DNA of 64,000 bases from Odontesthes bonariensis (Eukaryota; Chordata; Actinopteri; Atheriniformes; Atherinopsidae), in the NCBI RefSeq assembly GCF_027942865.1, contig NC_134510.1:32238663-32302662 (forward strand), given 5' to 3'. Under the pieces are notes generated by a model that did no database searches, was not told the origin of the DNA, and saw only the letters and a list, made by a program, of their open reading frames with translations. Positions 1 to 64,000 of this stretch are shown one piece after another. Made by a program: the position numbers and the translations under genes. Within the stretch, counting starts at the first letter, position 1; each line of letters starts with the position of its first letter.

Positions 1-786
1 AGGTGACAAGTTCGTGTCTACATGACTCACTGTTGCACCAATTGTTTATTTATCATGGTAAAATGGCCACAGCAACATGATAACTCACACTGAAAACACA
101 TGAAGTATCTCTCAGTGTCTTCTATGTAATGCCCACTGCAGCTTCACATAACTGAGTAAAAAAAAATGTATTTGTTTTCTACTTTAGGAGGCAGATTTCC
201 CAGACCCACTTTTAAAAAAACACTTTTGCTCTCACAGTTTATCTATAAACCACCAAAAAGTATATTTACTTGTTTTTTTTTATAACTGAGGTCAGAAATC
301 CAAAGAATTCCTACATGATGCAATACTCTGGTTGTGTTGTGATTCAAACACACAGAGACATACAACGCTTACTGCTCTGCCTGGTCTTTTTGTTTCCCTG
401 GATCTGTCTGTCAGGTTTAATAACGACTTAACATCTAATTTGAAATAGAAAAATGGTTCATCAGCTGCAAAATGCCTGCTTGTGGTGTGGTGCAGCAGTT
501 ATACTTCGTTTACACCTGCTGGTCCAGAAAGAATTCAAGTTGGCAACAACTGTCTTTGTAGAAATAATGTCCAAAAACTAAGTGGATTCAACCTAGTTAG
601 TTAAATCAACTCCAGAGACGAACAGCTGTTTAACTGTGTGAAAGATTAACAGCCTGTGCAGGACATATCAGTGTTTTTTACCACCTTAAACGGTGAGCAG
701 CTACTACAAGATATTTCAGGATGATTTGGCACTACTAATGCTGTTCATGGACAGTCACAGTATGATGTCCCTTTCTGCCCATCCAG
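1..786 (+). other. nagpa intron (5' part outside window)
   Basis: No coding sequence matching the preceding part of the enzyme is visible here. A usable acceptor ends at 786, and the first exon base (787) completes a codon begun in an exon outside the window. Confidence 0.6.
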
Positions 787-926
787 ATATCTGTCACAGG
801 AAGATGTTTTAGACCAGTCCAACCCCTTTGTCCAGTTGGTCAGCGGTGTCATATGGCTGCTGAGGAATGGTGAGATTTACATCAACCAGAGTCTGGAGGC
901 CGAATGTGACAATATACAGGAGACAG
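787..926 (+). CDS. nagpa: nagpa exon: glycosidase domain ([16 protein letters not shown]...)
   Basis: The translation from 788 matches the human segment YLSEEEVLDTENPFVQLLSGVVWLIRNG. The donor GT lies at 927. The exon starts and ends with single bases of split codons. Confidence 0.92.
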
Positions 927-3900
927 GTACATGCTGGATTTCCACATCTACACTGTGAATAATGGAGGAAAGATTTGTTATTAGACAGCAAGCTTTGGTA
1001 ATGGACCAGTCTGAAGGTTTTTGTTTTTATGGAAAATAATTCATCAGAAATTAAAAAGAATGTTGCAGATCCGAAGTTTAAAACCAAAAAGAAAACTAAT
1101 CTACAGCAGTTTTCTTGGAAAAAGCCAAGGATTTTCTCAGGTTTTTAGTTAGAGTGAACATGCAAATGGCTCTTTCTGGAATATTCTGCCCCTCCCTGTC
1201 CAGGATCAGTTCACCTGACCTCACCCTTGGCTGGGTGATAGCAACTGGATCAGCTCCAGTTTTTCAGTAAATAAAATGTAACAGTATCTCAGATGCTGCC
1301 CTCCATTGTCTGCATAACACAGAAACCCATCTGTGGCAGCACCACCAAAACACAACACTGTCATGTCTGATTAATAATGACAAGCATGAGTGTATGCGGT
1401 CCTGCCTCAGTTCACATCAAGTTTCTGTACAACATTGGACCTTATAGAGCGCACTTAAAACCGTAAACACCAGTGCAAGGGGGAAAAAAAAGATTTTTGA
1501 GTTTTTCCCAGAATCAATTTGTCTGTATTTACTTAAAGTCTCGGTGTTGAAACCACGCTACATATTTGGAATGATAGTCTATCCAGTTTTTAGTCAAACT
1601 TCTCTTTCAAAAAAGCTGATTTCCATGTATTTCTTTTTCAGTTGAATTGTACTAACTACTACTAATTATGTCTAAAATTAGTTCTCCAAAAGTTTAGTAT
1701 TGTTTTCGTAAGAATTAAAAAGAAAGATAGGAATTCATGTCAGTTGCCAACATTTGGTTATTGAGCCCAAAAATACTGGTACGTCAAATATTACAATCTT
1801 TAATCAGTTGACATTTTTGTCATGAGAAGCCTTAACTGGTGATCCTCACTCCTGTGTAGACTGAAGGCAACACGTGCAGTTAATTCCACATCAGTGAGAG
1901 GATCAAGTTAGTACAGTCTGTCCCATATACTGTATCAGTTAATGACCATTATCTGTCTCTTTCCAGTTAGCTGATCCTGGCATCCTGGATCCTGCTTTGT
2001 TTTTCATTACAACAAACTGCTGCAAATTGTTCGTCTGATTATCATTAAATATTCCTGCAGCTGTTATAGGAATATTCAATGATTAAACCTCCTATGAGAA
2101 CTTGTTTGTGTGATGCAGCCTGTTTTTATTTAGTCATGTGTGAGTTATGACCTTGGAAACAATGCTGGCAACATTTAAAATGACAAACTTGTTGGTGTAT
2201 CTCGCTGCAGGCTCTTAAAACCCAGTAAGGATCTCTTTGTACTCGAGGCTACTGCCACGTTTTTGTTTAGGGATATTTAGTGTAAGTTTAACCACTTCTG
2301 TTTAGTTTTTTTCCTGCTGAAAGACAAATTAGGGCTGTAGGAGAATTATTCATCAGGTCACAGCCACTTTCACAGGAGTTGAGTCAGATTTTACAATTTC
2401 CAGCAGAATTATTGAGCAATTTCAGTTGCTCAAAGTGACTCCCTGGAAATGTTGAATAATTATCTGCGCAGATACCCAAAAATGCCTTCTACCAAGTAAA
2501 TATTAGCTTGATATTTCCAAAATACTGATCGGCTATGCCAAGCATGCATACTGTCTGTGAGATAAAATCAATGCTTCTCCTAATGAAGTACCTTCATGCC
2601 TTTTTTACAGGGTCATTGCGCTATTTTGTGGATGTGGTGTCAGCCAGGACAGCAGTGGGCCACGATGCAGAGGGAAAACTAATTCTGTTTCAAATTGATG
2701 GCCAAACAGAAGTGAGGGGGTAAGAAAATAAAGCTGCTTTCAGCTGTCTCCTGTTCTCCTCTAAACATCTCGTTTCAAATGTTATGTAAAACATATTATC
2801 ATTTATTCCCATAGCCTTTAGTGACTCACAGGGTTTGGTATTAAATTCACAAAGTGCCCAACATAGAAATTAAACATGTGAGGTCTGTCTAAGCCACTAT
2901 CAAACACAGTTACACATCAAAATGAAACGTCATGTCAAGCTTTTATGTGAAATGCATTTAAAGGTTTTTCACATTTTATTTTTAAAAACAAGATATCCAT
3001 ATTTTAAAAGGGACACTGGCATTTCTCAGACACAATGCGAATTCTTATTCAGTCCAGAAAATAATATCATTTCTTTGAGGCAGAAGGTACTCAGCATCCA
3101 CACAGGAACTCTCCTTGAATTAGATCTGGAAATATCTTGTCAGAGAAGAAGAGAACGAAGCAGTTTGTCCACCAAGCTCCCAAAGCCATCTCTGTTTCCA
3201 GTCTTCAGTACTTTACAGACGCATTTTAATCAATATGAGGTTCATTACGCAACTCTAAATCATTGTGGGCAGACACATCACAGAAGACTGTTTAAATCAA
3301 AATAGAAATACAGGTTTAGGCATTTTTAAGGCCAGAACAGCGCTTTCACATATCAAATGTATTAGCAAAATGGATGAGGAGAAATTAACTATTGAGCTCG
3401 AGACATAGAGCTACATAATCCACAATCCCAGCATTGATTCTCATCAGAATATTGCTCTGGTAAGTCAAAAAGTGTAAGTAGCGTGTAATCACACAGACAT
3501 TTGGTATGGTTAAAAATGTTATCATACAATGCGATTGTAATGTTAAAACAATTATATGTTTTATAGTTGAAATTTAAACTAAACTAAACACTAAATGGCA
3601 CAACTTCGCTACCTGCTGATGCAAACCAGGAGGTCACATGCATTACCCTTTTCTATTAGATATAAAATATCGAATTAGCAAAGTAAGTTTTGACTCTTTG
3701 TAGTCAGAAAACAGCTAATATGTGTTTTTGTCTACCTGCTATATAGGTTGTTCTGCCGCTTTCATGACATAATATCACTGATCAAAACAGTAATTTTTCA
3801 ACCATTTTCATTAAAAACTGACAACTCTGATTGGGACCCCAAAAAAGGGTTACATCGGTTTATTTCCATAGCATCTTAAGGCTTTCCAAGAAGTGTCTAA

Positions 3901-6900
3901 ATAAGGTAAATGGATAACAACGGTGCAAATTGTGAGAAAGATAAACATTAAGATGATGGATGGATGGATGCCGGTTAAGCTAAATGAGAAAAACACAAAA
4001 AGAGTCCAAAGTTGGTAAACAGAGACTGATACACGAGGATGAAAACATCCCACACTGAGTGTGGTAAACAGGAATGCATTGGAGGGGCATTTTAAACCCT
4101 AAAAGGGCTTGTTTGTGAGATGAATTCATCCTGTCAGGCTAATGTCACCTCAACCCACTTAAGGTCCTTTCACTAATCGATTGTATTGATCTGACTTTCC
4201 CTCCACCCTCAGAGCAGTGACCCTGCAACCCTGTAGTGACTCAAAAGATTAATGCGCTGCTGTTAATGATCTAGCTCTGAAAAGCCCAACACTCTGACAT
4301 GTCTGAGCATATTTGCTGTCCTCTGTATATCTCCAGTCAATATCAGGCCAACACCCGCTCAATACAACGTGTGGTCAGTCAGCCCGAACGGTGACCAAAC
4401 GGTGACCCGCTGTCCCTCATGAACAACACATCTGTCCCTTCAAATTCTTAGTAGTGGCTGCTAAATATACATTGTTGTGTTATACACCCAGGTGCTGTTA
4501 CTGTTTATATAGGATGCTGAATTTTACCCGGTAAACACAGACATTGACCACAAACCTTTGCAGTGTCGTTGGTGTGTTTTAGTGCCAAAATAATAAATCA
4601 AAGTTCAGTCATGAATTAATTATCATGTAACAACACACAGATGCTTATATGGTCTATGTACCAGAAACCATAAATGAGCATGTCAAATAAAAACTGAGTG
4701 CATGTCCAGTATCCTCAGTATGGTGTCCATTGCTGGATATATTAGACTTAAATTGCCACTCAGTCTTACAGAGAGACCAGCTCCTGACAGGCCACATCAT
4801 AAACCGAATGAGTTGATATCAGTCTGCTATGATACGACCACTTTCACTGAGCATACATGAAGCGTATCAGTTGTGCTGGTTTGTGTATTTAAAAAGATTT
4901 GCACCATATCTTTGGTTTCTGTTGGTCAGGTGCTGTTTGGTTGATTAGCTTTGTGTTTTCTAATCCCACTGCCTGCAGTTACATTTTTTTCTGTCTACGC
5001 AGAATGAATCTTTGGGAAATGGCTAAATTTCTAAAAGAGAATGGAGTAATCAATGCCATTAATTTGGATGGAGGCGGGTCTTCCACCTATGTGGTTAATG
5101 GCTCATTGGCCAGCTACCCCTCAGATCATTGGTGAGACATTAAACCCCTCATATTTGATACTTGGCATGTGAAAGGTTGTTATTTTTTACTGTGAGATGT
5201 TAAAGGTCAAAGATGAAACGAGGCTTGATCTTTCTCTTCTCTGCTCTCCACGGCTCCATCGTTCCAGCAAATCGGATAACAGGTGGCGCTGTGGCCGCGA
5301 TGTGTCTACCATCCTGTGCATTCATGAACGGCGATGCCAGCCAGAAAACTGCAGCGGGCACGGCGAATGTGTGGACGGACACTGTCAGTGCCAGAAAGGC
5401 TGGCAGGGCACCGCCTGTGACTCTCTGGTGTGTCAGCCACCTGCCTGCGGAGCCCACGGTTTCTGCACTGCCGGTAAGTGCAGAGGTGGAGCTCATTTAG
5501 TAGCAGCTGTTGGAGAAACAGACAAGCTGTTGAACATACAAGCATGTTTAAGAAAGATAAGGTAAATTAGCTCCTGAAACATCAGACACGTGCAGTCAGT
5601 AACGGCTCTACAACATTAAGATAAGAGACAGATGGATAAGAGACTCCTGGGAAAAAACATTTAAGCCTCCTTGTCCTTATTATGTGTCACAGTGGGATAA
5701 GAAATTGTTGTAACATCAGATTTTATTGGAGTTGCTTTGACATGTCATAACTGCACCTCATATAAATGTCATGCATTAGCCACAATAAGGACAAAAACCC
5801 TATTTTTTGTTCATAGTGATGATTGGTTTCCTCCTCATTTTAACCATTTGGAGAGTTCTAAAAGGCTCTGAGACCCTCTTCATAGATGGGAAGATTTAAA
5901 CAGGATTTTCTTGACAGATCTACAGTATAGATAGAGATGTCTATGTAAAATCTCTGTTCACTTTGCCCACAACACATCCTGTGAGTTGTGGTTTGTGTGT
6001 GTCTGCTGTGCTTCATGTGTTTCTCTGTGTTGTAGACGGCTGCGTATGTGACGCTGGATGGAGAGGAAACAACTGCAGTCACGGTAAACAAAACCCTGTC
6101 TGGTCATACATGAATAAATGTACTGTAGACACACAGACGTGTGTCACTGACTTTAAAAACCCTTAATCCCTTACACTGAACCAAGCCTAAAGGCCCGCTC
6201 ACAGCAATATATAAATAACACAGATGTATTTTGTTGTAAACTTTGACCTGTAGGTTTCCACAGCTGATAAATATCAAACAAGACTCATCAGAGCTGAGCT
6301 CTGCTGGCTTCTTAAGTGTTCTGCAAAAGACCAACGGTTTCCGAGGCGGTTTTGAGATGAGTCAGTATTCCTTAAGCGAGTGAGATAAGACTAAAAGACT
6401 GGGTTTTTCCTCAGTACCTATTTTTGAACGATAAATGCTGACTGATAAAACGCCAAAACCTTTGGTTGTTTTTTCCTTGTTTATTAGATATTGTTTCAGA
6501 ATCAGAATCAGAAAAGATTTTATTATTTTAGTAATTTTCCCATCACAAGGAATTTGGCCTGGCCTGTTTGGTGCAATAAAACCAAAAATAATAATAATAT
6601 GATAAAATATCAAATAATAAACATATATGTACAAAGTATTAGTAAAATGAAGAGCTGAGGGCAGAAGAGTGCGTTAATGTAATGCAGAGTCCAACACGGA
6701 GACAGTACGTTAATATAACGTGTAGTGTCAGTGGGGATAAGGGGTTCATGTCAGTGGGGGGGGGGGTACAGCCGGCCTTGTTGGTGAGGCCAACCGCAGA
6801 GGGGAAGAAGCTGTTCTTATGGCGGGAGGTTTTGGTCCTGATGGACCGCAGCCTCCTGCCAGAGGGGAGTGCTTCGAACAGTTTGTGTCCGGGGTGGGAG

Positions 6901-7815
6901 GGGTCAGCCACAATCTTACCTGCACGCCTCAGGTGCAGGTAAGTGGAGGGCCATGTTGACTGTGTCGTGTACAGACCTGTTGGCTCTGTAGGCGAACTGC
7001 AGGGGGTCCAGGAGAGGGTCCGTGATGGCTTTCAGGTGTGAAAGCACAAGGCGCTCAAATGACTTCACCACAGAGGTCAGGGCGACGGGTCTGTAGTCAT
7101 TAAGTCCTGTGATCCTTGGTTTTTTGGGGACTGGGATGATGGTGGAGATCTTGAGGCAGGCTGGTACGTGGCATGTCTCCAGTGAGGTGTTGAAAATGTC
7201 TGTGAACACCGGGGACAGCTGATCAGCACAGTGCTTCAGGGTGGAGGGAGAGACAGAGGCTACGGCTACACGAAAACGTTTTTCACTATAAACGATACTT
7301 TTTCTTATCGTTTGGCTGTCGCAGCCACACGGAGCCGGCGTTCCCACTACCCCAAAATGATAGTTTTTGAGAACGGGTTCCAGAGTGGGAAGATTTGAAA
7401 ACGGCGTCGTTTTGTTTCCATTGTTACAGCGAAAACAGATTTGTTTACATCTGCGTCAGCCACATGGCTAACGCAGTGACGTATACACATACGTCAGTGA
7501 CCAGAACAAAAAGCGGCTTCCATTCAAAATCCGGAAGAAGAAGACAACACAACAAGGACAGACAGCGATCATCATGGACCCCACAACATTGATAGCAGCA
7601 CTGCTGCAGACACTGCTAACTACAGCGGCGTTGTTGAAGGAACAACGTGAGCTTTGCTCTGGTAGAAGTAGGGGCGTACACGCATGCGCATTGCTTCTTC
7701 TATTGTTCTGGTGTAACCGGTGGGGGTGGCTTACAGCTAGGGGTGGGCGATATGTATCGTTTACGAAATTATCGTGAATGTTGTTTTGACGATGAGTAAT
7801 TTTGCAATATCGAGA

Positions 7816-7855
<40 letters not shown>

Positions 7856-10800
7856 TTTTTCAATCGCCAAAAATCAATAAAGTGCGGCGCCAGTGGTCCT
7901 CTGCCCTTACCACGGCGCCACGCCCTGCTTTGAACACTCAAATTTTTTCAAAGTAAACGCTTCGGACCCAGCGGGACACTCAGCTAAGAGCATCGAGGGG
8001 GCGCCGAGAGGCAGGGGCTGGGACAGACAGTAGCTCGCCTCGCGGCGGACCGTCAGCTCGATCACGAGATCCAACTACGAGCTTTTTAACTGCAGCAACT
8101 TTAAGATACGCTATTGGAGCTGGAAATACCGCGGCTGCTGGCACCAGACTTGCCCTTCAATTGATCTCCGTTAAAGGATTGAAAGAGTCCTGTATTGTTA
8201 TTTTTCGTCACTACCGGCTCCCCGAGTCGGGAGTGGGTAATTTGCGCGCCTGCTGCCTTCCTTGGATGTGGTAGCCGTTTCTCAGGCTCCCTCTCCGGAG
8301 GGAGAAGTAGCCTGAGAAACGGCTCGCGGTTATCTAGAGTCACCAAAGCGGCCGCGGCACCCCGAGAGGCACCCCGCATGGGTTTTGGGTCTGATAAATG
8401 CACGCATCCCCGAAGGTCAGCGCTCGTTTTGCATGTATTAGCTCTAGAATTGCCACAGTTATCCAAGTAACGGTAGAGCGATCAAAGGAACCATAACTGA
8501 TTTAATGAGCCATTCGCAGTTTCACTGTACCGGCCGTGTGTGCTTAGACTTGCATGCTTGTGTTAATTTTATTGTGATCTTAATGCAAGTTTTAATTTTT
8601 TTTTTAAATATCGTCAAAATATCTTTATCGTGAAAATCCTAAAAAATATCGAGATTTTTTTTTTTGCCCATATCGCCCACCCCTACTTACAGCGCACCAA
8701 GAGGTGTTTCGTGTGTACTGCATCGTTTCATCGTTTTTCATCGTTTTCGTCTGGACCTGAGTCTTTACAGCAGCGTTGCCGGATGGCCGCAATAATTTTC
8801 GTACCCGTTTTAAAAAAAAACCTCGTTTCGTTTTCGTGTAGCCGTAGCCAGAGTCTGGCCCGGCTGCTTTGCGGGGTTCTGCCTCTTGAAGAGCCTGACG
8901 TCCCTCTCCAGGATGGAGAGAGTCGTTACTGTGGTGGGGGAGGGAGCCTCTGAGGTGTGCAGCTGTGGAGAGGCCCCTACTGTGGTGGGGGAGGTGGGGC
9001 TGGTGAGCTGGAGTTGGGGTATGGTGTCACGGGGGATGGTGTCAGGGCTGTCCCATTGTCTTTCTAAAGGGCGGATTATAGTTCTGCGTCTATCGTCTTG
9101 ACGTGTTGCTTTGCTCTGGTCGCGAACCACTTTTCATGTTATGGTTCTGCAACCTCGGTCTGGAATTTCTAGGGACGCACAGCAGTTTCCCCTCGCGAGA
9201 ATTTCGGTGGGTGGTGACGAGAACTTTCGGCGGCGCCGGTGGAAGTGTTTATCTTTCAAAAAAAAAAAAGTGTATGCAAGATATGGATCTGGAGTTGCTC
9301 GACATCGAAGAAGAATAGCTTCTTTTATTGGAGTTGGCGAAAATGCAAAGGAGGAAGCCACACCGAGGACCAATCACAGCCGCTTTTGTCTGCGCACTTC
9401 CGTTGGTGGTCTGCGTGCGTCCGACGTGTAGTCAGGATTTTTCTGAGGTGCATGACGACGCGCGCAGAGCCTCTGCGTGGGGGAGTGGTCAAGATTTTGA
9501 CGTTCGCAGAGGCTCTGCGTCCGAGCGTCAGAGGCTTTGCGCCTGAAGCATAAATCAGGCTTAAGCGACAGTAAAACTCATTAAGGATCAGGATTGTCCA
9601 GGGAGTGGGGGGTTTTCGGCTTGTAGTTAGATAAGATCATAGACGCCTCAATCCTCTCCAGACAGAAGCAGAGTCATTAGCCCCTTTCACACTGCCGAAT
9701 AACCCGCGTTTAATCCGCGAATTTAGCGTGTTCGCTGTTCACACTGCCGATCCGGGCTGCCGCGTCAACTCGACTCGCCTTTCGACCCGCGTCGGACCCT
9801 AGTCTTTTTGCCGAGCCGAGTTTGGTGTGAACGCAATCGACGCGGGTCGGACGTTGGCGTGACGTGAGGAGTTTAAAAGACAGAATGGACAGCTGATTCA
9901 GAACAACAGCGACAGGTGAGGACAAGTTTTACTCTGTTTTAGCCTACATCAAGTTCGAAACATTTTTTAATATGGCCAGCTGGGGAGACAAGGAGGTCCG
10001 CGAGCTCCTCAGCCTCCGAGCAGAGGACGTTATTTACCGCCACATTTCGGGAACTATAGTGCTCTTGTATTCTCCGCATATGTTCTTCGGCGGCATCCCA
10101 CGTTGTAACCATCCACACCCCGTACAATAACATCTCCATGAACTGCATATACAATTGCAAAAACGAGTCCTCAAGGTGTGTTTAACCCTACCTCCGACGC
10201 ATGGCTTGTGCCTACGTCATTGTACACGCCCAGCATTTTATGTGTTTCGTGTGACGCTCTGCCACTAGGCAACGCCCCCTGAACTCGGCTTCAGGCGACA
10301 CGGGTCACCAACACGCCAAGCGTTCACATTGCTCGACGCGGGTCGAAGGTGCAATTTGGACCCGCTAAGGTAGCGGGTCGCAGTGTGAAAGGGGCTATTG
10401 GCTGAGAACTGTTGTTGAATTTTCTCAGAGTACAGTCGCTTAGCTTCTCTCACCCCCTTGATAAACCTGTACTTAGCCTCTTTAAATCTGCCTCTGTCCT
10501 GACTCCTGAACGCCTCCTCCTTCACCAACCGTAGCTGTCTGAGCTTGGCTGTGAACCAAGGCTTGTTGTTGTTGTACCTCACTGTGGTGCGTGATGGTAC
10601 ACAACTGTCCTCACAGAAACTGATGTAGGACGTGACAGCCTCAGTAAACTCGTCCAGATTGTTGGTAGTAGCCCTGAAAATGTCCCAGTCGGTGCAGTCC
10701 AGACATGCCTGAAGATCTCCCACAGCTTCACTGGTCCAACTCGTCCACTTCTTAGATGTCCTCACAACAGGTTTAGAGCTTTAACTTCTGTCTGTATGCA

Positions 10801-13800
10801 GGGATCAGGTGGACCATGACGTGGTCAGAGTGACCCAGTGCAGCTCTGGGGACGGCGTGATAAGCACTGCTTACTGTAGTGTAACAGTGATCCAGAATGT
10901 TCTCCTAGAATGTTTGTATTTGTGGAGTTGGTGGGTGAGATTTCCTCTGTTAAAGTCACTGAGAACAATAACTAAGGAGTCCGGGTTTGTCCGCTCAGCA
11001 CAGTATCTGGTCGGCGAGTGTGCGCTGTGCCTCCTGCACGTTAGCCTCCGGTGAAATGTAAACACCGACCAGTATGAATGAAACAAACTCATGGGGGGAG
11101 TAGAAGGGTGTGAAGGACAGAAGAGTACGACATCGTAATGTTATGGTCAGCATTAACAAACATCAGGAGGTTAGTTCTATGTCTGAATTCTTCCTTTATG
11201 GTGACATAAAATGGCCATTTATTAACACCATGCAGTTCTTATTCAGAATATGTGACTTAAAGCAACTGTCCAACCAATGATTTGAACAGTTATTTGTTCA
11301 TGGTTTTTTGTGAACATCTGTATGTACTTAAATAATAATAAATTAAGAATCATTGTGTGTCTTTAGGAGACTCCTCACACACTATTGCTGTTAATAATCC
11401 ACATAGAGAATACTTTATGTAGCTACAGGCTATTTATTTATGACATCAAGCAAATACACAACATTTTAAGCGACATAAACTGATGCATGGTAGATCTTGT
11501 TTGGTGGATTTCTGTATGTTTAACATTATGTCCAAGTTATCCATGATTGTATGAGAAAAGAATATCATGCTGTTGGATGTTGGTGTGGCAAATGCATCTA
11601 GATATTTCATAAAGGCAGAAATAGTCAAGCACAGAAAACTGGTCGATTTATTACATGCATTTTGCTTTCTTTTTTCTTTGTAGAATGTTTACGGGGTTTC
11701 TACGGTGACAGCTGCAAGCAGAGGTGCTCCTGTGTAAATGGCGGCTCGTGCGACCCTGTCCACGGGCACTGCACCTGTCCTCCCGGTTTCCATGGTGAAA
11801 CTTGCGAACAAGGTAGAGCTGTTTTGTCTTCGATGGCCTGTTGGGCCATTCCATATCTGTTCATTTAACTTTATTCACCAGAATCTTTTACTTTCAGTAT
11901 CACCATTATCTGACACCATATTAGTCCTTGACTTTGGAAAAGTAGAAGACTGATTCTAAAATGTCTTGCTTTCTGTCAGTGTGTGCTCTTGGTTTCTTCG
12001 GTGTGTCCTGCGCTCAGGAGTGTCGCTGTGACAACCTGTGTCCTTGTGACCCGCAGACAGGAAGCTGTAACGCCACGCTGCGAGGAGACGCAAACTACAC
12101 CTTACAAAGTGGTACGAACACATTCTTGACTCACACATGCACCCAAACATGCAAACTGGTAGATGATAAGAAGATGAAAGAATTATTGTCTTCATTCTCG
12201 CATTTACGCTCTTCTCAGTTGGTGTGTGTCGCCGCTGTGTGGGTCAGCTTTTAGCATTAGTGTGCGTGCTCCCATTTAGCAGACGTTTGAATATTTGCAC
12301 AGGGCCGAAGTAAAGACAACTCTGTCTTTGTTGCTGTTTTTCAAAACGGAGCAACACTGTCAACTCAACTGGGAGGAGTGGAAATGTTACTCATCTGCAA
12401 ATAAGTATTATGTGCGGCTTCTACTGAAAAACATGTTGAAATTAAACAGATTCTGCTCAGCAGTGCAGTGTATTACATATGTCTGTAACTTATTTATATT
12501 ATTATTTTTTTAACTGTGACTTTATATTGGGAGACAGACACACCCCGTGTATACACAAAAACCCTTTAAATGAGCTATGTTTTGTTTCTGTGTTTAGTAG
12601 GTCAGTGGCACTGTTTATTATCACTGAATCCCAGCTGTTAGCTGACTGTTACCTGGGGAATAAGTCTATCACGGGCATGAACATTTATCAGGTCAAACAA
12701 AAAAAGTAAAATGAAAGCCTAAGATATTACACCAAATCCTATCTCTGTCAAATCGAACATTTACATCATAGATGTGCAACTTTCACTCTCAGAGAATCTG
12801 ACTTTTCTGTAAATCTGCTTAGAAAACAGGGGGAAAAAAAGATGCCTGACCATTTAGAATAAAAAATAATCACTATAAGTCTCAGAGGACATCTGGAGTA
12901 ACTATTGCTGACATTACAAAAGCCTGTTTGATGAGTATTTCCCTGGGTCTTCCTGGGTCTTGTTCTTCTGATGGCTTTATTATTTATTTTAGTGTTAGCT
13001 CCTGTGGAATTAGCAAACATCATACAACAAAAGTACAGTGATGTTGCTCTGGATCTTATTTTGATTTACCGTGTCCTGAACTTTACTGATTTACTCTTCT
13101 TTGTCCTCTTCTCTCCACAGCTGGAAACTGCCTGGCCAAACAGATGTTTACATCTTGGATACGAGAGAAAGACGCTCAAAGAAAGCATCCTTATCTCGCA
13201 GAGTAAGTCTCAAAGGTCGTGTGAACTCATTCACATATCTGATTTGTTACCTCTGCTGTCCCTGCTCACACACCAGCTGCCTTTCACTTATCGGTTGCGG
13301 CCTGTTGTAAAAAAGACATCAAAGACGTCCTCTTTCACCCTCCACCAGCCCTGCATCGGTTTGTGCTTACACACATCAAGCCGGTGTTACACAATCAGTG
13401 TGTGTGACAGCAAAGTCGTGGTTAGTGTTGTGTTCCGAAATGCTGACTTGTCCATGCACACATTTCCTGTTTTGCCTCTATAACATGTCTCTTGCCAGCT
13501 AAAAGCCATATTGGTGGCGGATCAACATGACTCCCACATGCCGCCTCTGTACATCGACACATGACACCGATGCTCAGCGAAGCTGCATCAGTCTCCGGCT
13601 TGAGAGGCGTGTCTGAAAAAGCCTTCATATTTTGCTTTGTAGCACTTCCTTTGCAGTGATTTCAACTCTTCGTTTAAATTTAACACGTTGACCACAAAGA
13701 AGAGAGAAATAATGGAAAATGTTATTTATTTGAATATTATTTGGACAATCTATCTCCTTCACTTACGTCACAGTTAAATAGACTCCAGTGTTTATCTGAT

Positions 13801-15595
13801 GTAGAAAATGGGTCTCATCTGCCAGCCAATTGCATGTAAATTTCTACCGTGGCTGGTGTTGTGTTTCTTTTAGCCACCTAAACATATACTGTTTGCTTGG
13901 TCTGTGGCTAAAAATTAAACTCACCTACTTATTATGAAAATATCTTGAAAAATGTGTCAAATACTGGTAACCTAATTTGTAATGGAACATGTGCGCAATG
14001 CTGTGAAAACACACACATAGTGCTACATGTCATAGTTTAATGTTAGATGTTATTTAATCAAGAATAATCTCATCTGTGAACAGAATATTTCTGTCCTCTG
14101 ATGGAGAGTGTAATAAAGAACATCAAAACAACTCCAAGGTAGTCTGAGCCCGCATTTGCATTACCTCAGACCTTCCTTTATATGTAGACGAGGCTGTCTC
14201 TCTAACAACAGGATCTATTCAGTTGCCTCCTTACCTTTCACATGCAAGTTAAGGATTGATAGCTGTTGCTATGGTTTCTTGAAAGCTCTTTTTGAATGGC
14301 TGCTTTGATCTCAATCAGTTTAACCTTATTTGACTATAAGGAAACATTCAAAGTATCAGTCAGATGCTCTCTTTTTATAGTCTTATTCATGACTGAATAA
14401 GACTATATTGTGAATAAGACTATATTCATGACTGAATAAGACTATATTCTGAATAAGACTGTATATAGTCTTATTCAAATGAATAAGACTATATTCATGA
14501 CTAAAGACCAGATAGTGCTAGAACTCCTCTGTTTCAAACCTTTCTGCCTTTATGTTCCTTTTTAAATCCTATTTTTGTCTCGTCTTATGTGAACAATCAA
14601 GCAAGATATTTTGAGTGTCTGCCGGGAGAAACATTTCGAAAACATGCACCTTTGTTTCCATGTCCATATTCTAAAAATACTCTGTCTCCGTGATGTCTCC
14701 ATCTGCCAGCGTAGCTGTTTGGAATAAGGTAAACTGAGGGAACACTTCATAACTTCACTGTCCTTGGGCAACATTTTTTAAACTATTTTTGAGAAAATAT
14801 ATTTCCATCCTCAGAGTTGAGACAGAAAATGTTAACAGGCATATTTATGTTCATTTTTGGGAACTATTTGAGTCCTCTGACTGCTTCGTGCTCTAGATGC
14901 GGTCACGCTCTGTGGTGAGAAACCAGTTTGTACATTTATTAGCAAAGACAAACTCAGTAATTCAGCCTGTAAAACCAGCCTATAAAGGCTCTGCTCGTCC
15001 ACCCAAAGAACAAAGCAGGTCAGTTTGTCCAGTTGTCCTGACCGTTACTGTTTTCAAATGCACATATGTCGCCAGAATAGTCCAATTTTTGCAGTAATTG
15101 GATTAAATCAGGCAGATTTTTCTTAGTGAACACTGAACTGTTGATCATTTATTCAGGTGACCAAATTCTGTTTGGTTTTTTTTACATTCAAGCAGCATAT
15201 ACAGTGAGTTTTATAACGGTGAGTATCACTTCAACATTTACGACACCTGTCTGTCAGTGCCTGTACATCTCATAGCATCTTCCATCATATTAGCTCTGTG
15301 CCCTGAAGTCATGACACTGATCTAATCCCTTTCTCCTCTCAGGCGAACGTGGCTGATAATCACCCTCACCCTGGCCTCTCTTCTGTCAGCCAGCCTGGTG
15401 GTTCACCTTGTACAGGCGTGTCGCAGCACGGTGATGTCCCACTTCCCTGAGCGTCGGGATTACTCCTACGTACCGCTGACCGACATCAACGGAGCTTCTT
15501 CGCGGACCGGAGATGCCGGGAAATCAAGGGGTGAGAATTTTGGATTAGAAGACTCAGACTCCCAGGATGAAATCTGGTCCCCAGGGAGGTCATAG
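787..15595 (+). CDS. nagpa: N-acetylglucosamine-1-phosphodiester alpha-N-acetylglucosaminidase (uncovering enzyme), 5'-partial
   Basis: This trans-Golgi enzyme removes the covering GlcNAc from GlcNAc-P-mannose on lysosomal hydrolases and so exposes mannose-6-phosphate. Nine exons join in frame with GT/AG ends: 787-926, 2611-2719, 5003-5131, 5268-5473, 6036-6083, 11684-11812, 11980-12111, 13121-13202 and 15343-15595. The N-terminal half of the enzyme lies upstream of the window. Visible in order are the end of the phosphodiester glycosidase domain ([37 protein letters not shown]), several EGF-like repeats ([51 protein letters not shown]), one transmembrane segment ([19 protein letters not shown]) and a cytosolic tail with YVPL, a YxxPhi sorting motif like YHPL of the human enzyme. 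Compared with human NAGPA there is one extra EGF exon. The human C-terminal NPFKD was not found, and an alternative last exon is possible near 16908. The fold and order match the human protein closely. Confidence 0.93.
927..2610 (+). other. nagpa intron, 1.7 kb
   Basis: The intron begins with gtacat and ends with a T-rich tract and cag. I see no conserved exon, RNA gene or clear repeat inside it. Confidence 0.7.
2611..2719 (+). CDS. nagpa: nagpa exon: glycosidase domain ([14 protein letters not shown])
   Basis: It encodes [19 protein letters not shown] and ends in GQTEVRG, matching human NAGPA around SARTAIGHD and GQTEQRG. The exon ends with two bases of the Gly codon before gtaag. Confidence 0.93.
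2720..5002 (+). other. nagpa intron, 2.3 kb
   Basis: No exon-like sequence was recognised. A short GATG-type simple repeat occurs at about 3954-3970. The acceptor is tacgcag at 4996-5002. Confidence 0.65.
5003..5131 (+). CDS. nagpa: nagpa exon: catalytic-domain motif [15 protein letters not shown]
   Basis: It encodes [20 protein letters not shown] followed by [20 protein letters not shown], the most diagnostic block of the family. It ends in a split Cys codon (TG|C) shared with the next exon. Confidence 0.96.
5268..5473 (+). CDS. nagpa: nagpa exon: WRC linker and first EGF-like repeats
   Basis: It reads [18 protein letters not shown] and then a full EGF repeat with [18 protein letters not shown], followed by a second partial repeat (CGAHGFCTA). 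The preceding intron is only 136 bp, and the donor is gtaagtg. Confidence 0.94.
6036..6083 (+). CDS. nagpa: nagpa 48-bp exon: C-terminal half of an EGF repeat
   Basis: This short exon encodes [16 protein letters not shown], like human GCRCDAGWTGSNCSE. It is a phase 1-1 exon flanked by a tgttgtag acceptor and a gtaaac donor. Confidence 0.9.
6915..6943. repeat. 10-bp inverted repeat at the LINE internal deletion junction
   Basis: The arms cttacctgca (6915-6924) and tgcaggtaag (6934-6943) flank nine bases exactly where the reverse transcriptase sequence jumps from the fingers (VNMALH) to the C-terminal tail. Most of the polymerase domain is missing here. Confidence 0.6.
7574..7737 (+). pseudogene. 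ORF start remnant inside the outer DNA transposon
   Basis: The frame begins [20 protein letters not shown] and resembles the N-terminus of small transposon-encoded proteins of fish, but it is interrupted by the hAT insertion at 7738. No catalytic motif is present, so the function is unknown. Confidence 0.25.
7924..8555 (-). pseudogene. 18S rRNA gene fragment, rearranged (rRNA sense on minus strand)
   Basis: The minus strand carries many invariant 18S blocks, including the sense of the segments around the 5' domain (complement of tcattaaatcagttatggtt), the 530-loop region (complement of taccgcggctgctggcac) and the stretch read on plus as tccaactacgagctttttaa. Matching sequence runs from near the 5' end of 18S through the start of the central domain. 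At least two internal deletions are evident from memory of the consensus: about 35 nt near 8175 and well over 100 nt near 8300. A local inverted duplication lies at 8273-8324. It cannot produce a working rRNA. Confidence 0.9.
8273..8324. repeat. 16-bp perfect inverted repeat inside the 18S fragment
   Basis: The arms agccgtttctcaggct (8273-8288) and agcctgagaaacggct (8309-8324) surround a 20-base spacer. Canonical 18S has only the left arm here, so the right arm is an inverted copy made when the fragment was rearranged. Confidence 0.8.
9068..9561. mobile_element. PIF/Harbinger-like non-autonomous element in the LINE
   Basis: The imperfect terminal repeats are AGGGCGGATTATAGTTCTGC at the left and AGCCTGATTTATGCTTC (reverse complement) at the right. 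They are flanked by TAA on both sides (9065-9067 and 9562-9564), matching the TWA target preference of Harbinger elements. Removing the element and one TAA restores the LINE frame (NEFYCRLERQWD). No intact ORF of its own was recognised. Confidence 0.78.
9679..10396. mobile_element. DNA transposon with TIR AGCCCCTTTCACACTGC and Myb/SANT-like remnant
   Basis: The terminal inverted repeats lie at 9679-9695 and 10380-10396. ATT is duplicated at 9676-9678 and 10397-10399. Removing the element with one ATT restores the LINE frame ([12 protein letters not shown]). Inside, the plus strand at 9973 reads [20 protein letters not shown], resembling the first helix of Myb/SANT-like DNA-binding proteins that accompany Harbinger transposases; the frame then breaks. 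A 3-bp duplication fits Harbinger-related groups, but the ATT target is not the usual TWA, so the superfamily is tentative. Confidence 0.75.
9973..10128 (+). pseudogene. Myb/SANT-like domain remnant inside a DNA transposon
   Basis: The segment encodes [20 protein letters not shown] followed by a degraded continuation. The W..KEV..LL pattern is that of the first helix of the Myb-like proteins found in Harbinger elements. The rest of the domain is frameshifted. Confidence 0.4.
11684..11812 (+). CDS. nagpa: nagpa exon: extra EGF/laminin-type EGF repeat
   Basis: It encodes [20 protein letters not shown] followed by [21 protein letters not shown], a complete MEGF-like repeat. The exon is phase 1-1 and 129 nt long, so it can be added or skipped without a frameshift. 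The human protein goes directly from the preceding repeat to CPLGWHGPGC. Splice sites are ctttgtag and gtagag. Confidence 0.88.
11980..12111 (+). CDS. nagpa: nagpa exon: last EGF repeat ([14 protein letters not shown])
   Basis: The translation [20 protein letters not shown] followed by [12 protein letters not shown] aligns with human CPLGWHGPGCQRPCKCEHHC. It is another phase 1-1 exon. The donor is gtacga. Confidence 0.92.
12112..13120 (+). other. nagpa intron, 1.0 kb
   Basis: The sequence is AT-rich without recognisable elements. The pyrimidine-rich acceptor tctctccacag ends at 13120. Confidence 0.6.
13121..13202 (+). CDS. nagpa: nagpa exon: stalk before the membrane segment
   Basis: It encodes [20 protein letters not shown] and on to HPYLAE, between the EGF region and the transmembrane segment. 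Similarity to human is low, but phase (2 bases in, 2 out) and splice sites (ctccacag, gtaagt) fit exactly. Confidence 0.8.
13203..15342 (+). other. nagpa intron, 2.1 kb, with hairpin repeat cluster
   Basis: Apart from the palindromic repeat cluster at 14376-14508 I recognise nothing. The acceptor is ctcctctcag at 15333-15342. Confidence 0.6.
14376..14508. repeat. tandem AT-rich repeats forming two perfect hairpins
   Basis: The unit gaataagactatatt recurs five times, at about 14395, 14412, 14434, 14451 and 14481. Two inverted copies create hairpins: 14376-14389 with 14394-14407 (14-bp stem, 4-base loop) and 14463-14477 with 14480-14494 (15-bp stem, 2-base loop). Confidence 0.85.
15343..15595 (+). 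CDS. nagpa: nagpa last coding exon: transmembrane segment and cytosolic tail
   Basis: It encodes the membrane span [19 protein letters not shown], a basic/cysteine stretch, and a tail with [14 protein letters not shown]. The stop TAG is at 15593-15595. A strong internal donor (aggg|gtgaga) at 15531 would instead remove the last 21 residues. Confidence 0.85.
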
Positions 15596-16907
15596 CTGTC
15601 AGGAAGACGGAGGACAATGAGTGAGAACACTGTTATTGCACAAAGAGACACGTGGAAGCTCTGTGATTTTTTTTTTTTTTTCCTTTCTTTTTAAGTTTTG
15701 TAATCTTGACAAATCTTTTTCAACAGTCCTGCTGAATGAAACAGGACAGCGTACAAGAGTTTTGTTACATTCTTTATACTCGGCTGAGAAAGGATATTTT
15801 GGCAGCTTTCAGGTGTTCCCCTGTGTTTTTTGTTCATGGCCGAGGCTGCTGAATCTGAAGGTGATCAGAAAGCAGTCAAAGGTTTACTTGAGTCACAGGA
15901 TCTCGTGGGTCCATTACAGCTCCAGGTACGATGAGCTTTTCAAACTTTTTCACATAAGGTGATGAACCATGAACCTTTAAAAGTACTCAGCTTTTCTGTA
16001 TTATCCTGGTGAAGTATGGCACTGTGCTAAGAGCCAGACTACTGACCGATTTCTTCTGGATTTAATCATGAGCAGAAGTATATATAAATTTGAAAAATGC
16101 TGCATTAAATGATTTGAAACATGATACCACTGATATTTTTCTTATCAAAGATAGGGTATCTGCAAGTCTTATACAAGCCTAAAAAAAAAGAGCCTCAAAA
16201 TTTTCCAGACTTGCACAGGATGATGATCCTGACTTACTGAGACTGACCATCCAGACTTTTCTTAGTATGAACTTTTGAACTTGATGCCACATAATCAGAT
16301 AAACAGATAAAGTACCGCAAGGTTCAAAGTAAAATGCATTTTTATCAGTATCTTATCAGAATATTGATGTTTCTTTTTTTTTTAGCTCCATGTCTGAATG
16401 TGAGTCAATAAGCGGATTTTCATGTTAAAATCTCAGTTATGTACAATGAAAATTAGAGAAGCACAAATATATCGGTTGGCAAATATTTGGTCTGTTTAAA
16501 CTTATTTATAGAAAGTCGTCAACCTTGTGTTTACTGGAAAAGGTCTCTAATATAATTAATTTATAAAGGTTACAAGACGCTTTAAGTCTATCAAGCAGGG
16601 GATTTTTTTCCTTTTATAAATGCAGAAATATAGTCCCCATATTTACATCTTTATCTAGTTTTCTTTTTTGCCCACCTGTGTCCTAACTCAGTAACTTCAC
16701 TGATAGATAGAAACTGATTTTGTTGATTTCCTTTGGCACAAAGGAATCCCTTTGCTTGACTGCATATATAATAATAATAATAGATATGCACTTTTTCTTC
16801 TGTACTGCCACCAATGGAGCAAATGTGTTTGTTTTGGCCTGTAAACGGCACCAAAGAAGGCAGCAAGTTGCTACCTGACTAAGTGTTTTGTTTTTGTTTT
16901 TTCCCAG
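15596..16907 (+). other. nagpa 3' UTR or terminal intron
   Basis: This stretch is AT-rich and has no coding exon. Whether it is retained 3' UTR or a final intron depends on use of the donor at 15531. Confidence 0.4.
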
Positions 16908-17375
16908 ATGCGTCTCAGCATGCTTGACCAGGGTCAGCGTTCATGTTTCAGAGCTGTACTTTTGCTATCTGCAGTGATCATGTTAACGTGTCTGCATTTA
17001 AGATTGTAGTGTGCTGATGGTAAAGGCTGCCATCGCACTCAGATGGGATTCAGGTTGAGGGAATCATGAAAGATCTTAACTTAACTTCATGGAAATCCAT
17101 AAATATTGAGAAGCTGTTTCTCATTCATTGATGTGGCTTCACAGTCATTTTTAATCAGGGGTTTCATATGAGGCGTGTGCACAGGAGTCTGAGGTGTTGA
17201 AAGATTGCCAACTGTCATATTAATGATCAGGTTTTGTGTCCTATTTGAATAATTCTGAACAAACATGTCATGCAAAGAATGTATCAGATCATGCTGAAGC
17301 CATGATTTCCACTGCTCACAGAATTTTCATAAATTAGATTTTTATGTTTAATAAAAGTGTTTCTGGATTGTTTCC
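16908..17375 (+). other. nagpa: possible alternative last exon and 3' UTR of nagpa
   Basis: A T-rich tract followed by ttcccag ends at 16907. Joined to the internal donor at 15531, the frame continues for DASQHA and stops at 16925-16927. An AATAAA signal at 17350-17355 is followed by a GT-rich stretch, which marks a good 3' end. The form ending at 15595 has only weaker ATTAAA-type signals nearby (about 16105). Confidence 0.45.
17350..17355 (+). terminator. nagpa poly(A) signal AATAAA
   Basis: A canonical hexamer followed by GT-rich sequence (gtgtttctgg, tttggttgtctttt), at the end of the nagpa transcription unit. Confidence 0.6.
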
Positions 17376-20300
17376 GGGGTCATTTGGTTGTCTTTTCCAC
17401 CTCACAGACTAGTTTAATTCTGGCTTCTTCTATTTCGTTTTTTTTTTATCTTACCCACAATTACACTCCAGCATGCAAACATAGTTGTTTGTGTTTCAGC
17501 TGAGGCTGAACTTCCACCCAGAAGTGGCTGCAGCTTCATGGGCATCTGTGTCGAGTGGCAGTGCACTGGAGGATTTACTCGACCTCTGACCTCAATCGCT
17601 TTTAGATGCGCACTGAGTGCTCTGAGCATCTTCATGTTTAAACCATGTTTTTTTTACTTATTATTGTGTCTCCTCTTTAAGTTACTAGTCTTTTAACTTT
17701 AGGATGAAATTTGAATGTTTGAAAAATGATTGATTTATTAGCGTTGTAGGTGCAAAAGTTGACTAGCAGATATTCCTGGCTTACACGTGTCCAAAAACTG
17801 TTGTCCTTAAAGATCCGCATGAAGTCCAGGTAACGTTGGAAAAAAATCTAGAAATTTAGTTGGAGTATCACTCAAGTATCCATACACCAGGCTTTCAATA
17901 CAATATAGGACGGGACACGGTAAAAAAACCGTGTGACTCCACTGCTGGTGTGGCGTTCACAACACAGGTGTAACCTCCCCAGCGTGCGGAGCTGCTGCCT
18001 CTTAAAGTTACAGTACCGCCAGTATTAAACTTAAATTAAATAGCCCGTACTAAACAGAAAAGATGAACAAACAGCCATATTCAATCAAACTTTCTCATCA
18101 ATGACTATTAGACCAATATTCAAACTTGATAATATAGGAAATATAGTTAAATTACATGAGCAGAAATGAGAAATCGACAAATCCGTCCTTGCCTCATACA
18201 AGCGTTTATATGTATTTTACTGGACCTGGAATGATCTGAATAAGGAGGAAAGTGAGGACATTTCTCTTCATTCTGTGGCAACCGGTTTGCTTTGGGGTCT
18301 AAATGCTGGATTTAAAATTGTAGATAAACAAAAAATTTTACACATTTTAGCCTCTTAAAGATTCCAGGAGCTGCCTCGAATAATAATATGTGACTCATCA
18401 TCACGTTGTACCTCAAATTATTTGCTAAGGCAGTTGAGTGTGTTATTTATTTAATTCAAACTGCAAAAATGTCCCTTATATAATTAGATGCTATTTTAAA
18501 TTATAAACACTTGCTATAAATTTATTAAACAGCTAAGTCAAGCAGAAAATAATCAGCCTTAGGATGGGGAGGGGGGGTCACTAAGAAACAAATGTTGTTG
18601 ATTTAAGTTAAACCGGTTATTATTAGGTAGTAAGGAAAGGTATTGAGAATACAGACTACTGACCACAAACTTTAGGCTTCAAAACATCCATGTGTGATGT
18701 AATAGTTACTGCAGGCATGTTTCTCTGCAGTCTGGCTGACAGGCTGCATGTAAACATACGAGTCAAGTGATCAGCTACCGAGCGTTCCCCTGCTGCTCAG
18801 ATATGCGGGTCACATTTTTCCATTCTCACCTCTTCAACGCAACATTTACACAACAAAACATTACATGACGTACATCATCTACTCCACCACTATTTTTAAA
18901 GGTCTGCATCACGGATCTACCACGCGGACGAGCTAAGCGCAGCTGCAAGCTGAGGAAAACACCCCAGTTTAACTGGCTACGATTATCAGTCATTTATCGG
19001 AACCAAGTACAACACAAACGTATTGTGAATACACCCCGGTCTAATACGAGTTAAATGTCAAAGGATTCAAGATTGAAAACACTTCTCAATAACTGCATTA
19101 TTTCATTATTTTTTGGAATATATTGAAAATAAAGGTCCCAGTGGAAACTACATGTAGCAGAGATTCAAGTCTCTGTGTTTTTATGTTTCTGATGACTCAC
19201 TTCCCCTTGACATGAAGATCATGATTGTTGTTCAAATTACAAGTTTCAGCTGCTCTTTCTCTTTAAAATCCTCCAGGGCCTTCTGTTGTATTTAAGCCAG
19301 GCTTCTTAATTGGAAAGGTTGTGGTCCATAGGCAGCTCCTGCAGTCGTCCAGTCAGACTGTAGTTCTGCTGAATCCTCAAAGGGATTCATCGTGCTGTTT
19401 GTAAATGTCACGTCCCCAGCATCTTTTCACTAGGTTTATTTATATATTCACTTCAGTTTCTTCTGTTATTTCTGAGCTGCCTCTGACACTTTGATTGCTA
19501 GTGACAGCCCCTGTGCTACGTCTGAAGCACATTTTCTAATTGATCTTCATGCCTAACCCTTCCCGGCCTCATTCTTTGACTCCTTTGGTGACTCTGTATG
19601 GAGAGACTGAAACAGACCATGGATCCAAAACTTTTCTCTCCACAGCTTATCTTCATGTATCTAGTTGAAACTACAGCTTTTTACTTGTGTCAGTAATCAC
19701 CTTTTCCCACACAAACTATATAACATTAACAGCTTTATCAATCTGTAAAAGTAATGTCATTTACATATTGGTCACTTTTCTATTAATGCTCCTCATGACT
19801 TCATTCAGACATGCCTGTAAAATGAGCCATGGTATTTGCAGTTCATGGACAGTGCATTAAGCACAGCATCTTATAGCCATAACAATTCACACGAATGCAC
19901 CGAGTGGTTGTGTGAAGCATGCTGACGCTGGATGGATCTGTGGGAACTTCCCTTTTCTGCATGTTTACGGTAAGTTTGTTGAACAGTGTGTGCACTGTGA
20001 GGCTTTAATTGCACTGTAGTTACAGCCAATGGTTATCAAATCATAGAAAAAGGTGATAATCATTTCACCAGAAGACACCATCACTTTAGAATAGATGGTT
20101 TCTTCTGTCACCGTTTTGTTGGATGAGTTACGCTGATCACCGCTTATCTGAGTTGCTATTGACAGGCAATCTGCTGAGATGCAGCTCTGACCATCTGTGA
20201 ATTCAAACTGCACAGGAGGAGATTCCACATAAGAGCTTAACTCTTGTTTCATGTCAGCCTTGATTTCCTCTGCAAGTATCTGTCACAAAGCCTGTTTGCA

Positions 20301-23300
20301 TTGTCATCTATGACGGTACAGCAATATCAAATGGATTTTGTAAACCGAGGAAAGCCTCCTGTTTTTATTCATTTTTTTATTTTTTAGACACTGTGAAACT
20401 GACTGAAGCTTAATGAGGTGTCTGAGGATTGTTTCCCATCAGGATCAGAGGGATTTACCACACAGCACCAAGCAGATGGAGGGGCGACCCTCATCTTGTG
20501 TGTCATGACGGCCCCTAGAGCGATCTGCATGACTTCTCATGGTGAAAAGTGTATATCACAGGATTTGTGGGTTAATCCTTCCTCTGGAAAATATCCAATG
20601 GTTCAAAATCGGTTCAGTTCAGTGCTGAGCTAACGAACAGATTTGAGATTCTTCAGTATTCTATATGTATGCCATGTTATACCCCGCTGTTACTATCATT
20701 GTTAGATCGACTTTTGTTTTCCTCTCAGCTGTCTCCAAGCGCTTGATGTTGGTTATGTTGGGTTTCTCCCTGCCTGTTTTAGATTGGCACCATATCAAGA
20801 AAACTGAATGAACCGAACATGAACTGAACTGAATTGTGATTTGGAAGGAATCTCTTTCGCTCAATGTGAATGTTCAGATTTTCAACTAAAGAAGGGAAAC
20901 TATAACAATTTTATGCTTTCTAAGAAATAACTTGGTTGTTTGAATGTATTAAAACTCTTCCTCACACTATCACAAAATAAGCACAAATTGTTTCATGCAA
21001 ATTAATACAAAAACATTCATCAGGACTTTCAAATAAAATATCATTTCTATAAAGAAAAAAGTAGCTTGTCCATGAGATGTTTTAGCCTCAAAAACCATTT
21101 AAAACTCAATTACTTCTTAGTGCTTACATGGCCCAACGGTATTCATGTGTGGAACTTAACGGCTCTGGTAATGGCCATAAATAGACAGGGTTTTGTTTAA
21201 CTCACGGTTGCTACAACTGGAAAAGTGAAGGCAAGGGAAATCAGCTGTAACTTGAGAGCAGTGGATGCCAAATTTTATTTGGAAATCAAGAAGCAACAAA
21301 ACAAAAAGAAAAGGAAAACCAAAGATGTACTTTCAGAGACATTTGAGTTGCGATGATGGTAAAAACTGCTGAATACTTCCTGCGCAACTGAAAATAAACC
21401 AACAATTTTTGGGTTAAAAAGCTACATGGCTTTTAGTACTGTTGTGTAGTCCTCCATTTTACTTTGTGTTGGTGTTTCTCCTGCGTATTTAATCACACCT
21501 ATTTCAATATGTACAGTAAGTGATGCCTGTAACTGAAGCTGTGACTCACTCTCTTCATGAACTCTGAGGCAAACAGAGGGAGCGGGCTGTGCTTTATAAC
21601 TTCGCTGCTATTATTAACTCACTTTATGAGCTGCAGGACTGCAGTTCAGTCAGCAGAGAACGGACAGGACATGGAGAGCCAATGACCTGCTGACTCTCTG
21701 AACTGTCCCGCCTCCCTGTCTGCTCAGCTGTGCTGATGCAACTCCAGAGGAGGATGTCATTTTTCAGTTTTCCCTCCCGACTTTCCGGGCTCCTGTGAAA
21801 TGTTGTGATGTGTCATGTGATATTTTTTTCCTCCATACTCTGCGGAAAAAGACAGATGGAAATTCACTATTTTCTTTTCTACAAAGTCAGCTTTCTGCAC
21901 GGTCTGTGTCTCATATCAGCTCATCAAACCCTCCACCTCTCACACTGCATTTTTCTTCTGGGTGTGCTCTCATGTTTGTGTTTGTGGTCCTGCATGTTAA
22001 AGCTTATCGTGAGTTCAAGTGACACTCCACCCAAAGTTTGTCTGGTATTAAACACTGAAAACACTCAGATCTGTCATAGTTTCCTCCTCTAAGATGCACA
22101 GCGGATTGAATTTGTCACTCTGAGTGGAACACTGAAAATATCTCAACCTCAGAACAATGCAGTCTTTCTCAGTCATAGTACATGGTCAAAGGTTTGTGGA
22201 CCCGAGTAATTAGATAAGTGTATAAAAACAAAGGTACATACAGTACAAGACAACTTGTTCTCTTTTTATTGATTTTCTCCTCATGACATGACATGTAAGT
22301 TCACACCTGACTCACCTCAGTCGTTCCAAACAACACTGTTAACATAAAGTCAGCAGGGATTAGTTATTAGTTACAGTGTTACACTGTATTACACAACTTT
22401 AATAAAGAGGATGTTTATGTTCTAAGATTTGCCAAAGGAGCTTTATTAAAACTATTTTATCATTTTCTTTTTGTGATCTAATATCTATTGTAGGAAACGG
22501 GGAAACAGCCTCACTTCTGCGGGGTGATAAAAAAGAACTAAAAGGAGCACAACCAATTCTTTCCCAGCTTCTTCGAACCAACCAGATCACCTCAGTCCTT
22601 AGAATCAAATAACACAGAATAATTGATTTATGATGCAATCAGCCTGTAAAAATACATGCAGTTACACTCTCCCTTACTGCCAACATAGCATTTAAAAAAC
22701 ATTAAAAAGTACTTCAACTTAAACGGCTCTCTTCCATCGTCAGTGATAATGTGCTCAGTATGTACACAATACGTATATGTATGTACATGAAGCATTTGTA
22801 GATGAATCAGAATAGTAAATAAATTACACAGGTACCTATACAGAGCACATATTACATATTGTATAAACTATATGTTCATACATGTAAACAGAACACAAAG
22901 CACATAATCGGGACAGTGATCATCAGCACAACACAGAAAATAACAACACCAATATTTATGACAGGACATCTTTTCTATCTGTCAGTCTTGACCAACAAAG
23001 GATATTTTGTGTTTTTGGATGAATGCAGTCATGCTGGGCCACTCTCACACCTATAATACATGTGGAGGTTTCCATCTTTGCTGCTGGGAGACTTAACTGC
23101 ATTAATCTGGGCAAAAGTTGAAGCCACTGACTCCCGAGCAGCTCAAACCTAAAAGTCTCCACGTTCCTCCACATAATCTGGATTTACATTCACTGCAACT
23201 CTGCGGTAAAAGGCAGAACATGACGTTTATTTTCTTACTAAGCTGACAGAAATCATGCAAAATTTACTTCAAATTGATAGAACAGATTTAGGCCTTTGTA

Positions 23301-23779
23301 TTTTACAGAACATACCATCTGGTTCCCCTAAATTCCTGCATGATGTTTTACATGCCGGAGCTTAATCTGACATTGTTGTAAGTCAACCTGCTGGTTGGGA
23401 AGCTTTGAACTGACAGAGGTTAGTGTTTTACACACAGCCTGGCCAACATTCCTCTCTGCATGCTTACCTCCCAAACCGCACCACAAACCCACCGTTGAAC
23501 CTTGACTGACTCCTTGTCTCCACGGCAACAGTCAGCAGCTGGAAGAGACACTGACAACAAGCTATGGGTGTTGCAGGTTCAACACAAAAATCAGCAATAA
23601 ATAAAAAAATAACTTATGATACAGGTTGAATTCGTTCTTGTAAAACCTTCTGCTTCTTTTAGAGTTCATTTAGTGTTTTTTGCTCCTTTTGCTAAAGCAA
23701 AGGAACTTTGTTTAGGGAACATTTGCATGCAGAAAGCAGGTATTACAAATTTAAGATGACAAATTGGTCTTTATTTTTC

Positions 23780-24300
23780 ATTACTAGTTTGTGACATTAG
23801 TGTCATGCCATGGACTCATGACATGTGTTTTATGTTTTAGATCATGTTTGGTTTTTAGATTATGTCTTTAGTTCTTAGTTTAGATCATGTTTTTGGTTCA
23901 GGTCTTGATTAGTTTCATTCACGTCACCTGCACTCATTTCCTTCAGCTGCACTCCATCCTTAATCACCCTCCACAGTATTTAGTTTCCAGGTTTCCTTTC
24001 ATTTCTTGTGAGATTCTTTACGTCACACGCCACGCCACGCCACGCCACGCCACGCCACGCCACGCCACGCCACGCCACGCCACGCCACGCCACGCCACGC
24101 CACGCCACGCCACGCCACGCCACGCCACGCCACGCCACAAAGCTAAGTCCTTTTTTCCATAGTATGCCAAGTGTTTTGTTTTGTTGTACTTTTTCCACAG
24201 TTCAGGTTTTTCTATCCGGCTCAGCCGCGCTTTCCTTTTGATACTTTGTTTTGTTAAATAAATCAAGTTTTACTTTTGGAAAATCCGCATCCGTGTCCTC
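23780..24300. repeat. probable dispersed repeat surrounding the CACGC array
   Basis: Low-complexity pyrimidine-rich sequence (gttttagatcatg, ttcattcacgtcacctgcac) leads into the array and ends with an AATAAA-containing stretch near 24255. The style resembles a widespread teleost interspersed repeat, but I cannot name the family. Confidence 0.35.
24026..24135. repeat. (CACGC)22 perfect pentanucleotide array
   Basis: Twenty-two uninterrupted copies of CACGC are followed by the partial unit CAC. Because five is not a multiple of three and the unit has no stop codon in any frame, the array is open in all six frames (RHATP repeats on plus, GVAWR on minus). Those long frames are not genes. Confidence 0.97.
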
Positions 24301-25644
24301 CCTTAAAACCCCTTAACTGACAATTAGACAGCTGAGACACAGTCTTTTCTTGGATCAATGTTGAGGATTTTAAGAAGTTTCTACCCAGCATAAATTGAAA
24401 TCTAAGTAAGACAATAAAAACGATATAACAATAAAACAACATCCCAGGTTGTTTTATGTAAAAACATTTAACTTGAAACAAGTCAAATTTATACTCTAAA
24501 TTCTTAAATATTACTCTAAGTGTATATCACTAATGTGTTTAATACCTGAAATAAGACAAATTATCTTCCCCACACAAGTATAACATTTATGGATTCAAAT
24601 GAACCCTGGGAAGAAGCATTAATTTGTCAGAATAAAACAAGCACATTTTGTTTCACCTTAACGAGATATCAGTTTTTACATTGTGTGAGCATTTTGACAG
24701 ACTTTTACCAGCCTTTAAAACTCCATCAATTGGAATCCCTGAAGCAAATTAACAAAGAGAACTTTTCCAGACACCTTTCAAGCCAAGTTGGAATGAACAT
24801 CACGTGAGGTTGAGCACAAATAAACAAACATTTTCCCGACACACTCGATGAGACATCGGTGAGAACAACACAAGGTTGTTGGCCCCACTATCGACTCGCA
24901 GAGAACAAACTTGTGCAACACAGACTGTAAACATTAGCCAGATTACATGAAGCTCAGCAGAAGGAAGGCGACTCCGCATTGTTGTGACCGATGAATGTAA
25001 TGTGTAACAGTGATAGCTTATTATGGAGAGCTGGCGTTTTGTTCCTGACACTCCCATCAGCACACACTAACACAGAGAGTCCTGTTTTCATCTTTTCAGA
25101 GGACACATTTCCTCAGATTAATCATAACCTGAACCGAACATCACCCAAACTTTACAGTAAACCTAAAACAAGCCGACAGCTTAATGATTTACTTCCTTTA
25201 ATTGTGTCTGTAAGGAGGTTAAGTCTCCACAATGCCTCAGCACAAACACACAGACTGGGACACTTTGTGTGTTTCATTAGGCCCGTATCATCAGTTAAAA
25301 ACTCCATAAAACTCCAGCTTGAAACACTTTGCACACAAATGATTAAATGTGAGTCATAACAGGGAATAAACATTTCTTTACGACATCTAAAGTACCTGAA
25401 TCACCACCTCGTTGTAGAGGAAGAATTTAAAGGATTATTGTCAAAACATCCCATAAAAAAGGTCCAAACCTACAAATATCCTGTGGCTCTCAGCTTCGGT
25501 ACGTAAACCTTTAAAAACAAAAAACATTTACAGCATATGGTTTAATTTACCCTTAAAGGCTCAGAAACTCTTAAACTAACTGGACAATCAATTTGACCAA
25601 ATGTTACTAAAGTAGGAGTTCACTCTCTGTTTGTTGGGGACTAT

Positions 25645-25760
25645 TTACTCAACTCAACTCAACTTTATTTATATAGCCTTTTAACACAGCCGTGGCTGAA
25701 ACAAAGTGCTGTACAACACAAAATACAAGGCATAAAACACAAGAACAATGCAAAAACAAC
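25645..25760 (-). repeat. non-LTR retrotransposon/SINE 3' tail remnant
   Basis: Tandem ctcaa units followed by ctttatttatatag and aaagtgctgtacaa match, as a pattern, a common fish retroelement 3' end read on the minus strand with a (TTGAG)n tail. The family is not assigned. Confidence 0.45.
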
Positions 25761-26295
25761 AATAAACACAGGCGGATGAACTGTAATTTACATTTGGCCT
25801 GTATTGTTTTTGAGGTGGCTGGACAGCGTGTGGACTAAGTCAAAAGGTACATTGTGGATATGTGTGGGTGTGTGTGAGCAATAAAATGCAACAGTGTAGC
25901 TCGCTGGTTAATAGTTTCATGTCAACAAAGGCACTCCATGGCACACAGGAACAAGATGTACAGTATCAAACAGCTGTGATACAAACAAAGATCATTTTTG
26001 TTGTTGTAGTTTGAATTTACTGAATTCTCTGAAAAGAGTTAAAGCTAGTTAGTTAAAGCTTGAATTAAATATTATCTTAGTTATGAGCTAAGAAGAAACA
26101 GCAAACTGAGGAGGAGAGCTACAGTTTATGGCTCAGTTTTGTTCTAATGGGGAAGAAATTCACTTCTTTTAGTCTGTAATGTTATTCATTCTGTAAAAAA
26201 TGTATTTGATCTGACTAGAAATGCTACTCATAGGTTGTTAGAAAATAGCTCTGCACACCTATATGAGCAATAGATGCCTTTGTTGTGCGAAGTTT

Positions 26296-26500
26296 AAAGG
26301 GAAGTTCGGTTTTTCTAAACCTGAACCTTATTTCTGGCATAAAATACGTTCATCTTTTCACCGATAACTGTTAACCGGCTGATCGTTATATCAGCGTTAT
26401 AATATGATATAACGAGTTAATATTATAACTCAGTTATGGGTGAGTAGATGAATGTATTTTATGCCAGAAATGAAAAAAATAAAAACTTCTCCTTTTTAAA
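26296..26500. mobile_element. foldback MITE-like element
   Basis: Two 41-base arms, 26330-26370 and 26431-26471, are near-perfect inverted repeats around a 60-base centre, itself palindromic (cgttatatca with tgatataacg). Weaker inverted similarity extends outward to about 26296 and 26500. No coding capacity. Confidence 0.75.
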
Positions 26501-26984
26501 GAGGAAAAATACATTTTTAGGTCTACATTTAAGAATCTTCTCAAATAAACCTTAAATTATGTAGCTGATTGGTATAGAAATATAGGGTGAAATACCTCAC
26601 AAATGAAAAGCTGTCTGCTCGTCTATTTTTTGAGCCCAGCGTGTTGATCAACATTTCCCACTTTTAACAGTTGTGTAACACATTATAGACAGGGGAAAAT
26701 AGCTCAGGAAGTGATCAGTGAGGGACATCTTATCAGTGTTGTGATGTCAGACCAGTACAGGTGTGTCCTTGTTCTTTGGGAATGGAAAAATCTGGGGTAA
26801 CATGTTGTCTCTGTGTCCCACTTATTTTTCCACAAGGATGTTTTTGTTTTCTTAGCTGGAAATATTCACACTGCCTATGTGTGACAGATCACCTGTACAA
26901 CAATCACAGCAATGACACTGTTGGGGTTGACTATGTTTGAAGTAACTGTTAACATTTCTTCTTAAAAACACAATTTCCCAACCA

Positions 26985-27480
26985 TGAAAAGATGCATATT
27001 AACCTCAAAAAGATGCAAAATAAGCTCATACAGACACAAAATGACCACAAGAAGACACAAAACCATCCCATGGATGATGGATGCAGCTGAATGCAGAGTC
27101 GCAAACACATCTAAAAGGTGCAATATGCCCAACAAAGTGCACAAACTTAGATTGAAAAGATGCTAAACACATGCAGAGGTATGTATAATGGCCGTTATAC
27201 AACCATTAAGAGACCAAATCAACTCAAAAATGCAGAAAAGGATCCCGAAGAAACACAATGACTCAGAAGAAGAACAGATGCAAAAGGTGCACCATGAAAC
27301 TTTATTTAAAAATGCAGAATGGCCACAGGCAGGTGCACAAACCCACCACAAAAAAAAAAAAAACACCAAAGAGATGTAGAACAACCTCAAACACCAACAA
27401 AACTACCATAAGAAGAGGTGACCCTAAAAAAGTGGTTCTAAAGACTCAAAATAATCACAAAGATACACCAAAAATACCCA
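26985..27480. repeat. degenerate A-rich minisatellite (gatgcaaaatgaccacaaagaca-like units)
   Basis: Variants of a roughly 20-27-bp unit built from agatgcaaaa, gaccacaa and gacacaaaa recur across about 500 bp (for example near 26990, 27030, 27110, 27230, 27290). The open frames are a by-product of the A-rich, stop-poor repeat. Confidence 0.55.
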
Positions 27481-29559
27481 ATTAGCTCCTTCAACTATAA
27501 CTATGGTTGTAATTATTCTTCTGGGACTAGGTGTCATTTGTCAAAAGGTTTACCTTCCCCCTCGGTTCCATTTGTCCCTTCCAGCTGTCTTATTGACAGA
27601 GCACATTTCACACTGATGTGAAACTCAACTTGTTAAAAACACTGCAGGGCTGGTTAATACAGGAAGAGACGGCAAGAAAAACATCATGTGGAAGTTGCAA
27701 CACTCACAATGAATATTACAGTTAAAGATAAGAAAGATACACCTAACAACGCAGTTGACATCATGAAACGTTCTGCTGGATTCTTTCTGCTGTTACCACA
27801 ATAAAGTTCATGTGACAACATGGAAGGAAAATGTTAATGTGTATTCTGTTTGTTGACTCCGTCTGTAAGGTCCCGTGTCATTATGACAACAACCTGGGTG
27901 AAGAATGCCATATGTCTGCTTTCAGGGCGGAGTGTAGACAGGGTTTTTTATCTGGAAATCATGTTATGTATTTTAGATTTCAAGTGTTTTTCATCTTTAA
28001 AGTATGCAGTGGATCTGGGGATGATCTGAAATCCAAGAACAGGAAGCCCTGCTGTTGGAACAAATTCGCCTTAAAAAAGAGAAAATAACATTTTAGTTTA
28101 AAATGACCGTGTGTTGCCTCAACTTTTGTTTGTACACAAGCTGGCATCAGTCGCAGTACATGACAAATATGCATACATCTTAATTATAGTGGATTTTAGT
28201 GGTGTTTTAAACATGTTTAAAAATGCGGTTGATGTCTACGATTTTAAAAAAGGTCTATAATTTGACTAAAAAACAAAATATCTTTTCACCATAAAGAACC
28301 ATTTTACAGTTCAATATTTGGAACCTTTGATATTTTCAGATGAGAAGAACATCTCTAAGATCTTTCATCTGTCGCCTATGATCCTTATCATTCCTCCAGA
28401 TTATATACAAACAGGAATGGGAGAGTAAATGGTAAAGAAACAGAAGAAGATGACGGTTGGGGTTTGTAATCTTACCCTTTACAAGGCTGGTTGACCTATT
28501 TGAGCCCACTGCTGACCCAAATACCTGATTTTACCTCCAGCGTCTGTGCCTTTGGTTGAGGCTGGGCTACAGCGTGCCAACTTGTTCAACCTCTAACAAA
28601 GGAGCTAGCTTTGTGCGTGAGGAAATGATTTGAACTTTACTTTAAAGCTTACATCTTCATGTAGGGTTCTGCATTAGACACTGATCAATACTGGAACAGC
28701 GAGGCATCGCAGAAAGAATATTATGATAAAGAAAAACTAAAAAAAACAATACTTGAATATAAGATGGGCACAATAACAAAATCAAAGCACCATAAGCATT
28801 GCTTGATATATTCTATCAGCAAAGATGCAAAAAGATTACTGATTTTTAAGTCTTTTTTAAAGCAACATAATGAGGGTTTCCGTTTTTTTCTACTTACTTT
28901 GGTAAGTATGTTTTCCTTCAGTTAAGAATGATGACTGTTTGGGTTTCTCCTAAGTTATCAGAATTTGTTGTGCAGCGTTGAACACAAATTGTTGGCACAA
29001 AGCTGTAAACTGTTTGGTTGTATACACTTAGAATTCAGTAGAGCTGCAGCAATTAGTCAGTTTCCTACAGTTGTTTACATAGCAGCATATACAGTGATGC
29101 TCTGCTCCAGCTTCACAAGCTTTTCTTTGGGCTTTGGATGAAGCCAGACATTTGAATTTGTTGGGCTTTGTTTTCCGTGGAGTGGGCAGACTGAACCCAG
29201 GGAAGCTGTGGTGATCAAACTGTTACAAACAAAACGGGATCAACATCCAAGAAGAGGTTAATATGGACCTGGCGAGTTGTCCGTGAATGATGTAAACTGT
29301 TGCAAAAACAACTGCACGATCAGAGATGTGTCGCAAATGTTCCACTTTCTCTTCTCTTTGTTAAGCTTTTATGACTATTGTGCAAGCTCAACAGCTGGGT
29401 GAATATATATTCCACTAAAATCGTGACATGAACAGGGTGTGCGGTGATTCTTAGAAAAACAGGAAATCCAGCAGCTCGACCCGGACGCGGGTCTGTTGAT
29501 GTAACATTTGCCTGTTTTTGCGCGGAAAGCTCACAGTTTAGTCCCATCCAGCTGGGTGC

Positions 29560-29760
29560 TTTGCCCAGTCATGCCATTTTCTTTTAGGAAGGAAGGGAGG
29601 GGGGGCGAAGTCACATGGCTTGGTGACAACTTAAACCGAGCATTTTGATTGGCTTTCCCGGCCCCCCGGCCCGTCCCCTGCGATAGGCTGTCCTTGGCGA
29701 CGTCACGCCGATCAGCTGTTAGAGCTCCACAACAACAACAAAAGAAGGCGCAGTCGGGGA
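29560..29760 (+). promoter_or_regulatory. tp53inp1 promoter region
   Basis: GC-rich, CpG-containing DNA in an AT-rich neighbourhood. It holds an inverted CCAAT box (gattggct, about 29647), a GC-rich block (ccggccccccggcccg) and a CRE-like site gacgtcac at 29699-29706, just upstream of the inferred non-coding exon. No TATA box was seen. The transcription start is inferred. Confidence 0.55.
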
Positions 29761-29967
29761 CCCAGGAGGAAACGGACTGAAAGAAAAACGCTCAACCACA
29801 CTGTGACTCCCGATGTACAGTCCATAAATCCAACGATTTTTATATTTTATTTCTTCCGCGAAGAAACATCAAGTTTTTCTATTTTTCGAAAAGTAACGCA
29901 TCTACCTCCGTTTTAAGGATCTTAATCGCGATCTGAAGTCGGTTTACATCTCCTCTCTCTGCCGCAG
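29760..29967 (+). other. tp53inp1: tp53inp1 non-coding exon 1 (start approximate)
   Basis: The exon is inferred from the GC-rich promoter and a donor gccgcag|gtgggt at 29968. It contains a 4-codon uORF at 29813-29827. Splicing to the acceptor at 33594 is assumed. Confidence 0.5.
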
Positions 29968-32900
29968 GTGGGTTCTTTGTTTTCTTCTCGGCGAACATTA
30001 ACGGCCCTGCTGCCCTCAAATGTTGATGCCAATGATCTTTTTCACCCCACATCACGGTAAAGACAGCTCATACTTCAGCACTCGGGCCGATATCAAGCAG
30101 CTCGGAGGTGTTATTACATCTGTTTTTTTGCATGTTTATTCGGCTCACTCTCCGGCAACAGCTCAGCCCTGGTAAGCTTGTTAAAGAAGCAAGCATTGTG
30201 CTTTCGCTCTGTATAAACTTCGTGTTTTGTCTTGAGTAGACTTCAAGAGGGTTTTGGGGTTATCCTAGCAAATATTTCATCACATAGCTCTGGAGCTAAA
30301 AGTTTAAGAGGCAGCCAGGCTGCAGTCCAGCCCTGGCAGTGTAGAGTTACAGCCTCCTCCCCTTCCTCTTGTTTAACCATCCAAACCGTCCGACGCTCAC
30401 AGGCTGCCCTTCCACATTATCTCTGGGACCAGTTTAGCTTTGTCTCTGGTTGACAAATCACATTAGCACCGAGGAAATGAGCCAATTACCAACCCATCGA
30501 TAAATAAACTAAACAGATTTGATTATGCCACGTTAATTGGATGAAATGCCAAACATTCCCAGTTTTTTTTTTAGCAGCTTTCGGATTTGGGGTTCCGAGA
30601 AAACAGATCTGGTTTTGACCTTAAATATGTCATACAAAAACAGGAATAACAATGCAGTTTGCAGCTATATGCAATAATTAAGACTAGTACAGATAAAAGA
30701 TTAATATGAATACGACAGGTATAATTATTACAGCGGTGTGAGTCGTATAAAATGCTGTTTGCCCACTTAAACGTATGTAATCTGTTTTGTCCTCCTTTAT
30801 CCCAGATTATGGGACATCCATTGTGGTTTATTCCTAATCCTACAGTCTAACCGTTATAGAGCCATCCATATCGCAGGATTTTAAGCTGCCTTTGTTACTG
30901 CCTGTTTAACACTTGGCTGAATAGTCAGTGCAAGTTCTGATGCATTTTGTCGTTCACCAGTAATCCACATGCTGTGTGACCGGTTTAAGGATATTAATCG
31001 GTCATAAGGAAAGGGGAGTTTATCTTTGTGTGCGGTGATAAATGTCCATCAATCATTATTTATCCGTGAGATGTGCCGTCAGGAGGGGGAGGGGGGATAG
31101 TTTGGGAGAAACAGGTGCAGCAGAGTAGGCTACCAGCCCGTTGTGGATGGTGCCACAGTCAGTCAGCTAAAAACATCTCTCTGTTTGCTGTTCGTCACAG
31201 CTGCTTGATGTTTACAGAGGCGGACTCCACTGCAAATTTTATTTTGTTGCCTGCCTGAGTCGAGGCATTCCAGCCGGTTTGGGTTAGGATGACTGCTCGT
31301 GCCTGCCTCCTACTGGTGATTACGAACAATTGCAACAGCTTGTGTAAATGTTGTGGAGCAATCCGTGATTTACACCAAAGATTATCCCATTGTTTGTTTT
31401 AATGCTGATTTAAATCCAGACTACTAGAAAGGGCCCCACATTTATACATTTTGTAATGCGGTTTACACCAGTCATTTTGCAAATAAGGATGTGAAACAAT
31501 ATTTATCTCAGCGTCTACACAATGTGGTCGAAAGTGAAGTCTGTAAGGTTTGAGGTCTCTACCAATAGTTCTGAATAATAAATCTTGACCGATTTAAGAA
31601 TTAGACTAAAAGCATTAATTAAAGCTCAGAAAGGTATATTTTGATTCTATAATCTTAAAAAAATACAAATACATCTTATTAGGCTACACATAGTAAGTAG
31701 TGCACTTTTTTAATGTTTATTTACCACTATTTATTACATGCATAACAAATCATCTAGCAGATAAGACATTATGCAATGATGATTTATATAATATGTTAGT
31801 TAGGGGGTATCATAAATGGTAGATTATCTTTTTGTTTGCTGAGCTTTGTGTCTGTCTGCTTTTGGCTCCAGCAAACTATTATTTGCACAGTATGTAGCCT
31901 GACAGGCTTAACACGAAGGGGAACCTGCCACTTCATGCACTTTCCTTCTACAGCTTCTTCTTCTTGATTCAGATCATTCCATCAACATTTTTATTAACCA
32001 AGTTCTGAAAACTGGCAGCGAGACAGGCAGATAATCCAGTTTTGGGAGATTCTATTGAAATGAAACGGTACAGCCGGTAACAAAAGAAGGATTTAAAGAG
32101 CGAAGGAGGGCATTGTACACTTGGCTTAAATCCACTGAGACTGTGCCAATGGATGCCATTTATACAGCAGCTGCAGTGGGACAGTTACACTGATCACTTT
32201 TCATTTCGTCTAATTTTCCTAATGTGAAACGTTGCAGTGAGCCCAGCACGCAGGCTGTCAGCCAGCTGTATCTGCGTGTCCTCTGAGAACAGCAGAGCTC
32301 TTTCTGTATGAGTGAATATGACACAGACAAGACAGCTTCACTCTGTTTGCTTCCATCAGATCAATATACCAAGAAACCGCAGCTGCTGCCTGCCTCCATC
32401 AGGACTGACAGGAAATTAATCAAGTGAAGATGATAAGTCTGTGTAAACAGGCGGACACTGATAGAACTGTTCTTAAAGGGCCTGTTGTGTGTGTGTGTGT
32501 GTGTGTTTATTTATCTGAGATCCACTTGTGTGTGTATCAGCCATCTTTTGTGAGGGATTAGGAAGGGATTCTAGGCAGGTGAAAGCAGCAGCTGTAGATA
32601 TTTACAACCAGGCTTTAGAATAAACTATAGAAAGCACTGCTGTAGAGGAGCAGTCTCAGGCAAAATTTAGCGAAGGAAAATTACTCCTGTTGAGATTCAA
32701 ATTTTATTTCCTTTTCTCAAACTGAAACAGAAAACAGGAAAGAAGAACACACAAAGAGGGCTTTTGAGATACACCACTAAACATAGGCAATGCTTTTTGT
32801 GTGAATATGATATTTATGTCATTTGTTTTAGTGGGCCTGCAGCACAAAGTGCACGTAGAGTATCTTTTTGGGGGTTATAAGATTACTGGTAACTTAGTAA

Positions 32901-33594
32901 CTACTTGGCTTGCCTCTAAGATTCTTTGCTTGCAAAATTATATGTCTGACCCATATTTTATTTTTGAACAAATATCACAGACGCACAGCAAGTTCCCTTC
33001 TCTCTTTTTCCTCCTTAAAAAGTAAAGGAAGTTTTAAAACTGTTGCAAGTCTGTAAACTTAAAGCTGCTGGAATCAAATATGTTTATATTATTAATAAGT
33101 CATAAAGACATATGACTGTGCGACCAATAAAAAGGGATTCCCAACTCTTTCCAACCTCTTTCTTTGTTTACAGCTTTAGTTTTCCGGTTCATAGACTGGT
33201 CTGGTCCAGTCTCCAAGTTTCCAGCAGCTTCAAGCAGATCTGTTATAGCAACAGTTCACATCCTGCTCCACAGAAAATAGCAGTCAGGCGCAGTTAAAGA
33301 TGGGCTAGTGATGAAAGTGGAGTGTTAAAACGCTGAAGAGACTCATTCTTCCCTCAGGGCTTGGTGAAGACCAAAAAATGGAGCCAAATGGAAGATGAAC
33401 ATTGAACTTGGAAACAACTTGATTACATTTTGTAAAAACACCATTTACGAGACTTACTTTATAAGACTTACCTCAGACTTTTCCCCGTGGTTTTATTTTG
33501 AGAATTGATTTGAGGGGGATTAGAAAAGCAGCTTGTTTTGAATTTAAGAGGGCTCTACTGACTGAATCCTTTTCTCTGTCTTGTCTCATTTCAG
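29968..33594 (+). other. tp53inp1 intron 1, 3.6 kb
   Basis: Mostly AT-rich unique sequence. A (GT)n microsatellite lies at about 32485-32506. No exon or RNA gene was recognised. Confidence 0.5.
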
Positions 33595-33844
33595 GTCTTT
33601 CTTTCATATTTTTGCACTCGTTGAATCCTAACGTTGAGCGATGTCCAGCCTGTGTCTGCTGACCCTCAGATGATCCATGACCACACCTTATTGATGCACT
33701 TTAGCACCTTTCCAGAGCCTTCAACCCGCTGTGCACCCTGCAGCTGATGACCAAAAAGCTCGCCCCTCCTCCCCGCCGTCGCCCTGAGCTACGTGCCTCC
33801 CTCAGCTCCTCACTGAGCCTCACACCCCTGCAGGACGTCCCGGG
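33595..33844 (+). promoter_or_regulatory. tp53inp1: tp53inp1 leader in exon 2 with three chained uORFs
   Basis: Exon 2 begins after ctcatttcag. Its leader contains uORF1 33641-33673 (10 aa), uORF2 33670-33747 (25 aa) and uORF3 33747-33896 (49 aa). uORF1 and uORF2 overlap as ATGA, uORF2 and uORF3 as TGATG, and uORF3 runs out of frame past the main ATG at 33845. Confidence 0.8.
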
Positions 33845-33968
33845 ATGTTCCAGAGGTTCGCCAGCGCTCTGTTCGGGGATGATGTGGAAGAGCTGAGTCG
33901 TTGCAACAGACCTGGAGACGGCAAGGAGGAAGAGGAGGATGAAGACTGGATACTGGTCAACTACCTGG
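33845..33968 (+). CDS. tp53inp1: tp53inp1 coding exon 1 (N-terminus and LIR motif)
   Basis: It encodes MFQRFASALF through DEDWILVNYL. The donor g|gtaagt follows one base of a split Ala codon. The start is chosen because MFQR is invariant in the family. Confidence 0.93.
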
Positions 33969-36900
33969 GTAAGTCTGACACGCAGAAAAATAAACGTTGG
34001 GCTAGTTACACTGCCTCGCTTATTACTAGTTACTCATGATAAAGAAAGTAATGTATTAATGTAGTTGTCACATCATCGCATGTTCATCTGATGTCTCGTG
34101 TTTGTTAGTACTTACACTGGAAAGTCAGTATTTCTCATCCCTTAATGTGTACATGTATGCTCCACTTCTTTCCAGCTGTTTTGTTTATTCCCAGTTGAGT
34201 TTTGTAGATGAGGAAACTACAGAAAGCAAAAACAAAAGTAGTGACCAGAAACGCAATTTAATGACAGAATGTATTATAGAGAAGTTGGTTAACAGTACAA
34301 AACATTCCCGTTTCATATTGGGGCTTAAAAAAAAACCATCCAATGACTGTATTTCACACTCAATTTGTTACAGAAGAGTAGCTTAAATCCTGCAATGGCA
34401 TGATGTGTTTCTTTCTTTATCCACAATAACAAAAACATTTTGTGTTTCACATCGTGAGAATGTACACGTTTGGCCAGAAGAGGAGGTATGAGATGGAAAA
34501 CAGAGGCGGAACTCTGCCAACATCTTAGCTACAGACCCAACTCACAAACATTCACTCGTGACTGTTAAAGTTAGAAATACATGGTTAGGGTTAGATTTAG
34601 TTTAATCTACATGTTATGAGAAGTTTAGAAAAAAATATATATGGATATATATGGGTTTCCAAACTTGTTTATTTCCCCAAAGTCAGCTTATTTACTCTTT
34701 TCTATATTTTGTATATAGCTGTAATGAAACTGTTACACAGTATAGACATGCTGGTTCAGGTTAAAAGTACTACATGATACCCACTTTTTCTGCCATTGAA
34801 TAATTTATCAGCCATTTCCTTCATCTTCAAATAACTCCTTGGTCTAAACAGTGAAATACTCCATGATGCTCTGCCATTTATGATGTAAAATAAACACAAA
34901 ACTCAAAATAGAAACTAATGGCTGATTCATGCTTTCTGTGTACGCTTGTCAGGGTCGATCATCATTATTTTGTCCATGTGCTGAGGTTCGAGTGCAGTAT
35001 GGATTCTAAGGATTGCAGACTAAAAACCTGGTATTTACGGGACATAACTTTGGTCCTATGAGAAAAGCCATTTTTTTTAGAAGAGGCTTTGTGATGGGAT
35101 TTTCAGTCATAACAGGATACACAAATTGTGTTATTTCCCCTTTGAATTTTTCCCTTTTATTCTGCAATACACAACAAACACTAAGGCTCCTTTTTGTCCT
35201 CTTGTGAATTTGCCATTTTCCTTTTTAATGCACATCAGTAAAATGTCCCAACACATCCCCTTAAAATGTGGTATGATTGGAACTGCAGGCAAGTCTGCAG
35301 CAATTTGTTCTTTTTCATGTGGAAACCAACAATTACCTTTAAACATGCACCTTGACAGTTACAATTCAGCTCACGTGTTAGAACAGAGATAGTTAACACT
35401 CTGACTGACCTGCAGATGTTCATTTAATAACTTTGAGACATATTTAGCCCATATTAGCAGTCAGCTGATGTGTCTTGTTCCTAAAACTTTGTCATTTAAA
35501 CAAAGACTTGGCTGAACTTCAGGCAATGGCTTCTGTAGCACAGCTGGTTATAATGTGACATCATCTACATTATGCGGTGCAGCTTTAATGTTAAATCAAG
35601 TTGAAAGCTTTTTGAATTGCAGCTGCAGCACCATAAATATTTAAACAATTGCAGATGCAGGACTTTGTAGGCAGCCTCGGCTTCACAGCATAAGTTCTAA
35701 AGATGGTCATTTGATGGGTAAAACAAAAAAAAAACGTTTTTTTTTTTTAAACAAAAGCTTCTGGATACTTGTGGATCTAATAAATAAAAAAATGACAATT
35801 AAAACTTTCATAAAAAAATTAGTTTAAAAAGATGAGAGCAAAATCACATAAAGGCCGACAGTGAGACTGATTGGAAGGTCAAAAGAAAGCTCGTATACAG
35901 ATTTGAAGTTAAGATTAGTTTGTCGAACTGACACTCTATGTCCAGAGATAGAATAAACTGACATAGAGCAACAGGCTGGAATGAAAGGTAGTGTATAACT
36001 TTAGAGTTTTGTCATAGCAGGTAAAAGTGGAGCCAAGTTTCCAGAACTGTCTGAGACCAAAACCAGATCCCAGTCAAAACAGAAGTGACACAGAGAGAAG
36101 TTCATCAAGTCGCACACACTGTATGCAGCAACATGACACACTGCGGCGACTTCCAGAGGGCTCAGAGTGAATCTTGGCTCAGCTTTGCTTTGGCCCACCG
36201 TTCACCTTCCGCCAGTCTTGACTTGACTTGACAAGTCTCCGATTCCATGGCTGTGTGAATATTTCAGAGGGAAGAAGCAGACTATCTGCTCCACTTTGGT
36301 CTTTGAGGGTGGGGGTAGGATGTTAGACATCGGGCAGTTTATGGAGAAGTCAACCTGTAAGCACGCCAAACAAAAGCACACAAGGAACCTGATGGGGTAA
36401 AAATAGATCCTGATGGTTCCCTTTCTGGACCGGTGGAGGTGGACATGTATGGTCTCTGAGCTGCGTCTGACACCCCTTCATTTCTGTCTCAATTTTCCAA
36501 CAAAACTAAATTAAAAAATGGGTCATTTTAAATAGAAAGATAATTAAACATATCTGCATATATCTAAAAGAATGTGACAGGCATCACAATTCTTTTGAAA
36601 TGTAATTTTGCAATTTACTTACAGGTTTGTGAATGTCCCATCCCCATTAGCCTCCAAATGGTTGCAGCGTTGTGTTTTATAAATTATTGTTGCATGCAAA
36701 GTAAAGCTAAACTTACAGGTTCTGCAGGCTAATGCATGGGAGTTTTGAACCGAGTTGAACTGATGCTTCTCCCTCCACTCAGTAAAGAGTTGAACTGATC
36801 TGGTTGAGTGTGAATAAAGCTGTTTGCTGTACTGAAAACTTTCAGACGGAGCCTTTGTGGTCTGTAGAGGAAACTGAATTATGTGGGGTCAGGTGGTTCA

Positions 36901-39770
36901 TTTGTAATCTAGACCGACCTTATTAACCCACCGCACGGCCAGCCACAGTGTCCAAATCACTGCTGGCCCTCACTACATAAGCTCACTCCTGCTGTAGAGA
37001 CTTTCCGTCCAGTTGACTGTGCAGAGTCAACTGGACTGAAAGTCTCTGCCGGAGGAGATCTGCTGCTGATAGACTCAGTGACGGTTGTGCTGCTGCGAGG
37101 ACAAAGTGAGCATGCGACCAGCCGCTGGGCACTGAGTCAGCACTCTGCAGCTTCTCTGTCCTGTTGTGGGTAAACAAGGATTCCTCTGTGAACTCCTGAG
37201 AGTCCGAGCCAACGGGTGCTGCTCATGTCACGTGTGAAAAGGAGCTTCAAACACTTGCTCACATGCACGGAAACAATCTACATGTATACACAGCAAGAGC
37301 ACAGAGGTCATCATGGGAGATGATTCTGGGACAGTGCTATGGTCTTAAAACTGAAACTTTCCAACCTGTGTGTGCGTTTTTGTGTTGAAGAAATGAACTT
37401 AGAGTATGATAAAGATCAAACATGTCTTGTTATTTACAAGCTTTATTTAGGCACTGAAGAAAGTAGCATGTCCTTAAACAGAACTAAAATCAAACCGAGA
37501 CATCTGCTTAGTCGACACAGGGTTATTTTTAGTGTTCTGTCTGCTAGCTTGAGATCATGTTTCCACCTCACGACTTCCTGTTTCTCAGTTAATCATTAGG
37601 AGCTCATGTTGGATAAAAACAAGATTGATCCTCTGATCTGCAGCTTTTGGTGAGATTCCAGGTTTGCACCGAGCAGATATCTAGCAGGGCTGGATGTTGG
37701 CATGTTTACAGATGATTTATGCACCAAAGAATGTGCAGCGGTTGTTTCTGCTGCTTCTTGTGGAGGTAAAAAGAGATAATGCTGCTCTCTGACTGTGAGA
37801 CAGGTTTAGCAGCTCACGGCCTTGTTTTCATTCACAAACAGAAACATGTGTGCAGGCTGCGGTTTCAGTTAAACACGCCATCCGGGTTTGCCTGCAGTTC
37901 TGTGGCTGCTGGCATTCACAAAATGATTGTTTACATCTGACAGAGTCCCTGCCGCTGAATAGAAAAGCTATAGTACCTCATGCTGGCAGACTGAAGACAT
38001 TACAGTTTCACTTTGAATCAGCGAAAACAGCTTGAGAGGTAAAAGGCCTGTGAAGCTGAAAGAAGCACCATTTTCCTTTGGGGATTCATAATGTTCGTGG
38101 TATTAGTGATGCTTCTCCCTCCACTCAAAAAATCCACTACACTTTTGAGTGTCTTTCTTTTTTGTGCTTTATCGGTATGGCTCAGATTGCACATATTATA
38201 TAATATATTTCACACACTGAAACATAGATTGAAAAATAATTGTGTTTTTTAAGTCAGTTTTGTATATATAAAGTATTATGTTCGTCCATAATAGATCGAA
38301 ATAAAGTTCATCTTAGTAACTCCACCTTTTCCTCTCTCTGCAGCTGAAGCCTGCTCCAGTCACTGTAGTGATGGCCTCTCTGGATCCACAGTCAGCCCTG
38401 AGGAGGAGGAGGAGGATGAGGAGGAGGAGGGTCTGGTGATGATCCCTTCCCCTATAGGCAGCCCTGCTATCCGCTATGCCTCCTGTACCTCCCTCAACTC
38501 CACGGCCGACACGGACCCAGACGGCGGCGCAGAGGAGGAAGATGATGTGGACGAGGAGGAGGGCGGCTTTCTGCGTCTGGACGCCTGCTCTCTGGAGGAG
38601 AGCTGGTTTGTCACCCCCCCACCCTGCTTCACTGGCTGCAGCAGCCAGCCAGTCCTCCTGGAGACCAGCCCTCTGGAGAACCTGCTGATCGAGCACCCCA
38701 GCATGTCCGTCTATGCCCACCACAGCCCTCCACGACTGACCCTTGACCACCTGCAACGACGCTCACTTGACCAGGAACTGGACTTTTTGTCCAGCAGTAT
38801 GTCCACAGATTCGACAGGCGCAGGTGGAAAGGAGAAGGCAAGATGCCCGCTGGATGGACCTCGGCACAGGTAGAATCATTCAAATCCAGTTAGAATGATT
38901 TTTTTGTTGAAAGATAGAATTAGTGAAAGAATCCAGGTTCTGATGCAGAGAATTCGGTTTTAATCCAGATATTCTCTCATAAGCATTTAGTCTTTTTATA
39001 CTTTTCATTCATATCATGAACTAAGTAGCTTTGTTATTTCACAACACAAATTGATGCTGTTGTTGTAGTTTGGCTTCCTCACAGTTTTAAATGTGAAATT
39101 TTTACTGTGGAGAGAGTGAACAAAACAAAGAAATACGTCATCTGAAGGCACATTAAACAGAGAAAAGGTGAAATTATATCCAAACTATTTTAGTCCAATT
39201 AAATCCATTTATGGTTGTAGATGTAGCTGTAATCTAATATCCATCAGTAGTCTCTGGGCAGAGGGTGTTGGCAATATAAATATAGATATAGATAGTTATA
39301 TAGATATCTAAAAACTAAAAGGGGCCATAGAAGGATACGAGGAAGTGGCATAAATCATTCATTTACACTGTAGTGATTTCAGAGGTAATAAAATGTATTG
39401 AATTTGGTTTTGAGAGTATAATAGGATCTCTGACATAAGAGGAACCAGAGTTTACTTGGCTTTTCATTTACCTCATAGATTAGTAAAATCATTCTCAGTT
39501 CCCTGTCAGCTAATCTGCTCGGTGTTGCTCTTTTCTGCCCCCTGCAGGCCAGAGATGGCAGTCGTGCAGCGCCGCTCCGGCCTCCACTCCCCCTGCTATG
39601 CCGCGGCTCTCGCCGCCCACAACGGCCTTCTGCAGCAGCGGCCGGGTAACGCCACCCAACGCACCCAGCCGCTGTCCCGCAAGGCCCTGCGGCGCCTCAA
39701 CCTGCTGCGCCCCCCGAAATCCGGCACAATGCACCTGCACCAGCCCAGCCAGAGGCACCTCAACTTCTGA
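33845..39770 (+). CDS. tp53inp1: tumor protein p53-inducible nuclear protein 1
   Basis: Three coding exons (33845-33968, 38344-38869, 39548-39770) give 290 aa. The protein is a p53-induced stress regulator that shuttles between the nucleus, where it modulates p53 and p73, and autophagosomes, where it binds LC3/GATE-16. MFQRF opens the protein as in the family. An LC3-interacting motif sits at W35-I-L-V38 after an acidic run (EEEEDEDWILVNYL). The PEST-like acidic middle is followed by the conserved block LEESWFVTPPPCF and SPLENLLIEHPSMSVYA, then CYAAALAAHNGLL and PLSRKALRRLNLLRPP near the C-terminus. At 290 aa it is longer than human TP53INP1 (240 aa), through acidic insertions. Adjacency to ccne2 and the WILV and CYxAALAAH motifs favour INP1 over INP2. 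Confidence 0.93.
33969..38343 (+). other. tp53inp1 intron 2, 4.4 kb
   Basis: No exon was recognised. A 23-bp near-perfect hairpin lies at 36996-37047. The remainder is AT-rich unique DNA. Confidence 0.6.
36996..37047. repeat. 52-nt near-perfect hairpin
   Basis: The 23-nt arms at 36996-37018 and 37025-37047 pair at 22 of 23 positions around the loop gtgcag. The single mismatch is C37006 against T37037. The short loop and lack of flanking stem argue against a typical pre-miRNA. Confidence 0.85.
38344..38869 (+). CDS. tp53inp1: tp53inp1 coding exon 2 (acidic region, conserved SWFVTPPPCF block)
   Basis: It starts AEACSSHCSDG and includes two acidic runs, the SLEESWFVTPPPCF block and LIEHPSMSVYAHH. 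It ends in a split Arg codon before gtagaa. Confidence 0.95.
38870..39547 (+). other. tp53inp1 intron 3, 0.7 kb
   Basis: Short AT-rich intron without other features. The acceptor is cccctgcag at 39539-39547. Confidence 0.7.
39548..39770 (+). CDS. tp53inp1: tp53inp1 coding exon 3 (CYAAALAAH and basic C-terminus)
   Basis: It encodes PEMAVVQRRSGLHSPCYAAA and the basic C-terminus ending QRHLNF, similar to the family end PRQYNY. The stop TGA is at 39768-39770. Confidence 0.94.
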
Positions 39771-42700
39771 GGTGTCCTGACATCACCTTCATCATCATCA
39801 GCGTCAGTACAGTACAGGGATCCAACGCTGGCCACCAACAAACACCCACCTCAGTTTTTTTTTTTCACTCTTTGTCAAGAAACCAACACCAGCAACCAGC
39901 GAGTCCAGAATCAGCCACTGATGACCCACCTGAACTGTTCTGATCGGAAATCTGATTGGGCGGTGAAATAGGGATCGTGGCTGGTGTATTTTTTTCTCAT
40001 CGTATCAGGTTCATGGCCAGTGAAGAGATTCCATTCTTCTCTCCTCATCTTCTTCTTCATTTATCCGTTCTCCTTTATATTGATGCTGAGTAGGGAGGTG
40101 AGAGGAAGAGCTCGTCAAGTGCTCCCCCTCCCTCCTTCAGCCAATTCATCCTCTTTTTCTGACTACTTTGTGTCCAATCACAGAGAGAAAGCGGTGACAC
40201 AATGACTCCCTCTTTTTCTCTTTCTTCTTCTTGTTCTTAACGGACGACTTAACGTGTAGAATCAATGCTGTAGGTCACTTTATTCGGCGGCAGGTTCACG
40301 GCGTGGCAGGATGATCCCCTGGTGTCGTTTCAGGGTCTCACAGAGTAACGATCGTTAGTCTGGCATCTTTTTGGGCAACTTGACATGACAGCTGGAGACA
40401 TTTCAGGCCATAAATCACTTGAATATGTACAGTGCGGCAGCACAAGGTTTCCATTTAATCAGAGAGGAGTGTTGCGATGAGACTTTGAGCTCAGAGAGTT
40501 GCCAGTGTCAGCATGTCCACACTGGAGGCTGCTGCAGCAGGAAAACAAAACCTTAAAGGGAAAAAAAAATCCCCTTAAGTAATCTAACATTGTTACAATC
40601 TAGAACTATTTTCAAGTTGCTTTATCTGTTTTTGTCTTGATTGAGACAGTGCATTTCACAAGAGGACAGGGTACATTCTGAGTCCATATTTGAAAGGCTT
40701 TTATAGTGCAATAGAAAATCACTGCCTCTTTAAACATTAAATACTTGATCAGTCACTTCCATTTGATTTTTGTATCATGTTGCCATTCAAACTATTTCAA
40801 CACAATATTTACTGTAGCCCTATTTAACAAACTTGAAAACAATCTAGACTGGAAGATGTTGCGTTTGCAGCTTTTCCTGTGAAACCAGAGGGTGCAGTAA
40901 CTGAAAACTGAGAGACAGAACAGAGAGTTGCAACATAATTAGACTCACACTCACCCCTGAACTGTAGCTGCTTTGCCTCTTGGTCTCTTTTCTGCTCTTG
41001 TCGATGCAGATGTTGATTTTTTTTTTTTTTTGTTTTCATTGAATTTCCCTCTTACTTTCTGTGTTTGACTCTTTTTTTTTTTTTTATTCACTTGACCTTA
41101 TATTTTCACTAAAACGAGCGGTTATTTGCGAAATCTGAAAGCATCACAGTTACAAATGAAGCCAGAAATGCAGAACAAAACTCCAATAATCAACAAGTAA
41201 CTGTTTCAGAGCCTTTCTTGGGGGGGATTTGTCCCTTTAGTTTCTTGCCCTTTGACCTCTACAGCGCCACCAATTTGTTAAGTTCAAAGCCTCCTGCAGC
41301 ACCGCCTGAACCTGCCTCTGACTTTATAATTCAGTACTTGTTTTTTTTTTAATACAAAATGAAAAAAAGACGGTTAAAATGACTGGGTTAAACATCACTA
41401 AACGCCTTGTTGTAACGGTAGCTTTGAGATGAATAGAAATGTAAAAAAACAAAAAAATTTGTGTAAAAACAAAAAAAAAATTCCAAAAGAAAAGAAAAAA
41501 CAAATTACATATCAGTATGAAGTTATATGCGTATATGGTTTCTTGCTTAGGTATGTTTGACTGTGTTAGTGAGCAATCTGTTGCATGGTTGTAGAGTTAT
41601 GTTGGTGTCACGATGGTGGAAAAAAGAAAAGAAAATCGACTATTTTTTTCTTTTTGTTTGTTCTCAAATGAATCTGCAGTCCACTTCTCAGGGTCACAAC
41701 CAATCACCTTTACACTTTAGGAAAATGCAGATTTACTTGACGGCTAATGATTCTTTGCTCATGCTCGGACTTTTCCAGCTTTTTCCCTGCGAGCTTTCCC
41801 TCATGAAAACGTCTGTGAGAAATACTTTTTACTTTTAGTTTTGTGTCTCAAAGGCTTCTTTTGGTCCCGGACTGGGAAAATAAACTATGACTTTGACTGT
41901 TGGGAATCCATCGAGATGCAGAGAAACTGTTGGTCTTTTTCAGCTATGTTTATAGTATTTTTGGTAAATTGTACCTAACATGGTTTTAGAAATGTACTTT
42001 ATATTATTTCAGCTTTTTCTATTTTCTATGCTAAATTAGTTACATTTTGTTTAACTGATATTTAAACCAAAAAAGTAGCAGTGATCTTTAACCTTTCACT
42101 AGTGGGTAATACTGATGTTCTTTTTTGTGTGTGTGTGTGTGTGTTGCTGAAGTGTTTGTTAACAGCTCTAGGCCTCGGTGCTCTGAAATAGTGGACTTCT
42201 TTCACGTTTTAATGTGTCTGCTGTAGGGAAAGTGGAGCCCAGGCCGAGTCACCACACTGCAGGAGGAGAGAAATATTCAATCATACAAAGTGACAAAAGT
42301 CTATGGAAGAACTTTACTTCCAGGAAAAGAAAAAAAGAAAACCTAGAATAACATTTAAAGTCAAAATTGCGAGACATGTAAATATTGTTGTCAGAGTTAC
42401 TCAAATGTAACTCACATTTTAATTTTCTTACTCGTTAAATAATTTGTTTTTTTCATCGTTTGTTTTTGTTGAAATATTTTTTTTACCTACTTTTAAATTT
42501 GATAAAACTTGATTAATCTTTTATTTTTTTTAATTCAAGGTTATGAGCAAATAATTTTGGCTTGTGTGTGTGTGTGTTTTTTTTGTTCTTTTTTTATCCT
42601 GCAGAAATGGACTTCAGTTTTTAGAAATATCTTGAAACGAGTGAAGGCTTCTAACTTAACATTTCGCTGATTTACTGTCTAGAAAATTCTTTGAATGTGG

Positions 42701-43875
42701 TCAAATCCGATCCATCGTTACTAGATCATCATCGGAGACCTGCTAAGATAAAGTCAATCAGTTTAAAGTCACAGTTAGGGGAATGGATTCTGCTTGAAGA
42801 TAAGTCAGTCCAGTATGAACACATTTAATGACATCTCATTTTAAGAACCAGAAAACGTTCAGCCGCTTCTGATGAAAACTTTTTTGTAGTGTGGTCCCTT
42901 GTCTTTGGTTGTATTGATTGAATGGTAGCATCATTAAGAAAGCTCTAACACATGTTTGTTCGGCGCCTGTGTGATTTGTTGTAAATAATATGATATGGAG
43001 TGGGTCTCTGGTGTATGTAAGCCTTTCTTTTTGTTCTTGAATGTCTCACTTTCTCTGCTATCTACCTTTGCAATCACAAGTGATGATATATTGTGTTACT
43101 GCAATGTTTTTGAAAAAGACAAGCTTAAAGAGAGAAGGGATCGGAGATGTCGGAGGCTCCTCATGCTGTCAGGAGCCTTAAACGTTTTATTTGTGTTCTC
43201 GTTTCTGTTCTCAGCTCATCTCTCCATCAGCAAACTAACAGGGATTTCTAATGTTTTTGTTCAATGCCTTGAAATTTGTGGATCATGTGCCTTCCAGGTT
43301 GAAATGTTATAATGACAATGCATCAATGAAGAACTTGAACTTTTTCTCTTTTTTTAATGCTCCAATTGGACTTAATAGATACAAACAGACATCAGAAACC
43401 AACTATGCATCACTCGGGGGAAGCTCATACGCTCTCGCCGCCACCATCCGCCGAGTCCGAGTACAGGTTTTCTAATGACTCAACAAACCAGACAGAATGA
43501 TGTAGCAAAATATTTTTTCTTTTTTCACCTGTCTTTTTGTTTTTAAGTGTGAAGAATATCTTGTGGCATTTTATTTTTCACCAAGTGTTAGATGTGTTTT
43601 TTTTTTGTGTAGTTTACTGGAAAAATACAGCACTTTGCCAAAAAGAAAAAAAAGGTGTAGGAATTTTAGGGTTAACTTTTTATTTATCGATATAACTGGT
43701 CTCCTTCTTTGTATTTTGGATATATGACAAATTAATTCACTCTGTTCTGATGTCAGAAACAAAAAAGAAAAAAAAAGCTAATACAGGAGTGGGGTCATCT
43801 GTTTTGGAACTGTAATAGTTAATACATGTGATCTCTTATTCGCCTATAATAAATGTTTTCATACACAAATCTCTG
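39771..43875 (+). other. tp53inp1: tp53inp1 3' UTR, 4.1 kb
   Basis: AT-rich, with no other gene, and ending at an AATAAA at 43848-43853. A (GT)n tract lies at about 42125-42144. GCACTTT at 43630-43636 fits a miR-17-family seed match near the 3' end. A long 3' UTR is usual for this gene in vertebrates. Confidence 0.75.
43848..43853 (+). terminator. tp53inp1 poly(A) signal AATAAA
   Basis: Canonical hexamer, followed by tctgtctcagtctgttgtgtc, a suitable GT-rich downstream element. Confidence 0.7.
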
Positions 43876-44445
43876 TCTCAGTCTGTTGTGTCTTTACTCT
43901 TCTTTGGATGAAACCATGGTTTTAATGTATCATTCTTGAACAGCGCTGCGCTGGACGCAGGCTGCTGCAGCAACCCGAGTTCTATAGTGACTTACTTTAT
44001 ATCTTCTACTGACATTAGATTTCAGGTCATTATAGGCTTTAAACTTAACCTAAAATCAAATCAGCTTCAAGTTTGATGCAGTCTTAGTAAATGAAGACAC
44101 CCTACACTATAATTAAAACATAGTGGCACTTAGATTTTACATGGTTTTGATCCATACATCAAACTTTATCCATTTAGTGCTTTTATTCAAGTCAAATTTC
44201 ACTAAAAGTGGTTGACAGACACACAGAATGATAAATGTGGACTAGAAAAACAAGCTTTGCTCCAAGATACAAGAAAAATACAAACACAGAAAAAGGCCAT
44301 TTGATAAATCAAATAAGCAGCATAACAAAAACATTATAAATTGTAAATATAAGGATATGATCAAACTTATTTAAGAGTTAATGGAATATAGTCACATTGC
44401 TTTGCAACTCTTTATTTACTTTCACATCTATTTATTGCAACTTTA
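43876..44445. other. intergenic sequence upstream of the L2 fragment
   Basis: AT-rich DNA without recognisable features. Confidence 0.5.
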
Positions 44446-45111
44446 GGCAACATGTGCGCAGTGGACAGGAGAAGGAGTACATGGACCTTGTGGAGTCCTT
44501 CTATGGCTGGACCAAAAAGAAATGTTTGTTCCTCAACACTACCAAGACCAAAGAGCTGGTGGTGGACTTCAGGAGATCTAAAACTCCATGCCAGTCAGTC
44601 TGCATTGATGGAGGGGACATAGAGACTGTTCAGACCTGCAGATACCTGGGGGTGGTGCTGGATAATAAACTGGAGTGGTCTGCCAGCATAGAAGCAGTGT
44701 ACAGGAGGAGCCTGAGCCGTCTCTTCTTCCTGAGACGGCTCAGGTCCTTCAATGTCTGCAGTGATATGATGTGCATGTTTTATCACACTATCATTAAGAG
44801 TGCACTGTTCTATGCTGCTGTCTGCTGGGGGAGTTGCACTACAGACAAAAACTGTGGGCGCCTGGACAAACTGGTGAAAAAGGCTGGTTCTGTTGTTGGC
44901 AGAAGGCTGGACCCTCTCGGTGCTGTGGTCTCCAAAACCGTCTGTTTTGGAGAATAATAAACATATTTGTAGTATTTTTATTTTTATTGGTATTATTATT
45001 GTTGTTGTTAATATACAATCATCGTAAATATCGTAATACTAATTTGAATTTCCCCCATTGGGGGATGAATAAAGCATTTTTCCATTCTATTCCATTCTAT
45101 GTCTTTATAGG
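44446..45111 (+). mobile_element. L2/Maui LINE 3' fragment (reverse transcriptase C-terminus, 3' UTR, tail)
   Basis: The plus strand encodes the end of the reverse transcriptase: NTTKTKELVVDFRRSKT, CRYLGVVLDNKLEW, LFFLRRLRSFNVCSDMM and FYAAVCWGS, with the frame closing at 44957. A short 3' UTR with atgaataaagc and a tandem attct/attcc tail at about 45090-45111 follows. It is severely 5'-truncated and lies in the opposite orientation to the nagpa-intron copy. Confidence 0.88.
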
Positions 45112-45119
45112 TACTCTTT

Positions 45120-45780
45120 GTTTGTCACGGGCATTAAGTGACTGTGGTTTTTAACTTTGTATAATTTTGCATTAGTTTTGACAAAGCTAATCCTTGCATT
45201 AGTTTTGTCTCCACCATTTTGTATCTTTCTGTGATTGTTTTAGAGCTAAATAGTCAATTTACTTCTCTTAGTTGTCTTTTTGCTTAATTTTATTGACGTT
45301 AGTTTATAGAACTGTGATTATGATGTCCCTCAGCAGTCCTGTAAAGTGTCTCTTTGCTGTTGTTTGACTGTTTTCATTGTGTGAATGCTGAGTTGTTTTA
45401 GGATCTCTGGTTACTTTATGTCTCTTTGTTGACGTCTTACATCTCATTCTGGAGATATTGTTTGTGCTTATGGTCATATGTCTTTTTGTAATCAATTCAT
45501 GTCACTTTCTATATTTTTGCATCTTTCTAGGGTCATTTAGAGTCTCTTTCTGTGGGCATTTGGTGTCCTACGGTGTTTCACTGGTATTTTTTCATCATTT
45601 GTGATTGATTTTCTTACATCTATGTGACTGTCTTCTTCCCTTTCAAGTAGTTAGGAGTCTTTGTGGTGCAGCTTTGCATCTTAATGTGATCAGTTTGTGC
45701 TTCTGTGCTTCTTTGTGTAACTTAGAAACTACTTTGAGTGGGTTTGTTTTGTTTTTGTCTGTTTGAGAATCTCTTTGGGA
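45120..45780. repeat. degenerate T-rich minisatellite, inverted relative of the 26985-27480 array
   Basis: Variants of tttgtctctttttgtatcattttgtgtc-like units recur across about 650 bp (gtgtctctttgctg, tatgtctctttgttg, gagtctctttctgtg, gcatctttctagggtcattt). They read as the reverse complement of the A-rich units at 27 kb. Confidence 0.5.
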
Positions 45781-45939
45781 AGTTAATTAACGTTTCACGA
45801 GATAAAATGATGTTTCACGCATTCATTCATTGTTAAATGCTAAATGAAACCCCGAAGTCAGCACAGTTCCTCTGCAGCTCGGTTTGACAGCTGCTCCACG
45901 TGCTGAGAATGTTTACATTCAACGGAGGAAGCACGCGGC

Positions 45940-46430
45940 TGTCACCGCTCGCCCTCTCATTGGCTTGACGTCACGGAGATTCCTCCCACAGGCGGGACTT
46001 TCATGCGGAAGTAGTTTTGATACCGCGTAAAACTTATGTAATAACTCTGTAAAATCCAAGATATATTTTAAGTGACCAACGCGAAACGACTCTCCAACGT
46101 GTATCGAGTCGTTAAAGTTCAACCGGAATATACGGAAAGCGGTGTTTACTTCATAAAACGTTCCTGCGCTTCGGTAACCGTTAGAAATGAATACAATCTT
46201 TGGTAAAATACGGTGAAAACCGCGTTTAACTTCACCTAACAGTTATATGAAATCATCTCGTAGAGGAGCTAAGTAAACTGACCACTTTTAAACTGCTCCG
46301 TGTTGCTCATTTGTAAAATCGACGTTCAGATTTGAACATTTAGCGCGTTTATGTTAACCGGGAACGCGCATGCGCACTGGCACAGCGAGCAGATGCGGAT
46401 ATAAAGATTGGCGCCGGCGCCACAGCTGAT
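45940..46430 (+). promoter_or_regulatory. ccne2 promoter region
   Basis: Upstream elements are an inverted CCAAT (cattggc, about 45958), a perfect CRE TGACGTCA at 45966-45973 and ggcgggac (about 45992). Close to the inferred start are a TATA-like tataaag (46400-46406) and the palindromic E2F-like ttggcgccggcgcc (from 46408). E2F-driven G1/S transcription is established for CCNE genes; start placement here is inferred. Confidence 0.6.
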
Positions 46431-46459
46431 GCATTCATTCATTCTTCACTGAGGAGGAG
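46430..46459 (+). other. ccne2: ccne2 non-coding exon 1 (start approximate)
   Basis: The donor gaggag|gtaaga at 46460 lies about 55 bases downstream of the TATA-like box. The exon would be only about 30 nt if that box is used. Confidence 0.5.
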
Positions 46460-48038
46460 GTAAGACCACCGACCCTGAGCAGACATATACTCTAATTTGT
46501 GTTGTTTTAGGTTAGGTTTCTGACCTTAAAGTGTCCCTGAGGTTTGAATAGGGAGTTTAGACTTTAAATAATCATTTTTTTAATGTTACGTTTTGTGCAA
46601 AGTGGCTTTAAACCTTGACATGGGAATAACTGCAGGTTTAATGTAGTTTTAACACTTATCTTACTTTATTATAAGAAGGAGTTTGCACATCCAGTGCAAT
46701 CTGCTTTATCACGATTATTTTCTTTTCTCGTGGGAAGAATATATGGGGCTTTAGTAAAGTTTGTTTGGACAAACGTCGAGGCAGCTCTTCGACTTTAGGA
46801 ATAGTTTTCAGTGTACCCATTGCTTTGTCAGACATTAATTAAACAAGTTATTAAGTGTTTGCATGCAAAAGCTGAAGTTCGGCACTTTATATGCATATAC
46901 ATATAGGGGATAGCCGGTTATTGTTGACCTAGTTAGCAGTTACCGAGTTTGCTAATTACAGTAGCTCCCCTCCACAGCTTAGCCTCGCGGTTGCCTTAGT
47001 TTGCCCGACTTTATTGACCTTAAATTGGCTCTGGAAAGGCTCTCATTTAGATATGTGGTTCTCTGGAGCTTGTCCAGGCAGTTGAGAACGGTTAAAAGGC
47101 GTTATGGGTCATCTTTAGCTGTCTTTTGTACTCGTTTTCCCTCGCAGACTTGGTAAGTTGGAAGAGGCAGGGCTCAAATCCTCCCGCTTCTACGTTGTGG
47201 AAATTGGCGCGCCTTTGAGTTTCAATCCTTAATAAGAGTGAAAAATATAGCAGTTTAACCTACTCAAACTACATTAAACATGTTTAGAGACATGTATTTC
47301 TTCGTTAACGTTAAGAAACTTGAGTTAAAATGTCGTATTTTTACGCTTTTTTTGTTTGAAATCGAGGGAGCCAACAGCCCCCCTCCTTGTGTGCAGCAGT
47401 TGCCATCAGACTAGCTTACAGAACCTGACTGGCTAGTTTTATTCCGTATTCATCATATTAGTTCATTTTAATCTTATTTTTTCTTTCTCGACTATGAACC
47501 AGAGAGTTACACGATATTTTCATGCTGTCCTACAGCTTTATGAATCGCCGGATAACGTTTTTGATGAGCAACTTTTTTGGGGGGTGCTCACAAGCTAAAA
47601 CTGTATCTGTTATCATAAGCTAGTCATAGATTTTAACCAGGTTCAAACCGAGCCTGTAAGTTATATTTCTTTGGGACTCGAGTCTCCAGGACCGTATACG
47701 GCTCCACCAGGAGTTTCCAGGAGCGAGTTGGGCTTTTTCTAACCTTATTTTAGTATTTCTGGGGCACTTGGTTCTTGGCCTTTTCAGGCTTGAACAGCCT
47801 CACAAGCAACTTGTAACATGTTGTGTAGTCAGTGTAGGGGCCCAGTGGCTCCAGCAAATGTCCCCATAATGACTCTGAATACCTTGAAAGGGATCCAGCT
47901 GAAATTGATTAATATTTTTAGCCAAAATCTTACTTTTATTAGCTCCAAAATTCTTTTATTTTTTTTTTTTTTACAGTTTGTATGTACAGTATTACAGCTG
48001 TTCTTAACTCATACCTCTCCTTTTTCTTTTCTTTGCAG
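46460..48038 (+). other. ccne2 intron 1, 1.6 kb
   Basis: It contains a further E2F-like ttggcgcgcc at about 47204. Nothing else was recognised. The acceptor is ttctttgcag. Confidence 0.6.
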
Positions 48039-48077
48039 CGGAGCCATACATTAAGTCAGCACCATGTCTAGACGCAG
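48039..48077 (+). CDS. ccne2: ccne2 exon 2, start codon exon
   Basis: The exon holds 25 nt of leader and ATG TCT AGA CGC AG before gtaag. The coding part starts at 48064 (context caccATGt). Confidence 0.88.
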
Positions 48078-51000
48078 GTAAGCAGCTTCTAGCTGTAGTT
48101 TGGGGCCTCACTTGAAAGAGGAACTACCTTTTCTCCTGGGGTTTGGGGATGAGCTGAATTGTGAAACCCATGTGTGCAGCAGGCATTTCTACTGTCCGTT
48201 AATGGCTTCACTTTCATTCACAAAATTACAGTTTTGGACAGCAGGCCTTTAGGGGAATCACTTGGATTGTTAATAATCTTTTGAACACCTATGAGAAACT
48301 GATTAAAAGGTGCAACTAATCAGTTTATCTCAGAGGTGTTGAGTAGACTATTACTTGGTGAAATATCCACTAGTTTCCAAGAGTCCAAGGTGTAATCTAA
48401 TACTACACATTGTCGTCAGATGCATGCTTTGCACTGCTGTTGCTTGCCATAACTGTACTCTTAAATGTCAGTTGTTTCCTTTTATACAAGGGCAGTAAGC
48501 TGGGTGACTTATGCTTCATCATAAGTAGACCAAAAGATGGATGTTTATCTTTTTTTTTCTTTTTCATAATTTAAGTGGTCGCATTACACTTCAAGCCAGA
48601 GATTCAAACACATCTGAACTGACTGTCAGAGCCCCACTGAAGAAACGGAAGTCAGAGGTTTGTCTTGTTTTTACATAAATCTGGTTATTAATCGCAAGTC
48701 ATCATCATCTGGTAGTTGCTAAACCTAACATGGACTCAACCATTCGTTTTCCTTTTCAGCCCTCTAAGAAGACGCTACAGCCCGCCACAAAGAAACAAAG
48801 CTATGAAATACAGGTCAGTGTGTCCACATGCTCCCAACTAACTGTGTGTTTATAACTGATAAGAGTTCAGCCCATGATTGGTGTAGTTTATCGGTTGTGT
48901 GGGAGCACCCTCCTTTTCATTGTGTACTGCCATTGTAAACTTGGTCATTTTATGTGTATTTCCATGTTTTTTTTTTTTTTTGTAGTAAAGCCCCTTAAGT
49001 TGGTTTTAGTTTAGTACTACGTGAAACTATATGTTGGAGTACTTGAGTAATTTATAAGCAGGGATCATGCAGTACCTCCATTTGAACAGAAGGGGTCACC
49101 ATTTAGCTGATAATTGTCGCAGTTTTCTTTTAAGAGCACATTTTACTATTAATTCTGCTTTTCACTAAATGTTTCAAGCAGCAAGTCTCATGCGCACAAG
49201 TCAGTGAATGAGATGTATAAATGAAATTAATATAAGAAGCCTTGGCCCAATAGAAGATTGACCATCAAAATAGATCAGTTTTTAAATTTATTTCTCATCT
49301 TTGTTTGTCTTGAATGCCTTTGTATTTATTTCTAAATGAAGTGTGTTTTTTGCATTTCCAGAAGTGTTGGCCAGAGGATGGTTTGAGTCCGTGCATTCTC
49401 ACAGAAACTCCCCACAAAGAACTGGAGCCCACGGACCCGTCTAACTTCAAACAGTACAGCTTCAAGAACCTCTTCATCAAGCCTCCCCCCATTCCTAGCC
49501 TCAGGTAATTGAGGGTTTTACACATTGAGGGTGTCGTTCCTCAACACTTCACTCTGAGACGTTTGGTTTTGTTGCACAGCTGACACCCACCACACTTTGT
49601 ATTCAGACTTAAATGCTCTCGTTTACTTTGACTCTTAAGCTTCCATTTTAGTGGGATTGTTCAAGTCACTAAAGCTCTCAGAGCTGTGCTTACACACCCA
49701 GATTATGCAATTGGGGTTTGTTCCTGGGTCTATATGCTCAAATGGGCCCAGGCACTATTTGTAATGTGTGTCGATACAGCCAAATTCCAGTCATTCAGCC
49801 ATGTTAATTTACTAGAACTTCACAGCAGACATACTTAAGCTAGTGTCTTATTTCTGGTCCCTGGGACAAGGACAGTGGTCCAGTTAACTGGCATCCCACA
49901 ACATGTAGGCTGTTGGTCTTGGTCTGGGATTTCCATCACCCCAATGGCTCATTTCTCTTGTTGGCTTAAGTAGATTAGTCAAATTTGGTCTTTTTGGATC
50001 ATTGGCCTGACATGGGATTCATGTCTAATGATGTAAAGATGACAATTATTCAAGTTGAGGATGCTGCTTCTCCACATTTAGAGGCTAATTGTAAAAAGTG
50101 TTCTTTGTCTTCCAGCTGGGCCTGTTCGGAGGACATGTGGATAAAGATGATCAGCAAGGAGCTGAAGTACGTTCATGACAAGAGCTACCTGCAGCGACAT
50201 CCCAAACTGCAGCCCAAGATGAGGGCAATCCTGTTGGACTGGTTGCTGGAGGTGAGTTGTCGAACTTTATCTAAACATCTTTGTTACACAGAGACTGATC
50301 ACCACCCAACTAAACTGTATCTGAATCTATGTGCAGGTGAGTGAGGTGTACAGCCTCCACAGACAGACGGCATACCTCGCCCAGGACTACTTCGACCGCT
50401 TCATGCTGACTCAGGAGAACGTCAACAAAGATTACCTGCAGCTCATCGGCATCACGGCGCTCTTCATCGCTTCCAAGATAGAAGTGAGTCGGATTGGATG
50501 GATTCAAACAAGGCTGCACATCACTGGAACGATGAGTTTATTAGATCTGTGTTTTATGGAGTAGCTTATCGGCAATGTCGCTAATGCAGTTTTTTATTTT
50601 TTATTTCACCTCTTCTTTAGGAAATCTACCCTCCTAAAATCTACGAGTTTGCCTACGTCACAGATGGAGCCTGCGACATGTGGGACATCCAGCGCACAGA
50701 GCTTCACATACTAAAGGTAAACCAGCCTGTTCATTAATGGAGCTGTTGGTCACAGGAACAGTTGTTCATACTGAACACATGCTTTAAACTTCCACTAACT
50801 ACATGACTCGACACGTAGCTGTAGATCTTCACTGACGTGAATGTCGTCCTGCAGGCTCTAGACTGGAAGTTGTGTCCGGAGACGCCCATCTCCTGGTTGA
50901 AGCTATACGCGCAGGTAGAAGCACAGAAGGACGGAGAGAACTTCCTGGAGCCGCAGTTCTGCCAGCAAAGCTACATCCAGGTCACACAGGTACGATCACA

Positions 51001-51855
51001 CACTCTGATCTAAGCAATGTGTCGGGTGTAATGTTGCAAAGATTCCCCGTGTGACCATCTTTATGATCCAACATGCAACTGACCTTTGGCTTGTGTTGCA
51101 GCTTTTAGACTTGTGTATGATGGACATCGGCTCATTGGACTACAGCTACAGTGTTCTCGCTGCTGCAGCCTTCTGCCACTTCTCTACATTCGACGTTGTT
51201 CATAAAGTCTCATGTAGGTCTCCTCGCCTGCTGCGTCTTGCTGCTGCATTTTGTTTTCTGGTTCTTGTTCAACTTATTGTTTTAATTAAATATAATAATT
51301 ATTGGTTTTATTTATAACTAAGCATCAGGATCACCTCTCTGCCTGGCAAGTAGTTGTTGCTGAACTGGTGTTAATGTTCCCGTCTTTTGCAGGCCTGACG
51401 TGGGAAAGCGTGTCGGACTGTGTTCGGTGGATGACTCCCTTCATGGACGCACTGCGATCTGAAACCAAACCTCAACTGAAGAACTTCCCTAAAGTCAAAG
51501 CCGACGACAGGCACAACATCCAGACGCATGTGACCTATTTAGATCTGCTGGTAAGCAAAAGCAACACATTAAAATGTTTTTTTTTTTTTTTAGTTATTTG
51601 ACTGGGAAATAAACTGTTGGAGATTTAAATCTCGTCAGCAGCAATAAACGACGCATACCCTGAACACAAAATGTATCTCGTAACTGTAGATTTTAATCTG
51701 CCACGTTTTAAGTGTTGAAAGATTAATACATTTCCATCCTGCAGAGGAAAGCTCAGGAGCGTCAGATCGACGGCAGCGACTGTCCGCTTTCACCCGTTGC
51801 CGCAGGCGCTCTCCTGACGCCGCCCAACAGCACAGAGAAGCCAGCCAATCCCTGA
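48064..51855 (+). CDS. ccne2: cyclin E2
   Basis: Eleven coding exons (48064-48077, 48576-48657, 48760-48813, 49362-49504, 50116-50251, 50337-50483, 50621-50716, 50855-50989, 51102-51213, 51393-51550, 51745-51855) give 395 aa; human CCNE2 has 404. It is the CDK2-activating cyclin of the G1/S transition in the nucleus. A basic N-terminus with a probable nuclear signal ([12 protein letters not shown]) leads to [20 protein letters not shown]. The cyclin box follows, with [34 protein letters not shown] and [19 protein letters not shown]. The second fold contains [10 protein letters not shown] and [20 protein letters not shown]. The C-terminus carries the Fbw7 phosphodegron [11 protein letters not shown] with Thr384. 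The start is the only ATG in context, giving MSRRSGR as in human MSRRSSR. Adjacency to tp53inp1 matches the human order. Confidence 0.96.
48576..48657 (+). CDS. ccne2: ccne2 exon 3
   Basis: It encodes [14 protein letters not shown] and PLKKRKSE. The acceptor is unusual in having little polypyrimidine directly before it (cataatttaag), although T-rich sequence lies slightly upstream. Confidence 0.85.
48760..48813 (+). CDS. ccne2: ccne2 exon 4
   Basis: Eighteen codons, [18 protein letters not shown], parallel human TKKHQYEI. Splice sites are ccttttcag and gtcagt. Confidence 0.9.
49362..49504 (+). CDS. ccne2: ccne2 exon 5 ([16 protein letters not shown])
   Basis: It encodes [20 protein letters not shown] and [14 protein letters not shown], nearly identical in pattern to human CCNE2. 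Confidence 0.96.
50116..50251 (+). CDS. ccne2: ccne2 exon 6 (start of cyclin box, [11 protein letters not shown])
   Basis: It starts in a split Ser codon, then [23 protein letters not shown] and [11 protein letters not shown]. The CDK-contacting MRAIL motif is intact. Confidence 0.97.
50337..50483 (+). CDS. ccne2: ccne2 exon 7 (cyclin box core)
   Basis: It encodes [20 protein letters not shown] and [16 protein letters not shown]. The preceding intron is only 85 bp. Confidence 0.97.
50621..50716 (+). CDS. ccne2: ccne2 exon 8
   Basis: Thirty-two codons, [19 protein letters not shown] and on to ELHILK, aligned with human [19 protein letters not shown]. Confidence 0.96.
50855..50989 (+). CDS. 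ccne2: ccne2 exon 9 (second cyclin fold)
   Basis: It encodes [20 protein letters not shown] through [10 protein letters not shown], matching human ALKWELCPVTIISWLNLF. Confidence 0.95.
51102..51213 (+). CDS. ccne2: ccne2 exon 10
   Basis: It encodes [20 protein letters not shown] and [11 protein letters not shown]. It ends with one base of a split Cys codon before gtaggt. Confidence 0.94.
51393..51550 (+). CDS. ccne2: ccne2 exon 11
   Basis: It encodes [20 protein letters not shown] and [16 protein letters not shown], matching human [16 protein letters not shown]. Confidence 0.95.
51745..51855 (+). CDS. ccne2: ccne2 exon 12 (Fbw7 degron and stop)
   Basis: It encodes [20 protein letters not shown] and [14 protein letters not shown], with the stop TGA at 51853-51855. 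The conserved TPPxS degron controls turnover of cyclin E proteins. Confidence 0.95.
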   Translation, partial: RKAQERQIDGSDCPLSPVAAGALLTPPNSTEKPANP

Positions 51856-53225
51856 GCAGGATGGGGACCAGCGTTACGTGCTACCTCTTTAGTACAACCT
51901 GATGTGATGGCCAACCTCTCAGCACGCAACTTGTTCAACAGGACGCAATTTAGGCTGACCTCATGTTTTTGTTTTTAATGTCTTTATTTTTTTATTTTTT
52001 TAAAACACTAACTTCAGATCTCTGGGAGCCGAAACAGTCACCAGAGAATGAATTAGTTAACCGAGTGAATATGTAATGGAGAAAGGATGCAGTTTTCTTT
52101 TGATTCCTCCTCAGATCTTCATTTTATTTTTTTTTTATTTTTTTATTTTTTTTTTTTAAATCTTAGTCGGATTGTCAAATTTATTTTTATTTTTCCTCAA
52201 GTGTGAACTTTAGTCTGAACCAGCAGCTCACAAAGACAATTTTACTGACTGACTGCGCTGGTTTCAAGTGGAGAAGCAGGCTGTAAAGCCAACTCATCAG
52301 GCGCCCCCCCCCCCTTTTTTATTTTTTTATTTTTTTTTTTTTATTTTAAATGATAATAAAAACATTTAAGTTTGGCAAAGCAGATAGTTTCATACCTATT
52401 TAAGGTATAATCTGGGAATTTCACTGGTGCTCTTCTTAGAACTGAGGCAGGGATGCTTCCAGGTGGTGCTACAGCTGATTCTCAGGAACTGAGGGACTCC
52501 TGGATTTCTGTCCTGTCACAGTGACTTGTTCCTCTTTAAACAGACACATTTAAAGGTGTAATGTTTTTAAGTGAACGCCCCCACCTGAAACTAAATCTGC
52601 ATTATCACCACAGATTAACAGATGGCTTTACTCATGAACTACAGCTACAGGAGCCATAAGAATGATTGCCTGGACGTGTGCAGGTGCCTTTCTGAATGCA
52701 CCTGACCTACTTGTGGTTAAACTTTTTATTTTTTATTTTTTTGTTGCAACCTGGTTGCACCTTGTTACATTCCTGGGAAACTTGACAATTGTGTAAAGTT
52801 TTACTTTTTCATTTTAAGTGCTTGTATTTATTGATAAGCCTTAGTATGTAAAGGAAAATGTCATGTTCATATGTAAAATCTTTCAGTGATTGCGCTCAGT
52901 CTGATCGCTGCCAAAGGCAAAAGCTATTTATGATGTTCTGCTCCATGATGCGTTTAATTACAGTTCTGCATTAATGTTGTACAGTAGCCTGTCCTCTCTT
53001 AGTGCCTTTCACAGAAAGAACTGTACATCTTAATTTAAGCTGGAGCGAGCCCAAAGGTGGAGATCAAACACACCTGTGACTGTAAACCTCTGCAGTGAAC
53101 AATTAACCATGTGAACTGTATGTAGATGTTTAAGAATGTATGTTTTTGTAAATAGAGCAATTTTGAAATGTGTAATTTCCTTTTATATTGGAATGTTTTA
53201 AATAAATGAAGCGAAATTAGTGGCT
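51856..53225 (+). other. ccne2: ccne2 3' UTR, 1.4 kb
   Basis: It contains several long T-rich runs (about 51980, 52120-52160 and 52310-52345) and a C9 run at about 52304-52313. It ends at an AATAAA at 53201-53206. Confidence 0.75.
53201..53206 (+). terminator. ccne2 poly(A) signal AATAAA
   Basis: A canonical hexamer about 1.35 kb after the stop, followed by agtggctggtttt. Confidence 0.7.
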
Positions 53226-54559
53226 GGTTTTACTTATTTCTGCACTATTCTTTACCAGAACCTAAAGGACTGAGAAACACTGACTGTTAATACACAATTG
53301 CTGCTTAATTTAAACGCGAGCTTCACTTATTTTGTTGGTTTTATTTACATGGTGGGTAACCATGATGCAACATAACAGCTGAGGTACTCTACTTTTTTTT
53401 TTTTTTAACACAAATCTAAGCTCTAAGACTTCCACAAGACTTTCAATTTCTCGACACAATAGTAGTAAGCGGTGCAGTTGCTTTCAAACTCCGTTTGGTG
53501 TGATGTTTGTCAAAGCAGCAAAAAGAAAACCATCATGCATCAAGAAAAACACTCGAGTGCTGAAAGTCTTACTTCGTGAGCTGTTACAGGGCCGTAAAAT
53601 CTGCCTAACGATGTGTCAATAAACTAAACGCACAAGGTCTTTGACTCATGTAAATTTTCTGGGCACTTGCCAATAAAACAGCACTCCAAGAATTCATATA
53701 CCGAGGTTGAGGTAAACAGTTGGTTGTACGACATAAAAACCTGATCTAAACTAACCAAAAAGACATTTTGGGGTATAATGTGGACCGTTTTTTCATGGTT
53801 TTCTGCTAAAGAGATTCTAGTCAAGTTAATGAAGTTTATTGATACAGAATAAGTGCATTTAGCCCTTAGACTTTTCCACAGTAACTCAAATCTTGGCAAT
53901 CTCAGACCAAATCAAAGTGAAATGACATTTTTTGATTGAATATTCAATATGTAGATTAAGTTTCCAGTTAGCGTTTGATCCTGTAGCTGCAAAGCTTCTT
54001 TGGTGTCGTAACATTAGTTAAAGCTCAGCAGGTTTCATACATAATGTATTTTCAGCTGAGAATTTAAACAAGTTCTAACAAAAGGGTTGATTTTATTTAT
54101 TTTTTTTAAAATTGGATGCCTAAAAAGGTATCCTTTAATCACGATTAAATTTGAAGATGCCAACATTTGATTAATGCCTAACTTCTATGACCAACCTTTA
54201 AGATGAGTTAATGACAGTCTAATGTCAATCAAGCGTTTCATGTATGGTTATGATAGAAGTAGAGCTCCACAACATATATTCGGATTTTTCATTATCGCAG
54301 CAATGATCCCTCTAAAAATGAGATCATTTTTTCCACAGAAGAAACTTGAATCAGCAATATGCCATCCTATAAACAGAAAATGTCCCCAGAATAATCTATA
54401 TAAGCACAAACAAAGACAGAGTCATGACAAAAGGCTGAATGGTGACCGTGGCATTAACCCCTGTGTTCGTTTAAATGCGAGAGCCATGTATAGGGCATAC
54501 TGACAGACAGACGCCTCCCCCCTTATATGAGCATCTCCCCTAGAGTGAGTGTATTGTGT

Positions 54560-54800
54560 TGGCCTGGGAAAGTGTGGTTTCAGCCCACACACACACAAAC
54601 TTGTTTCTCTATCATTGTTGGCATGATGCAATTTCTAGCCCCTTATCACAACTGAATGCCCAACCCTAACCCTGATCCCTACCCTAAAACTAACCTAATT
54701 CTACCCCCACCATAAAACCAATGTTTGACCCTCAAAAACCCCTTTAAACACGTGGAGCCAACTATTTGGTCCCCACAAAATATGTTGGACCCGGAGGCTA
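54560..54800. repeat. degenerate dispersed teleost repeat with CCCTAA-like core
   Basis: acttgtttctctatcattg is followed by ccaaccctaaccctgatccc and later ggtccccacaaaatatgttgg. This arrangement resembles a very common fish interspersed repeat in which telomere-like CCCTAA units lie between gtcccca-containing ends. It is not a true telomere, because the units are few and imperfect. Confidence 0.5.
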
Positions 54801-55924
54801 GTATGTTATTGTAAATGATTCTGCAGAAGACCTGTAATGATAAATGTTCAGTATTTGATGGGAGGGGGAGGAGAACACGCACAAAGTCCATTCTTACAGA
54901 GGTAAAAGAAAACCCCTAAGATGTTGCAACACTGAGGAGGAAACCTAACATTTCATTCCACATTCATGTTGGAGGAGCTGAATGTGCGTATGATCAGAGG
55001 GAAAAGTGATCAACCTTACATGATATCCATAAAAATGTGTCAGCCATCTGCCTTTCACTGTTCCACTTAAGCACTTCTCCAGACAAACTCCTTCAAAGTG
55101 TCTCAGCTGTCGTGCTCCGATTGGTCGTCACTATGACGGAACAGAAGTACAGCAGCAGCTGCATCACAGCACTATAACAACCTCCTTTTGTTTATAACAA
55201 TGCACATGCTTCATGTCAACTCAATGTCCGCTCTATGTGTGTCATGGAGAGGGAGAGGAGCGATGGAGGGTCAGGGGTCATTTTCCAAACAAATGAAAAC
55301 TCTGTGAAATGAGCGCACAAGTTCTGAAGGCTAAAAGTGAGTTTAGACTCGCACTTCTTTACACATAATGACCAATCATAAAGAGTGGCCTTCATGGAAA
55401 CAGATGTGTAAGACGTGGAAATGTTACCGAAAGAATAAATTCAGGGTATAGAAGACATTTAGATACGTACAATTACTAATCATATTAATTACTACTAATC
55501 CTACCTGTAAAAAGTACAAATACTGTCAGTTTTACTCGCAATATATGCAATATTTTCATATATAATTACTACTGTGTTTTATGGGTGTTTCAGTACATTT
55601 TATAAACCTCTCGTATGTTTTGTTTGGAAGAATATTAGTCAAAGCAGGAAGGAAATTGTTGAGAAAAAGTACCATATTTCTTTCTAGGTCTTATTTCTCA
55701 CTGGGAAAGTTATGAGGGAACCTGTTGAGGATTTTAATAAATGTTATAATAATATTGAAAAAAAAAAAGACTAGAAACAATTTATTCAACAAAAGAGAAA
55801 CAATGTGAAATTTCAGCCCTGTGCAGTCACATAAATGATCACATGGTGGCGGTATTGCACCATCCCAGTAACATTTACTGGGATCTTCCACAAAAACAAC
55901 CTCAAAACCAACATTTTGGGATGT

Positions 55925-55990
55925 TGTCCATCCATCCATCCATTTTCTATAAAGTGTATCCCAGCTGCTGTTAAGTGAGAGGCTTTGGGA
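55925..55990 (-). repeat. non-LTR element 3' tail remnant, (ATGG)n
   Basis: The plus strand reads tccatccatccatccatttt followed by ctataaagtgtatccca. Read on minus this is a retroelement 3' end with a GGAT-type tail, a pattern frequent in fish genomes. Confidence 0.45.
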
Positions 55991-56362
55991 TGTTGGGTAA
56001 ATAAAAACACAATATAACATATATAACAAATGTTGAAATATATTTGCTCATCTCAAATTTGATAACTTTTCATTTTTAATGTGATAGCCATTATCTTAAC
56101 AATGAAATATCATTATTGCAAATAAATACTGTACACTTGACTATTGCTTTGCACTTAAGTACCTGTTTATGTACTAATTTTGTACCCATGGCAACTTCAT
56201 TCAAATATACTGAATCATGATGTCATATTTGCTCCACTGCAGCTGTTCCCTGTTTAGCACGTTGAACCTTTAGTGTTAGTGACACCATGCTGAAGTCAAT
56301 CTCACTCCTGATCAAAGCAAAAGCACCAAAAATATAGGCCAAATCTTTGGGGGAAAAGATTT

Positions 56363-56368
56363 TTTATT
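56363..56368 (-). terminator. candidate cadherin poly(A) signal AATAAA (minus)
   Basis: The minus strand reads cttttaataaaaaatctttt here. It is chosen as the distal signal of the convergent cadherin gene; not unique. Confidence 0.35.
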
Positions 56369-59300
56369 AAAAGTCACATACAAAAGGAATAATCCATGAT
56401 AGGCTGCTATAAAACGTCCATATGTACATCATATCATACAGATCAACACTGCTCAGCACCGAATGACACTTTCCAACTACAGCATAACAAATGTGAATTC
56501 AACAACACATTCACACGAGTTTTCAACTGCTTTAAAAGCACAGGATTTACAAAAAAAAACTGTGACAGACGTTGCACGTTTTACAGGCCAAAACTCACAT
56601 CTGCTTCACATCTGTTCATAAAAAGACACCTGTGTTATTCCTTTTGGATGCATAGCTTTGAGCTTAGCTCTTTCAGGGCTCACTTTCTTTTTTTCCAGGA
56701 ACCAGAAGATAAAAAAGCTATCTGTTCTACTATCCGAATGGCAAATATGTAAGAATTTTTCCACTGTAAAAAAATCCTCACCTCAGTTGCAAATATTCTG
56801 ACATTTGGATCCAAACTGTTCCAGGATTTGAATCCACAACAGTTTCAGGGTAAGAATTGTGACTTGAAGTGCAACTTTGAATTCATCTATGTCGCCATTT
56901 TGATGACTGAGGATTGAGTTACGCACATTATAAAATCCTTTTATCAAGTAAGAGTTTAAAATAAACCTTTTTACTTTTGATTGTACTCTTGCCTGCTCAG
57001 ACTCCACCCACCAGTCTTCTCACTCTCTTCATATAAAACTACATTCATTTGGCGGTGTAATGAAAACATACGTAGCCAAGAGGTAAGCTGGGAACAACCT
57101 TCAGACATGATCCTGGTTAAAGTCTGCAGCCACCAACAAACAAACCACTGTCTCTCATTTCAATGGAAAAATAATAAACAAATGATGCCTTTCTGGTTGC
57201 TTGAGAGGGCTGCTTCCATTCTTGGTCAAAATCTCACCTTCAAGGAGACACTGAAACATGTACTGTCACATAAACCAGTCATCTCTAAAGCAAGCAAAAC
57301 AAACGGCTGAGGAAGCATCTGGATTTACAGAGGCAGAGTCATGAAAAGACAATTAGGTGACCGGAAAATTAATCTAACTGGCCTTTATGTTTAAATCACA
57401 GGGCAGAAAGCAGAAAAACACACTTCAGACTCCCTCAACAAAAATCTAATTAAATGCAGATTTAAAAAAAAAAAGCTTTTTGCACTGAATTTAATTCCCA
57501 TGCCTCTGAATTCTTAATAAATCTCAAATATATTACCTTTGACTTTTCATGCTCCTCTTTGCTCTGTCCTCCAATTTCAAAGGTCAATATAACATGAGTT
57601 ATGCAACACAACTTGATAGGCTTGATGGCTTATTCTTGGTATCCTGGGTGTAAATTATGAAAATTTCCGTTTAAATTGGGGATTTAAGAATAAGTTTAGC
57701 AACTTGAAATGACAAACTACAAACGTGACCTATCTGAATTTTTGGACCTTAAAATTTGGATGTCTATGACGAAAGGTTTCTTCTTTTTTTCTACGGGAGC
57801 TCTTCTCTGCAGCGCCCTCTGGTGTACAAATGCTCTATATGCAACAGTTGCTTATTAACCAAAACATACACATGCATGAGTGAAATCTCGCACTAATGAA
57901 CAGCTTTTCAGCTACAAATAAATACAACTGGAAGTGCTGCTGGTATGTTTTCCAAGTAGCCAGAAACACATCTGACAGCAGAGCTTAGCCATTCAAAAGA
58001 CAGAACACAAGAAGTTGCTTCCTCTGACCAACAGCTAAAAGACTGACAAAAAACAATCAAAGAGGTGCCATCGGGCCAGGTAACACAGCGCAAAACCAAC
58101 GCCAACTTTCAGTAAGGAAGTACAAAAATAATCTCATCAAAATACCTGCCAGCAAAGCTGATTTTACAAGATGGAAACACTGTGGGGTAAAAAGTGTTTC
58201 ACGCTGTAAGCTCACAAGGCTTTTGCTTGTCAAACTGAGTCTAAAGACTCTGAATCTTCTACTGGTGCAACAAGAAGGTAGAAGAAAGAATTAAAAGCTA
58301 GCTGCGTGTTTTAATGGCCACAGAAATTCAGAAAGCACAGAGTCAAATTGGAATTTCTAAAGAAAATAAAACTTCTTCCTTGGGAGCATCTCTTTGTCAA
58401 AGTAATCCTTTTGATTTGGGTTGATGTGAAAAGGGTTAAACTTGAAAATGTTGGGGCAGCGATAAAAAGACTCCACTAAAATGCCCTTAAAGAAGAGGTT
58501 TGAGTTCAGGATCAAGGCCCTTGTGTTGTTTGTGTTTTTAAATGTACCAAAATCATTCTTCCACACTCCGCTCCACTCACCCCGAATATTTCTAACAGAA
58601 TTTGAAGGTAATTTTCCTCCAGAGAACATCATATTTTGACCCTGAAAGTCACATATTTTTCAGAGCAAAGAACAGTGACCCATAAAAAAATAACACAGCA
58701 CAAAGAACTGGTTATAAAAGAAGAAAAAAAATAAAGATGGGTGACATATTCATGTGTAAATGGGGTAAATTAACCAGTAACAAGCCCTCTCTGTGCTTTA
58801 ATTCCACTTCAAGCCTCTGATCCACAACTCATACCGCCAACTTCTTTTTCCCACATCTTGTTTTCTACATGAAAAAACACAAGAATCACAAAATGGACCT
58901 CCTGCCCTGAAAGCGTCTCCGATTTACTGTCGTCACTGACCTACAAACAGGGGCAGAGCTGCTGCGTTCACGCCATCTGAGAGAGAATTTCAAGCAGTTT
59001 TAAAAGCAAATTATGACAATTCTTGGTGCAATTTTAAAGCCAATCTAATCGCGTTTAGCATTTAAAAAGCTGCTTACTACAACACTGATGGGGATACATA
59101 GAATCAGTATTGTGAAAAACTTGCAACATCAAAGTCAAATCAAACATTAGCATTAAAAGTCAATGAGAAGCTTTTGAAAAAATACAGCAGAAAGTCTGAA
59201 ATGTTACTGAGAAAAACCTTTTTTTTTTTTTTTTTACACGAAACAAACCATCAAAATAATGCTAAAAATGCTAAATCTGGAACTGGTGTATGACATTAGT

Positions 59301-59381
59301 GTCTGTGACATGTTTGGTTTTAGGTTTACTCACATTAAAGTTTCCCTGCAGTGGCTTCCATTTTGCTCCTCATGAGTCAAT

Positions 59382-59427
59382 ACCATGGGTGTATTATATT
59401 AACATATATTTATAATACATCCATGGT
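59382..59427. repeat. 17-bp imperfect inverted repeat
   Basis: The arms accatgggtgtattata (59382-59398) and its near-complement (59411-59427) pair at 16 of 17 positions around a 12-base AT loop. Confidence 0.7.
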
Positions 59428-59864
59428 CAATACAGACTGACTGGTTGAAATATCAGGACCAGCAGCCAATCACATCACAGGGTGTTGAACAAGAGTCTGA
59501 GGTAGCCAATCACATTTAAACTACCCACACAGGTTTTTTTTCATTTCATTGGCAAGACTACATGTGGGCTTTGATTTCTTACCTTCAGATTTGTATATGT
59601 GACACTGAAATTGCAGTGAATATTACCCCAATTACTTAGCATAAGTATCAATAACAGGATATAATATATTTTTACATGATTATTATAAATCAATCATACT
59701 AATCAATAACATAGACTTTAATCCGATCATACGGCCCTGCAGGACAGCACTTGACTTGCTATCCTCCCTTTTCTGTTTTCAGATGTGGGGTGAACGCAGC
59801 ATTGAGCCTCTGCATACCCACATTAACGCTGCATCTGTATGTGGTTGGAGTTGTGTAGCACCCC

Positions 59865-60533
59865 TTAGTGGCGCTGAGGCAGGGGGTCATGGCTGTGGCT
59901 CCTCTGAATGTAAGCTATTGCGTCCCTGTACGAGAGGGCCAGCTGGGGCCGGTCGTACATCTCACTCAGTGCCTGGAACTTTGGGCCCCAGCGCGACAGC
60001 CGGTCATACGCAAAACCACCCTCATCATCTTCCTCCTCCCCTTTGTTGCCAGGAGTAATTTTTCTACATGACACTGCTGACCCCAGAGAACTGAGACTTC
60101 CCGCTGGGGACCCAGAACCTTCCACGCACCAGACGTGGTAGGCGTCTGGCGGGAAAGCCTCGCTGTCGATGTCCGCCTCCCAAATGATTCGCGCCACGTA
60201 GCTTTTAAAGTCCACATGGGAGCGCGATCCAGATGGGGCACCGGCGTAACTGCCTGCCTCACTCGTCTCCATGTCTCTGCCTGCATGAGTGGCGTAGTTG
60301 GCGTAGGCTGCATCGCCGTGGTAGCTGCTGACATTGGCGGCATGCTGATGGTGGTGGTGATGGTGATGTGGGATGCTGAGGTAAGGAGCGCCTGAGCTGC
60401 AGGAGGAACTGGATGGATGGACCTCCTCCTGGGACCCTGGGGAGGATTTGATGAGCGGGGCGGTGGTGCAGGACGATGACTGAGACAAACTGGAGCAAAG
60501 TGGTCGCTTCAGCTCGGTGATATCATATCCATT
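59865..60533 (-). CDS. cadherin last coding exon: catenin-binding tail
   Basis: It starts NGYDITELKRPLC, passes the poly-His run and DFKSYVARIIWEADIDSEA, then the catenin core GSGSPAGSLSSLGS, an acidic insertion and RWGPKFQALSEMY. It extends about 30 residues past the core to the stop at 59865-59867. Confidence 0.93.
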   Translation of the reverse strand, partial: NGYDITELKRPLCSSLSQSSSCTTAPLIKSSPGSQEEVHPSSSSCSSGAPYLSIPHHHHHHHQHAANVSSYHGDAAYANYATHAGRDMETSEAGSYAGAPSGSRSHVDFKSYVARIIWEADIDSEAFPPDAYHVWCVEGSGSPAGSLSSLGSAVSCRKITPGNKGEEEDDEGGFAYDRLSRWGPKFQALSEMYDRPQLALSYRDAIAYIQRSHSHDPLPQRH

Positions 60534-63500
60534 CTAAAGGGATTTAAGAAACAAAGCAAGAGATTTAATCTATAAATAGGATTTATTATGATAATTCACT
60601 CAGGACTATAGGCAGTAATTCATACTTGGCTTTATGGTTCTGTTCTGGGAACTCGCTGCCTTTCCATGAGCATGTGTGGATTTCCTTATACAGCATGTAT
60701 CTGTATGAGATTTACTAACTGTGTGCATTAAAGGTAATTAGCCGATGTTGGCTGCCACTGACGTGGTGACAGAGTACAGAAATGGGTAATGAGAATATCT
60801 GAGGTCTGCCTGAACTAATCTGATACTCAGTTTATTGTTGCATACAATAGCTGGGTGTTAAAGATCATGTTTCTATTGCAAGATTAATATAACGGGATGA
60901 CTGCTCATTAATGCATATGGCTTCAGAAGTCATCACATAGATGAGGCCGAGGCTTGTATTTTTAGGGGCATCCTGATGTTTTATTTCTTAGTTTCCAAGC
61001 GAGGCCTCTCAGAATGCAGTTAATGTATTTTTCTGACACACAACATGTTGACCATTCCTGTAACACTGCTAGATTTTTCAAAACCCTTTTTTTGCAGGAG
61101 GACAGAGAGCTCAGCCAGAGGCACGTGTGATAGCTTGTTTTCCTCTATAAGTGCAGGACAGTTGCTGCTGTCTCAGGCAGTGTGGCCCCTGTCAACTGTA
61201 CAACAACACAGAGTAAGAGCCACTGCTGTGTGCTTAGTGCACATTTAGTGTGTATTTGTGCACCTGGTCCTGCTCTCCTCCACCTTCCTCGTTGTAATTT
61301 AGGATGTTTTCGCGGATGTCCTCCCAGCTCTCGTGCTCAGCAGGGATGTGGTAAACTCCTCGTTTCCTGAATTTGTTTCGGCTACCCTTCTGGTTCCAAA
61401 CCGTCACTGCCACCAGCACCACTACACACACAAACACACAGAGGACTGTAAAGCTATACATCTTTTCACGAATATATTTCCACACTACTGGGGACAGACA
61501 TTTTTTATTCTTTTACATTTGTTGCAGTGGCCCTTTAAAGCTGTTATATGTCATTGATCTAGTAAAAAAAAGCTACTGATCTGCAAACCGTAACATAAGC
61601 TAAAACACAAGGTTTTTTGAGGTTCATTTTACGTGTGCTGGTGTATCTGTCTTTGTGACATTTGCTTTCAACTCGTTTGTCAGTGTCTTTTTGTTTTCAG
61701 ATGGTCTCTTTTTCCAGGTTCTAGCTCTGCACATGATGTTTTTTTAAGCTGACTGGACTACATCCAGATGAAATTAAGTTGATGATAATCAGAGGCGACG
61801 CATCACATCACTTAGACTCAAGTCAAACTTGAGAGTAGTTTGGAAAAACAGATGGAGCCATCTGAGGGGACGTGAGGGGTTTAACAGACTGATCTGTTTG
61901 AAAAGCGTCTTCTCCTCTCATGAAACACTGAGTCAGTTTAATGTGTCGGGTTTGTTTAACTTCAGTAAGTTTTGCATCGTTCACCTGAGAGAAACATAAA
62001 AGTTCCCCCAAGTTTACCTCAGCTTGGACCCCTAAAACTTGATTAATTAATGACCCTCTTGGTCCTTACCGATGAAGACGAGCAGACACATACTAATGGC
62101 GAGGATAGAGCTGGGGCTGAGAGCGGCCAGCCGGTGACCTTTGACCTGCCCCAGCTCACAGTGCTGACCCCTGAAGCCCTCCTGACACCGGCATCGGTAG
62201 CTGTCGGGTGACAGAGCCTGGCAGATACCACCGTTACGGCAGGAGGACGGCCCGCAGGGAGATGGCACACAGCGATGCTGCCCTGCGTCATCTGTCACTG
62301 TCACCTGAGCGCCAGGACACCTTAGAGGGGACGCAGATCAGGAGAAATGACAACAGGAGATGATGATTTAAAACTTGAAAAGGTTTCTGGAAACCTGTAT
62401 ATATTTGTACGTGATGCCAGAATAAATCAGAGGAAGTTCAACAGAAATGGGCCAGTTTGTGAGTCATTTACTTGCACTGGTGTTTCCTCCACAGGTCGAT
62501 GCAGCGCAGCGGGCTGCGGCATGGTTGGCTGCTGCAGGCATTGCTGGAACAGCCCGAAGTGACACCTCGCCTCTCCAGCACAGTCACCAAGTCCCGGCTT
62601 TGTCCATCAAGAGGAAGGACCTGACCGTTAAAACGAACGTCCCGCAGGCAGCCTGCATGAGAAAAGGTCACATCTAATTTGTTTCATTTCTAATTACTTA
62701 TGTTTCACTGCAGCTGCTGCTACGTAAAGGATCGTGCACGTCTTTTATTCAGTATCTGTCATGAGTACATCACAAATTTCATTCCAGCCACCAGTTCAAA
62801 CCAGTTCCACACTGATGTTGTGAATCCCAAACTAGAACTCCATCTGGATAGTTTGGATCTATTTATCTTTTTCTTGTTCCACAACAAGTCTGTGATGTAA
62901 ACCAGTAAAATGTTGAGAAAACAGTTTTCTATCAAAAAACACATTTTAAGAATTTATCTTGGTCTTATCATGTATGCTAGCTTTTTGGGGGGTTATTTCG
63001 CTCAGTTTGAGACCAGGTCAAGATCTCACCCTGGAAGTCTGCCTTGTTTCCAGCGTTGGGTCCGTTTCCAACCATCAGGCTGGACGGGTGAATTACGATC
63101 TCCCTGTGGCTTCCCAGTTGAGCTTGGATCTCCCGTGAGCCCCCGCCCTGCTCCAGTCGCAGGGTGAATATGTTGTCATGGCGACTGAGGCTGACAAAGA
63201 CCCACTGTCCGACGTCCACACGATGTCCAGGAAGACGCAGTGTGTGCGCACCATCACCCAGGTTGGCACGCACTGAAACATGACCCTCAACCATCTGAAA
63301 GAAAAAAGATTATTCTCACTCATTAGAACATTAAACCTTTCCCTCCCAAACCTTCTATTTAATTACACCTCAGATAACTGCATATAGCCCCCTGCATTGC
63401 AAACATGTCAACACAAAGTTTAGACCCAAAGTTAAATACATGTTTGTCATGTATTTCATGCTTCATTCTGTGTTGCATGCTAAGCTTACGAAAAATGGTA

Positions 63501-63980
63501 ATCTAGCAACGTCATTTTCCATCCGTGGTGTTTTCATGGTTCATGGGCAATATGAGAACAATGCCTGCTTGTCGATTATTGATTATTAACAATTAACAAT
63601 TATATCTACAACAATATTTTTCTAAATGTTAAATTGCTGACTGAGTTAGCAGAATGGCTGGAAGTGATCAGTCCTAGTACAATTTATTGATGAAGTGGAG
63701 TCCAGCCGACTGCCAGGTCACTCCACGAGCTTGCTAAGCTGTGATGTAAGCCTTTCCATTCTGGTAAAGTTCACCAGAGAGGTCGGTGAAAGTTTTTCCA
63801 GGAATTGACTGACCTCCAGGATGATGTACTCGTTGGCCTCCCGTGATGCCAAGGAGAGCAGAGTGCCTGCGGTGGCTCTGGTTCGGAGGAGCAGCTGGAT
63901 GTTGGTGCGCCGAGAGCTGCTACCTCCTCTGAGCTGAAAACGCACCGTGCTGCTAGAGTCAAAGGAGAACTCTGGAATGC
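59865..63980 (-). CDS. type III classical cadherin (Hz/DN-cadherin-like), 3' part
   Basis: Six exons on minus (63980-63814, 63294-63030, 62652-62472, 62320-62070, 61421-61264, 60533-59865) join in frame to about 563 codons; the cadherin repeats lie beyond the window. In order they encode a laminin G domain (LLLRTRATAGTLLSLASREA, VGQWVFVSLSRHDN, FQGCLRDVRFNGQVLPLDG), EGF-like modules (CSSNACSSQPCRSPLRC; CRNGGICQALSPDSYRCRC), one membrane span (ILAISMCLLVFIVVLVAVTV) and a cadherin tail. The tail has the p120-binding ILNYNEEGGGEQDQ and the beta-catenin-binding GSGSPAGSLSSLGS and LSRWGPKFQALSEMY, with a poly-His run (PHHHHHHHQH) between them. Laminin G/EGF next to a catenin-binding tail excludes Fat and type I/II cadherins and fits Hz-cadherin of chicken or Drosophila DN-cadherin. 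Convergent to ccne2. Confidence 0.88.
60534..61263 (-). other. cadherin last intron, 0.7 kb
   Basis: AT-rich; ends on minus with ccctttag. No other features. Confidence 0.6.
61264..61421 (-). CDS. cadherin exon: end of membrane span, juxtamembrane p120 site
   Basis: It encodes VVLVAVTVWNQKGSRNKFRK and ESWEDIRENILNYNEEGGGE. The NILNYNEEGGGE motif is the p120-catenin-binding site of classical cadherins. Confidence 0.93.
61422..62069 (-). other. cadherin intron
   Basis: AT-rich; the acceptor on minus lies in a short (TG)n run (gtttgtgtgtgtag). Nothing else recognised. Confidence 0.6.
62070..62320 (-). CDS. cadherin exon: EGF repeat and start of membrane span
   Basis: It encodes CPGAQVTVTDDAGQHRC, the EGF CRNGGICQALSPDSYRCRC and EGFRGQHCE, then SPSSILAISMCLLVFI. 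The membrane span is split by the intron. Confidence 0.92.
62472..62652 (-). CDS. cadherin exon: end of laminin G, start of EGF
   Basis: It encodes GCLRDVRFNGQVLPLDGQSR and then CSSNACSSQPCRSPLRCIDL. It ends with two bases of a Lys codon before gtaaat. Confidence 0.9.
62653..63029 (-). other. cadherin intron
   Basis: AT-rich, without recognised features. Confidence 0.6.
63030..63294 (-). CDS. cadherin exon: laminin G domain, second part
   Basis: It encodes MVEGHVSVRANLGDGAHTLR, VDVGQWVFVSLSRHDN and VGNGPNAGNKADFQ. The donor is g|gtgaga. Confidence 0.9.
63295..63813 (-). other. cadherin intron
   Basis: AT-rich; the acceptor on minus is cttttttctttcag. Nothing else seen. Confidence 0.6.
63814..63980 (-). 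CDS. cadherin exon: laminin G domain, first part
   Basis: It encodes IPEFSFDSSSTVRFQLRGGS and TNIQLLLRTRATAGTLLSLA. It starts with two bases of a split codon after ctccctcag and ends at GAG|gtcagt. Confidence 0.88.
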
Positions 63981-64000
63981 CTGAGGGAGGAGAAGATTCA

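Follow-up and report, generated by a model that had tools for sequence, protein, structure and literature searches.

Evidence for a mobile non-autonomous hAT family carrying an antisense 18S rRNA gene fragment in the genome of Odontesthes bonariensis

A transposon found in a 64,000-nucleotide stretch of the Odontesthes bonariensis genome (hereafter the window) very probably belongs to a mobile hAT family, non-autonomous and carrying host 18S rRNA sequence in antisense, the capture having replaced the transposase gene and a cut-down form having then spread. The past mobility of the family is read from its copies, their flanks and their duplications.

An hAT element with 18S cargo, nested in a MITE

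The features of the element and its surroundings are as follows (window coordinates).

7258–8849: outer Harbinger-like MITE with ends GGCTACGGCTACACGAAAACG, host of the nested hAT insertion
7730–7737, plus strand: left copy of the target-site duplication CTTACAGC, which is single in the empty sites L100–L102
7738–8685: non-autonomous hAT element, 948 bp
7738–7754, plus strand: left terminal inverted repeat TAGGGGTGGGCGATATG
7738–7924, plus strand: left arm, family consensus 1–187, common to the parent-like hAT
7924–8556, minus strand: captured 18S piece, rearranged, ~633 bp, covering 18S nt 49 to ~nt 801
8173–8190, minus strand: place where the 18S piece has lost 31 nt (about nt 515–545), located by alignment with L096, L086, L088, L084 and L097
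8214–8216: 3-nt insertion CGG, seen in many derived copies
8273–8324: inverted duplication/hairpin with two 24-nt arms, replacing ~115 nt of 18S (about nt 286–400)
8557–8685, plus strand: right arm, common to the parent-like hAT, ~20 bp of it absent
8669–8685, minus strand: right terminal inverted repeat
8686–8693, plus strand: right copy of the target-site duplication CTTACAGC

The inverted repeats at the two ends are perfect over 17 bp. A search of the window with TAGGGGTGGGCGATATG at up to three mismatches returned two matches (0.03 expected), and both are the element termini. The perfect termini and the exact 8-bp duplication described in a first-pass annotation were thus both recovered. 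Its figure of about 630 bp of antisense 18S agrees with the mapped block, the Rfam model SSU_rRNA_eukarya matching the minus strand inside the element (306.7 bits, E 9.3e-91), and the deletions it had reported in the rRNA piece correspond to the 31-nt loss and to the stretch replaced by the inverted duplication. Among the four open reading frames of at least 150 aa in the window, none lies within 7738–8685.

The outer MITE has inverted ends and a 3-bp duplication, AGA, at 7255–7257 and 8850–8852. Joining its flanks without the hAT element and with one duplication gave a 337-base query for empty sites, which returned 1513 first-look candidates in the genome. All 40 of the candidates scored cover at least bases 2–324 and therefore cross the join. 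Three empty copies were read (L100–L102; 626–638 bp, duplications TAA or TTA), and each has a single CTTACAGC at the insertion point. The same candidate number indicates that the Harbinger-like MITE is abundant in this genome.

Two other features of the window were recorded. An open frame on the minus strand at 59865–60488 matches the cadherin-type domain PF01049 (E 2.4e-17) and is probably an exon of a cadherin gene, and positions 24026–24138 hold a perfect CACGC pentamer repeat of 22.6 copies. The cadherin-type domain and the likeness of the 18S sequence to that of teleosts fit an animal, fish host.

A mobile family with many different insertion sites

The search covered one genome of 945,434,557 bases in 187 contigs. 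The whole element returned 242 candidates, 40 of which were scored, and 36 of these 40 match to the end at 91–100%; the 36 include the window copy, and three of them begin at base 4. Their alignment leaves out the truncated L028, L045, L046 and L047, and three of its 36 rows stand for one duplicated place. Three loci on C13 (L013, L015 and L016, at 23.9, 27.9 and 28.6 Mb) represent a single insertion, copied by segmental duplication together with 150 bp of identical flank on either side.

Pattern searches allowing up to two mismatches, each with a reversed-pattern control that returned 0, matched the right 18S/transposon junction at 164 genome sites, the left junction at 96, the hairpin at 137 and the 28-nt left end at 152, counts that miss truncated or more diverged copies. 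Perfect 8-bp duplications, 30 different ones, flank 30 of the first 40 copies read. The other ten comprise one copy with 7 of 8 positions matching, one with 6 of 8, three that stand for one duplicated place and have a damaged left end, four truncated copies and one with no duplication. Both ends are present in 20 of 23 further loci, rRNA in 18 of those 20 and perfect duplications in 13 of those 18. Altogether, 43 of the 58 rRNA-carrying copies read have perfect 8-bp duplications, all different with strand ignored, and some of the copies that lack one are truncated or decayed.

Among the first 100 listed of the 152 left ends, 94 carry the rRNA piece (83 by a nearby junction and 11 by reading) and 6 do not. 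A junction was taken as nearby when a left junction lay within 400 bp or a mismatch-free right junction within 12 kb, with 100 of the 164 right junctions listed. Reading the 17 left ends that had no listed junction gave the 11 rRNA carriers, L081 holding only part of the piece, and the 6 without rRNA.

The first-pass annotation had proposed that recurrent junctions beside different duplications would reveal a mobile rRNA-carrying family. The junction and duplication counts do so, and the number of both right and left junctions excludes an rRNA piece confined to this locus. That the rRNA moved with the transposon, as had been suggested, is borne out by the many sites that hold rRNA-carrying copies, flanked by 8-bp duplications that differ from site to site.

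Two longer copies contain further insertions. L062, which is 2.1 kb long, has taken up another repeat. The 6-kb copy L063 on C17 was considered as an autonomous rRNA-carrying master and rejected, since its transposase belongs to a separate nested hAT: positions 376–5547 of this locus are a different hAT with its own duplication, GTCACTAC, lying within the rRNA piece of the copy and holding a 693-aa open transposase frame with DUF4371 and Dimer_Tnp_hAT domains. In viral contigs, the terminal-repeat and junction patterns returned 0 and 0 matches, and in a broader collection of genome contigs the 17-bp repeat occurred at 12 places, one match each, under titles of bacteria or archaea.

The 18S block stands where a parent-like hAT has its transposase gene

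Six rRNA-free loci (L067 and L073–L077) match the family within consensus 1–187 (L073 up to 191) and then continue into another interior; L067 also matches consensus 829–948. In L073, 3,245 bp separate the left end from the right terminal repeat. Four open pieces of this interior were examined: one matches zf-BED (E 3e-5), one matches Dimer_Tnp_hAT (E 9e-11) and two have no domain match. The gene is broken, with stops in all three frames read. The parent-like hAT is thus formed by the same two arms around a broken transposase gene of the BED-finger/hAT-dimerisation type, and the 18S block occupies the position of that gene.

The eight flanking bases match in 2 of 8 positions at L073 and in 6 of 8 at L067. 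Since L074 and L077 agree in their upstream sequence, and L077 is matched for more than 800 bases by both L075 and L076, these four loci on C16 are probably one duplicated insertion. A search with 170 aa of the parent transposase gave 1488 candidates, and among the 150 scored the full-length matches were L073 (100%) and L104 (96%); partial protein matches of 81–98% lie on C16, C21 and C2, and the next nearly full-length matches are at ~54%. L104 is without the first 29 bp, and no terminal repeat was detected in the 3.5 kb examined there. No intact autonomous parent was found in this genome, the frames of L073 being broken and L104 being end-deficient.

Early copies, a cut-down form and the order of events

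The captured host fragment has an identifiable donor, the native 18S gene of the same genome (L096), which runs into a contig edge and apparently contains small indels. The captured piece, lying antisense to the plus strand, covers 18S nt 49 to ~nt 801 and was ~750 bp long at first. Four copies (L086, L088, L084 and L097) retain both about nt 286–400 and the 31 nt near nt 515–545; L087 also retains about nt 286–400, making five copies in all that keep a stretch lost from the dominant form. L088 is the copy nearest to a plain capture, since L097 is without another 18S stretch, a tandem duplication marks L086, and the left terminus of L084 is missing from its locus. L097 further has a long run of CACGCC repeats at its left junction, where parent-like elements have about two.

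Two changes define the derived form. The 31 nt were lost between AAAG repeats, this 4-bp motif bounding the region in the intact form. In addition, ~20 nt stand in place of ~115 nt and make up an inverted repeat together with the 24 nt beside them, giving a 52-bp hairpin. All 36 aligned copies have this hairpin, with 0–3 differences, and it folds well (z −5.6); in L020, both arms now read the same (ACTTCTCC), the left one as though it had been corrected from the right. Many derived copies, including the window copy, also have the CGG insertion and further changes.

In a 52-row tree of the rRNA part, with L062, L063, L069, L078, L081 and L087 left out, a split at 100/100 sets L086, L088, L084, L097 and the native L096 apart from 47 derived rows; the inner forks of this tree are mostly weak and its bootstrap had not settled. 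The hairpin is seen in 45 of the 47 derived rows, and L064 and L083 have a deletion there. The captured piece was cut down later, inside the family, and the derived form accounts for most of the sites counted. The shared junctions indicate one capture, and among the copies read from the 164 right-junction sites the capture was apparently single. One capture, a later cut-down and then a burst is the simplest order of events.

Other 18S sequence in the assembly was also considered. Of 15 18S places, five lie in family copies (L084, L086, L087, L088 and L097), nine look rDNA-like and one, L098, is neither. The rDNA-like unit L091 has 18S from the first base to about nt 420 and then other, possibly ITS1-like, sequence; L085, L089, L090, L092, L093 and L095 (on C33, C34, C8 and C122) align with it. 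Such units are either a truncated rDNA array or an assembly gap, and an 18S 3′-end motif has 0 exact matches in the assembly. As donors, the truncated units (L091 and the like on C33, C34, C122 and C8) were rejected, since L091 leaves the 18S sequence at ~nt 420 and the captured piece reaches ~nt 801. L098 (C19:29049600-29051000) and L099 (C8:388800-390300) are 18S fragments outside the family, without its right arm, and L099 resembles the truncated rDNA units.

How the 18S piece may have been captured

We propose that a transposase excised a parent copy and left a gap, and that repair of this gap would have copied from one arm, left its template and run into rDNA. Rejoining the other arm would then have placed 18S sequence where the transposase gene had been. 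The hairpin could have arisen afterwards through a fold-back error during copying, and a hAT transposase acting in trans would recognise the element ends and spread the family. By reading of the alignments, the junction overlaps are ~1 bp and 0 bp, values that neither prove nor exclude gap repair.

An alternative route starts from two hATs flanking an 18S stretch in an rDNA unit, whose outer ends were mobilised together and whose extra sequence was lost later. Capture by tandem insertion and re-mobilisation is proposed for several superfamilies including hAT in a paper on plant Pack-TYPE elements (PMC8903248), and it would likewise leave the 18S piece strictly between two ends. We nevertheless consider it unlikely here. 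Measured on the parent, the left arm breaks off at position 187 and the right arm takes up close to the 3′ end, as after a single internal replacement, whereas two flanking elements would need two deletions reaching exactly the 18S borders. Moreover, an inner terminal-repeat match (at up to three mismatches) was found in 0 of the 58 rRNA-carrying elements.

Median divergence from the consensus among the 36 copies is 1.3%, or 0.9% outside CpG, with simple-repeat columns left out. Substitutions number 311 in 22,795 positions of the rRNA and 124 in 9,330 of the ends (Fisher p 0.83), and this equal divergence argues against selection on the cargo; the rRNA part looks like passenger DNA. One could suppose instead that the piece aids the element, through antisense 18S RNA, small RNAs from the hairpin or an influence on chromatin, for example, and that this is why the element outdid the parent. 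The rRNA on 94 of the first 100 listed left ends and a well-folding hairpin in every aligned copy would suit such a benefit. The equal divergence of rRNA and ends speaks against it, the hairpin is common to the copies by descent, and in DNA-transposon families it is common for short deletion derivatives to become more numerous than their parents. We regard an advantage of this kind as very improbable.

A more specific speculation, with a very small chance of being right, is that the rDNA piece (by its hairpin, its GC-rich sequence or an antisense RNA) affects silencing or mobility and made this form dominant, and that the antisense copies feed back on rRNA via small RNAs. If true, rDNA would be a donor of useful cargo to an animal hAT.

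Two further readings are hardly credible. The first takes the cargo for an rRNA-derived SINE or a processed rRNA pseudogene lying by chance between hAT-like ends; rRNA-derived retroposons are indeed known (5S-derived SINEs), yet exact 8-bp duplications at hAT ends in 43 of the 58 copies read, inverted ends and junctions at fixed places all contradict it. The second, a misjoining of rDNA reads to repeats, could appeal to rDNA being hard to assemble and seemingly only partly present in this assembly, and fails against the same right junction at 164 places and copies with their own flanks and duplications.

Class membership and known systems

Assignment to hAT follows from three properties: the 8-bp duplication, perfect in 43 of the 58 rRNA-carrying copies; the short terminal inverted repeats, here 17 bp and perfect, against 10–25 bp given for hATs (PMC3942097); and a transposase with a dimerisation region in the parent-like L073, where the gene is broken. 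The target preference nTnnnnAn of Ac-type hATs (PMC8961557) is only partly present: in 30 duplications, T stands at position 2 in 14 (p 0.04) and A at position 7 in 19 (p 0.0002), p values that assume a base share of 0.3.

The element had been called a hAT MITE. By its captured cargo and its length it resembles a Pack-hAT more than a classical MITE. MITEs are short (commonly under about 800 bp), non-coding and present in high copy number; this element has 948 bp and 164 right-junction matches. Like Pack-TYPE elements, it has an identifiable donor (L096), no transposase frame of at least 150 aa and many copies with cargo.

Similarities with several described systems are evident, each with its difference. 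According to PMC8903248, Pack-TYPE and Pack-hAT elements have terminal repeats and duplications, are non-autonomous, hold captured host DNA and form multi-copy clusters, as here; unlike ours, those described are from plants and carry coding DNA, the words "animals", "rRNA" and "ribosomal" occurring 0 times in that text. Maize Ds2 and Ds-l4 are likewise non-autonomous hATs with filler copied from host genes, and PMC3260210 describes such captured gene fragments as rare in hATs and cites repair of excision breaks as their suggested cause; there, 2 Ds2 and 9 Ds-l4 elements are involved, in a plant, in contrast to one rRNA fragment at 164 matched sites here. The Drosophila hAT MITEs BuT2 (PMC3942097) and mar (PMC3517528) are also short non-autonomous derivatives of a hAT, with 8-bp duplications and recent amplification; BuT2 MITEs are described as internal deletions (PMC3942097), whereas the interior here is rDNA.

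The likeness to rRNA-derived SINEs, of which 5S-derived ones are known, is that both are mobile elements that scatter pieces of rRNA genes. SINEs derived from 28S also exist, and in rRNA-derived SINEs the rRNA part supplies the promoter. Those are retroposons, with variable duplications and no inverted ends, whereas the family described here is a DNA transposon with exact 8-bp duplications, inverted ends and an antisense passenger.

No rRNA-carrying hAT in an animal was recognised among titles and abstract starts of the open PMC literature, which is weak evidence of absence, and passages in two papers dealing with rDNA and repeats of the Asian seabass describe none. Gene capture by hATs is known in maize; an amplified rRNA cargo in an animal appears to be a new version of it.

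Implications

With more than 160 dispersed 18S pieces, the family could confound FISH mapping with 18S probes, the filtering of rRNA reads and the automated annotation of rRNA genes, and this could extend to any relatives that share it. For transposon biology, it offers a worked example of an excisive DNA transposon that swaps its gene for host DNA and then spreads it. A single genome here preserves the parent-like element, the gene that served as donor, the early copies and the burst that followed. Because 18S rDNA evolves slowly, changes in the cargo can be polarised, and the order of events can thus be read.
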